Assembly: GCF_900100335.1 (NCBI RefSeq)
Contig: NZ_FNFE01000009.1
Span: forward strand, 62,001 to 126,000
Reading direction: 5' to 3'
Length of the DNA stretch: 64,000 nucleotides
Origin: Natronorubrum texcoconense
GTDB lineage: Archaea; Halobacteriota; Halobacteria; Halobacteriales; Natrialbaceae
Shown here one piece after another: positions 1 through 64,000 of this stretch. The position numbers and the translations under genes are program-made. The notes beneath the pieces were generated by a model. It was not told where the DNA came from. It made no database searches and saw nothing but the letters and a program-made list of their open reading frames with translations. Position 1 is the stretch's first letter. Every line of letters begins with the position of its first letter.

Positions 1-180
1 TCCGTTCATCCCGTCACTGTCGCTCGGTCGCCGTGAGGTCTCACTGGATGCACTCGCTGAACGTCGTAGAGTCTGTCACTGGGCGCCCTCGATGATCGTC
101 TCTCGTTCCGATCGCCTTTCAGTAGTTCGTGGAAACAGCCAGCCGCTCGAGCCGTAATGAGTCAGTACTTCGGCTGTCGA

Positions 181-2694
181 TCAGTTCGACCCCGTGTACT
201 CGGTCCCGATGACCTCCCGCATTCGTTCTGCTGTCACCGCGCCGACGCCGTCGGCCGCCTGCAGTTCGTCCTCGCTCGCGATCATCACGGCTTCGACGGT
301 GCCGAACTCCTCGAGTAGCGATCGCGCGGTCACCGGCCCGATTTCGGCGATCGAGGAGACGACGTACTCCTGCTGTTCGGCGACCGTCTTCGCTCCCTTC
401 TCGCCGTGGACCGACACCTCGCGGTCGGACGTCTCCTGCTCGCGGCCGGCGATCACGGCGAGCAGTTCGGTCGTCTCGTCCTCGCCGTCGGTTCGCAACA
501 CGCTCGCGCCGAAGTCGACGGCCAGACTCGAGAGCGCGCCGCGGATCGCGTTCGGATGGATGTCCCGCTGTTCGTAGATGCCGTCGCCCTCGACGATCAC
601 GATCGGCCGGGAGTAGTGGCGGGCCATCGCGCCGACCTGCTCGAAGATCGAGCGGTCGCCGCCGACCAGCGAGTCGACGAAGTCCGCGACGGACTTGCGC
701 TCGACGACGACCCGGTCCGAACAGACGTAGTCGCCCACGTCGAGGGTCTCGAGGCGAATTTCGATCTCCTCGCGCCTCGAGAGATCCCGCGCGATGTTGG
801 CGTCCATCTCGCGCTGGTCGGCGACGATCTCGATTCCGTCGCCGTCGGCGTGGGGTTCGTGAGTTTCCACGGCGTCGCGTTCGTTGTCGACGGTTTCGCC
901 CTCGAATTCGCCCTCCTCGTCGCCCGGTTGCTCGTCTACAGTACCCGGTTCGTTGGTACTCGCCTCCGAGTTGTCGCTCGAGAAATCCTGCAGTCCGGGC
1001 TGTGCCGAAACCCCCTCACTTCCACTGGAAGAATCGCCGACTGCGGTCGAATTTCCGTCGTTCCCGTTCACTTTCGCTTCGCTGTTGGAGCCGTCGTCGA
1101 AATCCGACAGCGCCTGCTGAGAATCGTCGAGTTCCTCGGCGAGCGTGTCGGCCATCCCTTTCAACTCGCGCAGTTCGGACTCCATCTCCTTCTCCCGGCG
1201 CTGGGAGATCCAGAAGTAGGCCTCGTCGCGGGTGTCCTCGGCCATGAGGACGACGACGCGGCCCTCGGACTGGCGGCCCGTTCGTCCCTTGCGCTGGATG
1301 GATCGAATCGCGGTCGGGACGGGTTCGTAAAAGAGCACGAGGTCGACTTCGGGGACGTCCAGCCCCTCTTCAGCGACCGACGTCGAGACCAGCACCTCGA
1401 ACTCGGCGGCGCGGAACTGGTCTAACACCTCCTGTTGCTGGTTCTGGGTCATCCCGTCCGATCCCTCGCGGTCACCCTGCCCGACGAAGCGCTTGGCGTC
1501 GAAGCTGTCGTTCAGAAACTCCGTCAGCGCCTCGGCCGTGTCGCGGGACTCGGTGAAGACGATGACCCGTTCGCCGCCCTCGAGCCCCAGCGTCTCGGCC
1601 AGCAGCATCCGGGTCTTGCGGTACTTCGGGTGCAGTTGGTCGAAGCTCTCGGCCTTGCGCATGGCCTCCCGAACCCGCGGATCGGAGACCATCCGCTGGC
1701 TGGCCTTCGACGCGCCCGACGACCGCGCCTGGTTGCGCTGGCGGTCGAAGTACCGACAGACCGCCTCGACGCTCTGGGTCTCGACGAGCGTGACGGCCTG
1801 TCGGAGCTTCATCACCTCCGCGTGGACGGACATCCCCTTGAACCCCTCCGACTGGTCGTTGTTGATCAGCTGCTGGAGCTCCGCCCGCATCCGGTTGAGG
1901 TCTTTCTGGGACTGGTCGGGCTGGGTCGATTTCGCGACGCCGAGTTCCTTGAGCTTCTCGAGGCGGTCTTTGATAACCTCGTTCAGCGCGTCGCGGATCT
2001 CGAGGACCTCCTCTGGAAGGTCGATTCGCTCCCACTCGACGTCGGTGTCGTGGGTGAACTCGCTGACGTCGGCGTCCTCCTCGGTCATCACCTCGACGTC
2101 CTGGATGCCGAGGTTGGCACAGACCTCGAGGATGGCCTCCTCGTCGCCGCCGGGCGAGGCGCTCATCCCGGTCACGAGCGGCTGGCTCGCGTCGACGTGG
2201 TAGCGCTCGGCGATGTAGTTGTAGGCGTAGTCGCCGGTCGCGCGGTGGCACTCGTCGAAGGTGAGGTGGGTGACGTCGGACAGCGAGATTCGGCTCCCGA
2301 CGAGGTCGTTCTCGATCACCTGCGGCGTCGCCATCACGACCGTCGCCTCCTGCCAGGTTTCGGCGCGGTCGTCCGGACTGACGTCGCCGGTGAAGACGAC
2401 GATTTCCTCGTCTGGGATCTGCAGTGCCTCGCGGTAGAAATCGGCGTGTTGCTGGACGAGGGGTTTGGTCGGCGCGAGCATCAGCGCCTTCCCGCCGACT
2501 TCCTCGAGTCGACGCGCCGTGACGAGCAGGCTCACCGTGGTCTTCCCGAGACCCGTCGGGAGACAGACGAGCGTGTGTCCGTTCGCGGCCGTGCCGGCGA
2601 GTTTGAGCTGGTAGAGCCGGCGCTCTAAGAAGTTCGGCTCGAGGAGTGGATGCTCGATGGAGGGGATCTCTGTGCCCTCGTCCGTTGCTGCCAT
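181..2694 (-). CDS. hef: Hef/FANCM-type helicase-nuclease
   Basis: This 837-residue protein is an archaeal Hef, which unwinds and cleaves branched DNA at stalled replication forks. An SF2 helicase forms the N-terminal half, with Walker A PTGLGKTT at residues 46-53, DECH box at 147-150 and a motif VI of the QRKGRTGR type. An acidic Ser/Gly/Glu-rich linker of roughly 100 residues follows. The C-terminus is an XPF/ERCC4 nuclease with the VERKSVADF signature and then a tandem helix-hairpin-helix region. The start was set at MAATDEGTEIP because the upstream in-frame extension is basic and unlike the family. In Haloferax, Hef is known to provide a fork-repair route alternative to Hjc. The long linker is the main departure from euryarchaeal Hef of thermophiles. 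Confidence 0.95.
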   Translation of the reverse strand: MAATDEGTEIPSIEHPLLEPNFLERRLYQLKLAGTAANGHTLVCLPTGLGKTTVSLLVTARRLEEVGGKALMLAPTKPLVQQHADFYREALQIPDEEIVVFTGDVSPDDRAETWQEATVVMATPQVIENDLVGSRISLSDVTHLTFDECHRATGDYAYNYIAERYHVDASQPLVTGMSASPGGDEEAILEVCANLGIQDVEVMTEEDADVSEFTHDTDVEWERIDLPEEVLEIRDALNEVIKDRLEKLKELGVAKSTQPDQSQKDLNRMRAELQQLINNDQSEGFKGMSVHAEVMKLRQAVTLVETQSVEAVCRYFDRQRNQARSSGASKASQRMVSDPRVREAMRKAESFDQLHPKYRKTRMLLAETLGLEGGERVIVFTESRDTAEALTEFLNDSFDAKRFVGQGDREGSDGMTQNQQQEVLDQFRAAEFEVLVSTSVAEEGLDVPEVDLVLFYEPVPTAIRSIQRKGRTGRQSEGRVVVLMAEDTRDEAYFWISQRREKEMESELRELKGMADTLAEELDDSQQALSDFDDGSNSEAKVNGNDGNSTAVGDSSSGSEGVSAQPGLQDFSSDNSEASTNEPGTVDEQPGDEEGEFEGETVDNERDAVETHEPHADGDGIEIVADQREMDANIARDLSRREEIEIRLETLDVGDYVCSDRVVVERKSVADFVDSLVGGDRSIFEQVGAMARHYSRPIVIVEGDGIYEQRDIHPNAIRGALSSLAVDFGASVLRTDGEDETTELLAVIAGREQETSDREVSVHGEKGAKTVAEQQEYVVSSIAEIGPVTARSLLEEFGTVEAVMIASEDELQAADGVGAVTAERMREVIGTEYTGSN

Positions 2695-2829
2695 TGGCGA
2701 TGGTTCATCGTCGGCGCGAATAAGGGTTCTCGTACCGTAGCGGAAGTGAAACCACCCGTTGTTCGAGAGACGGCCTCCGCTCGTGCCACTGGAGACAAGA
2801 ATTTTGGACGATACCGAATACTGCCATCC

Positions 2830-2934
2830 ATGGACGATCTCCCTGACGGGGCCGGACTCTGGGAAGAGACTGACGCGGCGCAGCGGGCTAGAGCAGCACG
2901 GAACGCGATGAAACGACAGATCGGCGATCGATGA
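2830..2934 (+). CDS. putative 34-residue acidic-then-basic small protein
   Basis: A short frame beginning MDDLPDGAGLW lies just upstream of hef and runs in the opposite direction. Its N-terminal half is acidic and its C-terminal half is Arg/Ala-rich and probably helical. The composition matches haloarchaeal proteins better than the antisense frames do. I do not recognise a family. The alternative is that it is a chance frame in the hef-HTTM intergenic region. Confidence 0.4.
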   Translation: MDDLPDGAGLWEETDAAQRARAARNAMKRQIGDR

Positions 2935-3009
2935 TCGTCTCACGGCGGTGGGACGCTCGCTGCCGGTTGTACAACGGACGATCCACGCTGCCGTACGTAT
3001 CTAACCGTC

Positions 3010-4662
3010 TCACTCCGGCGGTTCGATCACTTTCGGCTCGTTGTCGCCGCAGCCGTGGCGATAGATCTCGAGGTACTCTCGCTCCCGATTCTCCGGGTCG
3101 GTAATCGTCTCGGACGTCACGTCTTCGTGGACCGCGTACATGTTGACGTAGGCGAGTTCCTCGTCGTGATCTTCGGCCCACTGCTCGCAGATGTGGTCGG
3201 CCAGCTGTTCGGGGACCGCGTTCTGGACGCTGCCGCGGCGGACGCTGTTCATGTAGAACCGCTCCCGGTAGGTGTCGTACTGCTTCTGTAACTGGCCGTC
3301 GTAGGGTCGCTCGTCGATCAACGGCCCTCCGGTGTAGGCGTCGACTACCTCGCCGTGTTCGGTTTCGGCGGGGAAGACGTAGTAGCGGTCCGTCGTCCGC
3401 GGATCCGGCCCGGCGAAGACGCCCCAGCCGATGGGTTGATCGACGCCGAACCTCGAGGCGGTCGATTCGACCTGACTGACGCCCCTCGTCTCGGCGAGGG
3501 TCTCTTCGACCGTCCCCTCGACCCGGTCTTCCATCGGCTGGTCGCTCTCGTCGTCGGCCAGCGCGGCCCCGACGTTGAACACCATGACGGCCGCGACGAA
3601 CAGGAGCGTGACGACGACAGCAGCGAGCGCGAGCGTGTAGGCGTGGCCGCGGAGCCGAACCGCTCGGTCGGAGTCCAGTCGATAGTTCGGGAACTGGGTG
3701 GCGACCCGCTCGAGCGACCCGGCGCGAGCGGAGAGCCGCTCGAGATCGATCCCCGCGTACCGTCCCAGCCGCCGTAGGTCGTCCCAGAACGGCGTCTGAA
3801 GGAAGACGAGCAGCCCCGCGAGCGCGACGTAGGGGAACGCGCCGATGCGAACCGAGATGGCGAACGAGAGGTGACCGGCCGCGAACAGGCCGATCAGGGG
3901 GTATCGCCAGCGGCCGGGGAGGAAGATTAACAGCGGCGAGAGGAGGAGGATGGTAAACCAGATCAGGCCGCCGAGTTCGAGAAACACCGGAAGCTGGCGG
4001 ATGGTGTCGCCCAGCAGGAAGGTAATTTCGTCGATGCCGAGCACCAGCGGCGCGGCGTCGCCGCTCGTCCAGACGTCGGACTGGGATTTGATGATCCCGT
4101 TCGTGAGGTACATGTAGACCATCTGGCCCATGATCAGCGCGGTCGCGGCGTTCGCGACGACCGATCTGGGCTCGCGGCCGGCGTGGACTGCGTCGACCGA
4201 CCAGCGCTCGCCCAGCGGGAGGAAGACGGCCCAGAACAGCAGGAGCCGAAAGAGCGTGTCGGCGTAGCTGAGCACGAACGGGTTGTGGTGGTCCAGCGAG
4301 ACGACGAACAGGAACGTCAACACCGTCGCGAGTCGCGTCTTGTAGCCGACGATCAACTGGACGGCGATCAGCCCCTGGAGGACGAACAGGGCCGCGATCA
4401 GCGTCGGATCCGTCGTCAGGTGATAGATCGAGAACGGATCGCTCGCCGAGGCTTCCAGCACCAGCGACCGCGGGGCGACGCCCTCGTCCGTGTAGAAGTA
4501 CCAAAAGTTCCGCGACCGGAGCAGCAGGTCGGCGACGACGAGCAGCCCCGCGAAGATTCGAAAGACGGCCAGCGTTCGCGTATCGATTTGAACGCGCCGG
4601 TGGAGAGCGGTTCGGAGCCGGCGTCCCGACTCGAGGAGGGCGGGACGAAGAGCGGGACCCAT
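3010..4662 (-). CDS. HTTM-domain integral membrane protein (gamma-carboxylase-like)
   Basis: The 550-residue protein has a cytoplasmic N-terminus of about 30 residues and then a run of hydrophobic helices to about residue 370. The order is that of the HTTM domain found in vitamin K-dependent gamma-carboxylases and in many uncharacterised bacterial and haloarchaeal proteins. A conserved-looking stretch reads DHHNPFVLSYADTLFR, and a sequence WYFYTDEGVAPRS lies between the first two helices. The last 170 residues are soluble, acidic and probably extracellular. The substrate is unknown and a carboxylase function should not be assumed. The start is the only ATG before the first helix and is supported by a TATA-like box 29 bp upstream. 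Confidence 0.8.
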   Translation of the reverse strand: MGPALRPALLESGRRLRTALHRRVQIDTRTLAVFRIFAGLLVVADLLLRSRNFWYFYTDEGVAPRSLVLEASASDPFSIYHLTTDPTLIAALFVLQGLIAVQLIVGYKTRLATVLTFLFVVSLDHHNPFVLSYADTLFRLLLFWAVFLPLGERWSVDAVHAGREPRSVVANAATALIMGQMVYMYLTNGIIKSQSDVWTSGDAAPLVLGIDEITFLLGDTIRQLPVFLELGGLIWFTILLLSPLLIFLPGRWRYPLIGLFAAGHLSFAISVRIGAFPYVALAGLLVFLQTPFWDDLRRLGRYAGIDLERLSARAGSLERVATQFPNYRLDSDRAVRLRGHAYTLALAAVVVTLLFVAAVMVFNVGAALADDESDQPMEDRVEGTVEETLAETRGVSQVESTASRFGVDQPIGWGVFAGPDPRTTDRYYVFPAETEHGEVVDAYTGGPLIDERPYDGQLQKQYDTYRERFYMNSVRRGSVQNAVPEQLADHICEQWAEDHDEELAYVNMYAVHEDVTSETITDPENREREYLEIYRHGCGDNEPKVIEPPE

Positions 4663-4687
4663 CTGTCAACGTGATTCTAACCGAACA

Positions 4688-4694
4688 CTATAGG
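4688..4694 (-). promoter_or_regulatory. TATA-like box for the HTTM gene
   Basis: On the minus strand the sequence reads CCTATAG, centred 29 bp upstream of the ATG at 4662. That spacing fits a leaderless archaeal transcript. Confidence 0.5.
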
Positions 4695-4845
4695 TATTTC
4701 TATCGGGAGAGTTGCCGTTCGGAACCGTCCGGACCGGTCGCGATGGAACGCTTCGTGCGCGCTGATCGCGTCGGTATCGTTCCCGTGCGTCGACGGCACC
4801 AGCGCTTTGCAGACTCGAGTCGGATGTCCGTCCCCCAAGTACCGC

Positions 4846-6309
4846 TTACGTCGCTTCGTCGGCGATCTTCGCGACGAGTTCGTCCACCCGCGGCGAAGCG
4901 CCGCTGGCCCGCTCGCCGGTGAGATTCGCCGCGAGGACCGCGAAGCTCGCGATCGGTTCCTCGTCGTCCTCGACGACGCCCGCGAGACACGTCACGCCTC
5001 GAAGCGAGCCGCTTTTCGCCCGAACCGTCGGCTCGACGTCGGTGAGACGGTTCCTGACCGTCCCCTCCTCGCCAGCGATCGGGATCGTCTCGCGGAAGGT
5101 GTCGCTCCACTCCGCCTCGAGCCCCCACTCGATCATCGCGACGACGTCGCGCGCGGACGCGAGGTCGTGTCTGGAGAGCCCGGAGCCGTCGCGGATCTGC
5201 GCCGTCTCGGCGCCCGCGTCCTCGAGCGCCGCCCCGAGGATTCCCTCCCAGGCGGCCCAGGAGCCGACGCCGTCCCGTTCGGTGGCAACCGTCCGAGCGA
5301 TGTTCTCGGCCACCATGTTGTACGACCAGTCGTTGAGTCCGTCCGCGATCGCGGACAGCGGTCGCGACTCGTGAGTCGCGAGTTCTTCGGTGAGTTCGAT
5401 CGGCTCGTCGGTGATATCGACCGCGGGTTCGAGCCCAGCTCCGCCCGGAGTAATGCTGACCCCCGCCTCCTCGAGCGCCCTGACGAAGACGCCGGCCGCG
5501 TGCTCGTTGGGCGTCCCGACGGGGACGTCCGCCGTCGCCTCGTCGTCGGGCACCATCCGCCCGCCGACCTCGACGGTGTTCGTCCAGTGGTCGGGCGCCG
5601 TGATCGTCACGAATCGGTCCTCGTCGACGCACTCGAGGTCCACGTCGACGTCGATCAGTCCGGAATCGGGTTCGACCGCGACGTCGAACTCGCAGTCGTC
5701 GCCCCGCCGACTGACCGTAACCTCGACTTCGTTGTGATCGACGACGAACGCCGAACTCTTCGAGCCGTAGGAGTTCACCGCGTCGCCGAGCGTCCACGCC
5801 GGCGCGTGCTCGCCGTCGTCGAACGCGGAGACGTCGACGACGAGTCGGTCGGTGACTCGCCGGACGCCGGTCTCGGCGACGGCTTCCGCGAGCGCTTCCA
5901 GATCCGCCGCCGTCACGTCCGGATCGCCTCGAGCGACGATCCCGAGCGATTCGACGACCCGCTCGTTTCGCCGGTCGCCGACGACGCCGACGGTCGTCTC
6001 GTACCGGTAGTCGGGGCCGAGTTCGTCGAACGCGGTCGCGGTCGTCAACACCTTCGTCGTCGACGCCGGCGGAACGGGCCGGGCCGAACCGCTGTCGGCG
6101 ATCGGCTCGCCGGTCTCGAGATCCCGGGCGAAGACGCTGATCGCTGCCCGATCGAGGTGGTCGAACACGTCGCCGGCGTCGACCGGCGGCTCCCCGGAGT
6201 CGGATTCGGGTGCGGCCGACACCTGCCCGCCCGTCGCCGCTCCCGCGATCATCGTGAGTCCCGTCGCCTGTACGAATCGCCGTCGGCCAAGTCGAAACGT
6301 CTCGAACAT
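4846..6309 (-). CDS. Tat-exported PBP4/DacB-family (peptidase S13) serine hydrolase
   Basis: The 487-residue protein has the full set of penicillin-binding-protein motifs: SxxK as STTK at residues 83-86, SYN at 329-331, and KSG in place of KTG at 432-434. The DGSGLSR signature of DacB lies at 374-380. The N-terminus has a twin-arginine signal (GRRRFVQATG) followed by a hydrophobic stretch and an Ala-rich cleavage region, so it acts outside the membrane. Family members in bacteria are D-alanyl-D-alanine carboxypeptidase/endopeptidases. Haloarchaea have no murein, so the substrate here must be something else, such as a peptide or a cell-surface amide. I chose the ATG four codons inside the longest frame because it directly precedes the Tat motif. 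Confidence 0.9.
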   Translation of the reverse strand: MFETFRLGRRRFVQATGLTMIAGAATGGQVSAAPESDSGEPPVDAGDVFDHLDRAAISVFARDLETGEPIADSGSARPVPPASTTKVLTTATAFDELGPDYRYETTVGVVGDRRNERVVESLGIVARGDPDVTAADLEALAEAVAETGVRRVTDRLVVDVSAFDDGEHAPAWTLGDAVNSYGSKSSAFVVDHNEVEVTVSRRGDDCEFDVAVEPDSGLIDVDVDLECVDEDRFVTITAPDHWTNTVEVGGRMVPDDEATADVPVGTPNEHAAGVFVRALEEAGVSITPGGAGLEPAVDITDEPIELTEELATHESRPLSAIADGLNDWSYNMVAENIARTVATERDGVGSWAAWEGILGAALEDAGAETAQIRDGSGLSRHDLASARDVVAMIEWGLEAEWSDTFRETIPIAGEEGTVRNRLTDVEPTVRAKSGSLRGVTCLAGVVEDDEEPIASFAVLAANLTGERASGASPRVDELVAKIADEAT

Positions 6310-6352
6310 GGTTCGTTGCACTGTTCTTGAGTAGTTGTACTAACGTGCACGC

Positions 6353-6364
6353 CTATCATGATAG
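6353..6364. repeat. perfect 12-bp palindrome upstream of the S13 peptidase gene
   Basis: CTATCATGATAG is a perfect palindrome centred about 50 bp upstream of the start codon at 6309, just upstream of where the TATA box should be. It could be an operator or chance. Confidence 0.35.
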
Positions 6365-6505
6365 AGTGTAACAGTCACACGAATCCAACAACGTCCGAAC
6401 GACGCCCCGCCGATCGCTCTCGAGTGCTCGATTCTTGTTGGTTCGAAAATGGTCTATTTCGACGGTGAGAACTTCGATATCTGCAGAGAGACCGCTCCGA
6501 CTCGA

Positions 6506-7096
6506 TCAGATCGGGACGAACTCGAGGACGACCCACGCCAACAGACCCGCGTAGATCGGGATCGTCAGGTTGTCGTCGACGATGTAGTCGCCGATCCGAA
6601 CCTTGACTCCGTCGGCGATGGTCGCGCCGAGCGCCGCCGCGAGGACGGCGGGCGGGGTCTCGTAGAGAAACGGCGCGGCGATGATCGCGCTCACGACGAA
6701 CATCGTGACGAGCACCTTCGGCCCCTTGACGAACTTGAGGCTGTCGTCGGAGACGGCCCCGCTGATCGGATCGCCGAGCGCGAGCATCAGCATCGCTGGG
6801 AGGGCGATTTGCGGATCGAACAGGAGCACGGCAATCGTCATACTCACCATGTAGTACCCGTAGCCCGCGAACTGGTCTTGCTCGTAGTCGCGCGTCAGTT
6901 TGTCGTAGATCTGCCAGTCGAGTCCGACCTGGAGCCGGAGGAACTCGAGACCGATCGTACCGACGGCGAGGGCGACCATCAGGACCTGAAACCGGGGCCA
7001 CGTCAGCCCGAGTTCGAAGTAATCTGCGAGGAGGTAGAGGGCGACGAGACCCGCCCCGCTCGAGTGGACGAGTCGTCGCTTCAGTTCGTCAGCCAT
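6506..7096 (-). CDS. dolichol kinase-like / phosphatidate cytidylyltransferase-like membrane protein
   Basis: This 196-residue protein has about six predicted membrane segments. The conserved core LALGDPISGAVSD, followed by KGPKVLVTM, resembles the GD-x-(I/A)-(A/S) and K-(S/G) motifs of the dolichol kinase/SEC59 and CDP-archaeol synthase-like superfamily. These enzymes phosphorylate or activate isoprenoid lipids at the membrane. The start was taken at the ATG rather than the GTG one codon upstream. It could work in the dolichol-phosphate supply for protein glycosylation, but substrate assignment is inference. Confidence 0.75.
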   Translation of the reverse strand: MADELKRRLVHSSGAGLVALYLLADYFELGLTWPRFQVLMVALAVGTIGLEFLRLQVGLDWQIYDKLTRDYEQDQFAGYGYYMVSMTIAVLLFDPQIALPAMLMLALGDPISGAVSDDSLKFVKGPKVLVTMFVVSAIIAAPFLYETPPAVLAAALGATIADGVKVRIGDYIVDDNLTIPIYAGLLAWVVLEFVPI

Positions 7097-7268
7097 CACG
7101 TTTTCCCTCGGACAACGGGACCTTCAGTCCGTCGGTTGTGTGCGCCGCGGGGTCGACGGGTGTGGTCATCGGTGACCCCTCGAGCGATCGATCGAGGCCG
7201 GTTCCGGCGGAGCTGTTGGCTAACCGATAGCTATTCGGTTCAGCCGCGATAATCGGGACTCAAGAAGG

Positions 7269-7667
7269 ATGGAACGCTGGTACGGGTTCTTTCCGAATCG
7301 ACCGCCGACAAATAGCGATCTCGTGGGTGCCGTTTGTGGTGTCCTCCTCGTGGCGCTCAATGCGTCCACCGTGCACGACTGGCGCTGGGTCGCCGTCGGG
7401 GTCGTCGTCGGTGCGATCGTGCTGGGACCGCTCGCCCAGTCGCCGATCGGTCGGCGGATCGGATCGGCGACCCGAAATCTCGGGCCGGATGGACGCATTC
7501 TCGTCATCGCAATCGGAATCGTCGCCGTGCTAGCGCTCCTGTTTCTGCCGCCGGTTCCGGCCGAAATCGCCGTCGACGGTATGATCGGTGTCATGATCAC
7601 GGTCCCGCTCTACGTTCTCGCTCACTTGCTCGTCGCTCGTGATCTCGGGGACTGGAGTCCAGACTGA
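7269..7667 (+). CDS. small four-helix membrane protein, function unknown
   Basis: The 132-residue product has an N-terminal MERWYGFFPNRPPTNSD segment and four predicted membrane helices at about residues 18-35, 42-58, 77-97 and 104-122. There are no charged residues inside the helices that would suggest transport chemistry. It is divergent from the dolichol-kinase-like gene and convergent with glyS. I do not recognise a characterised family. Confidence 0.7.
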   Translation: MERWYGFFPNRPPTNSDLVGAVCGVLLVALNASTVHDWRWVAVGVVVGAIVLGPLAQSPIGRRIGSATRNLGPDGRILVIAIGIVAVLALLFLPPVPAEIAVDGMIGVMITVPLYVLAHLLVARDLGDWSPD

Positions 7668-7795
7668 GACGGACGTCCGAGCGTCGTTTTCGATGCGACA
7701 GCGAACCCGTCTTCGATTGTGCCGGTCGTCGGGGCAGCAATCCGTACGAAGCCGTCTCGAACCTGAATCAAACGCAGAAATTGAACTCGAGTCCG

Positions 7796-9580
7796 CTACA
7801 ACTCCTCGAACTCGAAGTCGCCCTCTCGAATCTCGGCCAGCGTCTCCGCGAGGTCCTCGACCGGCAGTCGCTTCTGGTCGGTCGTGTCTCGCTCGCGAAC
7901 CGTGACAGTCGTCTCTTCGTCTTCTACCGTCTCGTAGTCGACCGTCACGCAGAACGGCGTGCCGACCTCGTCCTGCCGGCGGTAGCGTCGACCGATGTTG
8001 CCCGAGTCGTCGTACGTGACCGACAGTCCTTCCGCGCGCAGGTCATCGAGGATCTCGTCGGCCTGGGCCTCGAGTTCCGCGTCGTTCTGCAGCGGGAAGA
8101 CGCCCACGAACGTCGGGGCGACTTCGGGCTCGAGGTCCAGATACGTCCGCTCCTCGCCGTCGACTTCGTCCTCCCGATAGGCGTGGTGGAGCACGGTGTA
8201 GACGAGGCGGTCGACGCCGAAGGACGGCTCGACGACGTGGGGGACGATGTGCTCGCCGGCTTCGGTCTGCTCCTCGACCGAAAAGCCGGTCTTCTCGACG
8301 GGGAGGTCGTGTGTTTCGCCTTCGAGATCGATTGCGACGGTATCGCCGTCGAAGGCGCTTCGATCGCGGCCAGCGAGGGCCTCGAGTTCCTCGACCACGT
8401 CCTGAGCCGCACCGCCGAACTCCGGCCCGAGGTAGCTCATGTCGGGGTCGACGGTGGCTCGTTCGACCGTCTTGGGTTCGTCGTACTGCTTGAAGACGGT
8501 GAAGCGGTCGCCGGAGTGTTCGGCGTGTTTCGAGAGGTCGTAATCGCCGCGGTAGGCGAAGCCGGCCAGCTCGATCCAGTTGCCGTCGATCTCGCCCTCG
8601 GCGTCCCAGCAGTCGCTGGCGTAGTGTGCGCGCTCGCCCGAGAGGTGCTGGCGGAACCGGAACCGGTCCATGTCGACGCCGACCGCGTCGTACCACGGCT
8701 TGGCGACGCCGAGGAAGTAGGCGACCCACGGACTCGAGATAACGCCCTCCTCGACGGCGTCGCCGATGGTCGTCTCGATTTCGTCGCCGTCCTCGGCGTT
8801 CTGCTCGCTGGCCGGGTAGAGCGTGACTTCGACGTCCGCGACCGACTCGAGGTCCGGCTCGTCCTCCTCGGGGTCGACGAAGTACTCGAGTTCGGCCTGC
8901 GTGAACTCGCGGGTTCGGATGATCGACCGGCGCGGGCTGATCTCGTTGCGGTAGGCGCGGCCGATCTGGGTGACGCCGAACGGAAGCTGATTTCTGGCGT
9001 ACTCCTTCAGCCGCGGGAACTCGACGAAGATGCCCTGTGCGGTCTCTGGCCGTAAGTAGCCGGGCTGGGAGTCGCCGGGACCGATGTTCGTCGCGAACAT
9101 GAGGTTGAACGCCTCGACGGCCTGGCCGGCGAGGCCGGCGCCGCAGGACGGGCAGACGAGCTGGTGTTCGGCGATGACCTCTTCGACTTCCGGAATCGGG
9201 AGGCTCTCGGCGTCCTCGTACTCGGTGTTGTCCTCGACGACGTGGTCCGCGCGGTGGCTCTCGCCGCACTCCGGACACTCGACGAGCATGTCGTCGAAGC
9301 CGTCGAGGTGGCCCGAGGCTTCGAAGACTGGCTCGGGCATGATCGTCGGCGCGTCGATCTCCATGTTCCCCTCGGCGACGGCGAAGCGGTCGCGCCAGGC
9401 GTCCTCGACGTTGCCCTTCAAGGATGCACCCTGCGGACCGAACGTGTAGAAGCCGCCGACGCCGCCGTAGGCGCCCGAGGACTGGAAGAAGTAGCCCCGC
9501 CGTTTGGCCAGTTCGACCAGCTGCTCGCTCGTCGATTCGTCCGTCGTCGCCGTCGTCTCCGCGTGTTCGTGTTCACTCAT
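7796..9580 (-). CDS. glyS: glycyl-tRNA synthetase (class II, alpha2 archaeal/eukaryal type)
   Basis: The 594-residue enzyme charges tRNA-Gly. It shows YLRPETAQGIF at residues 175-185, class II motif 2 in the RNEISPR...RTREF region at 211-226, and a motif 3 of the GVDRLVYTVL type. Two Cys pairs (CPEC 102-105, CPSC 143-146) probably bind zinc in the insertion typical of archaeal members. The C-terminus is the anticodon-binding domain. The start is the ATG of MSEHEHAETT, whose first eight bases overlap the end of the upstream CBS gene (ATGAGTGA), so translation is likely coupled. The longest frame starts nine codons earlier inside that gene. Confidence 0.97.
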   Translation of the reverse strand: MSEHEHAETTATTDESTSEQLVELAKRRGYFFQSSGAYGGVGGFYTFGPQGASLKGNVEDAWRDRFAVAEGNMEIDAPTIMPEPVFEASGHLDGFDDMLVECPECGESHRADHVVEDNTEYEDAESLPIPEVEEVIAEHQLVCPSCGAGLAGQAVEAFNLMFATNIGPGDSQPGYLRPETAQGIFVEFPRLKEYARNQLPFGVTQIGRAYRNEISPRRSIIRTREFTQAELEYFVDPEEDEPDLESVADVEVTLYPASEQNAEDGDEIETTIGDAVEEGVISSPWVAYFLGVAKPWYDAVGVDMDRFRFRQHLSGERAHYASDCWDAEGEIDGNWIELAGFAYRGDYDLSKHAEHSGDRFTVFKQYDEPKTVERATVDPDMSYLGPEFGGAAQDVVEELEALAGRDRSAFDGDTVAIDLEGETHDLPVEKTGFSVEEQTEAGEHIVPHVVEPSFGVDRLVYTVLHHAYREDEVDGEERTYLDLEPEVAPTFVGVFPLQNDAELEAQADEILDDLRAEGLSVTYDDSGNIGRRYRRQDEVGTPFCVTVDYETVEDEETTVTVRERDTTDQKRLPVEDLAETLAEIREGDFEFEEL

Positions 9581-10424
9581 AGAGTGCCTCCAGGAGGTCG
9601 ACGTCACAGACGATGCCGACCAACTGCTCGCCCGTGAGCATCGGAATCTGTTCGATATCGTTGCTGATCATCTGCTGGGCGGCATCCTGAACCGTTGTCT
9701 GTGCCGAGACAGTCACTACGTCACCGCTCATGAACTCGCTGACGGGTCCGTTCGGGATCTCGATGTCCCGCGTGGGCAGGTAGCGACTCCCGACGCCTTT
9801 GATCCCCTCCCAGGACCACTCCGAGTCCTGATCCGGGAAGTTGTCGCCCGTCTCCTCTTCGCCCTCGACGATGCGGGCGACGTCGATGATGTCGACCTCC
9901 GTGAGGACGCCGCTCATCTTGCCCTCCTCGTCAAGCGCGACGGTGTAGGGAACGTTCGCGTAGTACAGTTCGCGCTCGGCGACCGGAAGCGGCGCGCCCT
10001 CGTAGCTCGTGTTGACGTCCGTGCTCGCGTAGCCCTCGACCGTGCCGTCGGTCTCCTGGTCGCCCGTCGCGATCGCGTGGATCACGTCCGTTACCGTAAC
10101 GATCCCCTCGAACTCCCCATCGACGACGGGAACGCGACGCGCGCCCTCGTCGACCATCAGTCGCGCGACGTCCTCGAGCGCGGTGTCGGCCGTCGTCGTC
10201 GGCACGTCGTCCATCAGCATGACGAGCTGGTCCTCATCGGGCTGTTCGATCAGGACGTCCCGCGAGACGAGTCCGCGGTACTCGAGGCCGTCCTCGGTCG
10301 ATTTGACGACCGGGACGGAGGAGAACGACCGCTCCTGTAGGTACTCCAGGACGTCCGAGCGGGTGCCTGGGAGTTCGACGGTGACCACGTCCTCGCGGGG
10401 CGTCATGGCGTCGGCTACGTTCAT
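9573..10424 (-). CDS. protein with four CBS motifs
   Basis: The 283-residue protein consists of tandem CBS motifs, roughly at residues 1-60, 70-130, 140-195 and 222-283, forming two Bateman modules. Such modules bind adenine nucleotides such as AMP, ATP or S-adenosylmethionine and act as energy sensors. There is no attached catalytic domain. It is the first gene of a two-gene operon with glyS, overlapping it by 8 nt, which makes a link to aminoacylation or nucleotide status plausible but unproven. A TATA-like box is centred 28 bp upstream of the ATG. Confidence 0.9.
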   Translation of the reverse strand: MNVADAMTPREDVVTVELPGTRSDVLEYLQERSFSSVPVVKSTEDGLEYRGLVSRDVLIEQPDEDQLVMLMDDVPTTTADTALEDVARLMVDEGARRVPVVDGEFEGIVTVTDVIHAIATGDQETDGTVEGYASTDVNTSYEGAPLPVAERELYYANVPYTVALDEEGKMSGVLTEVDIIDVARIVEGEEETGDNFPDQDSEWSWEGIKGVGSRYLPTRDIEIPNGPVSEFMSGDVVTVSAQTTVQDAAQQMISNDIEQIPMLTGEQLVGIVCDVDLLEALYE

Positions 10425-10447
10425 ATCACCACGGTACGGCGAAAATG

Positions 10448-10456
10448 AGTATAAAC
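10448..10456 (-). promoter_or_regulatory. TATA-like box of the CBS-glyS operon
   Basis: The minus strand reads GTTTATACT, centred 28 bp upstream of the CBS gene start at 10424. Confidence 0.6.
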
Positions 10457-10524
10457 CCAGTGTTTCGTACGCCCGCGATGGCGGTGCCGATCAGTCGGTT
10501 GGCGAGATAGTCCGATTCGACGAG

Positions 10525-10532
10525 TTTATATA
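10525..10532 (+). promoter_or_regulatory. TATA box of the 53-residue gene
   Basis: TTTATATA is centred 27 bp upstream of the ATG at 10555, the spacing expected for a leaderless haloarchaeal mRNA. Confidence 0.7.
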
Positions 10533-10554
10533 TGAGTGGGAGACAGTCTCATAC

Positions 10555-10716
10555 ATGGCGACGAACCCCCACGCCATGACGTCCGACGACACCGTCGTCG
10601 GTTCGATCGACTCGAGTAGCTCGAGTACTGACTACGTCATCGCCGATATCTCGGCCGACGATGCCTGGCTCTCGATGCAGGTAGACGACGCGCCGACACT
10701 TCCGGCCTGGCGATAA
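10555..10716 (+). CDS. 53-residue Ser/Asp-rich small haloarchaeal protein
   Basis: The product begins MATNPHAMTSDDTV, contains a Ser-rich run (SIDSSSSSTD) and ends with VDDAPTLPAWR. The Trp-containing acidic core DDAWLSMQVDDAP looks conserved rather than random. A strong TATA box sits at leaderless spacing, which is the main reason for calling it. I know of similar tiny, unannotated proteins in haloarchaeal genomes but cannot name a function. It is divergent from the CBS-glyS operon. Confidence 0.7.
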   Translation: MATNPHAMTSDDTVVGSIDSSSSSTDYVIADISADDAWLSMQVDDAPTLPAWR

Positions 10717-11165
10717 CTGGGGGTGGGGAAAAACAGCGGACGGCTCGAGATGCCAATTTTGTTCTAATTTCGATCCTGCACTCCAGTTAGTACTACGAAG
10801 AACCGGCGTTAACGCCTCCGGTTCGTCGTATACACGGACTTAGTGAACGGAGGTGTTTCGATGAGGGTTGATAAGGACGAGTGTGTTGCTGCCGCTGGCG
10901 GCGATGAGTTCCACGTCCTCCCCAGCCGATTCGTTCGCGCCAGAGGCGCTCACTCATCCCTCGCGCAATTTCGAGCCGCGGTTCACCGCGGCTCAGCGCG
11001 CGCCACCGCACGTGGGTTGTTCAGTCGGGCGGGAACATCTCGGTCTATACTGAACATTATTCGCGAGCGGTCGTGCGGTCGGAACGAGTTCGACTCCAAC
11101 GGAGACCTCGCACGAACTGTCGTCCGGCCCCACAGTTTAGTGGGTGAGCGTTGGACCCTCACTCG
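10717..11165. other. 450-bp gene-poor stretch
   Basis: No frame here has haloarchaeal amino-acid composition. Frames in both directions are Arg/Ser-rich shadows. The one clear structure is the inverted repeat at 10795-10829, about 80 bp downstream of the small gene. Confidence 0.6.
10795..10829. repeat. 12-bp inverted repeat with 11-nt loop
   Basis: The arms ACGAAGAACCGG and CCGGTTCGTCGT pair with one mismatch around the loop CGTTAACGCCT. The loop itself holds part of a second palindrome, GGCGTTAACGCC. It could be a transcription terminator for the upstream small gene, although no T-tract follows. Confidence 0.55.
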
Positions 11166-11684
11166 ATGGTCGGTCCGCAACCACGAGACGAGCGAGGGAC
11201 CGACGCGGACGACGAGTTCGGCTTTCAGACCGACGACTCGCGCTACACAATAGCGACGTTCCTCGCCGCACTCGTGCCGACGGCCCTCGCTCGGCGTGTC
11301 ATCGCCGTCTCGATCGACACCGACCGCGACGTCTACGAACTCGACGAGCCGGTCGAGATCACCGTCGACTTCAAGAACCGATTCCCGCTGCCCGTCTCGA
11401 TTCCGACGCCCCGACAGCGCCGCTGGGGGTGGACGTTCGACGGCGACCTCGAGGCCAGCGACGAGCGCCGCTACACCCGCATTCGCCCCTCCGAGTTCCG
11501 GTTCGGCGGGGGCGAGCGCAAACAGGTCACGTTCACCTGGAACGGTCGCCTCGAGCGCACGACGGACCGCGGGATGGCCGAATCGATCGTGCCCGACCCC
11601 GGCGAGTACGAACTCCGCGCGTTCGTCGCGACCGAAGACGGCGTCTTTCAGCCGAGCGACGCGACGACGATCCGACTCGAGTAG
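11166..11684 (+). CDS. hypothetical protein with a predicted beta-sandwich domain
   Basis: The 172-residue protein starts with an acidic N-terminus of about 30 residues, then a short hydrophobic segment (TIATFLAALVPTALARR), then alternating beta strands such as YELDEPVEITVDFKNRFPLP. The last strand, PGEYELRAFVAT, resembles the final strand of bacterial Ig-like or proteinase-inhibitor-like sandwiches. There is no catalytic signature. The ATG at 11166 was preferred over the TTG five codons earlier. The next gene follows after 58 bp in the same direction. Confidence 0.65.
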   Translation: MVGPQPRDERGTDADDEFGFQTDDSRYTIATFLAALVPTALARRVIAVSIDTDRDVYELDEPVEITVDFKNRFPLPVSIPTPRQRRWGWTFDGDLEASDERRYTRIRPSEFRFGGGERKQVTFTWNGRLERTTDRGMAESIVPDPGEYELRAFVATEDGVFQPSDATTIRLE

Positions 11685-11742
11685 CCATCGTCCGATTCCT
11701 GCCACCAGTAACCGTTTGGGTGTGTGTCTCGTAGTCGCACGC

Positions 11743-12249
11743 ATGTCTCTCGAGCAGGTGTTTTCTCAGCTGCCGAACCCCAGTTCGCACACGTTTCCGG
11801 ACTACTCGCTCCCGCGCGGCGAGCCAGTCTTGCCGATCGCTGTCACGCACGAGGAGCTCTCGACGCTGCTCGCGCTGTACGAGCGGTTTCGAGCCGTAGA
11901 TCCGACGGGGATCGATTCGAACCCGATGCTCGAGGCGGCGACGACGTTCATGCAGCAGTCGTTCGGCATCCCGCAGTACCGGCCGGACGAACAGTTGGTG
12001 GACGACATCGCGGCGCTGCTCAACGACTTCTCGGGCGACCTCGGCGGGCGGTCGCTGGGCGTAGTCGACGCGACGCCGGACCACCACCGAACGCTGTACT
12101 TCTTTCTGGTGAGTTGTCGGGGGTATCACGCCGCGCCCCACGTCCGGTTCGAGCCCGACGAAGCAGCCGTCGAGACGCTCTACGACGTTTATCAGCGAGT
12201 GGTCGAACAGGACGTCTATCTCAAGCATCCGGCGTCGGTGCTCGAGTGA
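11743..12249 (+). CDS. conserved-type haloarchaeal hypothetical protein
   Basis: The 168-residue acidic protein begins MSLEQVFSQLPNPSSHTF and is predicted mostly helical with a central beta stretch (RTLYFFLVSCRGYHAAPHVRFEP). I see no signal peptide, membrane helix or known motif. The ATG at 11743 gives the first haloarchaeal-like residues. The upstream extension of the frame reads the preceding gene out of frame. Confidence 0.7.
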   Translation: MSLEQVFSQLPNPSSHTFPDYSLPRGEPVLPIAVTHEELSTLLALYERFRAVDPTGIDSNPMLEAATTFMQQSFGIPQYRPDEQLVDDIAALLNDFSGDLGGRSLGVVDATPDHHRTLYFFLVSCRGYHAAPHVRFEPDEAAVETLYDVYQRVVEQDVYLKHPASVLE

Positions 12250-12377
12250 GATCGCATTCGCGAACGAGTGGTAACCGGCAACGCGAGCTATCGGCCGATC
12301 CGTAGCGGTCGCTTCGTGGTGTCGAGGGAAGTGAAAAAGGAAGAGTGCGTCCGCGAGACGGGGCCATCGGTTCGTCC

Positions 12378-12533
12378 TCACCCAGTGAGGAAGCCGCCGG
12401 GTGGGATCTGTCCCGACGGGCTGTAACCGTCCGTCTCCTGATCTCCGCCGAACTGTGGGGAGTGCTCGATCGTTCGTCGGGCCTTTGCGACTCGTCGGCT
12501 GCCTGCCGTGACGGTGGCGAGTATCTTACTCAT
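12378..12533 (-). CDS. 51-residue small protein, leaderless
   Basis: The frame beginning MSKILATVTAGSRRVAKARRT and ending SGQIPPGGFLTG lies in the convergent gap between the 168-residue hypothetical and the peptide-transporter operon. A TATA box sits 28 bp upstream of the ATG, and there is nothing else for that promoter to serve on this strand. The N-terminal half is basic and helical, and the C-terminal half is Gly/Pro-rich and probably disordered. No family recognised. Confidence 0.55.
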   Translation of the reverse strand: MSKILATVTAGSRRVAKARRTIEHSPQFGGDQETDGYSPSGQIPPGGFLTG

Positions 12534-12558
12534 ACAAGAGTAAAAAGACGCGGCGTGC

Positions 12559-12564
12559 ATATAA
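12559..12564 (-). promoter_or_regulatory. TATA box of the 51-residue gene
   Basis: The minus strand reads ACTTATATGC with the TTATAT core here, 28 bp from the ATG at 12533, in an AT-rich island. Confidence 0.55.
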
Positions 12565-12759
12565 GTATTTTCGAGATGAAAGATTGTGTTAGTCAGGCGT
12601 CGACGTCCACAGGATCGATCATATCGCCAACGGGGGCCTCAGAGCTCCTCGATGCGAATAAGTGCCGAATATTCGAGACAGTTGATCGAGTCACGAGGTC
12701 ATTTCACAAACATACAAAAACAGACAAAACGGGTGGCATGCCGTCCGAAGCCGGACCGA

Positions 12760-14115
12760 TCACCGGTGCAGGTGACACGCCGCGAAGTGCGTTCCCGACC
12801 CGTGTTCGGACTCGAGGTCGTAGGCGGGCCGTTCGCGCGCACAGATGCTCTGTTCTGCGAACCGCCCGAGCAGGAGGTCGGTGGCCTCCTCCCAGTTCTC
12901 CTCGACATCGTCGTCGTCGCTGTCAGGGTCGCGGGTCCCACCCTCTCGATCGGTCGCGATCAGTTCGATTGCCTCCCCGATAATTTCGCCGGCCCCGCCG
13001 CGTGGCAACTCGCCGTCGAAGAACTCCTGACGAATCTCGGCGGCCGACATCGGTTCGAACGTCCGCCGCTTGACCGCGCGCATGAACGCTCGAGTGTGTG
13101 ACCACTCCTCCTCGCCGATCTCGTACTCGTCGGGGGCGATCAGTCGCGGACAGCGCGTCCGGAACCGACAGCCCGAGGGCGGATTCTGCGGACTCGGCAC
13201 TTCGCCCTCGAGGACGCCCCGAACCCCCGACTGTCGCGGATCGGGGACGGGAATCGACTCGAGCAACGCGTTCGTGTAGGGGTGTTGGGGGTTCTCGAAC
13301 AGCTCTTCCTTCTCCGCGAGTTCGACGATGTGGCCGAGATACATCACCGCGACGCGATCCGAAATGTGGCGAATTACGGAGAGGTCGTGGGCGATGAAGA
13401 GGTAGGTGAGGCCGAACTCCTCCTGGAGTTCCTCCATCGTGTTCATCACCTGCGCCTGAATGGAGACGTCGAGCGCGGAGACGGGTTCGTCGCAGACGAC
13501 GAAGTCGGGGTCGACCGACAGCGCACGCGCGAGGTTGATCCGCTGGCGCTGGCCGCCCGAGAAGGCGTGGGGGTGTCGGTTGTAGTGGCGCGGATCGAGC
13601 CCGACCTTCTCGAGCAACTCCTTTGCGCGCGCCTCGCGGCCCTCGTCGTCGAACATGTCGTGGGCACCCATTGGCTCCTCGATGATCTGGCCGACCTTCA
13701 TGCGCGGATCCAGCGAGGACTGTGGATCCTGGAAGATCATCTGGATCTCCGAGCGCTTCTGGCGTAGTTCCTCGCCGCTCAGATCGGCCAGATCGTCGCC
13801 CTTGAAGCTGATCGTCCCGTCGGTCGGATCGAGCAGCCGCAGGATCGTCCGCCCGAGGGTGCTCTTCCCGCAGCCCGATTCGCCGACCAGCCCGAGCGTC
13901 TCCCCCTTCTTGATCTCGAAGGTGACGTCGTCGACGGCCTCGACCTGATCGACGCCGAAACTCACCGGCGGGAACCGATCGGTCTCGAGGTTGATGCCCG
14001 CGAGCAGTCCCGAGTCGGAGGCGAAGTGCTTCGTCAGGCCGTCGACCTCGAGGAGCGTCTCGCCGTGGGCGATATCGCTCTCGCCGAAGCCGATGGGGTC
14101 GTCGGGCGTGCTCAT
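12760..14115 (-). CDS. peptide ABC transporter ATP-binding protein (OppF/DppF type)
   Basis: This 451-residue ATPase is the last gene of a five-gene importer operon. It has Walker [10 protein letters not shown] at residues 78-86, the signature [15 protein letters not shown] and Walker [13 protein letters not shown], followed by the oligopeptide/dipeptide C-terminal region with [10 protein letters not shown]. The first 60 residues and the last 100 extend beyond the usual 320-330-residue OppF core and are acidic or Cys/His-containing. Its ATG overlaps the stop of the partner ATPase by four bases (ATGA). Confidence 0.95.
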
Positions 14116-15392
14116 TGTCTGGACTCACCTCCGCCGGGTTCATTCTCTGGTTTTCGGCTCGCTTCGCTCGCCTCACCTACGTCGGACCTATGGTCCGACG
14201 AGGATCGCGATCCTTCGGGTCGCTCACCCCCGTCTGTAGACGCTTGCTCCTCTTCGACAGGCGTCTCCGGATCCTCCTCCGGATCGGTCGCGGCCCCACC
14301 GACGTCCGTTTCGGCCTCGTCGCCCGCCTCGAGCGGCGCGCTCTCGTCGTAGCCCACGTCGAAGACGTCGTGTTTCACGCAGGCCGCGCGGTGGGGGTGG
14401 CCGTCGGCGCGATCGACCTCGAGCGTGTCGGGGTGGACGCGGGTACAGACCTCGCGCGCGTCGGGACAGCGGGGGTGGAACCGACAGCCCGAGGGCGGGC
14501 TGATCGCCTCGGGCATCACCCCCTCGATGGGGTCGAGTTCGTCGACGGTCCGGTCGGGCCGGGGCATTGAGTCGAGTAGGGCGTCCGTGTAGGGGTGTTT
14601 GGTCTCGTAGAACAGTTCGTCCACCGGCGCCTGTTCGACGATCTCGCCGAGGTACATCACGTTCACCCGGTCGCAGATCTCGGCGACGACGCCCATGTCG
14701 TGGGTGACCCAGATGAAGCTCGTGTCGTAGCGATCCTGCAGGTCGTCGACGAGATCGAGGATCTGGCCCTCGACGGTGACGTCCAACGCGGTCGTCGGCT
14801 CGTCGGCGATGATGAGATTCGGCTCGCACGCCAGCGCCATCGCGATGAGCACGCGCTGGCGCATCCCACCCGAGAACTGGTGGGGATACTCCTCGTACCG
14901 GTCCTCGGGGTCCGGAATCCCGACCTCGCGGAGCATTCGGACCGCTTCGACCTTCGCCTCGTCTTTCGGGAGGTCGCGATTGATCTCGATGAACTCCCGG
15001 AGCTGGCCCCCGACGGTAAAGACGGGATTGAGCGATTCCATCGGATCCTGGAAGATCACCGCGATCTCCCGGCCCCGGATCCGCTCGCGCATCTCGGACT
15101 CCGAGAGCATGTCGTCTCGCTCCCGGAGTTCGCCGTCAGGGCCTTCCTCGAGGCCGAAGATGGTCTCGCCTTTGTAGGTGACCTCGCCGCCGACGATCTC
15201 GCCGGGCTCTTCGACGAGGCGCATGAGGCTCATCGAGGCGACGGACTTGCCGGCGCCCGACTCACCGACGAGTCCGACGATCTCGCCCTCGTTGACCTCG
15301 AAGGAGATGCCGTCGACGGCGCGGACGGTACCGCTTTCGGTGAAAAACTGTGTCTTCAGGTTCTCGACGCGAAGGAGTGGTTCGGAGCTCAT
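14112..15392 (-). CDS. peptide ABC transporter ATP-binding protein (OppD/DppD type)
   Basis: The 426-residue protein has Walker A GESGAGKS at 43-50, the signature [15 protein letters not shown] and Walker [13 protein letters not shown]. The C-terminal oligopeptide-transporter motif contains [16 protein letters not shown]. After about residue 345 there is an acidic, low-complexity tail of some 80 residues. Part of the tail (about residues 393-413) is encoded by a cluster of perfect palindromes, which suggests insertion of a palindromic element into the 3' end of the gene. The permease gene lies 2 nt upstream. Confidence 0.95.
14156..14214. repeat. palindrome cluster within the 3' end of the OppD-type gene
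   Basis: Three structures lie back to back: GGCTCGCTTCGCTCGCCTC (14156-14174, identical to 48616-48634), GTCGGACC-TAT-GGTCCGAC (14181-14199, 8-bp arms, 3-nt loop) and the perfect palindrome AGGATCGCGATCCT (14201-14214). Confidence 0.8.
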
Positions 15393-15394
15393 AG

Positions 15395-16414
15395 TTAGTT
15401 CTTGATCCGCGGATCGAGCGCGTCCTGCAGCCCGTCGCCGAACAGGTTGAATCCCATGATGGTCACGAGGATCGCCAGCCCGGGCCAGATCGACAGCCAG
15501 ATGTTCGAGTGCATGTACCGCCCGTGGGCGATCCGGAGCATCTCTCCCCAGTCGGGCGTCGGCGGCTGGGCGCCGTAGCCGAGAAAGGAGAGGCCGGCGA
15601 CGATCAGGATCGTGACGCCGATCTGCAGCGTTGCGTACACCATCACGGGTGCGAAGCTGTTCGGGATGACGTGTCTGCGGATGATGTTTCGGTCCTTTAC
15701 CCCTGCAGCGCGGGCGGCCTCGATGTAGTCCATCTCCCGGACGGACAGCACCCGACTGCGGATGATCCGAGCGAACACCGGGATGAAGGCGATGCCGACG
15801 CCGATCACCGCGTACTGGATGTCGGGGCTCCCGCCGCTGACGAAGACGGTGAAGACGATGATCAGCACGAGCGGCGGAATCGCGTACACCGTTTCGACCG
15901 ATCGCATCAGCACGTCGTCCACCCAGCCGCCGTAGTAGCCCGCGATCGAGCCGATGATCGTCCCGCCGATCAGCCCGATCGCCGTCGCCGCGAGCCCGAC
16001 GCTGACCGACACCTGCGAGCCGTAGACGATGCGGGTAAAGTAGTCGCGGCCCTGCGGATCGGTCCCGAGCGGCTGGGAGAGCGTCCCGCCGTCGAGGAAC
16101 ATCGGCGGCTGATTCGGGTTCCCTTCGCCCGGCGGCGGAATCCGCGTCGGGTGGTCGAAGAACGGGAGCGCCTGCGCGGCGGTGTAGTCCGAGAGCGCAC
16201 CGAACGTCAGCCGCGAGAGATTGCTATCGATCGCCGCGAACGCCGCGATGAAGATGACGAACGCGACGATGTAGAGCCCGATTCGGGCGGTCGCGTCCCG
16301 CTTGACTTTCTTCAGCGTGTAGCGCCAGCCGACGCGCGCCTCGAACTCCTCGTCGGCCGATCCGCCCTCGGCGTCCGGTTGCTGGTCATCGAGTTGTGAT
16401 TCGGTCGTAGCCAT
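15395..16414 (-). CDS. peptide ABC transporter permease (DppC type)
   Basis: The 339-residue protein has an acidic cytoplasmic N-terminus, one membrane helix at about 45-65, a periplasm-facing loop of roughly 90 residues and then five helices. The EAA-type loop reads EAARAAGVKDRNIIRRHVIPN, the docking site for the ATPases. The loop after the first helix (PPPGEGNPNQPPMFLDGGTLSQPLGTD) is typical of DppC. It lies 20 nt downstream of the DppB-type gene. Confidence 0.95.
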   Translation of the reverse strand: MATTESQLDDQQPDAEGGSADEEFEARVGWRYTLKKVKRDATARIGLYIVAFVIFIAAFAAIDSNLSRLTFGALSDYTAAQALPFFDHPTRIPPPGEGNPNQPPMFLDGGTLSQPLGTDPQGRDYFTRIVYGSQVSVSVGLAATAIGLIGGTIIGSIAGYYGGWVDDVLMRSVETVYAIPPLVLIIVFTVFVSGGSPDIQYAVIGVGIAFIPVFARIIRSRVLSVREMDYIEAARAAGVKDRNIIRRHVIPNSFAPVMVYATLQIGVTILIVAGLSFLGYGAQPPTPDWGEMLRIAHGRYMHSNIWLSIWPGLAILVTIMGFNLFGDGLQDALDPRIKN

Positions 16415-16434
16415 GTGTTATGTCCCTCCCATCG

Positions 16435-17433
16435 TCAGTCACGCTCCCCGTAGGTCACGCGCGGATCGATGTACGCGTAGGAGATGTCCGTGATGACGAC
16501 GCCGATGACGAACATGAACCCGAGAACCATCGTGATCCCCATGATTAGCTGATAGTCGAGCTGCTGAATCGCCTCGATGAACAGCCGTCCGATCCCGTTG
16601 ATCGCGAAGACGGTCTCGACCAGGACGGCGCCGCCGAGGGCCGTCGACAGGTTGAGACCGATGATGGTGATGATCGGCAGCTGGGCCGACCGGAAGGCGT
16701 GTTTCCGGAGGATCGTCCGCTCGGGGACGCCGTACGCGCGAGCGAGCTTGACGTACTCCTCTTGCAGCGACTCGATCATCTGGGTCCGTTCGACTCGCAT
16801 CAGCGTCGCCATCTGCAACGTCCCGAGCGCGATCATCGGCAGTATCAGGTGTCTGATCGTCTCGCTCCAGTGCTCGAGATAGCTGCCGTGGCCGGCCGCT
16901 TCCGGCGGTTGCCACGGGTAGACCAGCCCCGCCGACGGCAGGACGCCGAGTTTGACCGCGAAGACGATGATCAGCATGATGCCGATCCAGAAGGATGGCG
17001 TGCTGACGCCGATCAGCGCGACGATCCGCGAGATGTGGTCGGTCGGTTCGTTCCGGCGCTTGGCCGCGATGACGCCGAGCGGAATCGCCGTGAGGATCGC
17101 GAACAGGTACGCCGACAGCACGAGCAGGAGCGTCGGCCCGGTCCGCTCGAGCATCAGGTCGGCGACCGGACGGTCGCGGTGAATACTGTAGCCCAGATCG
17201 CCCTGTACGAGACCGGTCATGTAGTTCCAGTAGCGAACGTGTAGCGGCTGGTCGAGTCCGTAGCGCTGTTCGATCGTCCTGATGAGTTCCTCGTCGGCCT
17301 GTTGGCCCTGTAGCATCAGCCGAACGGGGTCGCCCGGTGCCAGGTTCGCCAACACGAACGTGATCACGGAAATCCCTATCAGGACCGGAATCGCCTGTAT
17401 CAGTCGGTAGATCGTGTATCGGAGCAGTCCCAT
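16435..17433 (-). CDS. peptide ABC transporter permease (DppB type)
   Basis: The 332-residue protein begins with MGLLRYTIYRLIQAIPVLIG, the standard DppB N-terminal helix, followed by FVLANLAPGDP. It has six predicted helices and the EAA loop LARAYGVPERTILRKHAFRSA. It pairs with the DppC-type protein to form the channel. The binding-protein gene lies 93 nt upstream. Confidence 0.95.
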   Translation of the reverse strand: MGLLRYTIYRLIQAIPVLIGISVITFVLANLAPGDPVRLMLQGQQADEELIRTIEQRYGLDQPLHVRYWNYMTGLVQGDLGYSIHRDRPVADLMLERTGPTLLLVLSAYLFAILTAIPLGVIAAKRRNEPTDHISRIVALIGVSTPSFWIGIMLIIVFAVKLGVLPSAGLVYPWQPPEAAGHGSYLEHWSETIRHLILPMIALGTLQMATLMRVERTQMIESLQEEYVKLARAYGVPERTILRKHAFRSAQLPIITIIGLNLSTALGGAVLVETVFAINGIGRLFIEAIQQLDYQLIMGITMVLGFMFVIGVVITDISYAYIDPRVTYGERD

Positions 17434-17526
17434 GTGTTCGTCTCTGCGATTACGGTGTCCGCGCCATCGTCCTGTGATCTGTCTCTGGTCGCTGTCGGTG
17501 CCGATCCCGAAACGCCGCCTCGAGGA

Positions 17527-19128
17527 TTACTCGTCGAGGCTGACGTTGTTCTCGTCGGAGACGAGCTCCGGATTGTACGAGACGTTCGGGTGTGGCTGCA
17601 TGTCGTTGACGTACTCCTGTGTGGCGATCGTGTTGTGTTCGGAGTAGGCGGCCATGACGGGGAGTTCCTCGACGATTTCGTCGATAACGTCGACGTACAG
17701 TTCGCGTCGGTCGCCCTGGTCGGCCGTCTGACGAGCCTCCAGGATGGCGTCGTGGAAGTCGTCGCTTCCCTCGTAGAAGTGTCCTTGCGTGACGCCGGCG
17801 TTCTCCTCGTGGAAGAGGTTGTAGAGGTAGACGTCGGGGTCGGGGCCGCCGGTCCAGCCGAGGATGTACATCTCGTAGTCGTCCGAATCGCCCGAGATGT
17901 AGGTGTCCGTTAGCGTCGCGAAGTCCAGACTCTGCACCTCGGCATCGTAGCCCAGTTCGTCCAGCCGCGAGGCGATCAGTTCGCCCAGCGCGATGCGGAC
18001 GTCGTCCGGCGGGACGATGATGGTCGGACTCCAGTCGTCCGGATCGTCGAGTCCCTCCTCGAGTAACTCCTCGGCTTCGTCGGGGTCGTACTCCGGCGTC
18101 TGTTCCTCCCACTCGTCCATCGGGAAGTCCCAGCCGAGCTCGTCGACGATCGGCGGAATCGGCGCATTCATCGGCGTTGCGCTCTCGCCCAGGTTCGCGT
18201 CGACGAACTCGCTCATCGAGAACGAGTGGGCGATCCCGCGACGGACGTCGGGATCCGTCGTCTCTCCTTCGTTGCAGTTGAACGCGACGTACATGTACGA
18301 CGGGCTCTCGGTCCGGTGGACGTCGATCCCCTCCTCGCCGTCGATCTGGTCCCAGTCTTCCGGCGGGACGGTCGCGATCGCGTCCGTGTCGCCCGCGAGA
18401 ATCTGTGAGACCCGGCCCGCGTCGTCTTCGGCCGCCTCGAATCGGACCGACTCGAGTTCGGGCTGGGGATCGCCCCAGTAGTCGTCCCAGGCCTCGAGTT
18501 CGACGAACTCGTCGGAGGTCCAGTCTTCGAACGTGAACGGACCGGAGCCGACGGGGTTCGTGTTGTACTCGCCCGGATCGTCGGTTCGGACCGACTCGTT
18601 GACGACGTACGTCGCCACCGTCAGCGTCTCGAACGGCCCGTACTCGTGCTCGAGATCAATTTGCACCGTGTGCTCGTCGATGGCCTCGGTGCCGTCGACG
18701 TCGATGAAGTCGTACTCCGGTCGGTTGTCGGTGTCCTCTTCGACGGGTGCGGTAAACGAGTGGGCGACGTCCTCGGCGGTGACGGGGTCACCGTTGTGGA
18801 ACTCCGCGTCGTCGACGATCTCGATGATGTATCGCTCGCCGTCTTCCTCCTCCTCGGGCTCGCCGGCGGCGAGTTTCGGCTGGAGCTCGAGGTCGTAGTC
18901 GTACTCGTAGAGCCCGTCGTACACCTGGTGGATGACCTGGGCGCTATAGGCGTCGTTCGACACGATCGGATCGAAGTCACCCTCCGGATTGACCTCCTGC
19001 GTGTAGAGGAGACCGTCGTCTCCCGGCCCTCCGTTCCCACCGATACACCCTGCAACCATCGCAGCACTGACCGCTGCACCTGATGCGAGAAGCCGCCGTC
19101 GCGTGGCGGTGAGCTGATCTGATACCAT
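17527..19128 (-). CDS. ABC transporter substrate-binding lipoprotein, family 5 (peptide)
   Basis: The 533-residue protein is the first gene of the importer operon. The N-terminus combines a Tat motif (TRRRLLASG, residues 9-17) with a lipobox ending at Cys28 (MVAGC), so the mature protein is lipid-anchored outside the membrane, as is usual in haloarchaea. The family-5 fold is supported by segments such as GDPVTAEDVAHSF, NTNPVGSGPFTFEDW and YNPELVSDENN at the C-terminus. Ligand specificity cannot be read from sequence. Peptides are the default for the family, but nickel and sugars occur. Confidence 0.95.
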   Translation of the reverse strand: MVSDQLTATRRRLLASGAAVSAAMVAGCIGGNGGPGDDGLLYTQEVNPEGDFDPIVSNDAYSAQVIHQVYDGLYEYDYDLELQPKLAAGEPEEEEDGERYIIEIVDDAEFHNGDPVTAEDVAHSFTAPVEEDTDNRPEYDFIDVDGTEAIDEHTVQIDLEHEYGPFETLTVATYVVNESVRTDDPGEYNTNPVGSGPFTFEDWTSDEFVELEAWDDYWGDPQPELESVRFEAAEDDAGRVSQILAGDTDAIATVPPEDWDQIDGEEGIDVHRTESPSYMYVAFNCNEGETTDPDVRRGIAHSFSMSEFVDANLGESATPMNAPIPPIVDELGWDFPMDEWEEQTPEYDPDEAEELLEEGLDDPDDWSPTIIVPPDDVRIALGELIASRLDELGYDAEVQSLDFATLTDTYISGDSDDYEMYILGWTGGPDPDVYLYNLFHEENAGVTQGHFYEGSDDFHDAILEARQTADQGDRRELYVDVIDEIVEELPVMAAYSEHNTIATQEYVNDMQPHPNVSYNPELVSDENNVSLDE

Positions 19129-19433
19129 CCTGCTAGCCTTTCAGTTCTATGTACATTGGTAGCAGGGACCTACGGTTTTCAAGCCGATTTTACCGTCGAC
19201 ATACAGATGCAGGCACCGACAGTTCACCGCTTCGGTGAGACTGTTCTTACGGTAGTGGACGATTCTGCACAGCGCCGTGGCACTCTCGTCACCGCTTCAC
19301 CTACTCGCTCACTCGCGGGGAGACGCGCAGGCGCCGGCGACCTCGTCGCGGGAACGGATCTGTCGAGGCGTCGGACGACGCTGGCCGGCGGTGGACCAGT
19401 GACATTTTTGTCGTAGCACCGGTGATATCTGGT
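19129..19433. other. divergent intergenic region with a 7-bp inverted repeat
   Basis: This region separates the transporter operon from the PPC-polC operon. Directly upstream of the binding-protein start, CCTGCTA (19129-19135) and TAGCAGG (19160-19166) form an inverted repeat spanning the expected TATA position, so it could be an operator. A frame in the middle is Arg/Thr-rich and was not called. A T-rich stretch at about 19401-19409 may be the promoter of the PPC gene. Confidence 0.5.
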
Positions 19434-19853
19434 ATGAACTACAGGGCGGTCGAGACGGAATCGGAGTATGTCGCCCGCCTCGAGACCGGCGCCGACTGGC
19501 GGGCCGAAATCGAGTCGCTCGCGGACGAGGTCGAGGCAGACGCGGCCTGGTTCCAGGCCCTCGGAGCGGTCCAGGACGCCGAAATCTGGTTTTACGACCA
19601 GGACGACTGCACGTACGAGGCCGTCGAGTTCGACGAGCCGCTCGAGGTCGCCAGCTGCGTCGGCAACGTCTCCTGGCTAGATGGCGAACGGTTCGCGCAC
19701 ACCCACGCGGTCCTCTCGGACCCCGACGGCGACGCCCTCGCGGGCCACCTGAACGAGGCGACGGTCTGGGCGGGCGAAGTCTACATGCGCGTCTTCGCCG
19801 ACGAACTGGTGCGCGAGTACGACGAAACCACCGAACTCGACCTCTGGCTCTGA
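19434..19853 (+). CDS. PPC/DUF296-domain protein
   Basis: The 139-residue protein is a single PPC (PCC) domain, best known as part of plant AT-hook proteins and found alone in many prokaryotes as trimers. The conserved HTHAVLSDPDGDALAGHL segment contains the His/Gly residues that cluster in the trimer. The ATG at 19434 was chosen over the GTG four codons upstream. The stop codon is followed after one base by the polC start, so the two are almost certainly co-transcribed. This suggests, but does not show, a DNA-related role. Confidence 0.85.
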   Translation: MNYRAVETESEYVARLETGADWRAEIESLADEVEADAAWFQALGAVQDAEIWFYDQDDCTYEAVEFDEPLEVASCVGNVSWLDGERFAHTHAVLSDPDGDALAGHLNEATVWAGEVYMRVFADELVREYDETTELDLWL

Positions 19854-19854
19854 C

Positions 19855-22800
19855 ATGCGCGAGGAGGATACCCGGTACTTCCAGCGACTCGAGTCCCAGC
19901 TAGACGAGGCGTTCGACGTCGCCGAGCGCGCCAAGGAACGCGGCGCGGATCCCGAACCCGAGGTCGAGATTCCGGTCGCCAAGGACATGGCCGACCGCGT
20001 CGAGAACATCCTCGGGATCGACGGCGTCGCCGAGCGCGTCCGCGAACTCGAGGGCGAGATGTCCCGCGAGGAGGCCGCCCTCGAACTCGCCAAAGACTTC
20101 GCAGAGGGCCGCGTCGGCGACTACGAGACGAAAGCCGGGAAGATCGAAGGAGCAGTTCGGACCGCGGTCGCCCTGCTCACCGAGGGTGTCGTCGCCGCGC
20201 CCATCGAGGGGATCGACCGGGTCGAAATTCTCACCAACGACGACGGCACCGAGTTCGTCAACGTCTACTACGCCGGCCCGATCCGCTCCGCGGGCGGGAC
20301 CGCACAGGCGCTCTCCGTGCTCGTGGCGGACTACACGCGAGCGCTCGTCGGCATCGACCAGTACGGCGCACGTCAGGAGGAGATTGAACGCTACGCCGAG
20401 GAGCTCGCGCTCTACGACAAGGAGACTGGTCTCCAGTACACGCCGAAGGCGAAGGAAGCCAAGTTCATCGCCAAGAACCTCCCGATCATGTTAGACGGGG
20501 AAGCCACCGGCGACGAGGAGGTTTCGGGCTTTCGCGATCTCGAGCGCGTCGACACCAACAGCGCCCGCGGCGGGATGTGTCTCGTCATGGCCGAGGGGAT
20601 CGCGCTCAAGGCCCCGAAGATCCAGCGCTACACCCGGAATCTCGACGAGGTCGACTGGCCGTGGCTGCAGGATCTGATCGACGGCAACTACGCCGACGAC
20701 GAGGGTGACACGGCCGACGACGGTGGTGCCGACGGAGACGGCGACGAGACGGAAGCGAACGCGGAAACGGACGGGAGCGACGACGACGCTGACGACGCCG
20801 ACGGCGAAGCAGCCGACGAATCGGCCGGCCCGCCGCGAGCCGAGCCGTCGACGAAGTTCCTTCGGGACCTGATCGCCGGCCGGCCGGTCTTCTCCCACCC
20901 CAGCGCGGAGGGCGGCTTTCGGCTCCGGTACGGCCGCGCGCGTAATCACGGGTTTGCGACCGGCGGCGTCCACCCCGCGACGATGCATCTGGTCGACGAC
21001 TTCCTCGCGACCGGCACCCAGATCAAGACCGAACGGCCCGGGAAGGCCCACGGCGTCATCCCCGTCGACAGCATCGACGGCCCGACGGTCAAACTCGCAA
21101 ACGGCGACGTTCGCCGAATCGACGACCCCGAGGAGGCTCTCGAGATCAGAAACGGCGTCGAGAAGATCCTCGATACCGGCGAGTATCTGGTCAACTACGG
21201 CGAGTTCGTCGAGAACAACCACCCGCTCGCCCCGGCCTCCTACGTCTACGAGTGGTGGATTCAGGACATGGCGGACGCCGGTGCAGACACGCAGGCTCTC
21301 GAGGACGACCCTCGAATCGATCTCGAATTCCCCGACGCCGACGAGGCCCTCGAGTGGGCCACGGAGTACGACGCGCCGCTGCACCCGCAGTACACCTACC
21401 TCTGGCACGATATCTCGGTCGAGACGTTCTGCAATCTCGCGGCGACCGTCGCCGACGGCCGCGTCGAGAACGACGCCGACGGCGACGGGACGCTCGTGAT
21501 CGAGTACGACGAATCGACCGCGGTGGCCCTCGAGACGATCATCATCGAACACCGCCAGCGGTCGGACGAGGGCCTGATCGAGATCGACGACTGGCGGCCG
21601 TTCGCGCGAACGCTCGGGTGTGAACCACGACAGGCCGTCACCGACGGGGCCGCACTCGACGCCGACGGGCAGGACGGGACGCCCAGCGTCGAACTCGAGC
21701 GCACCTGGAGCGACGCAGACCTCTCCGAGCACGCTCGGACGTGGGGCCACGAGACCGAGGGCGACAACGCCATCGAGGCGGTCAACGAGGTCGCCCCCTT
21801 CGCGGTTCGGGAACGCGCGCCGACGCGGATCGGCAACCGGATGGGCCGGCCCGAAAAGTCCGAACGCCGCGACCTGAGCCCGCCGGTCCACACGCTGTTC
21901 CCCATCGGCGAGGCCGGCGGCGCACAGCGCAACGTCGCCAACGCGGCCAAACACGCCGAGACGATGTCCGACACGCCCGGCGTCGTCGAGGTCCAGATCG
22001 GCCGCAACCGCTGTCCGGACTGCGAGACGGAGACGTTCAAGAACCGCTGTCCGGACTGTGAGGCCCGAACGAAACCCGACTACCGCTGTCCCGACTGTGA
22101 TACCCGAATCGAACCCGACGAGGCCGGCCGCGTCGAGTGCGGCCACTGCGAGCGCGAGGCCACCTGCGTCGAGAACATCGAGGTCGACATCCACGAGGAG
22201 TACCGCGACGCCCTCGAGTCGGTCGGCGAACGGGAGAACGCCTTCGAGATCCTGAAAGGCGTCAAGGGGCTGTCCTCGAACACGAAAGTCCCCGAACCGA
22301 TCGAGAAGGGGATCCTGCGGGCGAAACACGACGTCTCGACGTTCAAAGACGGCACCATCCGCTACGACATGACCGACCTGCCGGTCACGTCGGTTCGGGC
22401 CGCCGAACTCGACATCGACGTCGGCCAACTCCAGGCGCTGGGCTACGAGGAGGATATGCGTGGCGACCCCCTGACTCACGAGGACCAGCTGGTCGAACTC
22501 AAGGTGCAGGACATCGTCCTCTCGGACGGCGCGGCCGAGCACATGATGCAGACCGCGGACTTCATCGACGATTTGCTCGAGCAGTACTACGGGCTCGAAC
22601 GGTTCTACGAGATCGACGACCGACAGGAGCTCGTCGGCGAACTCGTCTTCGGGATGGCGCCGCACACGAGTGCGGCAACTGTCGGAAGGGTGATCGGTTT
22701 CACGAGCGCGGCCGTCGGATATGCTCATCCGTACTTTCACGCCGCTAAGCGGCGGAATTGTTTCCACCCCGAAACGAAACTTTGGTATCAGGACGAATCA

Positions 22801-24987
22801 GACGCATGGCACCACGAACCGATCGAGTCGCTCGTCGAACGACGATTGACGAATCCCGACAAAGACGACTTCGGAACGCTCGTGCAGGATGTCGAAGGTC
22901 TCAGCGTTCCGTCAGTCACTACCGATGGAACACCCGTCGAACAGCCCATCGAAGCGCTTTCGAAACACCCGGCCCCCGATCATCTCGTCCGGATAGAAAC
23001 GCGGAGCGGCCGAACACTGAATGTAACTCCGGATCACACGTTCCGGAAGTGGTCTCCCTCCGGATTAGCGTCCATAGACGCTCGAGAACTCTCGGCCGGT
23101 GACGAACTTCCTACACCGAAATCGATCGAATTCGAAGGGACGGCGAAATCGTTCGATTTGCTGGAAGCGTTTATCGACGCGGATGCAGTCCCGAACGAAT
23201 CGCTCACCATCCGGGGGCTCGGCTCCGACCGGATCAAAGAGCTACTCGACGACGCAACTCCGGAACAGGCATATCTCAAGCCGGTCGCAGAACGACTGGA
23301 ACTCTCTCAATCGACGGTGTACAACTGGGTGAATCGAGATAGCGTTCCGGTTGCTCCGCTCCTTTCGCTGTTCAGCGAGACGGAGCTCATCGAGCGAATT
23401 TCGGATGACGTTGCACTCGGTGTGAAACGGGATGCGGCGACTGTCCGTCGCCACTTCGAAATCGACGAAACTGTCGCAACAGTGCTCGGCTACTACGCTG
23501 CTGAAGGGTTCACCCGCCGTGAAAACGGCTCGTTCTATCAAACGACGATCTGCACGCCTGACGAGGTGCCTCGGGATGAGATTGTTCGCGCATTCAAAGA
23601 CAGCCTGTCAATCGATGCCTTCGAAGAGAACGAGTGGAAAGTGACGGTTTCGAGTCGTCTCGTTTCGACGCTATTCGCAGATGTACTCGAGCTTGGGTCG
23701 GGCGCGGAGGACAAACGGATTCCCGACTTCGTTCTCGATAGCCCACGACCACACCTGCGAGCGTTCCTCGCAGCATATTTCAGCGGAGACGGAAGTACCT
23801 CCAGCGAGCGAATCGATATCCGTGCAACGACGGTAAGCGACGACCTCGCAACTGACCTCGTTGCAGCATTGAAACGGTTTGGGATTGCAACGAAAACCTA
23901 TCGCGAAACACACTGTCCGACTACTGGTGCAGTTGCTGAATTCTACGGTGACGAGGAAGAGACCCCAGAATTCGAGTCGCAGGTTCTCAAAATCACGTCC
24001 GAAAACGCGGCCCGGTTCGCCGAGCGTGTCGGATTCCACCTCGACCGAAAACAAGAAACGATCGAATCAGTTCTCGAGACGACGGAGCTACGCACGCAGC
24101 GTCTGCTCGCTGACGGCGGTGAGATCTGGTTCGACGAAGTCACCTCGGTCGAAATCGTCGAGAGCGATATCGATCATACGTACTGCCTCACTGTACAGGA
24201 AACGAATACACTCGTCGCAAACGACGTATTTGTCGGCCAGTGTGACGGTGACGAGGATTGCGTCATGCTGCTCATGGACGGCCTATTGAACTTTAGTCAA
24301 AGCTTTTTGCCAGATCAACGCGGTGGTAAGATGGACGCACCTCTCGTCATGTCCTCCCGCATCGACCCCTCCGAGATCGACGACGAGGCCCACAACATGG
24401 ACATCGTTTCCCAGTACCCCCGCGAGTTCTACCTCGCGACGCTCGAGCAGGCCGACCCAGAATCGGTCGACATCCAGATGGGCGAGGACACGCTGGGAAC
24501 CGACCTCGAGTACACCGGCTTCGAGCACACCCACGACACCACCGACATCGCGATGGGCCCCGACCTCTCGGCGTACAAGACGCTCGGCTCGATGATGGAC
24601 AAGATGGACGCCCAGCTCGAACTCTCGCGGAAACTCGAGTCCGTCGACGAGACCGACGTCGCCGAGCGGGTCATCGAGTACCACTTCCTGCCGGACCTCA
24701 TCGGGAATCTCCGTGCGTTCTCCCGCCAGGAGACCCGCTGTCTCGACTGCGGCGAGAAGTTCCGCCGGATGCCCCTGACCGGGGACTGTCGGGAGTGTGG
24801 CGGCCGCGTCAATCTCACGGTCCACAAGGGCTCCGTGAACAAGTACATGCAGACCGCGATTCAGGTCGCCGACGAGTACGACTGTCGGGACTACACGAAA
24901 CAGCGGTTAGAGGTGCTCGAGAAGGCCCTCGAGAGCATCTTCGAGAACGACAAGAACAAACAGAGTGGGATCGAGGATTTCATGTAA
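19855..24987 (+). CDS. polC: DNA polymerase D large subunit (DP2) with intein
   Basis: The 1710-residue precursor splices to a DP2 of 1216 residues, the catalytic subunit of the euryarchaeal replicative polymerase PolD. The N-terminal half carries YAGPIRSAGGTAQALSVL. A hyperacidic insert lies at about residues 280-326. A Cys-rich zinc region (repeated RCPDC and CGHC) covers about 719-766, and a C-terminal zinc ribbon starts near 1629 (CLDCGEKF...CRECGG). The catalytic region is interrupted at residue 969 by an intein. The C-extein resumes with CDGDEDCVMLLMDGLLNFS, part of the active site. The small subunit DP1 is not in this window. The start abuts the PPC gene. Confidence 0.97.
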   Translation: MREEDTRYFQRLESQLDEAFDVAERAKERGADPEPEVEIPVAKDMADRVENILGIDGVAERVRELEGEMSREEAALELAKDFAEGRVGDYETKAGKIEGAVRTAVALLTEGVVAAPIEGIDRVEILTNDDGTEFVNVYYAGPIRSAGGTAQALSVLVADYTRALVGIDQYGARQEEIERYAEELALYDKETGLQYTPKAKEAKFIAKNLPIMLDGEATGDEEVSGFRDLERVDTNSARGGMCLVMAEGIALKAPKIQRYTRNLDEVDWPWLQDLIDGNYADDEGDTADDGGADGDGDETEANAETDGSDDDADDADGEAADESAGPPRAEPSTKFLRDLIAGRPVFSHPSAEGGFRLRYGRARNHGFATGGVHPATMHLVDDFLATGTQIKTERPGKAHGVIPVDSIDGPTVKLANGDVRRIDDPEEALEIRNGVEKILDTGEYLVNYGEFVENNHPLAPASYVYEWWIQDMADAGADTQALEDDPRIDLEFPDADEALEWATEYDAPLHPQYTYLWHDISVETFCNLAATVADGRVENDADGDGTLVIEYDESTAVALETIIIEHRQRSDEGLIEIDDWRPFARTLGCEPRQAVTDGAALDADGQDGTPSVELERTWSDADLSEHARTWGHETEGDNAIEAVNEVAPFAVRERAPTRIGNRMGRPEKSERRDLSPPVHTLFPIGEAGGAQRNVANAAKHAETMSDTPGVVEVQIGRNRCPDCETETFKNRCPDCEARTKPDYRCPDCDTRIEPDEAGRVECGHCEREATCVENIEVDIHEEYRDALESVGERENAFEILKGVKGLSSNTKVPEPIEKGILRAKHDVSTFKDGTIRYDMTDLPVTSVRAAELDIDVGQLQALGYEEDMRGDPLTHEDQLVELKVQDIVLSDGAAEHMMQTADFIDDLLEQYYGLERFYEIDDRQELVGELVFGMAPHTSAATVGRVIGFTSAAVGYAHPYFHAAKRRNCFHPETKLWYQDESDAWHHEPIESLVERRLTNPDKDDFGTLVQDVEGLSVPSVTTDGTPVEQPIEALSKHPAPDHLVRIETRSGRTLNVTPDHTFRKWSPSGLASIDARELSAGDELPTPKSIEFEGTAKSFDLLEAFIDADAVPNESLTIRGLGSDRIKELLDDATPEQAYLKPVAERLELSQSTVYNWVNRDSVPVAPLLSLFSETELIERISDDVALGVKRDAATVRRHFEIDETVATVLGYYAAEGFTRRENGSFYQTTICTPDEVPRDEIVRAFKDSLSIDAFEENEWKVTVSSRLVSTLFADVLELGSGAEDKRIPDFVLDSPRPHLRAFLAAYFSGDGSTSSERIDIRATTVSDDLATDLVAALKRFGIATKTYRETHCPTTGAVAEFYGDEEETPEFESQVLKITSENAARFAERVGFHLDRKQETIESVLETTELRTQRLLADGGEIWFDEVTSVEIVESDIDHTYCLTVQETNTLVANDVFVGQCDGDEDCVMLLMDGLLNFSQSFLPDQRGGKMDAPLVMSSRIDPSEIDDEAHNMDIVSQYPREFYLATLEQADPESVDIQMGEDTLGTDLEYTGFEHTHDTTDIAMGPDLSAYKTLGSMMDKMDAQLELSRKLESVDETDVAERVIEYHFLPDLIGNLRAFSRQETRCLDCGEKFRRMPLTGDCRECGGRVNLTVHKGSVNKYMQTAIQVADEYDCRDYTKQRLEVLEKALESIFENDKNKQSGIEDFM
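22759..24240 (+). other. DP2 intein with LAGLIDADG homing endonuclease
   Basis: The 494-residue insert starts at Cys969 (CFHPETKLWYQ, block A) and ends at Gln1462, with Cys as the first C-extein residue. Block B is LNVTPDHTF. Two LAGLIDADG-type motifs, VLGYYAAEGF (about residue 1210) and LAAYFSGDG (about 1306), mark a homing endonuclease. Between them and block B is a helix-turn-helix-like stretch (AERLELSQSTVYNWVNR). Block F is HTYCLTVQETNTLVAND. The last two residues are Gly-Gln rather than His-Asn. C-terminal Gln is known for Pyrococcus abyssi PolII intein, so splicing is plausible. The intein is lower in GC than its host gene. Confidence 0.95.
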
Positions 24988-25468
24988 CGAAGTTTTGCTC
25001 TGTCGTTCGAGAGAGCTTCGCTCTCTCGTGATGACGAAAGACGCCAGGGGCGTCTTTCGATCCACGGGCGTAGCTTCGCCACGCCCTCGGCAAAAATTCG
25101 ATTAAAAGCACCGGAAGACGATCCTGCTCGCTATCGCTCGCAGGCTGCGACTTCCGAGCCTTCGTTCGCTAAACTCACGAAGACACACCTCCTTCCATTT
25201 CGTGACGCGAAGCGTCCTCAGCTCACGGCTTTGCCGTTCGCTTTGTCGCGGCGCGTAGCGCCGCGCTCTCCATATCAGTCGTCGGCTCGCTCCCTCGGCC
25301 TTCGGCCTCACTCGCGATGAGCGTCGGTCACCCGCTTGCCCTTCCCCGCTGAGCGGACGCTCGCGTCCGCGATGCTCGGGAGAGCAAGCTCTCCCGTAGA
25401 GTCGCACGACTCTCGCGTTGCTCGAGCCATGCTCCCGGCCATTTCGCTAAAACAGTAGCCGAAACCGA
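24988..25468. repeat. hairpin-dense non-coding stretch downstream of polC
   Basis: No gene fits here. Instead there are many short perfect or near-perfect palindromes, mostly with 3-nt loops: 25008-25028 (9-bp arms), 25035-25059 (11-bp arms), 25066-25086 (one mismatch), 25204-25216, 25225-25237, 25247-25265 (8-bp arms), 25297-25307, 25353-25370 (8-bp arms, 2-nt spacer), 25377-25396 (9-bp arms, 2-nt spacer) and 25398-25413. The first ones may serve as a polC terminator. The number is far beyond that need. Confidence 0.85.
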
Positions 25469-26377
25469 TCAGTAACTCGCTCGAGTCACACCCGGCATCT
25501 GCGCCTTCGGATACCGCGGTTTCGGTACGCGTCGGTAGTCCGGTAACCACTCCAAGAGACTCTCGTTGAACCGCTCGGGGCGCTCTCGAGGCGTCCAGTG
25601 GCCGCAGTTTCTGATCAGATCGAGTTCGGCGTCCGGAATCCGGCGTGCGGCGCGAGCCGACCACTCGACGGGAACGAGCGGGTCTTCTTTCCCGTGGACG
25701 AGCAGCGTCGGCACGGCAAGCGAGTCGAGTTCGTCGACGAAGTTCGTCGCGACGCGGCCGTTGAACGAGAGCTCGTTGTTCTGGAACGCCTTGAACGCCT
25801 GAATCGAGCCCGGTTCCATCAGTTTCTGCCTGACGTCCTCGACGAACGGCTCGGGGAGCGCGCTCGAGTCGGCGACGAGGTTATCGAGCACCATGCGGAC
25901 GCTGTCGGTCGTCGCGCCGGCGGCGATCTTGCCGAACTCGGTCATCCCCGGGACCTGCGAGAGGAGTTTCCAGGGGAGCGCGTTCGGGAGTCGACCCCCG
26001 AGGCCGTAGCTATCGACGAGCGCCAACTGCTCGACGCGGTCGGGGTGATCGAGCGCGTAGCCGAGTGCGGCCCCGCCGCCCATCGAAATGCCGGCGAGCG
26101 AGACTCGTTCGTAGGGAATCGTCTCGATGAACCCCTCGAGGATGTCGACGTACGTCTCGATGGTGTGTGTGACGTTGCCCGTACTCCGGCCGTACTCCGG
26201 CCAATCGAGGCCGTAAACGCGGTACTCCTCCGACAACGCGTCGATCGCGTGTCGCCACGAAACCGTCGCGTCGTCGATGCCCGCCCCGTGACAGAGGACG
26301 ACGGGCGGACCGCTCGTGCCGGCCCGCCGATAGGCGATCCGGCAGTCGCCGATGGTCGCGACGCCGGTGCCAGTCAT
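25469..26377 (-). CDS. alpha/beta hydrolase
   Basis: The 302-residue enzyme has the alpha/beta-hydrolase fold with oxyanion region CHGAGID near residue 29, nucleophile elbow GISMGGG (Ser98), the acid Asp in VHGKEDPLVP and the catalytic His in NCGHWTPRERP. The spacing matches the meta-cleavage hydrolase/haloperoxidase-like subgroup, but the substrate is unknown. I set the start at MTGTGVATIGD. The longer frame adds 31 basic residues not typical of the family. It is divergent from the rubredoxin-like gene. Confidence 0.85.
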   Translation of the reverse strand: MTGTGVATIGDCRIAYRRAGTSGPPVVLCHGAGIDDATVSWRHAIDALSEEYRVYGLDWPEYGRSTGNVTHTIETYVDILEGFIETIPYERVSLAGISMGGGAALGYALDHPDRVEQLALVDSYGLGGRLPNALPWKLLSQVPGMTEFGKIAAGATTDSVRMVLDNLVADSSALPEPFVEDVRQKLMEPGSIQAFKAFQNNELSFNGRVATNFVDELDSLAVPTLLVHGKEDPLVPVEWSARAARRIPDAELDLIRNCGHWTPRERPERFNESLLEWLPDYRRVPKPRYPKAQMPGVTRASY

Positions 26378-26840
26378 GGTCGGATCACGCCGTTTACGGG
26401 ATGGCGAACGGTTGAACCGGAGATCGAACTGCGACGGTGTCGTCGCTCCGCAAGCGCCGATGGAGGGCACATAGTCGCCACTTTGCTTCGCCCGTTGTCG
26501 GTCTTTCTATCACCAGTCACCCATCGTGGTTCGTACGCGGGCGGTACGAAACGGTGTGGGTTGACTGGGAACGCACCGGTGGATCCCCCAGTGGTGCGAC
26601 GATCTATCATGGTCCGAGTATCTGCACGGGGGCTGTATATTGTTTTCTATTACCGTGTGGTACTCTGACACGGATTTGACGGAAGTCGGAGCCGTCGCCG
26701 CTGGTGTCGCGCATTTGGTATCGCGGCTATTCGTTTATCCTCTACTCGTCTCCGGTTCGGAGAGAGTCCCACAACCGCGTTAGTCAGCCGATCTGAACAC
26801 CGTGACGGCTTTATGCCGCTTCGAAGCGTGAGCTATCCAC
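26378..26840. other. 460-bp divergent intergenic region
   Basis: Frames on both strands are short and compositionally wrong for haloarchaeal proteins. The AT-richer part around 26630-26660 has no recognisable element. The only assigned site is the TATA-like box at 26809-26815 (CTTTATG), 29 bp before the ATG at 26841. Confidence 0.6.
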
Positions 26841-27140
26841 ATGGCCACAGAGCAAGATCCCCCGCGACTCGGCTTCGGAACCGCACTCTACACCGAGGAC
26901 GGCGAACAGGTCGGCCACATTCGGGGTTTCGACGAGGATGGCTTCTACGTCACCCTCCGCGACGGCTTCGAGGGACTGAGCGTAGACCACGTTCGGTCGG
27001 GCCACGAGTTCGGTGAAGCACACTTGATGTGGCGTTGTCTCGAGTGTGGCGAGATGGGTGAACTCGACCAGGACCTGCCGGAGAGCTGTCCCTCCTGTGG
27101 GACCGAACGCGAGAACCTCTACTACTGGACCGAGGACTAA
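26841..27140 (+). CDS. rubredoxin-like zinc-ribbon protein
   Basis: The 99-residue protein has an N-terminal PRC-barrel-like beta segment (RLGFGTALYTEDGEQVGHIRG) and a C-terminal zinc or iron ribbon made by CLEC and CPSC pairs. The pattern is a known haloarchaeal family without characterised function, with CxxC pairs as in rubredoxin. It may act in metal binding or electron transfer. The leaderless promoter supports the start. The panE gene follows 40 bp downstream with its own TATA-like sequence. Confidence 0.8.
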   Translation: MATEQDPPRLGFGTALYTEDGEQVGHIRGFDEDGFYVTLRDGFEGLSVDHVRSGHEFGEAHLMWRCLECGEMGELDQDLPESCPSCGTERENLYYWTED

Positions 27141-27180
27141 GACGGCAACCGTTTTTATCGCGGTGGCCCCAGCCTCCGAC

Positions 27181-28086
27181 ATGGAGATCGTGGTCTTCGG
27201 AGCCGGCAGCCTCGGCAGTCTCGTCGGTGGGGTCCTCGCGCGCGAGTCACGACACGACGTCACGCTGGTCGGACGCGACCCCCACGTGCGCGCCGTTCGC
27301 GAGACGGGTCTCGAGCTCGTCGGCGAACTCGAGGCGACGACCACTCCCCATGCGACGACCGACGGTCGCAACCGTTCGGCCGACCTCGCGATCGTCACGG
27401 TCAAATCGTTCGACACGGCGGCAGCCGCCGAAACCCTCGGGACTGGGTCGTACGACACCGTCCTCTCCCTCCAGAACGGGATGGGAAACGAGGAGACGCT
27501 CGCAACCGAACTCGAGTCATCTGTTCTCGCTGGAACGATATCCTACGGCGCGCTCCTGCGGGAGCCGGGTGTAATCGAGTGCACCGGTATCGGCGACGTC
27601 GTCCTCGGTGCGCGAGAGGGGGGCCGATCGGAGCGGGCCGAACGGATCGGCGACCTGTTTTCGGCGGCCGGCCTCGAGACCACCGTCGCCGACGACATGC
27701 CCCGTCGCCTGTGGGAGAAACTCGCCGTCAACGCCGGGATCAACGCCGTGACGGCGCTGACCAGAACCGAGAACGGAGCCGTGCTCGAGCGCGAGACAAA
27801 CGACCTTTCGCGCGCGGCCGCACGCGAGACGGCTCGCGTTGCCCGCGCAGACGACGTGGAGCTGTCGAATCGTGTGGCTATCGACGCGATGGAGTCCGTT
27901 GCCGGCGATACCGCGGCGAACACCTCCTCGATGCACCAGGATATCCTCGCCGAGCGACGCACCGAGATCGACGCGATCAATGGATTCGTCGTCGACCGAG
28001 GATCGGAACTGGGGCTCGAGACACCGACGAACCGCCTTCTGACGGCACTGATTCGGACGTGGGAGCGAGGACGCGGCCTTCGCTAA
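27181..28086 (+). CDS. panE: 2-dehydropantoate 2-reductase (ketopantoate reductase)
   Basis: The 301-residue enzyme reduces ketopantoate to pantoate with NAD(P)H in coenzyme A synthesis. The nucleotide-binding GAGSLG motif is at residues 7-12, the TVKSFDT segment follows the Rossmann fold, and the C-terminal helical domain contains LWEKLAVNAGINAVTAL with the conserved Lys and Asn. The ATG at 27181 is preceded at 24 bp by the T-rich box TTTTTATC, so a leaderless start is likely. The longest frame begins upstream within the preceding gene. Confidence 0.92.
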   Translation: MEIVVFGAGSLGSLVGGVLARESRHDVTLVGRDPHVRAVRETGLELVGELEATTTPHATTDGRNRSADLAIVTVKSFDTAAAAETLGTGSYDTVLSLQNGMGNEETLATELESSVLAGTISYGALLREPGVIECTGIGDVVLGAREGGRSERAERIGDLFSAAGLETTVADDMPRRLWEKLAVNAGINAVTALTRTENGAVLERETNDLSRAAARETARVARADDVELSNRVAIDAMESVAGDTAANTSSMHQDILAERRTEIDAINGFVVDRGSELGLETPTNRLLTALIRTWERGRGLR

Positions 28087-28267
28087 TCGACCACCAGTAC
28101 ACTGCATGTGACGATACGAAATCGGTAGTGATCGACCGACGGCGAGCGTTCGCGCTGTTCGGCCACGATGTCACGCCGTCGTTGGTTTCATAATCAACTC
28201 GCGACCGTACCGGCGGCTCAGAGACTGTGATCTCAGTCGAAAACAAACGAATCGAACGCTCGAGAAC

Positions 28268-28633
28268 TTAGAACGGGGCTTCGGGACCTTCGTCCGCGTC
28301 GCCGTCGTCGACGGTTTCGCCGGGGAACGATGGACTCATGCCGCCACCGCCGCCCATGTCGGCTTCGCCCTCCATGCCGGTGTGGGCGTTGACCTGCTCG
28401 ATTTCGGGAATTTCCTTGACCATTCGGCTCTTGATCGCTTGGATCGTCATCGGCGAGATGCCACAGCCACTGCAGGCGCCACCGAGCGCGATGGTGACCT
28501 CGCCGGTCTCGCGGTCGAGGTCCTGGATTGCCGCACTACCACCGTGCATCTGAATCTGCGGGAAGTTCCGACGCAGGAAGTTCGCGACGCGGTCCTCGAG
28601 GTCGTCCCCGTCGTTCTGGGTCTCGGTACTCAT
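28268..28633 (-). CDS. NifU C-terminal-domain Fe-S scaffold protein
   Basis: The 121-residue protein is a NifU/Nfu domain with the cluster-binding CSGC at residues 54-57 (ALGGACSGCGISPMTI). It would assemble or deliver Fe-S clusters. After residue 90 there is a Gly/Asp-rich acidic tail (MGGGGGMSPSFPGETVDDGD) absent from bacterial NfuA. A TATA-like sequence (TTTAGGG on the minus strand) lies about 28 bp upstream. Confidence 0.9.
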   Translation of the reverse strand: MSTETQNDGDDLEDRVANFLRRNFPQIQMHGGSAAIQDLDRETGEVTIALGGACSGCGISPMTIQAIKSRMVKEIPEIEQVNAHTGMEGEADMGGGGGMSPSFPGETVDDGDADEGPEAPF

Positions 28634-28705
28634 ACGATTCGCTTGGGTACGAGACCCCCTAAACCTTCCGTCATCTATGTTCGTCTGGGAACACGTTACG
28701 GTCGA

Positions 28706-29077
28706 TCAGGCGAACCCGAAGACGCGCTCGAGTTCGGTTTCGATCTCCTCGACGTGTTTCTCGAGGACCTGCTCGAATCGCTCTTCCTCGACGAGGACGC
28801 CCGACAGTCGTCCGTAGGGGTTGTCGGGCAGTTCGATGCGGAACTCCCCGTCGTGTTCTCGCGGGCCTTGCCCGCTCGAATCATCCGCGGAGCTTTGCTC
28901 CGCGCTACCCTCGTAGAACGGTTCGCTCTCGTTCAGCACCTGCTGGTCGATCGCGTGGACGAGTTCGGAGTCGTAGTTGTCGTTCATTCGGTTGAACGCG
29001 TTCTTGTACGCTTGCTGGAGTTCGGGAAAGTAGTTCGCGTACTTGTCTTCGAATTTCTCGGGATCGAAGTCGGCCAT
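28706..29077 (-). CDS. small acidic haloarchaeal protein interrupted by a palindrome-encoded loop
   Basis: The 123-residue protein is highly acidic and predicted all-helical (MADFDPEKFEDKYANYF...VEEIETELERVFGFA). The type is widespread in haloarchaea (DUF5783-like, from memory) without known function. Residues 57-74 (EGSAEQSSADDSSGQGPR) form a low-complexity loop that coincides with two perfect palindromes in the DNA. This suggests an in-frame insertion that the protein tolerates. The ATG at 29077 removes nine residues from the longest frame. Confidence 0.75.
   Translation of the reverse strand: MADFDPEKFEDKYANYFPELQQAYKNAFNRMNDNYDSELVHAIDQQVLNESEPFYEGSAEQSSADDSSGQGPREHDGEFRIELPDNPYGRLSGVLVEEERFEQVLEKHVEEIETELERVFGFA
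28861..28904. repeat. two triloop palindromes inside a coding sequence
   Basis: GCGGGC-CTT-GCCCGC (28861-28875) and CGCGGAGC-TTT-GCTCCGCG (28886-28904) lie in the middle of the small acidic protein gene. Confidence 0.8.
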
Positions 29078-29273
29078 AGGCGAACCGAAGGCGAGCGGAG
29101 ACAAAAGTCGGACGATCGGTCGGCAGTTGCGCGATGATTCAGGCGGTTGATTTCTACGCCGCGGGACTCGTTCTCAGAATGTGACAACCAGCTAACCCGG
29201 TAGGGGTGTCCTACATACGGAGGATGCGTGCGCAAGCGGAACCAACACTCCTGCGACGCTCCTCACGAGGCAC

Positions 29274-29663
29274 ATGTCCCCGGATAATCCCCCCATTCCA
29301 CGCGAAAAACTGCCACCGGGATGGGGAGCCGTGATGTTTTGCGACGGCCAGTTCGCGTATCGTCACAGACAGCCGCCGATCGAGCTCGTCGCCGATCGAA
29401 CGGCGGCGAATCGGTCTCATCCCGGACTCGGACTCAGTCGATGCTGGGAACTTCGATACCAGTACTCGCTCGGTGATCGGACGATCGCCGAGTCGATCGG
29501 CCGCGTCTCGACTCGTCGAGCGGCCGTCGAGGGCGTACTGCAGTGTATGCACCACATCCACGAATCCGTCGACGAACTGGGCGGCCCAATCGAGGTACAG
29601 GAAATCCTCGACCGAGTGCGGTTCTCGGACGTCGTTCCGGACGGACAGTCCCCGACGAAGTGA
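29274..29663 (+). CDS. hypothetical protein, 129 residues
   Basis: The protein begins MSPDNPPIPREKLPPGWGAV and has a beta-rich N-terminal half (FCDGQFAYRHRQPPIELVADR) followed by a helical C-terminal half (RRAAVEGVLQCMHHIHESVDELG). The coherent secondary structure and codon use favour a real gene. No family was recognised. It is less acidic than its neighbours. Confidence 0.6.
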   Translation: MSPDNPPIPREKLPPGWGAVMFCDGQFAYRHRQPPIELVADRTAANRSHPGLGLSRCWELRYQYSLGDRTIAESIGRVSTRRAAVEGVLQCMHHIHESVDELGGPIEVQEILDRVRFSDVVPDGQSPTK

Positions 29664-30484
29664 GCGTCCTATCCCTGTCGATAGGGCGTACAGCCGATTC
29701 GATATAGCAGTATACAATATAACCGTGCTCAATTACGCCCGTCCGTGATCTGCGGGCTCCGGAGGGTGGCTTCTGTCGTTCGTACGGTGGTCCGACGTGC
29801 TGTGCGGGCGGTTTCAGATCACGGCTACACAGGGAACGTGCTCAGAGACGTTTCTCGACTAACCGTGGCTGTCGAATCTCGGCGCAGAAGAGTTCGACTC
29901 GTGGGTGATTCGTCTACCGCCGATTCGAGAGCGGAGTTTGCTGACCTACTGGAGTTGCGAACTCCAGTGTGCGGATAGCGTCGGTCGGGTGAGTATTGTC
30001 TATCAGTCTCTGCGGTGCTACCGTATCGAATCCACGACAGAGTTCCACCGATTTGGCCCTCGCGCGCACGGTGATATACGTACTGCCACCTCTCGTTCGG
30101 TGATCGAGCGCTCTCATTGTGCAATACGTTGCTCGGTCCGGGACGCCTCGCCCGATTACGTCGAGTTGCAGCAGGGTCGGGGCCGGTTCGAACCCCAGCG
30201 CTGTAATTGGACTCTCACGAACCCGAACTGCGTCGGTCATTTCGAGCGCCGACGTTCGATGGGTGGTGTTCGATCCGCGTTTGGTCTCTCGAGGGAGTAT
30301 ACGCGTTCGACGCCCCGATTCGTCTGCAACGCTTTCCCGTCATTCGTCGATCGAACTGCCGAGTAATCGTGCTATGAATCCCATAGTGCGATATTGAATC
30401 CTCCGTCCCGTCGGGAAGATATCCAGCGGAGCGCTTATGCTTTCGTCTGCGAATGGGTAGGCACGGAAGCCACCCGATGGTCCT
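29664..30484. other. 820-bp gene-free stretch of lower GC
   Basis: Several frames cross this stretch on both strands, but their products are Cys/Arg/Ser-rich and not acidic, so none is called. It contains the perfect inverted repeat at 29948-29968. It may be a decayed gene, an insertion scar or a non-coding RNA locus. The sequence alone does not decide. Confidence 0.6.
29948..29968. repeat. perfect 9-bp inverted repeat, 3-nt loop
   Basis: ACTGGAGTT-GCG-AACTCCAGT lies within the gene-free stretch. The triloop architecture matches the palindromes at 25 kb, but it is richer in AT. Confidence 0.7.
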
Positions 30485-31240
30485 ATGATATCTCAGATTC
30501 CCTTTGCTATCGACTTCCACGTCCACTCGGACGACTCGTACGACGGGCACGAACCGATCGAACTCATCCTCGAGCAGGCGGCCGATATCGGCCTCGACGG
30601 GGTCGTTATCACCGATCATGACGAGATCAGCGAGTCGATTCGGGCCGCCGAACTCGCGCCGGAGTACGGCCTGATCGGCATTCCCGGCGTCGAGGTGTCG
30701 ACTCGCCACGGCCACCTGCTGGCGATCGGCGTCGAAGAGCGCCCCGACCCCGGTCAACCGTTCATGGAAACCGTCGAAACCGTTCGTGAACTCGGCGGAA
30801 TCGCGATCGTCCCCCACCCCTTCCAGCGCAGCCGTCACGGCGTCCGCAAACGGCGGATCGAGGACGCCGACGCGATCGAGACCTACAACTCGATGGTCTT
30901 TACGGGCTATCGAAACCGTCGCGCCCGGACGTTCGCGCGCCGTCGCGACTATCCGGAAATCGGTGCGAGCGACGCCCACTACCTTCCCAACGTCGGCAAG
31001 GCCTACACGGAAATCCTCGTCACGCCCGACGCCGAGAACCCGACCAAAGCGGATATCGATGGCGACGAACTCGTCGACGCCATCCTCGAGGGCCGAACAC
31101 AGATCCGCGGCAAGCGCACGCCGATTCACAAGAGCACGGTCCAGTACGCCAAGGGGGCGGTTCGTAAGTCGACGTATCTGTTGACCAAGCGTGCGCCGCT
31201 GGTGCCGACGGTGCCGGCGTCGATGGATCGATCGAGCTAA
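30485..31240 (+). CDS. PHP-domain metal-dependent phosphoesterase
   Basis: The 251-residue enzyme has the PHP metal ligands in order: DFHVHSDDSYDG, ITDHDE, PGVEVSTRHGHLLAIG, VPHPF and GASDAHYLPNVG. Family members hydrolyse phosphoesters such as histidinol phosphate, AMP or oligonucleotides, and short stand-alone forms like this one are usually of unknown specificity. The C-terminal 50 residues are basic (RGKRTPIHKSTVQYAKGAVRKS), unlike the rest, which might indicate nucleic acid contact. It converges with the recJ-like gene, with 17 bp between the stops. Confidence 0.88.
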   Translation: MISQIPFAIDFHVHSDDSYDGHEPIELILEQAADIGLDGVVITDHDEISESIRAAELAPEYGLIGIPGVEVSTRHGHLLAIGVEERPDPGQPFMETVETVRELGGIAIVPHPFQRSRHGVRKRRIEDADAIETYNSMVFTGYRNRRARTFARRRDYPEIGASDAHYLPNVGKAYTEILVTPDAENPTKADIDGDELVDAILEGRTQIRGKRTPIHKSTVQYAKGAVRKSTYLLTKRAPLVPTVPASMDRSS

Positions 31241-31257
31241 CGATCGCGACGCGCCGT

Positions 31258-32763
31258 TCAGGACAGTTGCTCGCCGACAATCTCGTCGGCTCGTTCAATA
31301 AACGTCTCTTCCTCGCCTTTCGGTACCGTCGCACCGGCGGCGACGTCGTGTCCACCGCCGTCGCCGCCGACGGCTCGAGAGGCCTCGCCCATGACGACCG
31401 AGAGATCGAGCCCCTGGCGGACCAGATTGTGGGTCCCGCGGGAGGACACTTTCACCTCGTCCTCGTTTTTTACCGCCAACGCGAGGATCGGCTTCGATCG
31501 ACTGATCCCCTCGTTCCCCATCGCCATCCCGGCGACGATGCCGACGATGGTCTCGCGGATCTCGTCGCCCGCGTCGAACCACTGGAGGTGTTCCTCGTGT
31601 GTAACACCTTCGCGCGTGACGAGGTCGATCCCGTTCGAGAGGTTCCGCCGGTGATCCCGGAGGAGCTTTCGCGCGCGCTCGAGTGCGTCGCCCCGATCCC
31701 CGAGACAGACGCCGAGACCGACGTCGGCGCGTTCGTAGCGAGCAGTCGCGTTGAGCAGCGTCGAGAACTCGCTGGCGTCTCGGAGTTCGGTGCCGACGGG
31801 TTCCGCGGGCAGCACGTAGGCGGTGCTGACGAGTTGGTCGATCTTCGACGCGGGAACGCCCTTCGAGACGGCCCGTTGGACGAGTGCGCTGGCGACGGTC
31901 TGTTTCTCGTCGTTCGAGAGGCCGGACCACCGGCGCCACTCGCCGTCCTGTTTTAGGTCGAGATCGAGTCCGTCGAGGAATCGGAGCGAACCGCCCTCGC
32001 TGTTGGAGATGCCGGGGATGTGGACGTCGGTGGCGTACTCGAACAGCTTGGGGAGGGGGCGGGTCTGCTTCCCGTAGAGCGCGAGATCCGTGCCGGTCTC
32101 GACGACGCCGGCCTCGACGCCCTCTTCGACGATCTTGGCGTTCGCGCCGTGGAGTTCGCCGCTCGAGGCCTGCATGTCGCCGACGGCGCCGACGACGGCC
32201 AGCGCGGCCAGATCGCGGTTGTCGGCGCGGGCGTCGCTGGTCCCGCTCGCGGTGACGATCCCGCCGTCGGACCGCGGCTCCGTCCGGTCGCCGTCGGCCG
32301 ACGTCTCTTCAGCCGAAAGTTGAACCTCCGCGAGCGCGCGGGCGAGCACGTAGCTCGCACCCGCACCCGAGAGCTCTGAGGCGCCGTTGATCCCGAACAG
32401 GAGCGGATTGAGGTGGTACTCGGTCTCCCGGTCGGCGGGCTGGTGGTGGTCCGCGATGACGGGCGTGAAGTCGCCCGCGTCTTCGCGTTCGCCGATGATA
32501 TCGAGCTGGCCGCTCCCGAAGTCGGTGAAGAGTACAGTCTCGTAGTCGGTCGCCGCGATCTCGGCGATAGCGGTTTCGTCGAGCTGTTTCTCGAAGACCG
32601 TCTCGAACGGGATCTCGGCCCGCTCGAGCGCGCTCGCGGCGATTGCGGCGCTGGTCAGCCCGTCGGCGTCGATGTGGGAGGCCAGCAGCACGCGGTCGGC
32701 GTCGCACAGCCGCGTCGCACACCGAGTCGCACGATCCTCGAGTTCGGGTACTGGCCCAGCCAT
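31258..32763 (-). CDS. RecJ-like DHH/DHHA1 single-strand exonuclease
   Basis: The 501-residue protein has the DHH-superfamily motifs SHIDADGLTSA (residues 29-39), TDFGSGQ, and the DHH triad at 105-107 (IADHHQPA). The C-terminal DHHA1 domain has GGDGGGHDVAAGA. Archaeal RecJ homologues include GAN, which associates with GINS, and several paralogues in haloarchaea. Which paralogue this is cannot be decided here. An acidic, variable insert occurs at about residues 155-185. A TATA-like box (ACTTTATGA on the minus strand) is centred 30 bp upstream. Confidence 0.88.
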   Translation of the reverse strand: MAGPVPELEDRATRCATRLCDADRVLLASHIDADGLTSAAIAASALERAEIPFETVFEKQLDETAIAEIAATDYETVLFTDFGSGQLDIIGEREDAGDFTPVIADHHQPADRETEYHLNPLLFGINGASELSGAGASYVLARALAEVQLSAEETSADGDRTEPRSDGGIVTASGTSDARADNRDLAALAVVGAVGDMQASSGELHGANAKIVEEGVEAGVVETGTDLALYGKQTRPLPKLFEYATDVHIPGISNSEGGSLRFLDGLDLDLKQDGEWRRWSGLSNDEKQTVASALVQRAVSKGVPASKIDQLVSTAYVLPAEPVGTELRDASEFSTLLNATARYERADVGLGVCLGDRGDALERARKLLRDHRRNLSNGIDLVTREGVTHEEHLQWFDAGDEIRETIVGIVAGMAMGNEGISRSKPILALAVKNEDEVKVSSRGTHNLVRQGLDLSVVMGEASRAVGGDGGGHDVAAGATVPKGEEETFIERADEIVGEQLS

Positions 32764-32808
32764 GGAGGTATCGTTGGTGCGGCTTCGGTCATAAAGTTGC
32801 GGTCTGGT

Positions 32809-33168
32809 TCAGAGAAAGAGCATCTCGACCACCGGTTCGCGGAACAGGAGCAGGAGGATGTTGTTGACCGCGAACAGGGTGTACAGCACGACGACTATCC
32901 CGATGAAGCGGACGTCCATCGGGTCCGAGAGGACGTGACCGATCAGTACGACGGCGGCGGCGTAGCAGAGGGCCGCGAGCAGGACGCCAGGCAGTCCGAA
33001 CAGCTGATAGAACAGGACGGTGACGGGGTTGAGTTCGGTCGCGTACGGAACCAGAAAGAACAGCGTCGCTGCGATGGCGTCGATCGCCCAGAGGACGAGA
33101 AACGCGGCTCGGAGCCCGACGGAGTTCGGCGGATCCAGACTACCCTTACGAAACGTTTCGACTGCCAT
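32809..33168 (-). CDS. small integral membrane protein
   Basis: The 119-residue product has about four hydrophobic helices, starting after a short basic N-terminus (MAVETFRKGSLDPPNSVGLR). The loop between the first two helices is VPYATELNPVTVLF, and similar loops occur in DUF5658-like proteins. No catalytic residue is evident. The gene lies between recJ-like and hemD genes, in the same direction as both. Confidence 0.7.
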   Translation of the reverse strand: MAVETFRKGSLDPPNSVGLRAAFLVLWAIDAIAATLFFLVPYATELNPVTVLFYQLFGLPGVLLAALCYAAAVVLIGHVLSDPMDVRFIGIVVVLYTLFAVNNILLLLFREPVVEMLFL

Positions 33169-33285
33169 AGACAGTAGATAGAAGGGGTCTCACGGGGGAA
33201 GATATTGACCTTGCCAGCTCTGGTTGTGTGCGACTCTCACGCGCTCTACGCTCGTCTGCTCGGTTCGATCGCGTAATCGATTGGG

Positions 33286-34038
33286 CTACTCGCCGGCGCG
33301 TCGAACGGCTTCGAGCGTCTCCCGCGCGAGCGCCTCGAACGTGGCCTCGTCGGGCACCACGTCGATGTCGATTCCGTGTGCGGCCGCTGTTTCGGCCGTC
33401 GGCGCGCCGATGACGCCGACGGTGGTCTCGGCCAGCCCCTCGAGTGCCTCCGCACGGAGTCCGCGCTCGGCCGCGGCCTCGAGGAAGTGTTCGACGGTCA
33501 GCGACGAGGTGAAGCAGACGGCGTCGAGGTCGCCTGCGGCGGCGAGCGCGGCGGACTCGCCACTCTCGTCGGGCCGAACGAGCCGGTAGAGGACCGTCTC
33601 GTGGACGTACGCACCCGCGGCCTCGAATCCCTCGAGCAACACCGGGCTGCCGTGGTCGCTGCGGGCGACTTCGACGCGCGCCCCGTCGACCTCGTTTTTC
33701 AGCGTTTCGACGAGTCCGCTCGAGGTGAACTCCTCGGGAACGACGTCGATCGCGTACCCCTCCCCGCGGAGCGCGTCGGCCGTCGCGGGACCGATCGCAC
33801 AGACGGTTTCGCCGCTGGGTTCCCAGCCCGCCTCCGAGACGAGTTCCGCGCCCGTCTTGCTCGTGAAGACGACGTACTCGGCGTCGGTTCGGGGCGTCGC
33901 GTCGGTCGGTTCGACGGCGAGCATCGGGTCCGCTACGGGGTCGGCACCGAGGTCCTCGAGCAGGCTGATCGCATCTGCGATCCGCTCGTCGTCGGGCCGG
34001 AAGACGGCAACAGTGGGTGTCTCTGGTGTCTCACTCAT
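33286..34038 (-). CDS. hemD: uroporphyrinogen-III synthase
   Basis: The 250-residue enzyme closes hydroxymethylbilane to uroporphyrinogen III with inversion of ring D. The sequence is divergent, as is usual for HemD, but the two-domain pattern is clear: AVFRPDDERIADAISLLEDLGADP, YVVFTSKTGAELV, CAIGPATADALRGEGY and, in the second domain, DAVCFTSSLTVEHFLEAA with TVGVIGAPTAETAAAHG. It is the third gene of the hemC-cobA-hemD operon, 12 nt after cobA. Confidence 0.92.
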   Translation of the reverse strand: MSETPETPTVAVFRPDDERIADAISLLEDLGADPVADPMLAVEPTDATPRTDAEYVVFTSKTGAELVSEAGWEPSGETVCAIGPATADALRGEGYAIDVVPEEFTSSGLVETLKNEVDGARVEVARSDHGSPVLLEGFEAAGAYVHETVLYRLVRPDESGESAALAAAGDLDAVCFTSSLTVEHFLEAAAERGLRAEALEGLAETTVGVIGAPTAETAAAHGIDIDVVPDEATFEALARETLEAVRRAGE

Positions 34039-34050
34039 CGTGGGCCCCTC

Positions 34051-34878
34051 TCAGTCGTCCTCGCTGACGTCGCCGTAGTCGTTTTGTAGAAAGTCGACCA
34101 CCGACTCGCGACTGCCGGCGACGTCGCCGATCACCGTCACGGCGGGCGGAGAGATCTCAGCCTCGTCGCGGACGTCGACGATGGTCTCGAGCGTTCCCGT
34201 CGCAACCTGCTGGCCCGGCCAGGTGCCGCGTTCGACGAGGGCCACGGGCGTCTCGGGGGCCATGCCGGACTCAAGCAGGGCTTTCGTGTAGTCGGGAAGC
34301 CGGCCGACGCCCATCAGAACGACGATGGTGCCGCCGGTCGCGGCGAGCGCGCCCCAGTCGACGGCGGACTCCTCCTTGGTCGGATCCTCGTGACCCGTGA
34401 CGAACGAGACGGAGGAGGCGTGATCGCGATGGGTGACCGGGACGCCGGCGACCGCGGGCGCGGCGATGGCCGACGTAACTCCGGGCACGACCTCAAATGG
34501 TACATCGTGGGCCGCGAGATACTCGGCCTCCTCGCCGCCGCGGCCGAAGACGAACGAGTCGCCGCCTTTGAGCCGAACGATCAACTTCCCTTCGCGGGCG
34601 AGTTCGACCAGTCGCTCGTTGATCTCGGACTGGGGCGTGCGCTCGCCGCCGGCGCGTTTGCCGACGTCCTCGCGGCGGTCCTCGGGGAGCATCTCGATGA
34701 TCTTCGGGCCCGGAAGCTTGTCGTGGAGGACGACGTCGGCCGACTCGAGCAGCCGGTAGGCCTTGACGGTCAGGAGTTCGGGGTCGCCGGGACCGCTGCC
34801 GACGAGGTAGACGGTGCCGGGGTCGACGTCGATGGATTCGAACTCGGTGGAATCAGTCGACGTGTCCGTCTCCGTCAT
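34051..34878 (-). CDS. cobA: uroporphyrinogen-III C-methyltransferase (SUMT)
   Basis: The 275-residue enzyme methylates uroporphyrinogen III at C-2 and C-7 to precorrin-2, the branch point to sirohaem, cobalamin and the archaeal haem route. It has VYLVGSGPGDPELLTVKA at the N-terminus, the LKGGDSFVFGRGGEE motif and PGVTSAIAAPAVAGVPVTHR. Its ATG directly abuts the hemC stop codon and hemD follows 12 nt later. The order places the methyltransferase between the two enzymes that make its substrate. Confidence 0.95.
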   Translation of the reverse strand: MTETDTSTDSTEFESIDVDPGTVYLVGSGPGDPELLTVKAYRLLESADVVLHDKLPGPKIIEMLPEDRREDVGKRAGGERTPQSEINERLVELAREGKLIVRLKGGDSFVFGRGGEEAEYLAAHDVPFEVVPGVTSAIAAPAVAGVPVTHRDHASSVSFVTGHEDPTKEESAVDWGALAATGGTIVVLMGVGRLPDYTKALLESGMAPETPVALVERGTWPGQQVATGTLETIVDVRDEAEISPPAVTVIGDVAGSRESVVDFLQNDYGDVSEDD

Positions 34879-36024
34879 CTACTTCCCCTCCGGCTTCTCT
34901 TCCTCGGAGATGTCGGCTTCGTCCTCGTCTTCGTCGGCTGCCTTTCGAGCCTGCTCGATCAGTTCTGCTGCGCCGCGATCGGCCAGATCCTGCGCGAAGT
35001 CGCGAGCGGCCTCGACGTGGCTCTCGATCGGCAGATCGCGGCCCGCCACGACCGACTCCTCGCCGTCGCGGTCGAAGACGCTGACGTTCGCGTGGACGTA
35101 CTCGCCTTGGACGACCGCGTAGATCCCGACCGGCGCGATACAGCCGCCGCCGAGTTCCGCGAGGATCGTCCGTTCGACGGTCGTCTCGACGCGACTGCGC
35201 GGGTGATCGATCACCGACTGGATCTCGCGGGCCGTCTCGCCGTCGACCGCGGTCACCGCCAGCGCGCCCTGGCCCGGTGCCGGGACGAACGCGTTCGTCG
35301 GCAGTTTCCGGTAGTCGACGTACTGAGCGAAGCCGCTGCGTTCGAGGCCCGCCTGGGCCAGCACGATCGCGTCGAACTCGGTCTCGACCTCGCGGCCGAG
35401 GGCCTGTCGTTCGAGTTCGGAGAGGCCGTCGAACCAGTCGTCGACGGTCTGGTCGAACTCGGGTTCGAAGTCGTCGTTCCCGGTGTTCCCCTTGCGCTCT
35501 TTGTCAGCTTCCGTCCGCTCCTCGTGTTCCGCCTGCAGCGCGGGCGCGAGCAGTTTCTCGAGGCGCGTATCCACGTTTCCGCGCAGCGGCTCGACGGTAA
35601 GGTCGGGTCGCTCGGAAAGCAGTTGCGCGCGACGGCGGAGACTCGAGGTGCCGACGGTCGCGCCGTCGGGGAGTTCCTCGAGCGTCGAGCCGTCGGGCGT
35701 GACGAGGATGTCGCCCGGCTTCCCGCGCTCCGGCACCGCGGCGGTCACCAGCTCTTCGGGCTGTTCGGTGGGCATGTCCTTCATCGAGTGGATCGCGCCG
35801 TCGAGGTCGCCCTCGAGGACGCGCTCGTCGAGTTCGCGGACGAACGCGCCGGTCTTCCCCAGTCGATGGATCAGTTCGTCTCTGATCTGGTCGCCCGTCG
35901 TGTCGACGGTGACGAGTTCGACCTCGTACCGCCGATCCTCTAAGGCCTCCTGTACCAGCGAGGCCTGCCGCCGAGCGAGTGTGGACCCCCGTGTCGCCAA
36001 TCGAAGCGTCCCGCGCGTTCTCAT
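34879..36024 (-). CDS. hemC: hydroxymethylbilane synthase (porphobilinogen deaminase)
   Basis: The 381-residue enzyme polymerises four porphobilinogens. The dipyrromethane cofactor cysteine is Cys295 in LGGGCIAPVG, and the substrate-binding basic region GTSSLRRRAQL is at 125-135. It is about 70 residues longer than bacterial HemC because of an acidic insert at about 162-215 (HEERTEADKERK...DDFEPEFDQTVDD) and an acidic C-terminal tail. The start is the ATG of MRTRGTLRLATRG. A T-rich box lies about 26 bp upstream. It leads the operon with cobA and hemD. Confidence 0.95.
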   Translation of the reverse strand: MRTRGTLRLATRGSTLARRQASLVQEALEDRRYEVELVTVDTTGDQIRDELIHRLGKTGAFVRELDERVLEGDLDGAIHSMKDMPTEQPEELVTAAVPERGKPGDILVTPDGSTLEELPDGATVGTSSLRRRAQLLSERPDLTVEPLRGNVDTRLEKLLAPALQAEHEERTEADKERKGNTGNDDFEPEFDQTVDDWFDGLSELERQALGREVETEFDAIVLAQAGLERSGFAQYVDYRKLPTNAFVPAPGQGALAVTAVDGETAREIQSVIDHPRSRVETTVERTILAELGGGCIAPVGIYAVVQGEYVHANVSVFDRDGEESVVAGRDLPIESHVEAARDFAQDLADRGAAELIEQARKAADEDEDEADISEEEKPEGK

Positions 36025-36197
36025 AGGGATGAGTCGTCGCCTCGGGTATGAAAAGCGCACGCTTGTCGGCCGCTAACCGGTCGACTCGATTATATGTGTC
36101 TACAGGGCTTCGCTGTGATCGATTTGCGGCGGAACCTGACCGATATCGACGATATCTCTCTTCCGGAAATTCCGACGGGAACACGTTCGGACGGACA

Positions 36198-36204
36198 CTT
36201 ATAC
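36198..36204 (+). promoter_or_regulatory. TATA box of the globin gene
   Basis: CTTATAC is centred 29 bp upstream of the ATG at 36230, predicting a leaderless transcript. Confidence 0.65.
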
Positions 36205-36229
36205 ACCCGCCATTCGTAGGACCGGCCGG

Positions 36230-36595
36230 ATGAGCGAAACTCTGTACGACCGACTCGGCGGCGAGGACGCCATCGCGGCAGTCGTCGACCGGTTTTACGA
36301 ACGCGTGATTGCGGACGAACAGGTCGCCCACTACTTCGACGACGTCGATATGCAGAAACAACGCGCCCACCAGACTCAGTTTATCAGCGCGGTCGCGGGC
36401 GGTCCCGTCGACTACTCCGGTGCGGACATGGAGGCCGCACACGACGACCTCGGGATCACGAAACCCGACTTCGACGCTATCGTTGCCCATCTCGAGGCGA
36501 CGCTCGAGGAGTTCGAGGTCCCGGCGGACGACCGGAACGCGGTCCTCGAAGCCGTCGGCCAGTACGAGGACGATATCGTCACGGTGACGGCCTAA
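36230..36595 (+). CDS. group I truncated haemoglobin
   Basis: The 121-residue globin has the 2-on-2 pattern: LYDRLGG at the start, Phe22-Tyr23 (B9-B10) and a predicted proximal haem ligand His71 in AAHDDLGIT. Tyr at B10 usually stabilises bound O2 or supports NO dioxygenase chemistry. The protein is acidic and has no signal peptide, so it is cytoplasmic. It sits next to the tetrapyrrole operon but on the other strand and with its own promoter. Confidence 0.93.
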   Translation: MSETLYDRLGGEDAIAAVVDRFYERVIADEQVAHYFDDVDMQKQRAHQTQFISAVAGGPVDYSGADMEAAHDDLGITKPDFDAIVAHLEATLEEFEVPADDRNAVLEAVGQYEDDIVTVTA

Positions 36596-36664
36596 GTCAC
36601 GAACCGACGGTCGACTCCTGTGGGACCCGAGGTCTTTTCATCCCGTCGCGGGTATCACCACGCA

Positions 36665-37477
36665 ATGGCTGCAGTTACGCTGGGTCCCGAAGGAACCTAC
36701 TCACACCGGGCGGCAACGGCGGTCGCGAACGGCGACGAGATCGACTTCCGCCAGTCGGTGACGGCGATCGTCGACGCCGTCGCGGGCGGCGAGTACGACC
36801 GCGGCGTCATCCCGATCGAGAACAGCATCGAGGGCTCCGTCACGGAGAGTCTCGACGCACTCGCGGAGTACGACGTCGCCGTCGTCCGCGAGATCGTCAC
36901 CCCCATCAAACACGCGCTCCTCGCACAGGGGCCGGAGTTCGACACCGTCGCCAGCCACTCGCAGGCGCTCGCCCAGTGTCGCTCCTACCTCGAGCGCGAG
37001 TACCCCGACGCCTCGCTCGAGGCCGTCGCGAGCACGGCCCAGAGCGTCGAGTTCGCCCGCGACGATCCCTCTATCGCGGGCATCGCTCACCCGGACAACG
37101 GCGGCGACGGCATCGAGGTCCTCGCCGAGGACATTCAGGATCAGGACTCGAACGCGACGCGTTTCTTCGCGCTCGCGCCCGCCGAGGAGCGCTCGAAGGG
37201 CGGCGGCAAGAGCTCGCTCGTGGTCTATCCGAACGCGAACTACCCGGGGCTGTTGCTCGAACTCCTCCAGCCCTTCGCGAACCGTGACATCAACCTCACG
37301 CGGGTCGAATCTCGCCCCAGCGGCCAGCGACTGGGCGACTACGTCTTCCACGTCGACATCGAAGCCGGCCTCTACGAGTCCCGGACGAAGGAGGCGATCG
37401 AGGATCTCGAGGAGCTAGCGGAGAAGGGCTGGGTTCGGCGGCTGGGGTCGTACGATACCGAGCACGTGGTCGGGTAG
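36665..37477 (+). CDS. pheA: prephenate dehydratase with ACT domain
   Basis: The 270-residue enzyme makes phenylpyruvate for phenylalanine synthesis. The catalytic domain starts VTLGPEGTYSHRAA, contains IPIENSIEGSV and VASHSQALAQC, and has the NATRFF motif with the catalytic Thr-Arg-Phe. The C-terminal ACT domain has LTRVESRPSGQ, the ESRP motif used for phenylalanine feedback binding. No chorismate mutase domain is fused. The ATG at 36665 was chosen because the longer frame adds 15 non-conserved residues. Confidence 0.95.
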   Translation: MAAVTLGPEGTYSHRAATAVANGDEIDFRQSVTAIVDAVAGGEYDRGVIPIENSIEGSVTESLDALAEYDVAVVREIVTPIKHALLAQGPEFDTVASHSQALAQCRSYLEREYPDASLEAVASTAQSVEFARDDPSIAGIAHPDNGGDGIEVLAEDIQDQDSNATRFFALAPAEERSKGGGKSSLVVYPNANYPGLLLELLQPFANRDINLTRVESRPSGQRLGDYVFHVDIEAGLYESRTKEAIEDLEELAEKGWVRRLGSYDTEHVVG

Positions 37478-37616
37478 GTCGGCGGTTCGAAACCGGAGTG
37501 GTGCGGTCCCGAGACGATCCGCTTTAACCTCGTTCGCTGAGCGGCGTCGCTGCGATTCTACCGGTCTGCTTTCTCGGACCACAAACGGTTTTCCGCATCC
37601 CCGCGGGAGTACGCAT

Positions 37617-38075
37617 ATGACACTCGACGAAGGGTCCGATGCCCCGACCGTAACCGCACCGAACCAGGACGGCGAGGCGGTCAGCCTCGAGTTCGACGAG
37701 CCGACGGTCGTCTACTTCTACCCGAAAGACGACACCCCCGGCTGTACGATCGAGGCCAACCAGTTCCAGCGCGAGTACGAGACCTACCGCGATGCGGGCG
37801 TCGACGTCTACGGCGTCTCGCGGGACGACGTCGACTCGCACGACTCCTTCTGCCAGCAGGAGGGCCTCGAGTTCGATCTGCTCGCCGATCCGGACGCCGA
37901 GATCGCCGACGCCTTCGACGTCGAACTGCGTGACAGCGGCGTTACGACGCGGACGACGTTCTTCCTCGCCGACGGCGAGGTGAAGGCGGTCTACGAGAGC
38001 GTCGACCCGGACGGACACGCGCGTGATATCCTGTTAGACGCGCTCGACGACGGGCTGGTGTCGCTGCCGGAGTAG
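37617..38075 (+). CDS. bcp: peroxiredoxin, Bcp/PrxQ type
   Basis: The 152-residue thiol peroxidase has the peroxidatic Cys43 in PKDDTPGCTIEAN. The usual Bcp resolving cysteine five residues later is missing. The only other candidate is Cys79 in HDSFCQQEG, so resolution may use Cys79 or an external thiol. It detoxifies peroxides in the cytoplasm. The Hsp20 gene is 74 bp downstream with its own TATA-like sequence. Confidence 0.93.
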   Translation: MTLDEGSDAPTVTAPNQDGEAVSLEFDEPTVVYFYPKDDTPGCTIEANQFQREYETYRDAGVDVYGVSRDDVDSHDSFCQQEGLEFDLLADPDAEIADAFDVELRDSGVTTRTTFFLADGEVKAVYESVDPDGHARDILLDALDDGLVSLPE

Positions 38076-38117
38076 GACTGGTGGTCACTACCGGTTGTGA
38101 CCTTCTACCGCGGGCAG

Positions 38118-38126
38118 AATTTATCC
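38118..38126 (+). promoter_or_regulatory. TATA-like box of the hsp20 gene
   Basis: AATTTATCC is centred 28 bp upstream of the ATG at 38150. Confidence 0.55.
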
Positions 38127-38149
38127 TGCTCGAACCCGTAGCAGCGAGT

Positions 38150-38569
38150 ATGCGAAAGAACCCGTTCGAAGATATCGAGGAGATGCTCGACCGCGTCAGC
38201 CGGCAGGTCGAATCGGGGATGACCAGCGGCGGTCTCCAGGTGCCGGGGTCGGTCCCGGCCGACGTCGTCGACACGGGTGAAGAATACCTCGTCACGGCCG
38301 ATCTACCCGGCTACGAGACCGACGACATCGAACTGACGCTCTCGGAGGGAACGCTGCGCCTCGAGGCCAGCCGCGAGGACGAGGAAGCCTCGTCGGAGGG
38401 GCGCTACCTCCGACGCGAACGGACGCGAACGTCGGCGAACCGTCGAATCCGGCTGCCGGAACCGGTCGAGGAAGAGGAGGTGTCGGCCGGCTACGAGAAC
38501 GGCGTGCTGACGGTTCGTCTGCCGAAGGTTACCGGCGGCGAGACGTCGAAAGAGATCGACATCGAGTGA
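38150..38569 (+). CDS. Hsp20/alpha-crystallin small heat-shock protein
   Basis: The 139-residue chaperone has an N-terminal amphipathic region (NPFEDIEEMLDRVSRQV) and an alpha-crystallin domain from about residue 40, with YLVTADLPGYETDDIELTL and the closing ENGVLTVRLPK. It would form oligomers that hold unfolding proteins. The C-terminal IxI anchor motif is only weakly matched by EIDIE. The ATG was set at MRKNPFED because the upstream part of the frame is not conserved in type. Confidence 0.92.
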   Translation: MRKNPFEDIEEMLDRVSRQVESGMTSGGLQVPGSVPADVVDTGEEYLVTADLPGYETDDIELTLSEGTLRLEASREDEEASSEGRYLRRERTRTSANRRIRLPEPVEEEEVSAGYENGVLTVRLPKVTGGETSKEIDIE

Positions 38570-38728
38570 CCGCGTTTCGGATACGTCGATCGTCCGTTCC
38601 AACCGTTTTTTCGATCGGCGTCGTTTTCCACTGACGCCTCGAGACGACGATTCCTCGTCCGAGTGTCGATTCGTTTGGACGGCATGACGAAAGCTATAGG
38701 GCGGCGACGCCCGGACACGTATATAAGA

Positions 38729-41389
38729 ATGAGCGACGCGGGATACGACCACGCGGCGGTCGAACGGCGCTGGCAGGAGGCGTGGGACGACGAAGACGCC
38801 TATCGGACGCCCGACGACGTCGAGGATCCGACGTACGTCCTCGGCATGTACCCCTACCCGTCGGGCAAACTCCACATGGGCCACGTCCGAAACTACACGA
38901 TTACGGACGCCTATGCGCGATTCCGACGCATGCAGGGCGACGAGGTCCTCCACCCGATGGGCTGGGACGCCTTCGGTCTTCCCGCCGAGAACGCGGCCAA
39001 GGAGCGCGACACTAACCCGCGGGACTGGACGTTCGACTGCATCGACACGATGACCGACCAGATGGAGTCGATGGGCTTTGGCTACGACTGGGATCGCGAA
39101 ATCGCTACCTGCACGCCCGAGTACTACCAGTGGAACCAGTGGCTCTTCTCGCGGTTCCACGAGGAAGGACTCGTCGAGCGCCGCGACGCCGAGGTCAACT
39201 GGTGTGAAGACTGCGGCACCGTGCTCGCCGACGAACAGGTCGAAGGCGAGGACGAACTGTGTTGGCGCTGTGGGATGCCGGTCGAACAGCGCGAACTCGA
39301 GCAGTGGTTCCTGCGGATCACCGAGTACGCGGACGAGTTGCTCGAGGATATCGACGATCTCGAGGGCTGGCCGAACTCGGTGCGCCAGATGCAGCGCAAC
39401 TGGATCGGGCGGCAGTTCGGGACGGAACTGGAGTTTCAGGTGGCAGGTCACGGATCCGTCGAGGCCTTCACTACCCGCGTCGACACCATCCACGGGGCGA
39501 CGTTCTTTGCGCTCGCGCCGGACCACCCGATCAGCGAGGAGTTGGCCGAGGCGGACGACGACGTTCATCGGTTCGTCGAGCACGAAGCGGACCCCGAAGG
39601 TGACGAACCGAACGGGGTCGCGACGGATCTGACCGCGACGAACCCCGTGACGGGCGAGGAGATTCCCGTTTACGTCGCCGATTTCGTCCTCTCGGACGTC
39701 GGGACGGGCGCGCTGATGGCCGTCCCGGGCCACGACGAGCGCGACCACGCCTTCGCGACGAAGATGGACGAGGAGATCAAGCCGGTCATCGCGCCGAAAC
39801 CCGACGACTGGGACGGCGAGACCGTCCCCGACGCGCCGGACGTCAGCGAGGAGGCGTTCACCGACGACGGCGTGCTCGTGAACTCGGGCGAGTACTCCGG
39901 TCTCGAGAGCGAGACGGCCCGCGAACGACTGACCGCGGATATCGACAGCGCCGCGGAGTCCACGCAGTACCAGCTTCGCGACTGGGGGATCTCCCGCCAA
40001 CGGTACTGGGGAACGCCGATCCCGGTCGTTCACTGCCACGACGACTGCGGCGCCGTCATGGTGCCCGAGGAGGATCTGCCCGTCGAGCTGCCGGAGTTCA
40101 TCAACACCACCGGAAATCCGCTCGACGAAGCCGAGGAGTGGAAACGGACGACCTGTCCCGACTGCGGCGGCGACGCAACTCGAGAGACGGACACGATGGA
40201 CACCTTCGTCGACTCCTCGTGGTACTTCCTGCGCTACGTCTCGCCCGACGCGGACGACGTACCGTTCGACCTCGAGCGGGCCAACGACTGGATGCCCGTC
40301 GACCAGTACGTCGGCGGCATCGAACACGCCGTGATGCACCTGCTGTACTCCAGGTTCTTCACGAAGGTGCTGGCCGACTACGAGGGGCTCGAGCACCGCG
40401 AGCCCTTCGAGAACCTGTTGGCCCAGGGGATGGTCCAGCTGGAGGGCGAGAAGATGTCCAAGTCGAAGGGGAACACGGTCTCGCCACAGCGGATCGTCGA
40501 GGAGTACGGCGCCGACACGGCCCGCCTGTTCATGATGCAGGCCGCCCAGCCCGAACGCGACTTCGACTGGAGCGAGGAGGGCGTTCGGTCGACGTACGCC
40601 TTCCTGAGTCGACTGCAGGAGATGGTGGATGGCTACGTGTCGGACGATCCCGAGGGCGAGGACGACGCCATCGCCAGCTACGTCGACGCAGAGATCGATG
40701 CGACGATCGCCATCGCCAGCGGCGAGTACGACGAGCTGACGTTCAACCGAGCGCTGCGCGAGACCCAGGATCTGACTCGGACGCTCCGGCAGTACGCCGA
40801 CTACGCCGAACCCCACGCCGAAACCTACGAACGCGGACTGTCGGCCGTCGTTCGCCTGCTCGCGCCGGTCGCTCCCCACCTCGCCGAAGAGCTGTGGCAC
40901 GAACTGGGATACGACGGCTTCGTCGTCGACGCCGAGTGGCCGACCGCGCAGGTCGACCGCGACTACGTCGCCAAGCGCCGACGGCTGGTCCAGAACACCC
41001 GCGAGGATATCCGCGACATCGTCGAGGTGGCCGGTATCGAAGACCCCGAGGCGATCGACGTCGTCGTCGCGCCCGACTGGACGTACGACGCCCTCGAGAT
41101 CGCCATCGAGAGCGACGCCGACAACCTGATCGGCGAACTCATGCAGGAATCACACATTCGCGAGCAGGGCGACGCCGCCGCCAGCTACGGACAGGACCTG
41201 CAGGCCGAACGCGAGGCGCTCTCGATGACGCTCGGTCCCGACGACGAGCACGCGGCCCTCGAGTCCGCGGCGTGGCTGATCGAACGCGAGTTCGACGCGC
41301 CGGTGTCGGTCGTCCACGCCGAGGAAGCTGACGACAGCGTGCTCACAAACGCCGAACCCGGCCGACCGGCGATCGAGATCGAGGACTGA
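38729..41389 (+). CDS. leuS: leucyl-tRNA synthetase
   Basis: The 886-residue class I synthetase has HMGH at residues 49-52 (YPSGKLHMGHVRNY) and KMSKS at 575-579. Between them are a zinc-binding Cys cluster (CEDCG...CWRCG), the CP1 editing domain with TTRVDTIHGATFFALAPDHP, and WGISRQRYWGTPIP. The C-terminus is the anticodon-binding helical domain. The length and order resemble the bacterial-type LeuRS common in haloarchaea. The start at MSDAGYDHAAVE follows closely after ATATAAG, which is too near to be its TATA box. A CTATAG at about 38692-38697 fits better. Confidence 0.95.
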   Translation: MSDAGYDHAAVERRWQEAWDDEDAYRTPDDVEDPTYVLGMYPYPSGKLHMGHVRNYTITDAYARFRRMQGDEVLHPMGWDAFGLPAENAAKERDTNPRDWTFDCIDTMTDQMESMGFGYDWDREIATCTPEYYQWNQWLFSRFHEEGLVERRDAEVNWCEDCGTVLADEQVEGEDELCWRCGMPVEQRELEQWFLRITEYADELLEDIDDLEGWPNSVRQMQRNWIGRQFGTELEFQVAGHGSVEAFTTRVDTIHGATFFALAPDHPISEELAEADDDVHRFVEHEADPEGDEPNGVATDLTATNPVTGEEIPVYVADFVLSDVGTGALMAVPGHDERDHAFATKMDEEIKPVIAPKPDDWDGETVPDAPDVSEEAFTDDGVLVNSGEYSGLESETARERLTADIDSAAESTQYQLRDWGISRQRYWGTPIPVVHCHDDCGAVMVPEEDLPVELPEFINTTGNPLDEAEEWKRTTCPDCGGDATRETDTMDTFVDSSWYFLRYVSPDADDVPFDLERANDWMPVDQYVGGIEHAVMHLLYSRFFTKVLADYEGLEHREPFENLLAQGMVQLEGEKMSKSKGNTVSPQRIVEEYGADTARLFMMQAAQPERDFDWSEEGVRSTYAFLSRLQEMVDGYVSDDPEGEDDAIASYVDAEIDATIAIASGEYDELTFNRALRETQDLTRTLRQYADYAEPHAETYERGLSAVVRLLAPVAPHLAEELWHELGYDGFVVDAEWPTAQVDRDYVAKRRRLVQNTREDIRDIVEVAGIEDPEAIDVVVAPDWTYDALEIAIESDADNLIGELMQESHIREQGDAAASYGQDLQAEREALSMTLGPDDEHAALESAAWLIEREFDAPVSVVHAEEADDSVLTNAEPGRPAIEIED

Positions 41390-41492
41390 CCGCAGTCGGT
41401 GTCGAACCTCCACCACATCTAACAGACGGCTGTCTGATTTATATCGCTTCCCGCCGTATCGTGACGCACAGCCCTCGCGCTGGTTCTCGAGG

Positions 41493-42323
41493 ATGACACA
41501 ACAGAACGAGAGAAAGAGACGCACGCGGACACGACACCGGAAACGAACCGACCCGTTCCGATGGACGTTTGCTGACGGGTCGTCGCCGACCGCGCCACAC
41601 GTCGCGTCGATGACGTGGCGCGACGGATCGTTTCTCAACTGGCCCGTCGATCCCGACGCGCTTCGCTCGCACGTACCCGACGAGTTGACGCTCGAGACGT
41701 ACGACGGCGACGCCTGGCTCAGCGTCCTCCCGTTCGTGCTCACGAACGCCGGCCTCCGCGGATCGCCACCGATCACTCGAACGGCGGTCGCCGAACTCAA
41801 CGTCCGGACGTACGTCCGCCACCGCGGCGATCCCGGCCTGTTCTTCTTCAGTATCGACGTCGGAAGCCCGTTGGTCGCCGCGACCGTCGGCCGAACGACT
41901 CGGCTGCCGGTCTACCACGCCCACATGCGAGTCGGTGCCAACGACGAGGGCGTCTCGTTCTCGAGCACGCGGAGCCAGACCGCCGTCGGTGCTCGACCGC
42001 GGTTCGACGACGACCAGTCCACAGCGCGGTTCTCCGCGACGTATCAGCCCGACGACGAGGTTTTCATCCCGGAGCCGGGAACGCTGGCGCACTGGCTCGT
42101 CGAGCGGCGGCGGTTCTACGCCGCCGAGGAGAATCGGGGCGTCCTGTCGGGTGAAATCGCACACGACCCGTGGCCCTTGCAGCCGGCGACCGTCACGATC
42201 GACGAGAATACGATGTTCGAGGCGAACGACCTGCCGGAGCCGACGGGCGACCCCGTCGTCTACTACTGCGACGAACTTCGGATGACGGGATCGATTCCCC
42301 GGCGGCTCCGCGATCGACGATAG
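41493..42323 (+). CDS. DUF2071/YqjF-family protein
   Basis: The 276-residue protein has a basic N-terminal stretch (NERKRRTRTRHRKR) followed by the DUF2071 core: MTWRDGSFLNWPVDPDALRSHVP, YDGDAWLSVLPFVL, ELNVRTYVRHRGDPGLFFFSID and LVERRRFYA. The fold is related to acetoacetate decarboxylase but the family has no proven activity. A TATA-like TTTATATC lies at 41438-41445, which would give a leader of about 25 nt containing GAGG just before the ATG. Confidence 0.85.
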   Translation: MTQQNERKRRTRTRHRKRTDPFRWTFADGSSPTAPHVASMTWRDGSFLNWPVDPDALRSHVPDELTLETYDGDAWLSVLPFVLTNAGLRGSPPITRTAVAELNVRTYVRHRGDPGLFFFSIDVGSPLVAATVGRTTRLPVYHAHMRVGANDEGVSFSSTRSQTAVGARPRFDDDQSTARFSATYQPDDEVFIPEPGTLAHWLVERRRFYAAEENRGVLSGEIAHDPWPLQPATVTIDENTMFEANDLPEPTGDPVVYYCDELRMTGSIPRRLRDRR

Positions 42324-42341
42324 TCCGACGCGGACGCGATT

Positions 42342-43340
42342 TCAGTTCGCGTCGCCGACGCCGACGAGATCGAACGGCTGGCCGTCGTCCGCCGCTCGAG
42401 CGTTCTCGTAGACGACGTGTGCCGCGGCGACGTCCTGAATGGCCAGTCCGGTAGAGTCGAAGACGGTGACGCCCGTCTCGTCCGTTCGGCCCGGTTTCGA
42501 GCCGACGACGACCTCGCCGATCTCGGCGTGGATGTCGTCGTCGGTCAAAGTGCCTTTGTGGTAGGGGACGTTGATCTCACCCGAGTGGGTGCACTGTTCG
42601 TGGTCGTCGATGACGATCGTGGCCGCCTGCAGGAGGTCGTCGGCCAGTTCGTGTTTCCCTTCCGCGTCGGCCCCGATCGCGTTAATGTGGGTGCGGTCGC
42701 CGACGTCGTCCGGGCCGACGATGGGGTCCTTGACGGGGGTTACCGTCGAGAGGATGTCGCAGTGGCCGGCCTCCGCAATCGAACCGGCGCGAACGTCGAA
42801 CCGATCGTCGTAAGCGTCAATGAACGCGTCGACGCGTGCGTCGTCCGGGTCCGAGACGACGACCTCCTCGATCGATCGGATCTCGCTGATCGCCTCGAGT
42901 TGCGTATAGGACTGGACGCCAGCGCCGACGAGCCCGAGACTCGAGGCGTCGTCGACGGCGAGGTAGTCAGTCGCGACGGCTGCCGCGGCGCCGGTACGTT
43001 TCATCGTGAGCGTCGTGCCGTCCATGATCGCCTTCGGGAAAGCGGTCTCGGGGTCGGAGTAGATCATCGTTCCCAGAACGGTTGGCAGGTCGTGGTCTCC
43101 GGGGTTGTCCGGGTGGACGTTGACCCACTTCAGGCCGGCGGCGTCCCAGTCGTCGGTCTCGAGGTAGGCCGGCATCGATCGGAAGTCGCCGTTGTACTGC
43201 GGGAGATCGATGTAGGACTTCGCGGGCATCTGCGTGTCTCCGCGTTCGAACGCGGCGAATGCTTGCTCGACCGCGTCGATGACGTCGCCGAGTTGCGCGT
43301 AGTCGTCGACGTCGTCGCTGTCCAGGAGAAGCGTGTTCAT
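42342..43340 (-). CDS. ornithine cyclodeaminase/alanine dehydrogenase family (mu-crystallin)
   Basis: The 332-residue NAD(P)-dependent enzyme has the substrate-binding N-terminal lobe with MPAKSYIDLP and the Rossmann segment LGLVGAGVQSYTQLEAI, then DRTHINAIGADAEGKHELADDLL. In archaea, members act as alanine dehydrogenase (AF1665 type) or ornithine cyclodeaminase. Residues do not separate these here. It converges with the DUF2071 gene, 18 bp between stops. Confidence 0.85.
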   Translation of the reverse strand: MNTLLLDSDDVDDYAQLGDVIDAVEQAFAAFERGDTQMPAKSYIDLPQYNGDFRSMPAYLETDDWDAAGLKWVNVHPDNPGDHDLPTVLGTMIYSDPETAFPKAIMDGTTLTMKRTGAAAAVATDYLAVDDASSLGLVGAGVQSYTQLEAISEIRSIEEVVVSDPDDARVDAFIDAYDDRFDVRAGSIAEAGHCDILSTVTPVKDPIVGPDDVGDRTHINAIGADAEGKHELADDLLQAATIVIDDHEQCTHSGEINVPYHKGTLTDDDIHAEIGEVVVGSKPGRTDETGVTVFDSTGLAIQDVAAAHVVYENARAADDGQPFDLVGVGDAN

Positions 43341-43520
43341 AGTGGCGAATATTGCGGCACCGTCTTAGTAGGTTCGAATTGTCAGGCCGACACAGTCGGG
43401 GTTTCAGTGCCGACGTGCGGCGAGTCTCCACCGAACTTGTTATTCGGGCAACTCGACCGAACGGCCGAAATACGACCAGTTAAATATCGATAGCGGGTGT
43501 ACTATCGCACTGAACGAACT

Positions 43521-44801
43521 GTGTTCGGACTTCCCGACAACGATCGAGCGATCGCGAACTTCACGATGCTGGGCCACTCGCTGGTCCACTGGTTCGAGAC
43601 CTCGATTCCGATCTTTCTCGTCGTCTGGCTGACCGAGTTCCCCGACGCCGGCGTTGCGGTCTTCGGCCTGATCGTCGCGCTTGGCTACGCGCCGTTCGGC
43701 CTCGGTGCACTACCCGCCGGCGTCCTCACGGATCGCTACGGACCGAAACGACTGATCCTCATCTGTCTCGGCGGCATGGCGCTCGCTTTCGTTGTGCTCG
43801 CGTTCGCGACCTCGATCGCCACGATCGCGCTCGCCCTCGTTCTGTGGGGGGTCGCCGCGAGCGTCTATCACCCCGCCGGACTCGCGCTGATCAGCACCGG
43901 CGTCGAGGAGCGGCCGACGGTTTTCGCCTACCACGGCATCGCCGGTAACGTCGGCATCGCGCTCGGCCCGTTCGTCACCGCGACGCTCCTGATGGTTGGC
44001 CTCGAGTGGCAACTCGTCGCCGCCGTTCTCGCCGTCCCCGGCTTCGTCGGTCTCGCGTACGGACTCAGCGCGAACTTCGATCCGGCGGCTGCGGTCGACG
44101 CCGACGACGTCGCCGACGCCTCCGAACCGCTCTCGCTTTCGGAGTTCGTCTCCGGGTCGCGCGCCCTGTTCGCGAGCGCGTTCGCCGTCGTCTTCGCCAT
44201 CGTGACCTTCGAGGGGCTGTTCTACCGCGGTATTCTCACGTACCTCCCCGAAATTCTCCACGACGCGCCGGCGATGGCCGTCCTCGACTTGCCGACCGGC
44301 TTCGAGGGGATCGAGCCGGCGGACTACATCTACGTCGGCCTGCTCGTCGTCGGCATCGCCGGCCAGTACGCCGGCGGGAAACTCACGGACAGGATTCGTG
44401 TCGAGCGCGGTCTCGCCGGTATCTTCGCCGTACTCGCCGTCCTCGCGGTCGCCTTCGTCCCGGTGCGAGAGATGGGGCTCGGCCCGATTATCGTCCTCTG
44501 TGCGATTCTCGGCTTCTTCCTCTTCGCGATCCAGCCGTTCTACCAGGAGGCAGTCGCGGTCCACACGCCCGAAGACGCCCGCGGGCTCTCCTACGGCTAC
44601 ACCTACCTCGGCGAGTTCGGCCTCGGCGCGGGGAGCATCGCCCTCGGCGGCTTCGCGCTCGGGATCGGCCTCGAGGCCTTCTTCGGCCTCCTGATCGGCT
44701 TCGCGCTCGTCGGCATGGCGCTCTCCTGGGGTCTACTGGTCGCCATCTCGCGGTTCGGCGCGTGGCAGGGGGCGGGGGCTCGAGCGCAGAGCGAGGACTG
44801 A
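43521..44801 (+). CDS. MFS transporter
   Basis: The 426-residue protein has about 12 predicted helices. The loop between helices 2 and 3 reads GVLTDRYGPKRL, the MFS motif A, and a second partial copy (GKLTDRIRVERG) follows helix 8. An acidic cytoplasmic loop in the middle joins the halves. The GTG at 43521 was selected because the TATA-like TTAAATATC at 43480-43488 predicts transcription starting near 43511, downstream of the other possible GTG at 43497. The substrate is unknown. Confidence 0.85.
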   Translation: MFGLPDNDRAIANFTMLGHSLVHWFETSIPIFLVVWLTEFPDAGVAVFGLIVALGYAPFGLGALPAGVLTDRYGPKRLILICLGGMALAFVVLAFATSIATIALALVLWGVAASVYHPAGLALISTGVEERPTVFAYHGIAGNVGIALGPFVTATLLMVGLEWQLVAAVLAVPGFVGLAYGLSANFDPAAAVDADDVADASEPLSLSEFVSGSRALFASAFAVVFAIVTFEGLFYRGILTYLPEILHDAPAMAVLDLPTGFEGIEPADYIYVGLLVVGIAGQYAGGKLTDRIRVERGLAGIFAVLAVLAVAFVPVREMGLGPIIVLCAILGFFLFAIQPFYQEAVAVHTPEDARGLSYGYTYLGEFGLGAGSIALGGFALGIGLEAFFGLLIGFALVGMALSWGLLVAISRFGAWQGAGARAQSED

Positions 44802-44829
44802 GTGCTTTCGTCCGTTTGCTCCGATACTG

Positions 44830-44873
44830 ATGGGATCTCCCCCATACATTTATTTTGATGGGAAACGTCCCAT
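44830..44873 (+). promoter_or_regulatory. paired operator palindromes around a TATA box
   Basis: ATGGGATCTCCCCCAT (44830-44845) and ATGGGAAACGTCCCAT (44858-44873) share the pattern ATGGGA-N4-(C/T)CCCAT and are 28 bp apart centre to centre. The T-rich TATA-like TTATTTT (44850-44856) lies between them. The second copy ends one base before the ATG at 44874. This is the arrangement expected for autorepression by the DNA-binding protein of the operon. Confidence 0.75.
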
Positions 44874-45164
44874 ATGACACGAATGGGGTATGCGGTCATC
44901 GAAGACGTCGAAGATCGGGTTGGCAACCGTATCATCCGTCGGAAGATACTTTCGACCGACGATCCCCAGTACCCGAGCGGCTACCGCTACGCGCTTCACT
45001 ACGGGTACGTCGATGGCCGTGGCACCATTATCCGCTACGATAACGAAAACCAAACCGTCGGACGACACGAGCGCCACACGCCCGACGGTATCGAAGAAAT
45101 CGAGTTTCCGGGCATGATGGCGCTTCGGGACCGATTCGTCGAGGAGGTCGAACACGAACGATGA
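44874..45164 (+). CDS. DUF6516/TumE-like putative toxin
   Basis: The 96-residue protein has the beta-rich pattern of DUF6516 proteins: VGNRIIRRKILSTDDPQYPSGYRYALHYG, then GTIIRYDNENQ and HERHTPDG. That family is found next to an HTH partner and is regarded as a toxin component of TA-like pairs. The stop overlaps the start of the partner by four bases (ATGA). The pair has its own promoter with two palindromes. Toxicity is inference from family and arrangement. Confidence 0.75.
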   Translation: MTRMGYAVIEDVEDRVGNRIIRRKILSTDDPQYPSGYRYALHYGYVDGRGTIIRYDNENQTVGRHERHTPDGIEEIEFPGMMALRDRFVEEVEHER

Positions 45165-45589
45165 CTGAAAACACACTCAAAATCACCTTCGGACAGCGTG
45201 ACGAGCATCGCGACGCCGCTCGAGCTCGCCTCAAGCGAGCCGAAGCTGGCGAAACTGGTGATCCGATCGAACAGGACGTCCGTCACATCCTCAACTTCGA
45301 GGAGTACAGCGATATCGAGCGGCTGATGCGCGTTTCGAACCTCGAACTGGTCGAGGCGATCGCGACGAAACAGCCCGCGAGTATTCGCCAGACCGCAGCA
45401 GTGGTCGATCGCGACTATCGCGAGGTCCACCGGAACCTGAAGGAACTCGAGTCGCTGGGTGTCGTGGAGTTCGAGGACACTGGCCGGTCGAAGACGCCAC
45501 AGTTGCGCGGCGGTGCGGATTCCATCGACTTTTCGATCCGGTTTCCGTTCGACGACGACGGGAACCACTCGTCTCCTGCTGTGTCGTGA
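45161..45589 (+). CDS. HVO_A0114-family HTH protein (putative antitoxin/autoregulator)
   Basis: The 142-residue protein has a winged-helix region at about residues 58-115: ERLMRVSNLELVEAIATKQPASIRQTAAVVDRDYREVHRNLKELESLGVVEFEDTGR (given by its ends here: ERLMRVSN to FEDTGR). The pattern is typical of MarR/ArsR-like regulators in haloarchaeal TA-like operons. It is translated from the ATGA overlap with the upstream gene. It most likely binds the two palindromes upstream of the operon. Confidence 0.75.
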   Translation: MTENTLKITFGQRDEHRDAARARLKRAEAGETGDPIEQDVRHILNFEEYSDIERLMRVSNLELVEAIATKQPASIRQTAAVVDRDYREVHRNLKELESLGVVEFEDTGRSKTPQLRGGADSIDFSIRFPFDDDGNHSSPAVS

Positions 45590-45908
45590 GAGAGTGACTC
45601 GGCAGTAGCCGAGAACGTACTGTAGCGGAGTTCGAGGCTCGAGAGACGAATCGAATGGAGTGGAACTCCCCGTTTCACCACTCACGTCACAGACCTGGGT
45701 TCTGCGACCGATGAAGTTCTCCCTAATCCATTCGTCGGCGAGTGAGCGGTTCGAAGAACCCGAATGAAGCCGTTCACCGAACGCGAAGCGCTCGGGCCGA
45801 CGAGCGACGTGAAGGGACGTGGAGCGTCCCGAAACGGAGCGAGGAGGCTTTTATACTAAATTTTGCCGAGGGTGCGGCTTCGCCGCGCCCGCAGAACAAA
45901 ATTTAGTT
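45590..45908. other. 320-bp convergent intergenic region
   Basis: Nothing gene-like is seen between the TA-like operon and the thermosome gene, apart from the hairpin at 45856-45906. Confidence 0.6.
45856..45906 (-). terminator. nested hairpin downstream of the thermosome gene
   Basis: The outer arms CTAAATTTTG (45856-45865) and CAAAATTTAG (45897-45906) enclose an inner hairpin GGGTGCGGC-TTC-GCCGCGCCC (45870-45890) with one G-T type mismatch. It begins three bases after the stop codon. It may end thermosome transcription. The inner triloop hairpin resembles those at 25 kb. Confidence 0.6.
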
Positions 45909-47585
45909 TCACATCATGCCGCCCATGCCACCGCCCATACCGCCCATGCCGCCGCCCATGCCACCGCCGCCCGGCGGCATCTCGTCGTCGCCGTCGTCGT
46001 CGGCGACGGCGAGGTCGCCGGCGGCGATGACGTCGTCGATGCGAAGCAGCATGACGGCCGCCTCGGTGGCGGACTCGATAGCCTGGGTCTTCACGCGAAG
46101 CGGCTCGTAGACGCCTTCTTCGGCCATGTCGATCGTGTCGCCGGTGTAGGCGTCGAGGCCGGACGTGGTCTCGCCGGCGTCGTGGTCGGCGCGGAGTTCG
46201 ACGAGCGAGTCGATGGGGTCGAGTCCGGCGTTCTCGGCGAGCGTGCGCGGGATGACTTCGAGGGCGTCGGCGAACGCTTCGACGGCGAGCTGTTCGCGGC
46301 CGCCGACGGAGTCGGCGTAGTCGCGCAGCGCGAGCGAGAGCTCGACTTCGGGGGCACCGCCGCCCGCGAGGACTTTACCGTCCTGGAGCGTGGTGCGAAC
46401 GACGCCGAGGGAGTCCTCGATGGCCCGGTCGACCTCGTCGATGACGTGCTCGGTGCCGCCGCGGAGGATGAGGGTGACGGCCTTGGCGTCGTCGACGTCC
46501 TCGACGAAGATGCGCTGGTCGCCGGCGATCTCCTTCTGGGCGACGCTGCCGGCGAAGCCGAGGTCGTCCTCGGTCAGGTCGTCGACGGAAGAGACGGGCG
46601 TGGCGCCGGTCGCGCGGGCGAGCTGGCCCTGGTCGCTGGATTTGACGCGACGGACGGCGATGATGCCCTCCTGTGCGAGGTAGTGCTGGGCCATGTCGTC
46701 GATGCCGCCGTCGACGAAGACGACGTCGGCGCCGACGTCGGCGACCGCTTCGGCCATCTCGCGCAGCTGGGCCTCTTCCTGCTCGAGGAACTGCTCGAGC
46801 TGATCGGGGTCGGTGACGTTGACTTCGGCGTCGATCTCGGTCTCTTTGATCTCGAGGGCGCCGTCGATGAGCGCGACGTTGGCGTCCTCGGCGAAGTACG
46901 GCATGCTGTCGGAGACGCGCTCCTTGTCGACGATGACGCCCTCGACGAGCTCGGAGTTGTCGATCGAGCCGCCGACGACCTTCTCGACTTTGATGTTGTC
47001 CGTGTCGACCTCGTCGCCGTCGGCGACCGAGCGGACGGCCTCGACGACGAGTCGGGAGAGCAGGTCGCGGGCGTTCTCGGCGCCCTTGCCCGTCATCGCG
47101 GTGGCGGCGATCTGCTCGAGAATCTCGGTGTCGTCCTCGTCGACGTCGATGGCGATGTCCTCGAGTACCTCGGTGGCTTCCTCGGCGGCCTCTCGGTATC
47201 CTTGCGCGAGGGTGGTCGCGTGGATGTCCTGCTCTAAGAGGTCCTCGGCCTGGCTGAGCAGTTCACCGGAGACGACGACGGCGCTCGTGGTGCCGTCGCC
47301 GACTTCGTCCTCCTGGGTCTCGGCGACTTCGACGATCATGTCGGCGGCGGGGTGATCGATCTCCATCTCCGAGAGGAGTGTGACACCGTCGTTCGTCACG
47401 ATGACGTTACCCGACGAGTCGACGAGCATCTTGTCCATCCCCTTCGGACCGAGCGTGGTCCGTACGGACTCGGCGACGGCCTTTCCGGCCTGAATGTTCA
47501 TCGACTGCGCGTCTTTGCCGGACGTCCGCTGGCTGTCCTCCGAGAGAACGATAAGGGGCTGGTTGCCCATCTGCTGTTGTGCCAT
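45909..47585 (-). CDS. thermosome subunit (group II chaperonin, CCT)
   Basis: The 558-residue subunit folds proteins in a double-ring complex. It has [14 protein letters not shown], the ATP-binding [15 protein letters not shown] and the C-terminal [15 protein letters not shown] tail that reaches into the cavity. The tail of Gly-Met repeats is typical for haloarchaeal CCT proteins. The start is the ATG of [14 protein letters not shown], two codons inside the longest frame. A TATA box (CTTATATAG) lies 31 bp upstream, preceded by CGAAAGG. Confidence 0.97.
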
Positions 47586-47611
47586 AGTCAAGCGAAGGAT
47601 TGTTTGTGATT

Positions 47612-47620
47612 CTATATAAG
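47612..47620 (-). promoter_or_regulatory. TATA box of the thermosome gene
   Basis: CTTATATAG on the minus strand is centred 31 bp from the ATG at 47585, in the 325-bp gap 47586-47910, which holds no other gene. The CGAAAGG just upstream could be the TFB-recognition element. A second AT-rich patch (TATTTATAAC, about 47694-47703) has no gene behind it. Confidence 0.65.
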
Positions 47621-47910
47621 CCTTTCGAGAACGTACGAGTCAAATCCCACTACGAGGGTGTCGTACGGCAGTTCACCGCCAGCCGTGTTACTGGTATTTA
47701 TAACAATCATCCGGCGTCGGAGCGTGAGAATTCGCCGTATGGCGGCCGGTGGCTCCGCTCGTGTGGTCAGGCACGTTCACCATCGCGCTCCCAGTTCCGT
47801 AGCCGCGGTCTCAGTCCCGAGTCGATCGGCGGCGGCCGGGCGCGCTCACGAACGGCAGCGGTTGTGGCGATCGCCAAAGGCGAGTCGAAACCGAAAACGG
47901 AGAGACCGGA

Positions 47911-48468
47911 TCAGGACTGGCCGCCGGGGAACCGGTGGTACTGCATGCCCTGATGTTTCATCTCGTTGTGTTTCTCCTCGAGGAACGAGTAGACGGCGCC
48001 GTGTGGCGCGCCGTCGAGGAGCATCTCGGCGGCCGTTCGGACGACGTCGACCTGCTGGGGCGCGCCGATGATCCCGAGCGTCGAGCCGTAGATGACGACG
48101 TTGGCGCCCGACAGCTCCTCCATGAGCTCGCGGGTTCGGCCGCCCTCGCCGATGAGTCGTCCCTTCTTGCGTTTCATGTCGTTCGTGTTGCGCGCGGCGG
48201 CGTCGATATCGACGACGTCGAACATGATCATGTCGTCCTCGAGCAGTCGCAACGCCGCCTCGGGGGCGAAGCCGCGGCCGATCGCACGGACGATATCCGG
48301 CGCCTTGAGACCGAGCACGGGATCGCCGACGGTATCGACGGCGACGGAGCCGTTCTCCGAATCGATGTCGAGTCGCACCTCGGCTTCCGCTTCGATCTCG
48401 CGCATCGTCTCGCCGCCCTCGCCGATGAGCACGCCGATACGGTCCTGCGGAATCTTCACGTGTTGCAT
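47911..48468 (-). CDS. Pno1/Dim2-like KH-domain RNA-binding protein
   Basis: The 185-residue protein has two KH domains, with GxxG-type loops in RIGVLIGEGGETMREIE (residues 10-26) and GRLIGEGGRTRELMEEL (about 103-119). In archaea it works with RIO1 in small-subunit rRNA maturation, and it is often close to rio1, as here. Haloarchaeal acidity is seen in the linker (LLEDDMIMFDVVDIDAA). The C-terminus ends in the Lys/His/Gln-rich MKHQGMQYHRFPGGQS. Confidence 0.93.
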   Translation of the reverse strand: MQHVKIPQDRIGVLIGEGGETMREIEAEAEVRLDIDSENGSVAVDTVGDPVLGLKAPDIVRAIGRGFAPEAALRLLEDDMIMFDVVDIDAAARNTNDMKRKKGRLIGEGGRTRELMEELSGANVVIYGSTLGIIGAPQQVDVVRTAAEMLLDGAPHGAVYSFLEEKHNEMKHQGMQYHRFPGGQS

Positions 48469-48804
48469 ACGAAACGGTACTAGCTGAGCGAGGTTAAGCG
48501 CTTGGTCCGCTAGCTCTGGCTGCGCGTTTCGGTCTGTCTCTCTCGATGACGGCTACTGATACCACCACGAAAGCCCCTGCCGGGATCCAGTCGAAGGACT
48601 CGCTGCGCGCTTCGAGGCTCGCTTCGCTCGCCTCTCCAGTGCTTGCGTCGTCCGTCTTCCCGGATCCCGGCAGCCCCTTTCATTCCCACCCGCGGATGTT
48701 CGATCGGCCAGCCGATACGGGGTGGGAACGAACGGGTCGGGGGCTTCCGCGGTGCCCGTACCGATTCCGTTGGTTGAGTGAACGGCGAGCGACCAGTCGA
48801 GACG
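48469..48804. other. intergenic region with an inverted-repeat element
   Basis: No gene was seen here. The region contains the 113-bp element described at 48569-48681. The rest is high-GC spacer. Confidence 0.55.
48569..48681. mobile_element. 113-bp element with about 20-bp terminal inverted repeats (MITE-like candidate)
   Basis: The ends 48569-48588 and 48662-48681 are inverted repeats, matching at 17 of 20 positions with a perfect 12-bp CTGCCGGGATCC part. The interior of 73 bp has a small hairpin (AGTC-GAAG-GACT) and the 19-mer GGCTCGCTTCGCTCGCCTC shared with 14156-14174. No coding capacity, and no clear target-site duplication was found. Confidence 0.5.
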
Positions 48805-49308
48805 TTACTCGAGCACCGACCGGAACCGTACCGACTTCGAAAGGGTGTCGACGACCGCGACCGTCCGATCCGCTTCGGACTTCGCCAGCACGTGCGCACC
48901 GGGGTTGAGCACCGTCGTTCGACCCTCATCCGAGAGTTCGCGCTCGTGGTGGTGGCCGTAACAGACGAAGTCGTACGTCTCGCCGGCCGCGATGGCCTCG
49001 ACCTCCTCGAGACTCTCGCCGTGGAGAACGGCGAACGAAAGGCCGTCGAACTCGAGGCTCGCGAAGCGGCCGTGGAGTTCGCTCTCGCCGCCCAGTGCGT
49101 CGAATTGCGATTGAAGGTTCGCGACGTCGCCATCGTTGTTCCCGAGGACGCCGTGGAGTTCGAACTCGCCGAAGTAGCCGACCATCAGGGGGGCGATGAA
49201 ATCGCCGCAGTGGATCACGATCTCGACGCCCTCCTCTTCAAAGATCTCGGTCGCGCGCTCGATGGCTTCGACGTTGTCGTGGGTGTCCGAAATGATCCCG
49301 ATGTTCAT
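48805..49308 (-). CDS. YfcE/MJ0936-type metallophosphoesterase
   Basis: The 167-residue enzyme has the calcineurin-like metal ligands in order: ISDTHDN, IHCGDF, GVLGNNDGD, LHGES and CYGHHHERE, with a closing NPGAH. Family members such as MJ0936 hydrolyse phosphodiesters with Mn2+ or Ni2+. It is located between rio1 and the KH gene in the same direction but with long gaps, so a shared operon is uncertain. Confidence 0.93.
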   Translation of the reverse strand: MNIGIISDTHDNVEAIERATEIFEEEGVEIVIHCGDFIAPLMVGYFGEFELHGVLGNNDGDVANLQSQFDALGGESELHGRFASLEFDGLSFAVLHGESLEEVEAIAAGETYDFVCYGHHHERELSDEGRTTVLNPGAHVLAKSEADRTVAVVDTLSKSVRFRSVLE

Positions 49309-49365
49309 ACGCTATGACGCGACTGCGAGACCCAAATGCGTTCGGGGGGTGTGATCTGGTTCCAG

Positions 49366-49548
49366 CTACGACAGCGCACCTACGTCGACGACGTCGAAGT
49401 ACGTGCTCGCGTCGAGTCGCCGCATCTCTGCCCGAAAATGGCAGAGACAGTAGTGCCAGTAGACGATCCGCTCTCCCGTCGCGTGCCTGACACCGATCCG
49501 GTGGCTCGCCCTGTGGACACACGGCTCCCGGCTTTCACACCCGGTCAT
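49366..49548 (-). CDS. putative 60-residue Cys/His-rich small protein
   Basis: The frame MTGCESREPCVHRASHRIG continues to a YWHYCLCHFRAEMRRLD segment and ends STYFDVVDVGALS. Four Cys and several His could bind a metal, and the end is acidic in haloarchaeal style. A T-rich stretch about 26 bp upstream could be its promoter. It lies alone in the 346-bp gap between the phosphoesterase and rio1. Chance is not excluded, since there is no CPxCG motif. Confidence 0.45.
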   Translation of the reverse strand: MTGCESREPCVHRASHRIGVRHATGERIVYWHYCLCHFRAEMRRLDASTYFDVVDVGALS

Positions 49549-49654
49549 ACTCGAGCCGTCGTGATCCGTCGGAGAAAAAGCGAGACCTTCGATGTCGTGG
49601 CGGCTATATCGGGTCCGTTCGTCGGTGCCTTCGCCGCCCTTGCTGCCGTGGCAG

Positions 49655-50530
49655 TCAGTCCCGCGAGGGATCCGGTTCCGGACTCGTCACGAACTCGAGC
49701 AACTCGTCTTCGTCCGTTTCGATCCCCTGCCGCGAGAAGAAACTCGCGACGTTTCGGCAGTCGCGCTCGAGGAACGTCCGGCTGTTCGGGTGGTGGACGG
49801 TCACGGCCTGTCCGACGTCGATGATCACGAGCTGGCCCTCGTCGAAGACAACGTTGTACTCGCTCAGGTCGCCGTGGATGATGCCCGCGGAGTAGAGCCG
49901 GCGCATGTACTCGCGCATGACCTCGTAGGCGGTCTGGGGGTTCTCGATGTGGACCTCGCCGAGCCGTTTCGCGCGGCCGTCGTCGTCGCCGATGTACTCC
50001 ATGACCAACACGTTTCGCTCGGTGGCGATCGGCTCCGGTACGCGAACGCCGGCCGCTCTGGCCCGCTCGAGGTTCGCGAGTTCCTTCTTCGTCCAGGCGA
50101 GGACGACGTCCTTTTTCTTGCCGCCGAGGCCTTCGAATCGGGGATCGCCCTCGAGGTAGTCGCGCATCTGCCGGAAGTTCGAGGCGTTGATCCGGTAGAT
50201 CTTGACCGCGACGTCGCGGTCGTCGCCCAGCGCGTGGTAGACGTTGGCCTCCTTGCCCGTCGAGAGCGGCCCGCCGAAGGCCTCGACGTAGCCGTCCTGG
50301 ACGAGTTTGTAGAGCGCCGCCAGCGTCGCGTCGTCGAACACCGACTGCTCGACCTTGAACTGGTCGGCGTCTTTGATCCGCTCTTCGAACTGCTCGAACT
50401 CGCGGTCGCGCTTGCGAGCGATCCGGTCGGCCTCGGTCTCCGAGACGTCGATCTCCTCCCACTCGTCGCCCGGCGTTTCCACTTCCTCGAGGTCGACCAG
50501 TCCGAACTCCGTATCCGTTCCCTGTCCCAT
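49655..50530 (-). CDS. rio1: RIO1 serine/threonine protein kinase
   Basis: The 291-residue atypical kinase/ATPase has the RIO1 phosphate loop STGKEANVY (residues 90-98), the catalytic Lys110 in VAVKIYR, the HGDLSEYN catalytic loop (219-226) and IIDVGQAV as the metal-binding loop (Asp238). It acts in late 40S-like small ribosomal subunit maturation. The flexible loop at 130-140 (RFEGLGGKKK) is RIO1-specific. An acidic N-terminus of 35 residues is halophile-type. Confidence 0.96.
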   Translation of the reverse strand: MGQGTDTEFGLVDLEEVETPGDEWEEIDVSETEADRIARKRDREFEQFEERIKDADQFKVEQSVFDDATLAALYKLVQDGYVEAFGGPLSTGKEANVYHALGDDRDVAVKIYRINASNFRQMRDYLEGDPRFEGLGGKKKDVVLAWTKKELANLERARAAGVRVPEPIATERNVLVMEYIGDDDGRAKRLGEVHIENPQTAYEVMREYMRRLYSAGIIHGDLSEYNVVFDEGQLVIIDVGQAVTVHHPNSRTFLERDCRNVASFFSRQGIETDEDELLEFVTSPEPDPSRD

Positions 50531-50702
50531 CTAGTCGGCCTCTACGAGAGCGGTGCGGGTAAAGACTGGGTATCGGTGTTCGGTCGCTCTCGCCGCCCCG
50601 CGTCCGGCCCGTCGGACGCTGCCACGCCGACGCTTTTCTCGCTGTGGCCCCTACCAGTCGTATGAGTCACACAGCACATCGGCGAGCGGCGGGGCGCGAC
50701 CG

Positions 50703-51098
50703 ATGACGGGACACGACGTCACCCTCGAGTGGCCGGACGGTCGCACCGAACGGGTCGCGGTCGGGCCGCGGGAGACGGTGCTCGAGGTGGCCGGACGGGA
50801 GGGCATTCGGCTCCCGTACGATTGTCGGAAGGGAACCTGTACGGCCTGCGTCGGTCGACTACGCGCGATCGACGAGGACGGGGCCGAACCCGACGCGGCC
50901 GCGGGTGACGGCGACCGCGCGACCGATCCGATCGACGCCGCGGCGGCGTTCGACTACCGACGCGCACCGACGGCCCTGACCGACCGCGAGCAGCGAGCGG
51001 GGTACGTCCTGCTGTGTATCGCGCTCGTCCGCACGGACTGTCGCGTCGAGGTCGGTCCGAGGGTGCGCTCGGAAGTCGGCGGCAGCCCCTGGAGCTAG
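50703..51098 (+). CDS. plant-type [2Fe-2S] ferredoxin
   Basis: The 131-residue protein has the cluster ligands Cys41, Cys46 and Cys49 (YDCRKGTCTACVGRL) and Cys105 (YVLLCIALVRTDC). The usual haloarchaeal ferredoxin is acidic at its N-terminus. This one instead has a variable acidic insert between the third and fourth ligands (about 56-80). It would carry electrons in the cytosol. The ATG at 50703 drops 50 basic residues from the longest frame. It is divergent from rio1. Confidence 0.88.
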   Translation: MTGHDVTLEWPDGRTERVAVGPRETVLEVAGREGIRLPYDCRKGTCTACVGRLRAIDEDGAEPDAAAGDGDRATDPIDAAAAFDYRRAPTALTDREQRAGYVLLCIALVRTDCRVEVGPRVRSEVGGSPWS

Positions 51099-51221
51099 TC
51101 GCTCGAGCCGACAGGTTCGGTCTTGGTGGCGGTCGACCGCTGCCGAGCGCCGTTCGTCGGATCGACGGCGGCGACGCGTCAGTAACGTTAACGGGTCCGG
51201 GAAGCAACCCTCGAGCAACGA

Positions 51222-53306
51222 ATGTCACTCACCGACGAGAACGCGGACGAAGCGAATCCGTACCTCCGGGATCCGCCGACGGAGTTCGAACCGGTCGCGG
51301 AGCTCTCGGCGGACGAGGCCGAACAGCAGGTCGAGCAGTTGCGGGAGGCCATCCGTGAACACGACCGCCGGTACTACGTCGAAGGTGATCCGACCATCGC
51401 CGACCGAACCTACGACGCCCTCTTTTCCCGTCTGCAGGACCTCGAGGACGCCTTCGACTGCTCCCACCCCGACAGCCCGACGCGAAGCGTCGGCGGCGAA
51501 CCGCTCGAGGCGTTCGAGACGGTCGAACACGTCGCGCCGATGCTCTCGATCGACCAGAGCGGCGAGGCCGAGGACGTGCGGGAGTTCGACGACCGGGTGC
51601 GAAGGGAGGTGGGTGAGGTTCGGTACGTCTGTGAACCCAAGTTCGACGGCGTCTCGATGGCGTTCGTCTACGAGGACGGCTCGCTCGAGCGCGCCGTCAC
51701 CCGCGGCGACGGCCGCGAGGGCGACGACGTCACGCGAAACGCCCGCACGATCGGATCCGTTCCACAGCAACTCCACGGCGACTACCCCGATTTTCTGGCG
51801 GTTCGTGGCGAGGTCTACATGCCCAAGGACGCATTTCAGGAACACAACCGCGAGCGGATCGAACGCGGTGAAGAGCCCTTCGCGAACCCCCGGAACGCGA
51901 CCGCGGGAACGATCCGCCAACTCGACCCCTCGATCGTCGCCGAACGGCCGCTCGAGGTGTTCTACTTCGACGTGCTCGAGGCCAGCGACCTCGAGGACAG
52001 CCACAGCGCGGAACTCGAGCGCTTCCCGGAGTGGGGGCTGCGGGTCACCGAGCACGTCGAGTACGCCGACGACATCGAGGCGGCGATCGACTACCGCAAC
52101 CGAATGCTCGAGGCGCGGGACGATCTGGGCTACGAGATCGACGGCACCGTCATCAAGGTCGACGACCGCGACGCTCGCGAGGAACTGGGCCGAACGGCGC
52201 GCCACGACCGCTACGCGTTCGCCTACAAGTTCCCCGCCCGCGCGGAGGTGACCCCGATCGTCGACGTGGCGGTGCAGGTGGGCCGCACGGGTCGTCTGAC
52301 CCCGGTCGCCCTCCTCGAGCCGGTCGACGTCGGCGGCGTCACCGTTTCCCGAGCCAGCCTGCACAACCCTGAGGAGATCGCGGTAAAGAACGTCAATATC
52401 GGGGACACGGTCCGCGTCCAGCGGGCTGGCGACGTCATCCCCTACGTCGAGGAGGTCGTCGAGAAGGACAGTGAGGGCCACTACGAACTGCCCGAACACT
52501 GCCCGGTCTGTGACAGCGCCGTCGAGCGCGACGGGCCGATGGCGTTCTGTACGGGCGGGCTGGCCTGTAACGCCCAACTGCGCCGGTCGATCGAGTACTA
52601 CGCCAGCGACGACGGCCTCGACCTCGAGGGACTGGGCGAGAAGAGCGTTCGCCAGCTCGTCGACGCCGGCTTGCTCGAATCCGTCGCGGACCTCTACGAA
52701 CTCGAGCGCGAGGCCCTCACGGAACTCGAGGGCTGGGGCGAGACGAGCGCCGAGAACCTGCTGTCCGAACTCGAGGAGAGCCGCGAGCCGCCTCTCGCTG
52801 ATTTTTGCTCGGCGCTGGGCATTCCCCACGTCGGGCCGACGACGGCCCGCGAACTCGCCCGCGAGTTCGGCACGTTCGAAGCGTTTCGCGAGACTGCCGA
52901 GAACGATCCGGAGCGACTCGAGGGCGTCGACGACGTCGGCGAGACCGTCGCCCAACAGCTCCACGACTTCTTCACGAGCGAGGCGAACGCCGCGGCCGTC
53001 GACGACATCCTCGAGCACGTCTCGCCGCAAGAGACCGAACTCGAGGCCGGCGGCGACGAACTCGAGGGGCTGACCTTCGTCTTCACGGGGTCGCTCGAGG
53101 GTGTCACCCGCGGCGAGGCTCAGGAAACCGTCGAGGCTCACGGCGCGAACGCGACGGGCAGCGTCTCGGGCAACACGGACTACCTCGTCGTCGGCGAGAG
53201 TCCGGGCCAGACGAAGCGCGACGACGCGGCGGACAACGAGGTGCCGATCATCGACGAGGACGAGTTCCGGGAACTGCTCGGCGAGTACGGGATCGACCTC
53301 GAGTGA
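51222..53306 (+). CDS. ligA: NAD-dependent DNA ligase
   Basis: The 694-residue ligase has domain Ia with YYVEGDPTIADRTYDALF, the adenylated Lys140 in CEPKFDGVSMAF, RGEVYMPKDAF, the OB fold, a zinc finger (CPVC...C...C near residues 427-448), the helix-hairpin-helix region and a C-terminal BRCT domain (LTFVFTGSLEGVTR). This is the bacterial type. In haloarchaea a ligase of this kind is known to have been acquired from bacteria and to be present beside the ATP-dependent one. Acidic residues are enriched throughout, so it is well adapted. Confidence 0.97.
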   Translation: MSLTDENADEANPYLRDPPTEFEPVAELSADEAEQQVEQLREAIREHDRRYYVEGDPTIADRTYDALFSRLQDLEDAFDCSHPDSPTRSVGGEPLEAFETVEHVAPMLSIDQSGEAEDVREFDDRVRREVGEVRYVCEPKFDGVSMAFVYEDGSLERAVTRGDGREGDDVTRNARTIGSVPQQLHGDYPDFLAVRGEVYMPKDAFQEHNRERIERGEEPFANPRNATAGTIRQLDPSIVAERPLEVFYFDVLEASDLEDSHSAELERFPEWGLRVTEHVEYADDIEAAIDYRNRMLEARDDLGYEIDGTVIKVDDRDAREELGRTARHDRYAFAYKFPARAEVTPIVDVAVQVGRTGRLTPVALLEPVDVGGVTVSRASLHNPEEIAVKNVNIGDTVRVQRAGDVIPYVEEVVEKDSEGHYELPEHCPVCDSAVERDGPMAFCTGGLACNAQLRRSIEYYASDDGLDLEGLGEKSVRQLVDAGLLESVADLYELEREALTELEGWGETSAENLLSELEESREPPLADFCSALGIPHVGPTTARELAREFGTFEAFRETAENDPERLEGVDDVGETVAQQLHDFFTSEANAAAVDDILEHVSPQETELEAGGDELEGLTFVFTGSLEGVTRGEAQETVEAHGANATGSVSGNTDYLVVGESPGQTKRDDAADNEVPIIDEDEFRELLGEYGIDLE

Positions 53307-53379
53307 GCGTCGAGAACTGCCGGCCAAACGGACGGGGTTCCGACGGCTTTAGTACGAACGACCGTAATTGCAGCGCACC

Positions 53380-54672
53380 GTGCTGACTCTGCTCAGACGC
53401 TTACGCGATGTCTCCCGTCCGAGAGCGGTGGGTTCGATCACCGTCGGCCACGGGGTTAACGAGTTCTTCGCGATCGTGATCCCGCCGATTATTCCGCTGC
53501 TCGTCGCGGACCTCGGGATCACCTACGGACAGGCGGGCTTTCTCGTCACCATTTTCTTTCTCATGTACGTCCTCTTCCAGCTTCCCGCCGGCATGCTCGC
53601 CGACGTAATCGGGAAGGAGCGACTCCTCGTCGGCGGCCTGTTCGGGATGGCCGCGGGGATCTTTTTGGCGAGCACCGCACAGAGCTACGAGACGCTGCTC
53701 GTCGCCCAGACCATCGCCGGGATCAGCGGCAGCGCGTTCCATCCGACGGGGATGGCGCTCGTCAGCGACTACGAGACGGAGGCGACCGAGGGGAAGGCGA
53801 TGGGTGTGTTCGGGTTCGGCGGCGCGCTCGGGACGATGTCCGCGCCGGTTATCGTCGGCGGCGTCGCCGCGGTTGCGGGCTGGCGACTCGCCCTCGCCAC
53901 CGGCGTCGCGATCGGACTCGCCGTGAGCTGTCTGGTCGTCTACCTCTTTCTCACGGCTGAGACTCCGAGCGACGCGACGTCGGCTGGCACCGACGACTCG
54001 CGGACAGACGACCCACGGACCGACGGTGGCGAATCCCGGAAGACGATCCGGCAAGCGATCCGTTCGGCGGATCTCTCGTTCGATCTCACCATCACGAAGA
54101 GCGTCGTCGTCCTCTTTTTCGTCACGCTCGTGCTGTCGATGCAACATCGGGCGATACAGACCTACACGACGGCCTACGTCGCCGCGGAGACCGGAACGTC
54201 GGCGTCGGTCGGAAACGTCGCGTTCTTCGCCCTCCTGGTCGGGGGCAGTCTCGCCTCGCTGTACGCCGGCGACCTCGCGGATCGGTTCGATCGGGTCGCG
54301 TTGGGAATCGGCGCCTCGCTTCTCACCGCCGTACTAGTCGCTGCCACGCTGGCGCTGGCGGCCGTCTTCGGCGAGCTACCGATCGGCGTCCTGACGGTGA
54401 TCCTGGCGGTGTGGTTCGCCGTCATCGGCGCCGGCATGTACACCAGCTACCCGGTCAAGAACGCGATGGTCTCCCAGCACGCCGAGACGGGCTCGAGCGG
54501 AAGCCTGTTCGGCGTCATCCAGACCGGCTCCGCCATCGGCAGCGCGAGCGGCCCGGCGGTGTTCGGCGTCCTCTCGACTCGCTGGGGCGTCGTCGCGGCG
54601 TTTCCCGCCATCGCTACGGTGAGCGTCGTGCTGGCCGCCTCGTTCGCCGTCCTGTGGTTTACCGGCGACTAA
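53380..54672 (+). CDS. MFS transporter
   Basis: The 430-residue carrier has about 12 helices, motif A as GMLADVIGKERLLVGG after helix 2 and GDLADRFDRVALG in the second half. The central loop is acidic (TSAGTDDSRTDDPRTDGGESRK). The start is GTG at 53380: the T-rich GGCTTTAGTA at 53347-53356 lies about 29 bp upstream, whereas the TTG at 53368 would be too close. The substrate is unknown. Confidence 0.85.
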   Translation: MLTLLRRLRDVSRPRAVGSITVGHGVNEFFAIVIPPIIPLLVADLGITYGQAGFLVTIFFLMYVLFQLPAGMLADVIGKERLLVGGLFGMAAGIFLASTAQSYETLLVAQTIAGISGSAFHPTGMALVSDYETEATEGKAMGVFGFGGALGTMSAPVIVGGVAAVAGWRLALATGVAIGLAVSCLVVYLFLTAETPSDATSAGTDDSRTDDPRTDGGESRKTIRQAIRSADLSFDLTITKSVVVLFFVTLVLSMQHRAIQTYTTAYVAAETGTSASVGNVAFFALLVGGSLASLYAGDLADRFDRVALGIGASLLTAVLVAATLALAAVFGELPIGVLTVILAVWFAVIGAGMYTSYPVKNAMVSQHAETGSSGSLFGVIQTGSAIGSASGPAVFGVLSTRWGVVAAFPAIATVSVVLAASFAVLWFTGD

Positions 54673-54751
54673 TCCTCATTCCGACGACACTCACGTTTGG
54701 CCCTCGTCGCTCCGATACGAGCAGCGGTCGCGACGCTTCAGCCGCGTTCGG

Positions 54752-55759
54752 CTACGCGGGAGTCGGCAGTCGATCGGCGATCGACCACACTGCCTCGAGC
54801 CCCTGCACCTCCCCTTCCCGCTCGGGCAGCGTCACGACCTCGAGATCCGGAAACGTCTCGCGGACCTCCGATACCCGCTTCGCGTGGCGTTCGTACCGAG
54901 ACTGACAGCGCGAACAGCCCTCGTCGGGGTCCTCGAAGACGCGGTTCACGACGAGTCGGTCGACGCGAACCCCGCCCTCGCGGAGTTTCTCGACGAGGCG
55001 CTCGGACTCGGCGATGGCCATCCCCTCGGGGATGAGGACGACGCGAAACTCCGTTCGCTCGGGGTCGACCAACAGGTCGCGGGCGCGCTCGAGACGTTCC
55101 TGAAAAGCTCCGAGGCTCTCCTCGCCGTCGGTACTCCCACTGCCCATCATCGACATCGGGCCGAACACCGCCGATTTGGCGGCGGTGCCGATTCGGCTGG
55201 CCTGCCCGCGAAGCGACTGGATCGTCTGGAGGGCGGGCCCCATCACCTCGGGCGTGTCGAACAGCCGGAGCGTGTGGCCCGTCGGGGCGGTGTCGAAGAC
55301 GACGACGTCCCACTCGCCCGAATCGACGTACTCGACGAGCAGGTCTAGCGCGGCGATCTCGTCCCCGCCGGCCGGCGCGCCCGACGCGAAGATCCGTTCG
55401 ACTTCGTCGTCCGAGAGGCGGATGCCGGCGCTGCGGAGATCCGCGGCGAGCGCCGTCGCTAGCTTCTCGTAGCGTTCCTGCTGGGTTTCGGCGTCGATCT
55501 CGACGGCCCAGAGGCTGCCGCCCGCGTCGAGTTCGAGGTCGCCCTCGTCGGTCGCCTCGAGACCGGGACCGGCTCCCAGATCGACCTCGCTGGGTTCGGG
55601 CCCGAGATCGGCCTCGAGCGAGTCGGACAGCGAGTGGGCCGGGTCGGTCGAGACGATCAGCGTTCGGCGGCCCGAATCGGCTAGCTCGAGACCGGTCGCC
55701 GCCGCACAGGTCGTCTTCCCGACCCCGCCTTTCCCGCCGTAGAAGATGCAGTCGGTCAC
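54752..55759 (-). CDS. ArsA/Get3-family ATPase
   Basis: The 335-residue protein has the deviant Walker A GKGGVGKTT at residues 9-17, the STDPAHSL switch I, VFDTAPTGHTLRL switch II and a CSRC pair near 288, which may be the zinc-binding CxxC of Get3-type dimers. Members either target tail-anchored membrane proteins or drive arsenite efflux. With no ars genes nearby and the CxxC present, a Get3-like role is more likely. Insert MGSGSTDGEESLG interrupts the helical client-binding region. Confidence 0.9.
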   Translation of the reverse strand: MTDCIFYGGKGGVGKTTCAAATGLELADSGRRTLIVSTDPAHSLSDSLEADLGPEPSEVDLGAGPGLEATDEGDLELDAGGSLWAVEIDAETQQERYEKLATALAADLRSAGIRLSDDEVERIFASGAPAGGDEIAALDLLVEYVDSGEWDVVVFDTAPTGHTLRLFDTPEVMGPALQTIQSLRGQASRIGTAAKSAVFGPMSMMGSGSTDGEESLGAFQERLERARDLLVDPERTEFRVVLIPEGMAIAESERLVEKLREGGVRVDRLVVNRVFEDPDEGCSRCQSRYERHAKRVSEVRETFPDLEVVTLPEREGEVQGLEAVWSIADRLPTPA

Positions 55760-55902
55760 GGACTCGCGTAGGCGTGGCAGCTACCTAAGCCGAGTGCCGG
55801 CGAGTGAGACGCGGCCGGCGACAGAGGCGTCTCTTCACTGACGGCCGAACTCGCGAGGGAGACGAATCGAACGCAAAAATCAGCGCACGAACGGAACCGG
55901 CC

Positions 55903-56874
55903 TCAGAGATCGACGCGATCGAATCGGTAGAGCGCGATCGCGATCGGGACGACGATCCACAGGAGCAGGATGACGAAGGAGAACCAGTTCTCGAGGTAGA
56001 ACGGGACGCCGTTCGCGAACCAATCCGCGGGGTACGTCGTTCCCATATCCTCACCGCCGAACGAGCCGAGGAACGTGATCGTGTTCTGGAACGCGTTTCC
56101 GGGATCGATCATGTCGATGAACAGCGCCCAGTCGGGGAGTCGCTCGCGCGTGATTTGTTCGGTGGTTCCGTCCAGTCCCATACCCTCGGTCGTGTAGCTG
56201 ACTCCCTCGATCGTTCCACGATTCATCAGGAGCTGGAAGACGGACTGGATCGCGTTCCAGACGACGTAGAACAGGATGAAGATGCCGAACATCGCGGCGC
56301 CGGCGATGGTCGTCGAGCGGGTCAGCGACGACAGCGAGACGGCGATGCTCGTGTAGGCGATACCGTAGACGATCGCCATCAGGAGCAGGCTGAAGTAGTC
56401 GACGACGTCGAAGCCGCCGAGCAACACCGCGACGATGACCGCGGCGAGCACGAACCCGACGACGAGCGACAGCGAGAGGACTGCCGACCGGCCGATGAGT
56501 TTCCCGAGCAGTACGTCCTTTCGGGAGTGGGGCAAGGAGAGCAGGATCTTGATGCTCCCCGTCTCTCGCTCGCCGGCGATCGCTTTCCAGCCCAAGATCA
56601 GCGCGATCAGCGGGATCACGAGCCGCGTGATCTGACTGACGAAGAGAACGAGCACTTCCGTCGTCGCTCCCTCCGCGGCGATATCCTCGCCGAAGTACGA
56701 GATCGTTCCCGTGACGGCGACGAGTAACACGAAGAAGAAGACGCTCAGTCCCCAGAACATCCAGGACCGGACGGCGTCCTGGAAGTCCTTCCTCGCGATC
56801 GCCCGGACGCTCGTGAGATTGATCGAACTCGAGGTCGACTCCGATCCCGTTGCGGTGCCGGACTCGGTGCTCAT
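55903..56874 (-). CDS. ABC-2 type transporter permease
   Basis: The 323-residue protein has about six membrane helices after an N-terminal IARKDFQDAVRSWMFW segment, the entry helix typical of NosY/ABC-2 permeases. A large extracytoplasmic loop of about 80 residues precedes the last helix. The start overlaps the stop of the ATPase gene (ATGA at 56871-56874), so they form one exporter. The substrate is unknown. Confidence 0.92.
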   Translation of the reverse strand: MSTESGTATGSESTSSSINLTSVRAIARKDFQDAVRSWMFWGLSVFFFVLLVAVTGTISYFGEDIAAEGATTEVLVLFVSQITRLVIPLIALILGWKAIAGERETGSIKILLSLPHSRKDVLLGKLIGRSAVLSLSLVVGFVLAAVIVAVLLGGFDVVDYFSLLLMAIVYGIAYTSIAVSLSSLTRSTTIAGAAMFGIFILFYVVWNAIQSVFQLLMNRGTIEGVSYTTEGMGLDGTTEQITRERLPDWALFIDMIDPGNAFQNTITFLGSFGGEDMGTTYPADWFANGVPFYLENWFSFVILLLWIVVPIAIALYRFDRVDL

Positions 56875-57797
56875 CGGGCTTCCACCTCCGTTCCCGTGGT
56901 GTACGACTGGAAGACGTCCTCGAGCGAGGCCTCACGCGTCGTGAAGTCGCGGACCTCGACGCCGCGGTCCTCGAGTTCGGTCAATACGGCGGTCTTCGAG
57001 CCGCTAACCTGTACGACCAGCGTCGGCGGGCTCTCGCCCTCGACCACGGCATCGCTGACGTCCGGCAGCGACCGAACCGCCTGCAGCGCGTCGTCGTCGA
57101 TCCGGTCGACGGTGACCCGCAGGCTCGTTCCGCCCTCGACGGAGTCGCGAAGCCCCTCGACGGTGTCGACGGCGACCATCTCGCCGTCCCGAAGGATGCC
57201 GACGCGGTCACAGACCGCCTCGACCTGTTCCATGATGTGACTCGAGAAGAACACCGTGGCGCCGCGGGCGTTCTCCTCGCGGACGATTTCGCGCATCTCG
57301 CGGGCCCCGTTGGGGTCGAGCCCCGTCGACGGCTCGTCGAGGATCAGCAGGTCGGGTTCGCCGACGAGGGCCATCGCGAGCATGAGTCGTTGGGACATCC
57401 CCTTCGAGTAGCCCCCTGCCTTCTTGTCGATGGCGTCGGCGAGACCGACGCGCTCGAGCAGTTCCCTGGGATCGTCGTCGGTGTCCTTCGAGTCGATGGC
57501 GAACTCGAGGTGCTGGCGGGCGGTCAGCCGGTCGTAGGTTTCGACGCCCTCGGGGAGGACGCCGGTCCGCGAGCGGATCTCGCGGCTGTGTGCCTGGGCG
57601 TTCATCCCCAGCACCTCCACCCGGCCGTTGGTCGGCCGGATGAAGTCCAGAATGACGTTGATCGTCGTCGATTTGCCGGCTCCGTTCGGACCGAGAAAGC
57701 CGAAGACCTCGCCCTCTTCGACCTGAAACGAGAGGTCATCGAGCGCGAGTTCCTGACCGTAGGATTTGGTCAGGCTATCGACTGTGATAGCTGGCAT
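56871..57797 (-). CDS. ABC transporter ATP-binding protein (ABC-2/CcmA type)
   Basis: The 308-residue ATPase has Walker A GPNGAGKST, the signature YSKGMSQRLMLAMAL, Walker B LLILDEPSTGLDPNG and the switch His in FFSSHIMEQ. The C-terminal 80 residues form the extra domain common in NosF/DrrA-type exporters. It leads a two-gene operon with the permease. A TATA-like CTCTTATCG lies about 27 bp upstream. Confidence 0.95.
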   Translation of the reverse strand: MPAITVDSLTKSYGQELALDDLSFQVEEGEVFGFLGPNGAGKSTTINVILDFIRPTNGRVEVLGMNAQAHSREIRSRTGVLPEGVETYDRLTARQHLEFAIDSKDTDDDPRELLERVGLADAIDKKAGGYSKGMSQRLMLAMALVGEPDLLILDEPSTGLDPNGAREMREIVREENARGATVFFSSHIMEQVEAVCDRVGILRDGEMVAVDTVEGLRDSVEGGTSLRVTVDRIDDDALQAVRSLPDVSDAVVEGESPPTLVVQVSGSKTAVLTELEDRGVEVRDFTTREASLEDVFQSYTTGTEVEAR

Positions 57798-57962
57798 GGC
57801 TGTGTGGTCTCACCGTTCGCCGATAAGAGTTGTTACTTCGTTGTATTGATCTTCCGTTTTGTCCGGAGGAACAAACTGTCTCTCGATGGAACGTCCGAGT
57901 CGAACGCCGTCTCGGAGTCGTTTTCGACGCAACTCCCGACTCGCAGTCGCCGATCTCGTCCT

Positions 57963-58232
57963 TTATAACGGATCGTCGGGATCGTACTGCTCGGCGGTTC
58001 GCTCGGCTTCCTCGGCGTACCGTTTTCGGGTCTCCTCGTCGGGAACCGGCTCGAGTTCGGTTTCGGCAATCTCCGTCGCCGCGGTGACCTCGGCGCCGGT
58101 GCGTAGCGACGTCGCGGAGCGCTCCCGCTGCTGGTAGCGCGAGCCGTCGGGCGTCGCGTAGACGATGGTCACGAGGTTGCGGTCGTCGAACGTTCGTTCG
58201 ACCAGCCAGCACTGGACCGTCGAGTCACTCAT
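57963..58232 (-). CDS. hypothetical protein, 89 residues
   Basis: The protein starts MSDSTVQCWLVERTFDDRN and contains beta segments NLVTIVYATPDGSRYQQRER followed by a helical, acidic C-terminus (EETRKRYAEEAERTAEQYD). This kind of small protein is common in haloarchaea. I know of no function. The longer frame overlapping the divergent gene on the other strand was rejected. Confidence 0.75.
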   Translation of the reverse strand: MSDSTVQCWLVERTFDDRNLVTIVYATPDGSRYQQRERSATSLRTGAEVTAATEIAETELEPVPDEETRKRYAEEAERTAEQYDPDDPL

Positions 58233-58355
58233 GCTCCGAATTTGGGCGCCGAGACCCGAGAATGTATTGTGTTTGATGGTAACACGACGACTAGTTCTCG
58301 ACTCACGCGAAACGCCGCGGGCTACTTGCGGGCTACTGTGGAACCTCGAGACGGA

Positions 58356-59087
58356 ATGCTCGGAGTCTGGAGCGAGCACGTCGACGAGTTGCTGTACGAC
58401 GGCGAACGCGTGAAGCGACGCGTCGACCTCGAGGGAGCGACGTTCGTGGTCACGAACGATCGCGTCCTCGTATTCACCGAGGGCGGCGACGGACCGAACT
58501 ACTGGACGGTCGAGCGGCCGAACGTCGCCCGGGTCTCCATCGAGACCGAAGATTCGATCGCCCCGCTCGTCTGGGGGTCGATCGTCCTGTTTCTCGCGCT
58601 GAGCGTGTTGCTCGTCGCGATGACCTACGACCTCGCCAGCATCGCCGACAACTTCGACGTCGAAGGCACGACGGGGATCGCCGGCGGCGCACTCGAAACC
58701 GTCGAAACCCTCCTCACGGTGTTCGATCTGACCGTCCTCGCGATCGGCGTCCTCCTGTTGCTGATCGCCGCCGCGTTCTTCGTCCAGTACATCGGGTCGC
58801 GCTCGCGCCGACTTCTCCTTCGAGTGAGCGGCGGCGACGATATCTCGGTGCCGGTCAGCGACGACGACTTGGAGGCCGAGCGGGAGGTCGACTTACAGGA
58901 GGCGATCGCCCCGGGTCCGGGACCCATCGGTAGCGACGCGGTCGTCGAGGCTGACGCAGGCGAGACAGGCGAGCAGAGAGGATCGACCGCTCCAGCCGAC
59001 GAGACCGATGTCGACGCGGACGAAGCGAGGGGACCCCCCGACGGGACCGAGACCGACCCGACGGACGACCCCGAGGAGTCAGGCTGA
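58356..59087 (+). CDS. membrane protein with N-terminal PH-like domain
   Basis: The 243-residue protein has a beta-rich segment ([31 protein letters not shown]) like bacterial PH domains, two membrane helices (about residues 70-90 and 127-149), a further beta segment and a long acidic, disordered tail (from about residue 180). It may bind or sense something at the membrane. The start at 58356 was chosen because the upstream part of the frame is not acidic. uvrC follows 26 bp downstream. Confidence 0.7.
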
Positions 59088-59113
59088 AAGCCACTGAGGT
59101 TCTAGGGCCGCCG

Positions 59114-60871
59114 ATGAACGCCGAGGGGGTTCGCGACCGAGCCGGATCGTTACCGCGCGAGCCCGGCGTCTACCAGTTCCGGCTCGAGGGCACCACGCTC
59201 TACGTCGGGAAGGCGGTCGATCTCCGGAGCCGCGTCCGATCGTACGCGGATCCGCGAAGCGCGCGCATCCGTCGGATGGTCGACCGCGCCGACGAGATCG
59301 AGATCGCCGTCACCGACACCGAGACGCAGGCGCTGCTCCTCGAGGCGAACCTGATCAAGCGCCACCAGCCGCGGTACAACGTCCGGCTCAAGGACGACAA
59401 GTCGTACCCGATGGTGCAGCTGACGAGCCACGAGGCCCCGGGGATCGAGATCACTCGAGACCCCGAGGAGTCGGCCACCGTCTTCGGTCCCTACACGAAC
59501 AAGGGGCAGGTCGAAACCGTCGTCAAAGCGCTGCGGGAGACCTACGGCATCCGCGGCTGTTCGGACCACAAGTACGCGGGTCGCGACCGGCCGTGTCTCG
59601 ACTACGAGATGGGGCTCTGTACCGCGCCCTGCACCCGCGAGATCGACCTCGAGAGCTACGCCGAGGACGTGACCGCGGTCGAGCGATTCCTCGAGGGCGA
59701 GACGGGTATCCTCGCCGACCCGCTGCGCCGGGAGATGGAGGCGGCGGCCGAGGACCAGAACTTCGAGCGGGCCGCGAACATGCGGGATCGACTCGAGACC
59801 GTCGAAGCCTTCCACGGCGAGGGCGGTGAGGCGGTTCAGGCGCGGAGCGACGAACGCGCCGTCGACGTACTCGGGGTCGCCATCGAGGGCGAGGACGCGA
59901 CCGTCGCCCGCCTGCGCGCCGAGACCGGCAAACTGGTCGATCGGGACCGACACACGCTCGAGGCGCCGGGTGCGGACGTCGGGGCGAACGATACCGACAC
60001 GGGCGGCGTCCCCGCCGTCCTCGCCGCCTTCATCGTCCAGTACTACGCCGAGCGCGACCTGCCCGACGCCCTGCTCCTGCCCGAACGCCACGGGGATAGC
60101 GAGGTCGCCGCCTGGCTCGAGGCCGAGGGCGTCTCCGTCCGCGTGCCTGGCGCCGGGCGCGAAGCGAAACTGGTCGAACTCGCGCTCAAGAACGCCCGAC
60201 GGAACGTCGGCGGCCGCGACGAGTGCGGGATGCTCGCGGACGCCCTCGAGATCGACTCGGCCCGGCGAATCGAGGGCTTCGACGTGAGCCACGCACAGGG
60301 GAAGGCGGCGGTCGGGAGCAACGTCACGTTCGTCGACGGCAGCGCCGAGAAGGCCGACTACCGGCGGAAGAAGCTGACCGATCAGAACGACGATTACGAC
60401 AACATGCGCGCGTTGCTCGAGTGGCGCGCCAGCCGCGCCGTCGAGGGCCGAGACGATCGGCCGGATCCCGACCTGCTGGTGATCGACGGGGGCGAGGGCC
60501 AACTCGAGGCCGCACGCGACGCGCTGGCCGACGTCGGCTGGGACGTACCCGCCATCGCGCTCGCGAAGGCCGAAGAGCGCGTGGTGACCCCGAAACGGGA
60601 GTTCGTCTGGCCCAGCGACGCCCCGCACCTGCATCTCCTCCAGCGGGTTCGCGACGAGTCCCACCGCTTTGCGGTGCAGTACCACCAGACCGTCCGCGAC
60701 GAGGTGAAGACGGTGTTGGACGACGTGCCGGGTATCGGCCCCGAAACCAGGAAGCGGTTGCTGGGCCGGTTCGGGAGCGTCGAGAACGTCCGCGAGGCGA
60801 GCCTCGAGGACTTAGAGAGCGTCTCCGGAGTCGGACAGAAGACGGCTGAAACGCTCAAATCGAGGCTGTAA
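59114..60871 (+). CDS. uvrC: excinuclease ABC subunit C
   Basis: The 585-residue repair nuclease makes both incisions in nucleotide excision repair. The N-terminal GIY-YIG nuclease reads [18 protein letters not shown], the UVR motif region is at about 203-235, the RNase H-like C-terminal nuclease starts near FDVSHAQG, with [12 protein letters not shown], and tandem helix-hairpin-helix motifs close the protein ([19 protein letters not shown] and [10 protein letters not shown]). UvrA and UvrB are elsewhere. It is probably co-transcribed with the upstream membrane protein. Confidence 0.97.
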
Positions 60872-61158
60872 CGCGGCTATCGACCGCCACCCATTGGATA
60901 GCGTCACATTCCCGATTTCGTGACAGATGATGTCGCCACGCCGCCGCAACAGTGTCGGCAGGCGTGTCCGTGATTTCTGTTGCCCATGTGGGTAATCGTG
61001 GGTGCCGATAGATGGCACGGAACTTCCGTCTCTATGTGCCTACGGACTGTCGTTTCACCAGTCAGCCGTGTCGTCCGTACGAAACGGGGCCGCGACTCGA
61101 GCCAATCCGTTGCGACGGCAGGGACAGGGCTATCCCCCGCAGCGTCTTACGGTATCCT

Positions 61159-61455
61159 ATGGCAAACGACGACGACCTCGACGACCTGCTCGACGAACTC
61201 GACAGCCAGGGCGACCTCGAGACGTCCCAGCAGATGCTCTCGATCCGGACGGAGAGCCGACGGTACGACAAGCCGGTGACCATCGTCGAAGGGTTCGATC
61301 TCGAGTCGGACGAGATCAAATCGATCGCCTCGGACCTCAAAAGCTCGATGGGGACGGGCGGGACGGTCGACGACGGACGAATTGAACTCCAGGGCGACCA
61401 TCGCGATCGCGTCCCCGACCTGCTCCGCGAGCGGGGCTACGACGTTCGCGAGTAG
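61159..61455 (+). CDS. SUI1-family translation initiation factor aIF1
   Basis: The 98-residue protein has the SUI1 fold signature KPVTIVEGFDLESDEIKSIASDLKSSMGTGG, given here by its parts: KPVTIVEGF, DLKSSMGTGG and IELQGDH. It helps start-codon selection on the small ribosomal subunit. The acidic N-terminal arm (DDDLDDLLDELD) is a haloarchaeal feature. The ATG at 61159 removes 49 upstream residues that do not fit the family. The preceding 287 bp hold no gene. Confidence 0.95.
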   Translation: MANDDDLDDLLDELDSQGDLETSQQMLSIRTESRRYDKPVTIVEGFDLESDEIKSIASDLKSSMGTGGTVDDGRIELQGDHRDRVPDLLRERGYDVRE

Positions 61456-61570
61456 CCGAGTGTGGGTACCGGTCACGTCCCGGCTAGTCCCCGATTTCGC
61501 GGTCAGGACGCCGATTTCCGGCTGCATCACCAGTCGAAGTCACTTTATGCCAGTATTGTCAAGGAAGACC

Positions 61571-62047
61571 ATGAACATTCGTCCAGCGAACCCGGAGGAT
61601 TTCGAGCATATCAAAGCCGTCGCCCGGGAAACGTGGCACGATACGTACGACGAACTCGAGGCCGATCTGATCGACCGAACCGTCGACGACTGGTACACCA
61701 CCGACTCGATGCCCCTCGAGGCTCCCGGGACGGTCGTCCTCGTTGTCGAACTGGACGGTGAGATCGTCGGCTTCACGCACGCCGTCGCACAGGGCGATAC
61801 GGCCGACATCCTCCGAATGTACGTCGCACCTGAGGCGCAGGGAGCGGGTGTTGGGACCCACCTGCACGAGTACCTGATTGAGCGGCTCGAGATGTACGAC
61901 GTCGACCGCGTCCGTTCGTTCGACTTCGCGTTCAACGACGTCAGCCGCCGGTTCTACGAGGGACTCGGCTTCGAACGGACCGACACCGGCGAGGTCACAA
62001 TCGAGGGCGAACAGTACGACGAAGCGGTGTACACGCTGGAACTGTAG
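61571..62047 (+). CDS. GNAT-family N-acetyltransferase
   Basis: The 158-residue enzyme has the acetyl-CoA binding motif MYVAPEAQGAGVGTHL and the closing beta strand FYEGLGFERTDTGEV. The N-terminus begins NIRPANPEDFEHIKAV, like RimI-type enzymes, but the acceptor is unknown. A TATA-like CTTTATGC lies at 61543-61550, 25 bp from the ATG. Its last 94 bp overlap the end of a frame on the other strand. Confidence 0.9.
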   Translation: MNIRPANPEDFEHIKAVARETWHDTYDELEADLIDRTVDDWYTTDSMPLEAPGTVVLVVELDGEIVGFTHAVAQGDTADILRMYVAPEAQGAGVGTHLHEYLIERLEMYDVDRVRSFDFAFNDVSRRFYEGLGFERTDTGEVTIEGEQYDEAVYTLEL

Positions 62048-62280
62048 TCGTCTCGTGGTGTAATTCCTGCTTGTGCACGCGGGCTCCGGTCGAGAGCAAC
62101 GGGTTGGACCGTGATTTGCAACTCTACCGATTCGCCGATGTGCTCCTCGGTCGCCACAGTTACTGTCCCGTCAAACAGTTTCATTGTGGTATCGTTGAAT
62201 TTGACGACTACGGTTTGCGTGTACACTGTCCCCTGGTATTGGGCGTTCGGGTGTATCTCTTCTATCGTTCTAGATATCAC
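61954..62280 (-). CDS. hypothetical protein, possibly with extended 3' end
   Basis: The frame starts at a GTG with MISRTIEEIHPNAQYQGTV and has plausible beta strands (VVVKFNDTTMKLFDGTVTVAT, from VVVKFND to TVTVAT). A TATA-like box (TGCATATCC on the minus strand, 62305-62313) lies 29 bp upstream. The last 35 residues are Ser-rich and antisense to the acetyltransferase gene. This suggests that the original stop codon was lost. Function unknown. Confidence 0.5.
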   Translation of the reverse strand: MISRTIEEIHPNAQYQGTVYTQTVVVKFNDTTMKLFDGTVTVATEEHIGESVELQITVQPVALDRSPRAQAGITPRDDYSSSVYTASSYCSPSIVTSPVSVRSKPSPS

Positions 62281-62331
62281 ATATCGATGTTCGTTGGTTG
62301 CCCTGGATATGCAGTCACGGTGAATCCATTA

Positions 62332-62931
62332 TTACCGGTAATTACAGTCATGTCTTATCCGCTTGATTTCGCGCACGTAAGCGTATCCACCACCATCGAA
62401 ATCCGGAATACGGTGGGCGTCACCGTGTTTGATAGTCCGGTAGACGACACCCGTAATCCCTTCCGATGACGATACGCCGAATTTTGCATATCGGGATCCA
62501 CTAACCGTTACCTGCTGGCCACTCAACCGAACCTGGCTCAGAAGCCGTTCGCCGGCGTTCCGGAAAACAGTAGAAACCGTAGGAATCAACAGGTGCTGTT
62601 TCCGAGAGTTTGTACTGATATGTTTCCCGGTTTCTAGATCGATGCGATCCGCCCCCTTCCAATCAGCTGCCCATAACGTCGTCCCTTCGCACCACACATC
62701 GACGTAACAATTCGTATCACCCGCTGGTGCGCGGAGCGCTTCGGCTTTTCAACGGCGGGTTCCATCGGTGTTGAACTCCCAGATATTTTGGCTCGAGGTG
62801 ACGTTCCCATCGGGATCAAGTAATACAACGACGGTATCTGCTACCTGAATCGTCGATTCAATCGCTGCCGGAAGACAGATCCGATTATCGTCGATGACGA
62901 GCCTACGCCCGTCTTGTGTTACGGCAGTCAT
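62332..62931 (-). pseudogene. nonsense-disrupted hypothetical gene
   Basis: The frame begins MTAVTQDGRRLVIDDN and after 60 codons meets an in-frame TGA (62749-62751). The same frame then continues without interruption for about 138 more codons, first with KAEALRAPAGDTNCYVDVW, which reads as ordinary protein. The context TRR-stop-KAEA would be explained by TGG to TGA, losing a Trp. The part after KHISTNSRK looks less conserved in type and may be a second fusion. No function known. Confidence 0.65.
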
Positions 62932-63010
62932 TGTGGTGGTTCGCGTTGAGTGTAGCAGTTATCGGAGTCGATTCTCTCTCGAAATTTGGGCCATATTTCC
63001 GGTGACCGCT

Positions 63011-63703
63011 TCAGGTAACGGAGCGGGAATTTAGGTCGAAATACGACCGGAGCGTATCATCGGTTTCCTGGCGATTCTGAGACAGCGGCAATGGTGACTC
63101 CCAGAGGAAGACGCCACCGTCCGCACAGTCGTCGACTCGCCACGCCGGTGCGTGCAACAACCGTTCCCGGCCGATCCGGTCAGCCATGTTCGGTCCGAAT
63201 CCGTTCACCCAGTATATCTCCTCCAGACGACCCGCCTCGAATCCCTCAGCAGTGAGAGATGACTCGTCGAGGTACGTGTCTCCATAGACGTACCTCGGCG
63301 AGAGATAGTCGTACAACTCGACAACAAAGTCGTGAATAAGGGCTGGCTGCTCGTTTTGCCATGGCTTCACATACCACTCGTCAACCGAGAGTGAAAGATT
63401 CGGAACGGACGGACGATCAGCTGCCCAGCCGTGAATGTGAATTCCGACATTGAGATCGTCGTACCACAACCATATCGTGCCGCCGGTCGCTCCGGCGATG
63501 CTGTCGATTGCGTCATCGATTGAACAATCGTATCGAATTCCGTTTATCGCCTCGGTAGTATAGCCGAACTGAGTCGTATCCTCGCTGTCAGGTGGTGACC
63601 GCGAACATTGCAACTCATCGAAACAAAACTGGAGCAATCTCTCGATACCCCGAGATCGTAGCTCTTCCTCGAGCAGATACGGGATGGATAGGAGCTCACT
63701 CAT
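63011..63703 (-). CDS. putative immunity protein of a polymorphic toxin
   Basis: The 230-residue protein is mixed alpha/beta and not very acidic. The C-terminal segment YWVNGFGPNMADRIGRERLLHAPAW contains an IGRERLL-x-AP pattern that I recall from immunity proteins of bacterial polymorphic toxins (Imm52-like), but this is from memory. The ATG overlaps the upstream putative toxin stop by eight bases (ATGAGTGA), as expected for a tightly coupled toxin-immunity pair. Codon use is lower in GC than the housekeeping genes. Confidence 0.6.
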   Translation of the reverse strand: MSELLSIPYLLEEELRSRGIERLLQFCFDELQCSRSPPDSEDTTQFGYTTEAINGIRYDCSIDDAIDSIAGATGGTIWLWYDDLNVGIHIHGWAADRPSVPNLSLSVDEWYVKPWQNEQPALIHDFVVELYDYLSPRYVYGDTYLDESSLTAEGFEAGRLEEIYWVNGFGPNMADRIGRERLLHAPAWRVDDCADGGVFLWESPLPLSQNRQETDDTLRSYFDLNSRSVT

Positions 63704-64000
63704 TGTAGATTTCTATCTCAACGTCGTTGGCGTCGAGCATACCTTTGATGTCACCGTGGGGTTCTTCTCGGAACGTAACTTCGATCGTTCCTCCTTCAGC
63801 GTCTGTGTACTGCTGGTAATGACCGATCTGATTCTCCAAATCAGTGTATCTATCGCTCCCTGCCGCAGCTTGAGTGTAATCTCCACTCTTCGTTTCGATT
63901 ACTCGACCATCGGCAGTCTCGATATCAATCTCGCCACGCGAATGTGGATTTGACTTCCCGATGGCCTCGACGTTATCAGTGCCACGAGACACAGCAACCT
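63696..64000 (-). CDS. C-terminal part of a putative nuclease toxin (partial, runs off the window)
   Basis: The frame stays open to the right edge, so only the last 101 or so residues are seen. They contain GEIDIETADGRVIETKSGDY, a PD-(D/E)xK-like pattern with Asp followed by ETK, then LENQIGHYQQYTDAEGGTIEV. The end, NDVEIEIYNE, closes the fold. That is the layout of restriction-endonuclease-fold toxin domains at the tips of large secreted or surface proteins. The GTG at 63992 is possible but unlikely to be the true start. Confidence 0.6.
   Translation of the reverse strand, partial: VAVSRGTDNVEAIGKSNPHSRGEIDIETADGRVIETKSGDYTQAAAGSDRYTDLENQIGHYQQYTDAEGGTIEVTFREEPHGDIKGMLDANDVEIEIYNE

Follow-up and report, generated by a model that had tools for sequence, protein, structure and literature searches.

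An apparently undescribed gene-end element of haloarchaea, seen behind the polC gene of Natronorubrum texcoconense

In Natronorubrum texcoconense, the first 120 bp behind the gene for the large subunit of DNA polymerase D (polC) are an element whose stem begins immediately downstream of the polC stop codon. This core represents an apparently undescribed haloarchaeal family of gene-end elements. We consider it probable, judging from position and conserved pairing, that the whole stretch in which it lies (24988-25468) is a copy of such an element, serving to form and protect the mRNA 3' end and to end transcription. All coordinates are those of the window, i.e. the whole 64,000-nucleotide stretch of DNA that was analysed.

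Locus and hairpin density behind polC

The stretch is intergenic and fits exactly between the end of the polC stop codon (24987) and the last base of a convergent open reading frame (25469), and on this basis its initial description as non-coding holds. The features of the locus and of the core element are the following.

19855-24987, plus strand: polC, DNA polymerase D large subunit, with Pfam DP2 domains and an intein
24985-24987, plus strand: polC stop codon TAA; the element starts at the very next base
24988-24998, plus strand: 5' arm of the outer stem, CGAAGTTTTGC, which holds the T-run and pairs with 25090-25100 (covariation in 63 copies, predicted fold)
25090-25100, plus strand: 3' arm of the outer stem, GCAAAAATTCG, with A-run 1, a T-run of the minus strand (covariation, predicted fold)
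25104-25107, plus strand: A-run 2 (spacer count in parsed copies)
25469-26470, minus strand: convergent alpha/beta-hydrolase-like reading frame, its name taken from its sequence
45831-45919, minus strand: the window's second core copy, immediately behind the stop codon of a thermosome-like reading frame

The polC intein (Intein_splicing and LAGLIDADG_3 domains) occupies residues about 989-1460; several relatives are without it and have shorter open frames.

The first-pass annotation had reported a row of at least ten palindromes. Counting only perfect palindromes that do not overlap and whose arms measure 5 bp or more, we found nine: six have 3-nt loops (TTC, AGG, GGC, GAA, TTT, GTA) and three have 2-nt loops. 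The row is real, and the figure of ten is reached only if near-perfect palindromes, such as GGGCGT-A-GC-TTC-GC-C-ACGCCC at 25066-25086, and arms of 4 bp are counted as well. For arms of 8 bp or more, the count is five, where dinucleotide shuffles give 0.07 and never exceed 1 (n=200). Six perfect hairpins have arms of 7-11 bp, where the mean over the sampled windows is 0.40 per 480 bp for arms of 7 bp or more. Hairpin density was compared over 864 kb of this genome, made up of the 64-kb window and 40 sampled 20-kb stretches (about a fifth of the genome). The stretch ranks first among the 14,099 windows of 480 bp in this sample, which excludes, within the sampled fifth, that the same density is found everywhere. 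A search for direct repeats within 24988-25468 yielded nothing useful, because the palindrome arms differ.

Core element, conserved pairing and modules

Along the core, a T-run is followed by a variable hairpin slot, an A-run, 8 nt, another A-run and finally a tract rich in C (C 43% and G 23% in the 40 nt after A-run 2). The consensus, read from the start of the stem, is C-N-A-N-N-TTTT-R-C, then the slot with at least one hairpin, then G-Y-AAAA-N-N-T-N-G and the second A-run. The spacer between the A-runs measures 8 nt in 69 of the 89 parsed copies and 7 nt in 15 of them, and it stays at 8 nt although the hairpins vary.

The stem arms differ completely from copy to copy, with compensating changes. 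Among 63 distinct copies, 13 of the 19 pairs change on both sides, and the covariation score is 0.443, against 0.121 after shuffling and at most 0.089 with slid partners. Likewise, 89.5% of the pairing cells are paired, as compared to 69.6% in shuffles and at most 51.5% with slid partners. For the first pair of the stem, GC, AU, CG, UA and GU are all seen, and it is broken in none of the 63 copies. The alignment used for these counts was fitted to the covariance model; a MAFFT alignment made with no use of structure (A1) gives the same picture. The description first given of the array, a repeated structure with changing sequence, is thus confirmed by covariation across copies. The predicted fold of the polC copy has a z-score of -4.6. 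The inner loops of the hairpins are free to vary, and 44 of 62 copies lack a pair at one particular position of the stem. G-U pairs are few in the stems, hence pairing may matter at the DNA level. One genome has a near-symmetrical core (G000 C2:479164-479270), which gives a match on either strand and has T-run pairs at each end.

When 24988-25468 was compared with its own genome, 20 further places matched, and matches were found in 52 of 61 searched genomes, always piecewise. The covariance model built for the core (R1) has 18 matches in the genome, counted at E up to 0.1, some of which are the reverse-strand echo of one palindrome. R1 matches are present in 71 of 100 relatives, several other haloarchaeal families among them, and reach up to 29 per genome. 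For the 21-mer at 25273-25293, nine more copies with 0-2 mismatches lie elsewhere in the genome, against none for its reversed control; these copies come shortly after a stop codon and have in common a framework of conserved connectors, between which stand hairpins whose sequence changes. A search of Rfam with the stretch returned no family above the gathering cut-off and none by the E-value threshold, and a published description of such a haloarchaeal element was not found in a search of freely accessible journal papers.

One hairpin fills the slot in most core copies. In the polC copy, the following modules make up an array.

25002-25066, plus strand: module M1b in the slot, with hairpins CGAGAGAGC-TTC-GCTCTCTCG and CGAAAGACGCC-AGG-GGCGTCTTTCG and conserved connectors; 45 of 100 genomes, order-wide
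25066-25086, plus strand: third slot hairpin, GGGCGT-A-GC-TTC-GC-C-ACGCCC (sequence, predicted fold)
25109-25187, plus strand: palindromic module M2, CACCGGAAGACG ... CACGAAGACACA; 28 of 100 genomes, dispersed across the order
25188-25335, plus strand: module M3, with a CCTCCTTCC tract, variable hairpins (GACGC-GAA-GCGTC, ACGGC-TTT-GCCGT and CGCGGCGC-GTA-GCGCCGCG) and the conserved 21-mer at 25273-25293 (own-genome copies)
25336-25441, plus strand: module M4, with TTGCCCTTCCCCGC, stems at 25353-25370, 25377-25396 and 25398-25413 (variable), and the end CCCGGCCA

The 45 genomes with M1b were identified by its 36-nt first half, whose reversed control was found in 0, and stand-alone copies of this module exist. 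Its arms are often identical between families, and its triloop is free (GAA 32, AAA 16, TTC 15, n=107). One member of the genus has eight M1b copies away from the core, seven of them with a GTC triloop or one change from it; in that genome, M1b is a recently multiplied palindrome. M2 also occurs in some genomes where the core model matches nothing. It is optional in the core family, and holds the same place in several copies within the N. texcoconense genome. Yet another optional module, TCTTCAAAAGAGCGC...GCGCTCTTTTGGAC with a second hairpin ending in CGCT(C/T)AG, lies between A-runs 1 and 2 in several genomes, and one locus has a variant of it with other arms. Going by these sequence comparisons, the polC array combines at least three palindromic families of haloarchaea, set as a mosaic onto a gene-end core. 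The idea of a graveyard of small palindromic elements was right insofar as two dispersed modules (M1b and M2) are embedded, but the stretch is not a random graveyard.

Placement behind stop codons and recurrence at the same genes

Where a clear upstream reading frame was present, 51 of 56 copies begin 0-7 nt after its stop, in sense. The own-genome copies read from the 21-mer matches had been found via sequence some 100-300 bp further downstream, so that this placement was not imposed by the model. Nearly every copy has TTTT within about 5-12 nt of the stop. Among the remaining transcription-unit ends of this genome, just 3-4% have it 1-17 nt behind the stop, and a plain T-run terminator common to all genes was rejected on these grounds. 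The stop codon TGA is scarce beside the element (9/56 versus 387/707), a count that may carry a small bias since the R1 columns include TAR. The downstream neighbour is convergent in 25 of 41 cases, against 39% of genes as background; the p value of 0.003 is indicative, as genes were called by simple codon bias and orthologous copies are not independent. For the 16 tandem neighbours, the median distance to the next gene is 395 nt (193-914 nt, one probable miscall aside). With convergent or distant tandem neighbours, the element is placed at the ends of transcription units rather than within operons. Most gene ends of this genome lack it.

Clustering of the upstream proteins revealed recurrence at the same genes: polC and TFS in 8 genomes each, a geranylgeranyl-reductase-like gene in 5 (this match being below the Pfam cut-off), TrkH, thermosome, an Lrp-type gene and aIF-1A in 4 each, and L16/L10e, TbsP and an AbrB-like gene in 3 each. 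Several of these clusters span other haloarchaeal families. The names AbrB, Lrp, PAN and thermosome were given from sequence.

The polC locus was then compared across 80 named haloarchaea. A core that is clear by R1 is present in many Natrinema, in Natronorubrum halalkaliphilum, Halovivax, Halomarina and Natronosalvus, and the succession T-run, hairpin, A-run, A-run was recognised by eye behind polC in Haloparvum, Halobellus and Halarchaeum, with longer runs. In Haloferax, the core behind polC is in reverse orientation. There, this reversed core (T-run, N8, T-run, hairpin, A-run) is followed by a repeat of the final ~11 polC codons, and the unit appears to stand in tandem in H. gibbonsii. Comparison of the same locus in relatives had been proposed as a check; the core is missing or decayed in many of the 80 species. 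The element is thus not essential at this place. The picture across genes and lineages fits an old element with turnover and exchange, rather than recent transposition.

Proposed function and alternatives

A terminator had been dismissed at first because it needs one hairpin. Formation of the mRNA 3' end and termination are now the leading reading, because the element directly follows stop codons, at transcription-unit ends, and at the same genes across genera. The T-run would be a termination signal immediately after the stop codon, the two opposite-strand T-runs would halt transcription coming from the convergent neighbour, and the stable hairpins would stop 3' exonucleases and serve as a backup for termination. 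The extra hairpins at polC are two further dispersed modules of palindromic type, which would have been added within the slot and downstream of it, much as bacterial BIME mosaics are built. The folded non-coding RNA considered earlier would survive in the sense of a structured 3' UTR. What counts against a terminator is the T-run itself, which is only 4 nt long, inside the stem and ahead of the hairpin, unlike in bacterial terminators; rarity of G-U pairs, patchiness at polC and the many gene ends without element also count against a 3'-end role.

Bacterial bidirectional intrinsic terminators consist of an A-run, a GC hairpin and a T-run. The element has in common with them the GC hairpin flanked by A- and T-runs, but in the inverted order T-run, hairpin, A-run; with A-runs behind the hairpin, it is not an intrinsic terminator of the bacterial type, in which a U-run follows. 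A T-run before the hairpin together with two opposite-strand T-runs suggests a bidirectional device with the bacterial order reversed. As in archaeal T-run terminators, a T-run is present shortly downstream of the gene, but here it is ahead of the hairpin. In Haloferax volcanii, T-stretches dominate intergenic 3' ends, about 500 3' ends are preceded by hairpins, and in a reporter one hairpin gave 59% termination (PMC7237163). T-runs downstream of genes and hairpins near 3' ends are thus shared; the motif named there is a T-stretch, along with scattered hairpins, whereas the element described here is multi-copy and homologous from site to site, and combines a T-run, the hairpin slot and two A-runs at a set spacing. 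The factor FttA (aCPSF1) favours U-rich RNA (PMC11616081). Clusters of hairpins close behind stop codons have been proposed as termination units (PMC8355165), but these are bacterial, from single genomes, at sites that are not homologous, and have no paired T/A runs. More tentatively, the element may be a distinct archaeal 3'-end signal, stop-coupled, bidirectional, hairpin-dependent and 'inside-out' in that its T-run stands ahead of the hairpin, inherited throughout the haloarchaea at the same housekeeping genes while its arms are continually exchanged between copies and with further palindromic modules and pairing is kept.

Enterobacterial REP/BIME sequences are extragenic palindromes near 3' ends, present in multiple copies and as module mosaics, which affect mRNA stability and termination. 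The many extragenic palindromic copies per genome, their position near 3' ends and the modular mosaic recall them; the differences are that no REP-associated Y1 transposase (RAYT) is linked here, that gene positions are vertically shared across families, and that arms vary far more than in REPs. An origin as non-autonomous mobile or selfish palindromes (REP/BIME- or MITE-like), favouring gene ends as least harmful and with hairpins serving a single-strand transposase, would account for a multi-copy, modular element that is patchy at polC, with types swapped between sites, and for the independent dispersal of M1b and M2. We nevertheless find it unlikely, as it explains modularity but not why one set of genes bears the element in several genera and families. 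There are no near-identical full-length copies in the genome (the best paralogue of the polC stretch has 88% identity over 131 bp), and no transposase adjoins, the only two Y1 transposase matches of the genome being at contig ends, away from the copies. With respect to MITEs, which have terminal inverted repeats and target-site duplications, the stem is an inverted repeat, and an unsystematic look found no clean empty site or duplication.

Conserved connectors and structure, with a conserved internal loop next to variable stems, and a housekeeping set of upstream genes would be expected of a 3'-UTR-derived regulatory RNA, or protein-binding RNA, controlling these genes (replication, transcription, translation, chaperone) as a regulon. 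The free inner loops, the patchy presence and a gene set without evident common input make this improbable. Still less probable is a hairpin, cruciform or protein-binding scaffold acting at the DNA level at convergent gene ends: the paucity of G-U pairs, the T-runs on each strand and the occurrence of loops in both orientations (TTC/GAA, TCC/GGA) speak for it, and the strict sense orientation to the upstream stop and the 16 of 41 tandem neighbours against it. Integron attC sites also follow stop codons and combine a conserved structure with variable terminal hairpins. Position after the stop, variable stem sequence with conserved structure and the frequently unpaired stem position are what one would see in a recombination site acting as a folded single strand, but the copies are single and stand at fixed chromosomal places behind housekeeping genes, not in cassette arrays, and such a site is very improbable indeed.

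In kind, the element is a variant of structured terminator or extragenic palindrome, with a putative function in termination. The ways in which archaeal mRNAs are ended and stabilised are known only in part, and hairpins are credited with a minor role. If the 3'-end reading is true, hairpin-dependent 3'-end formation becomes testable in the haloarchaea, a genetically tractable group, where the copies of the element would offer a natural series of stems for structure-function work, with letters changed and pairing kept.
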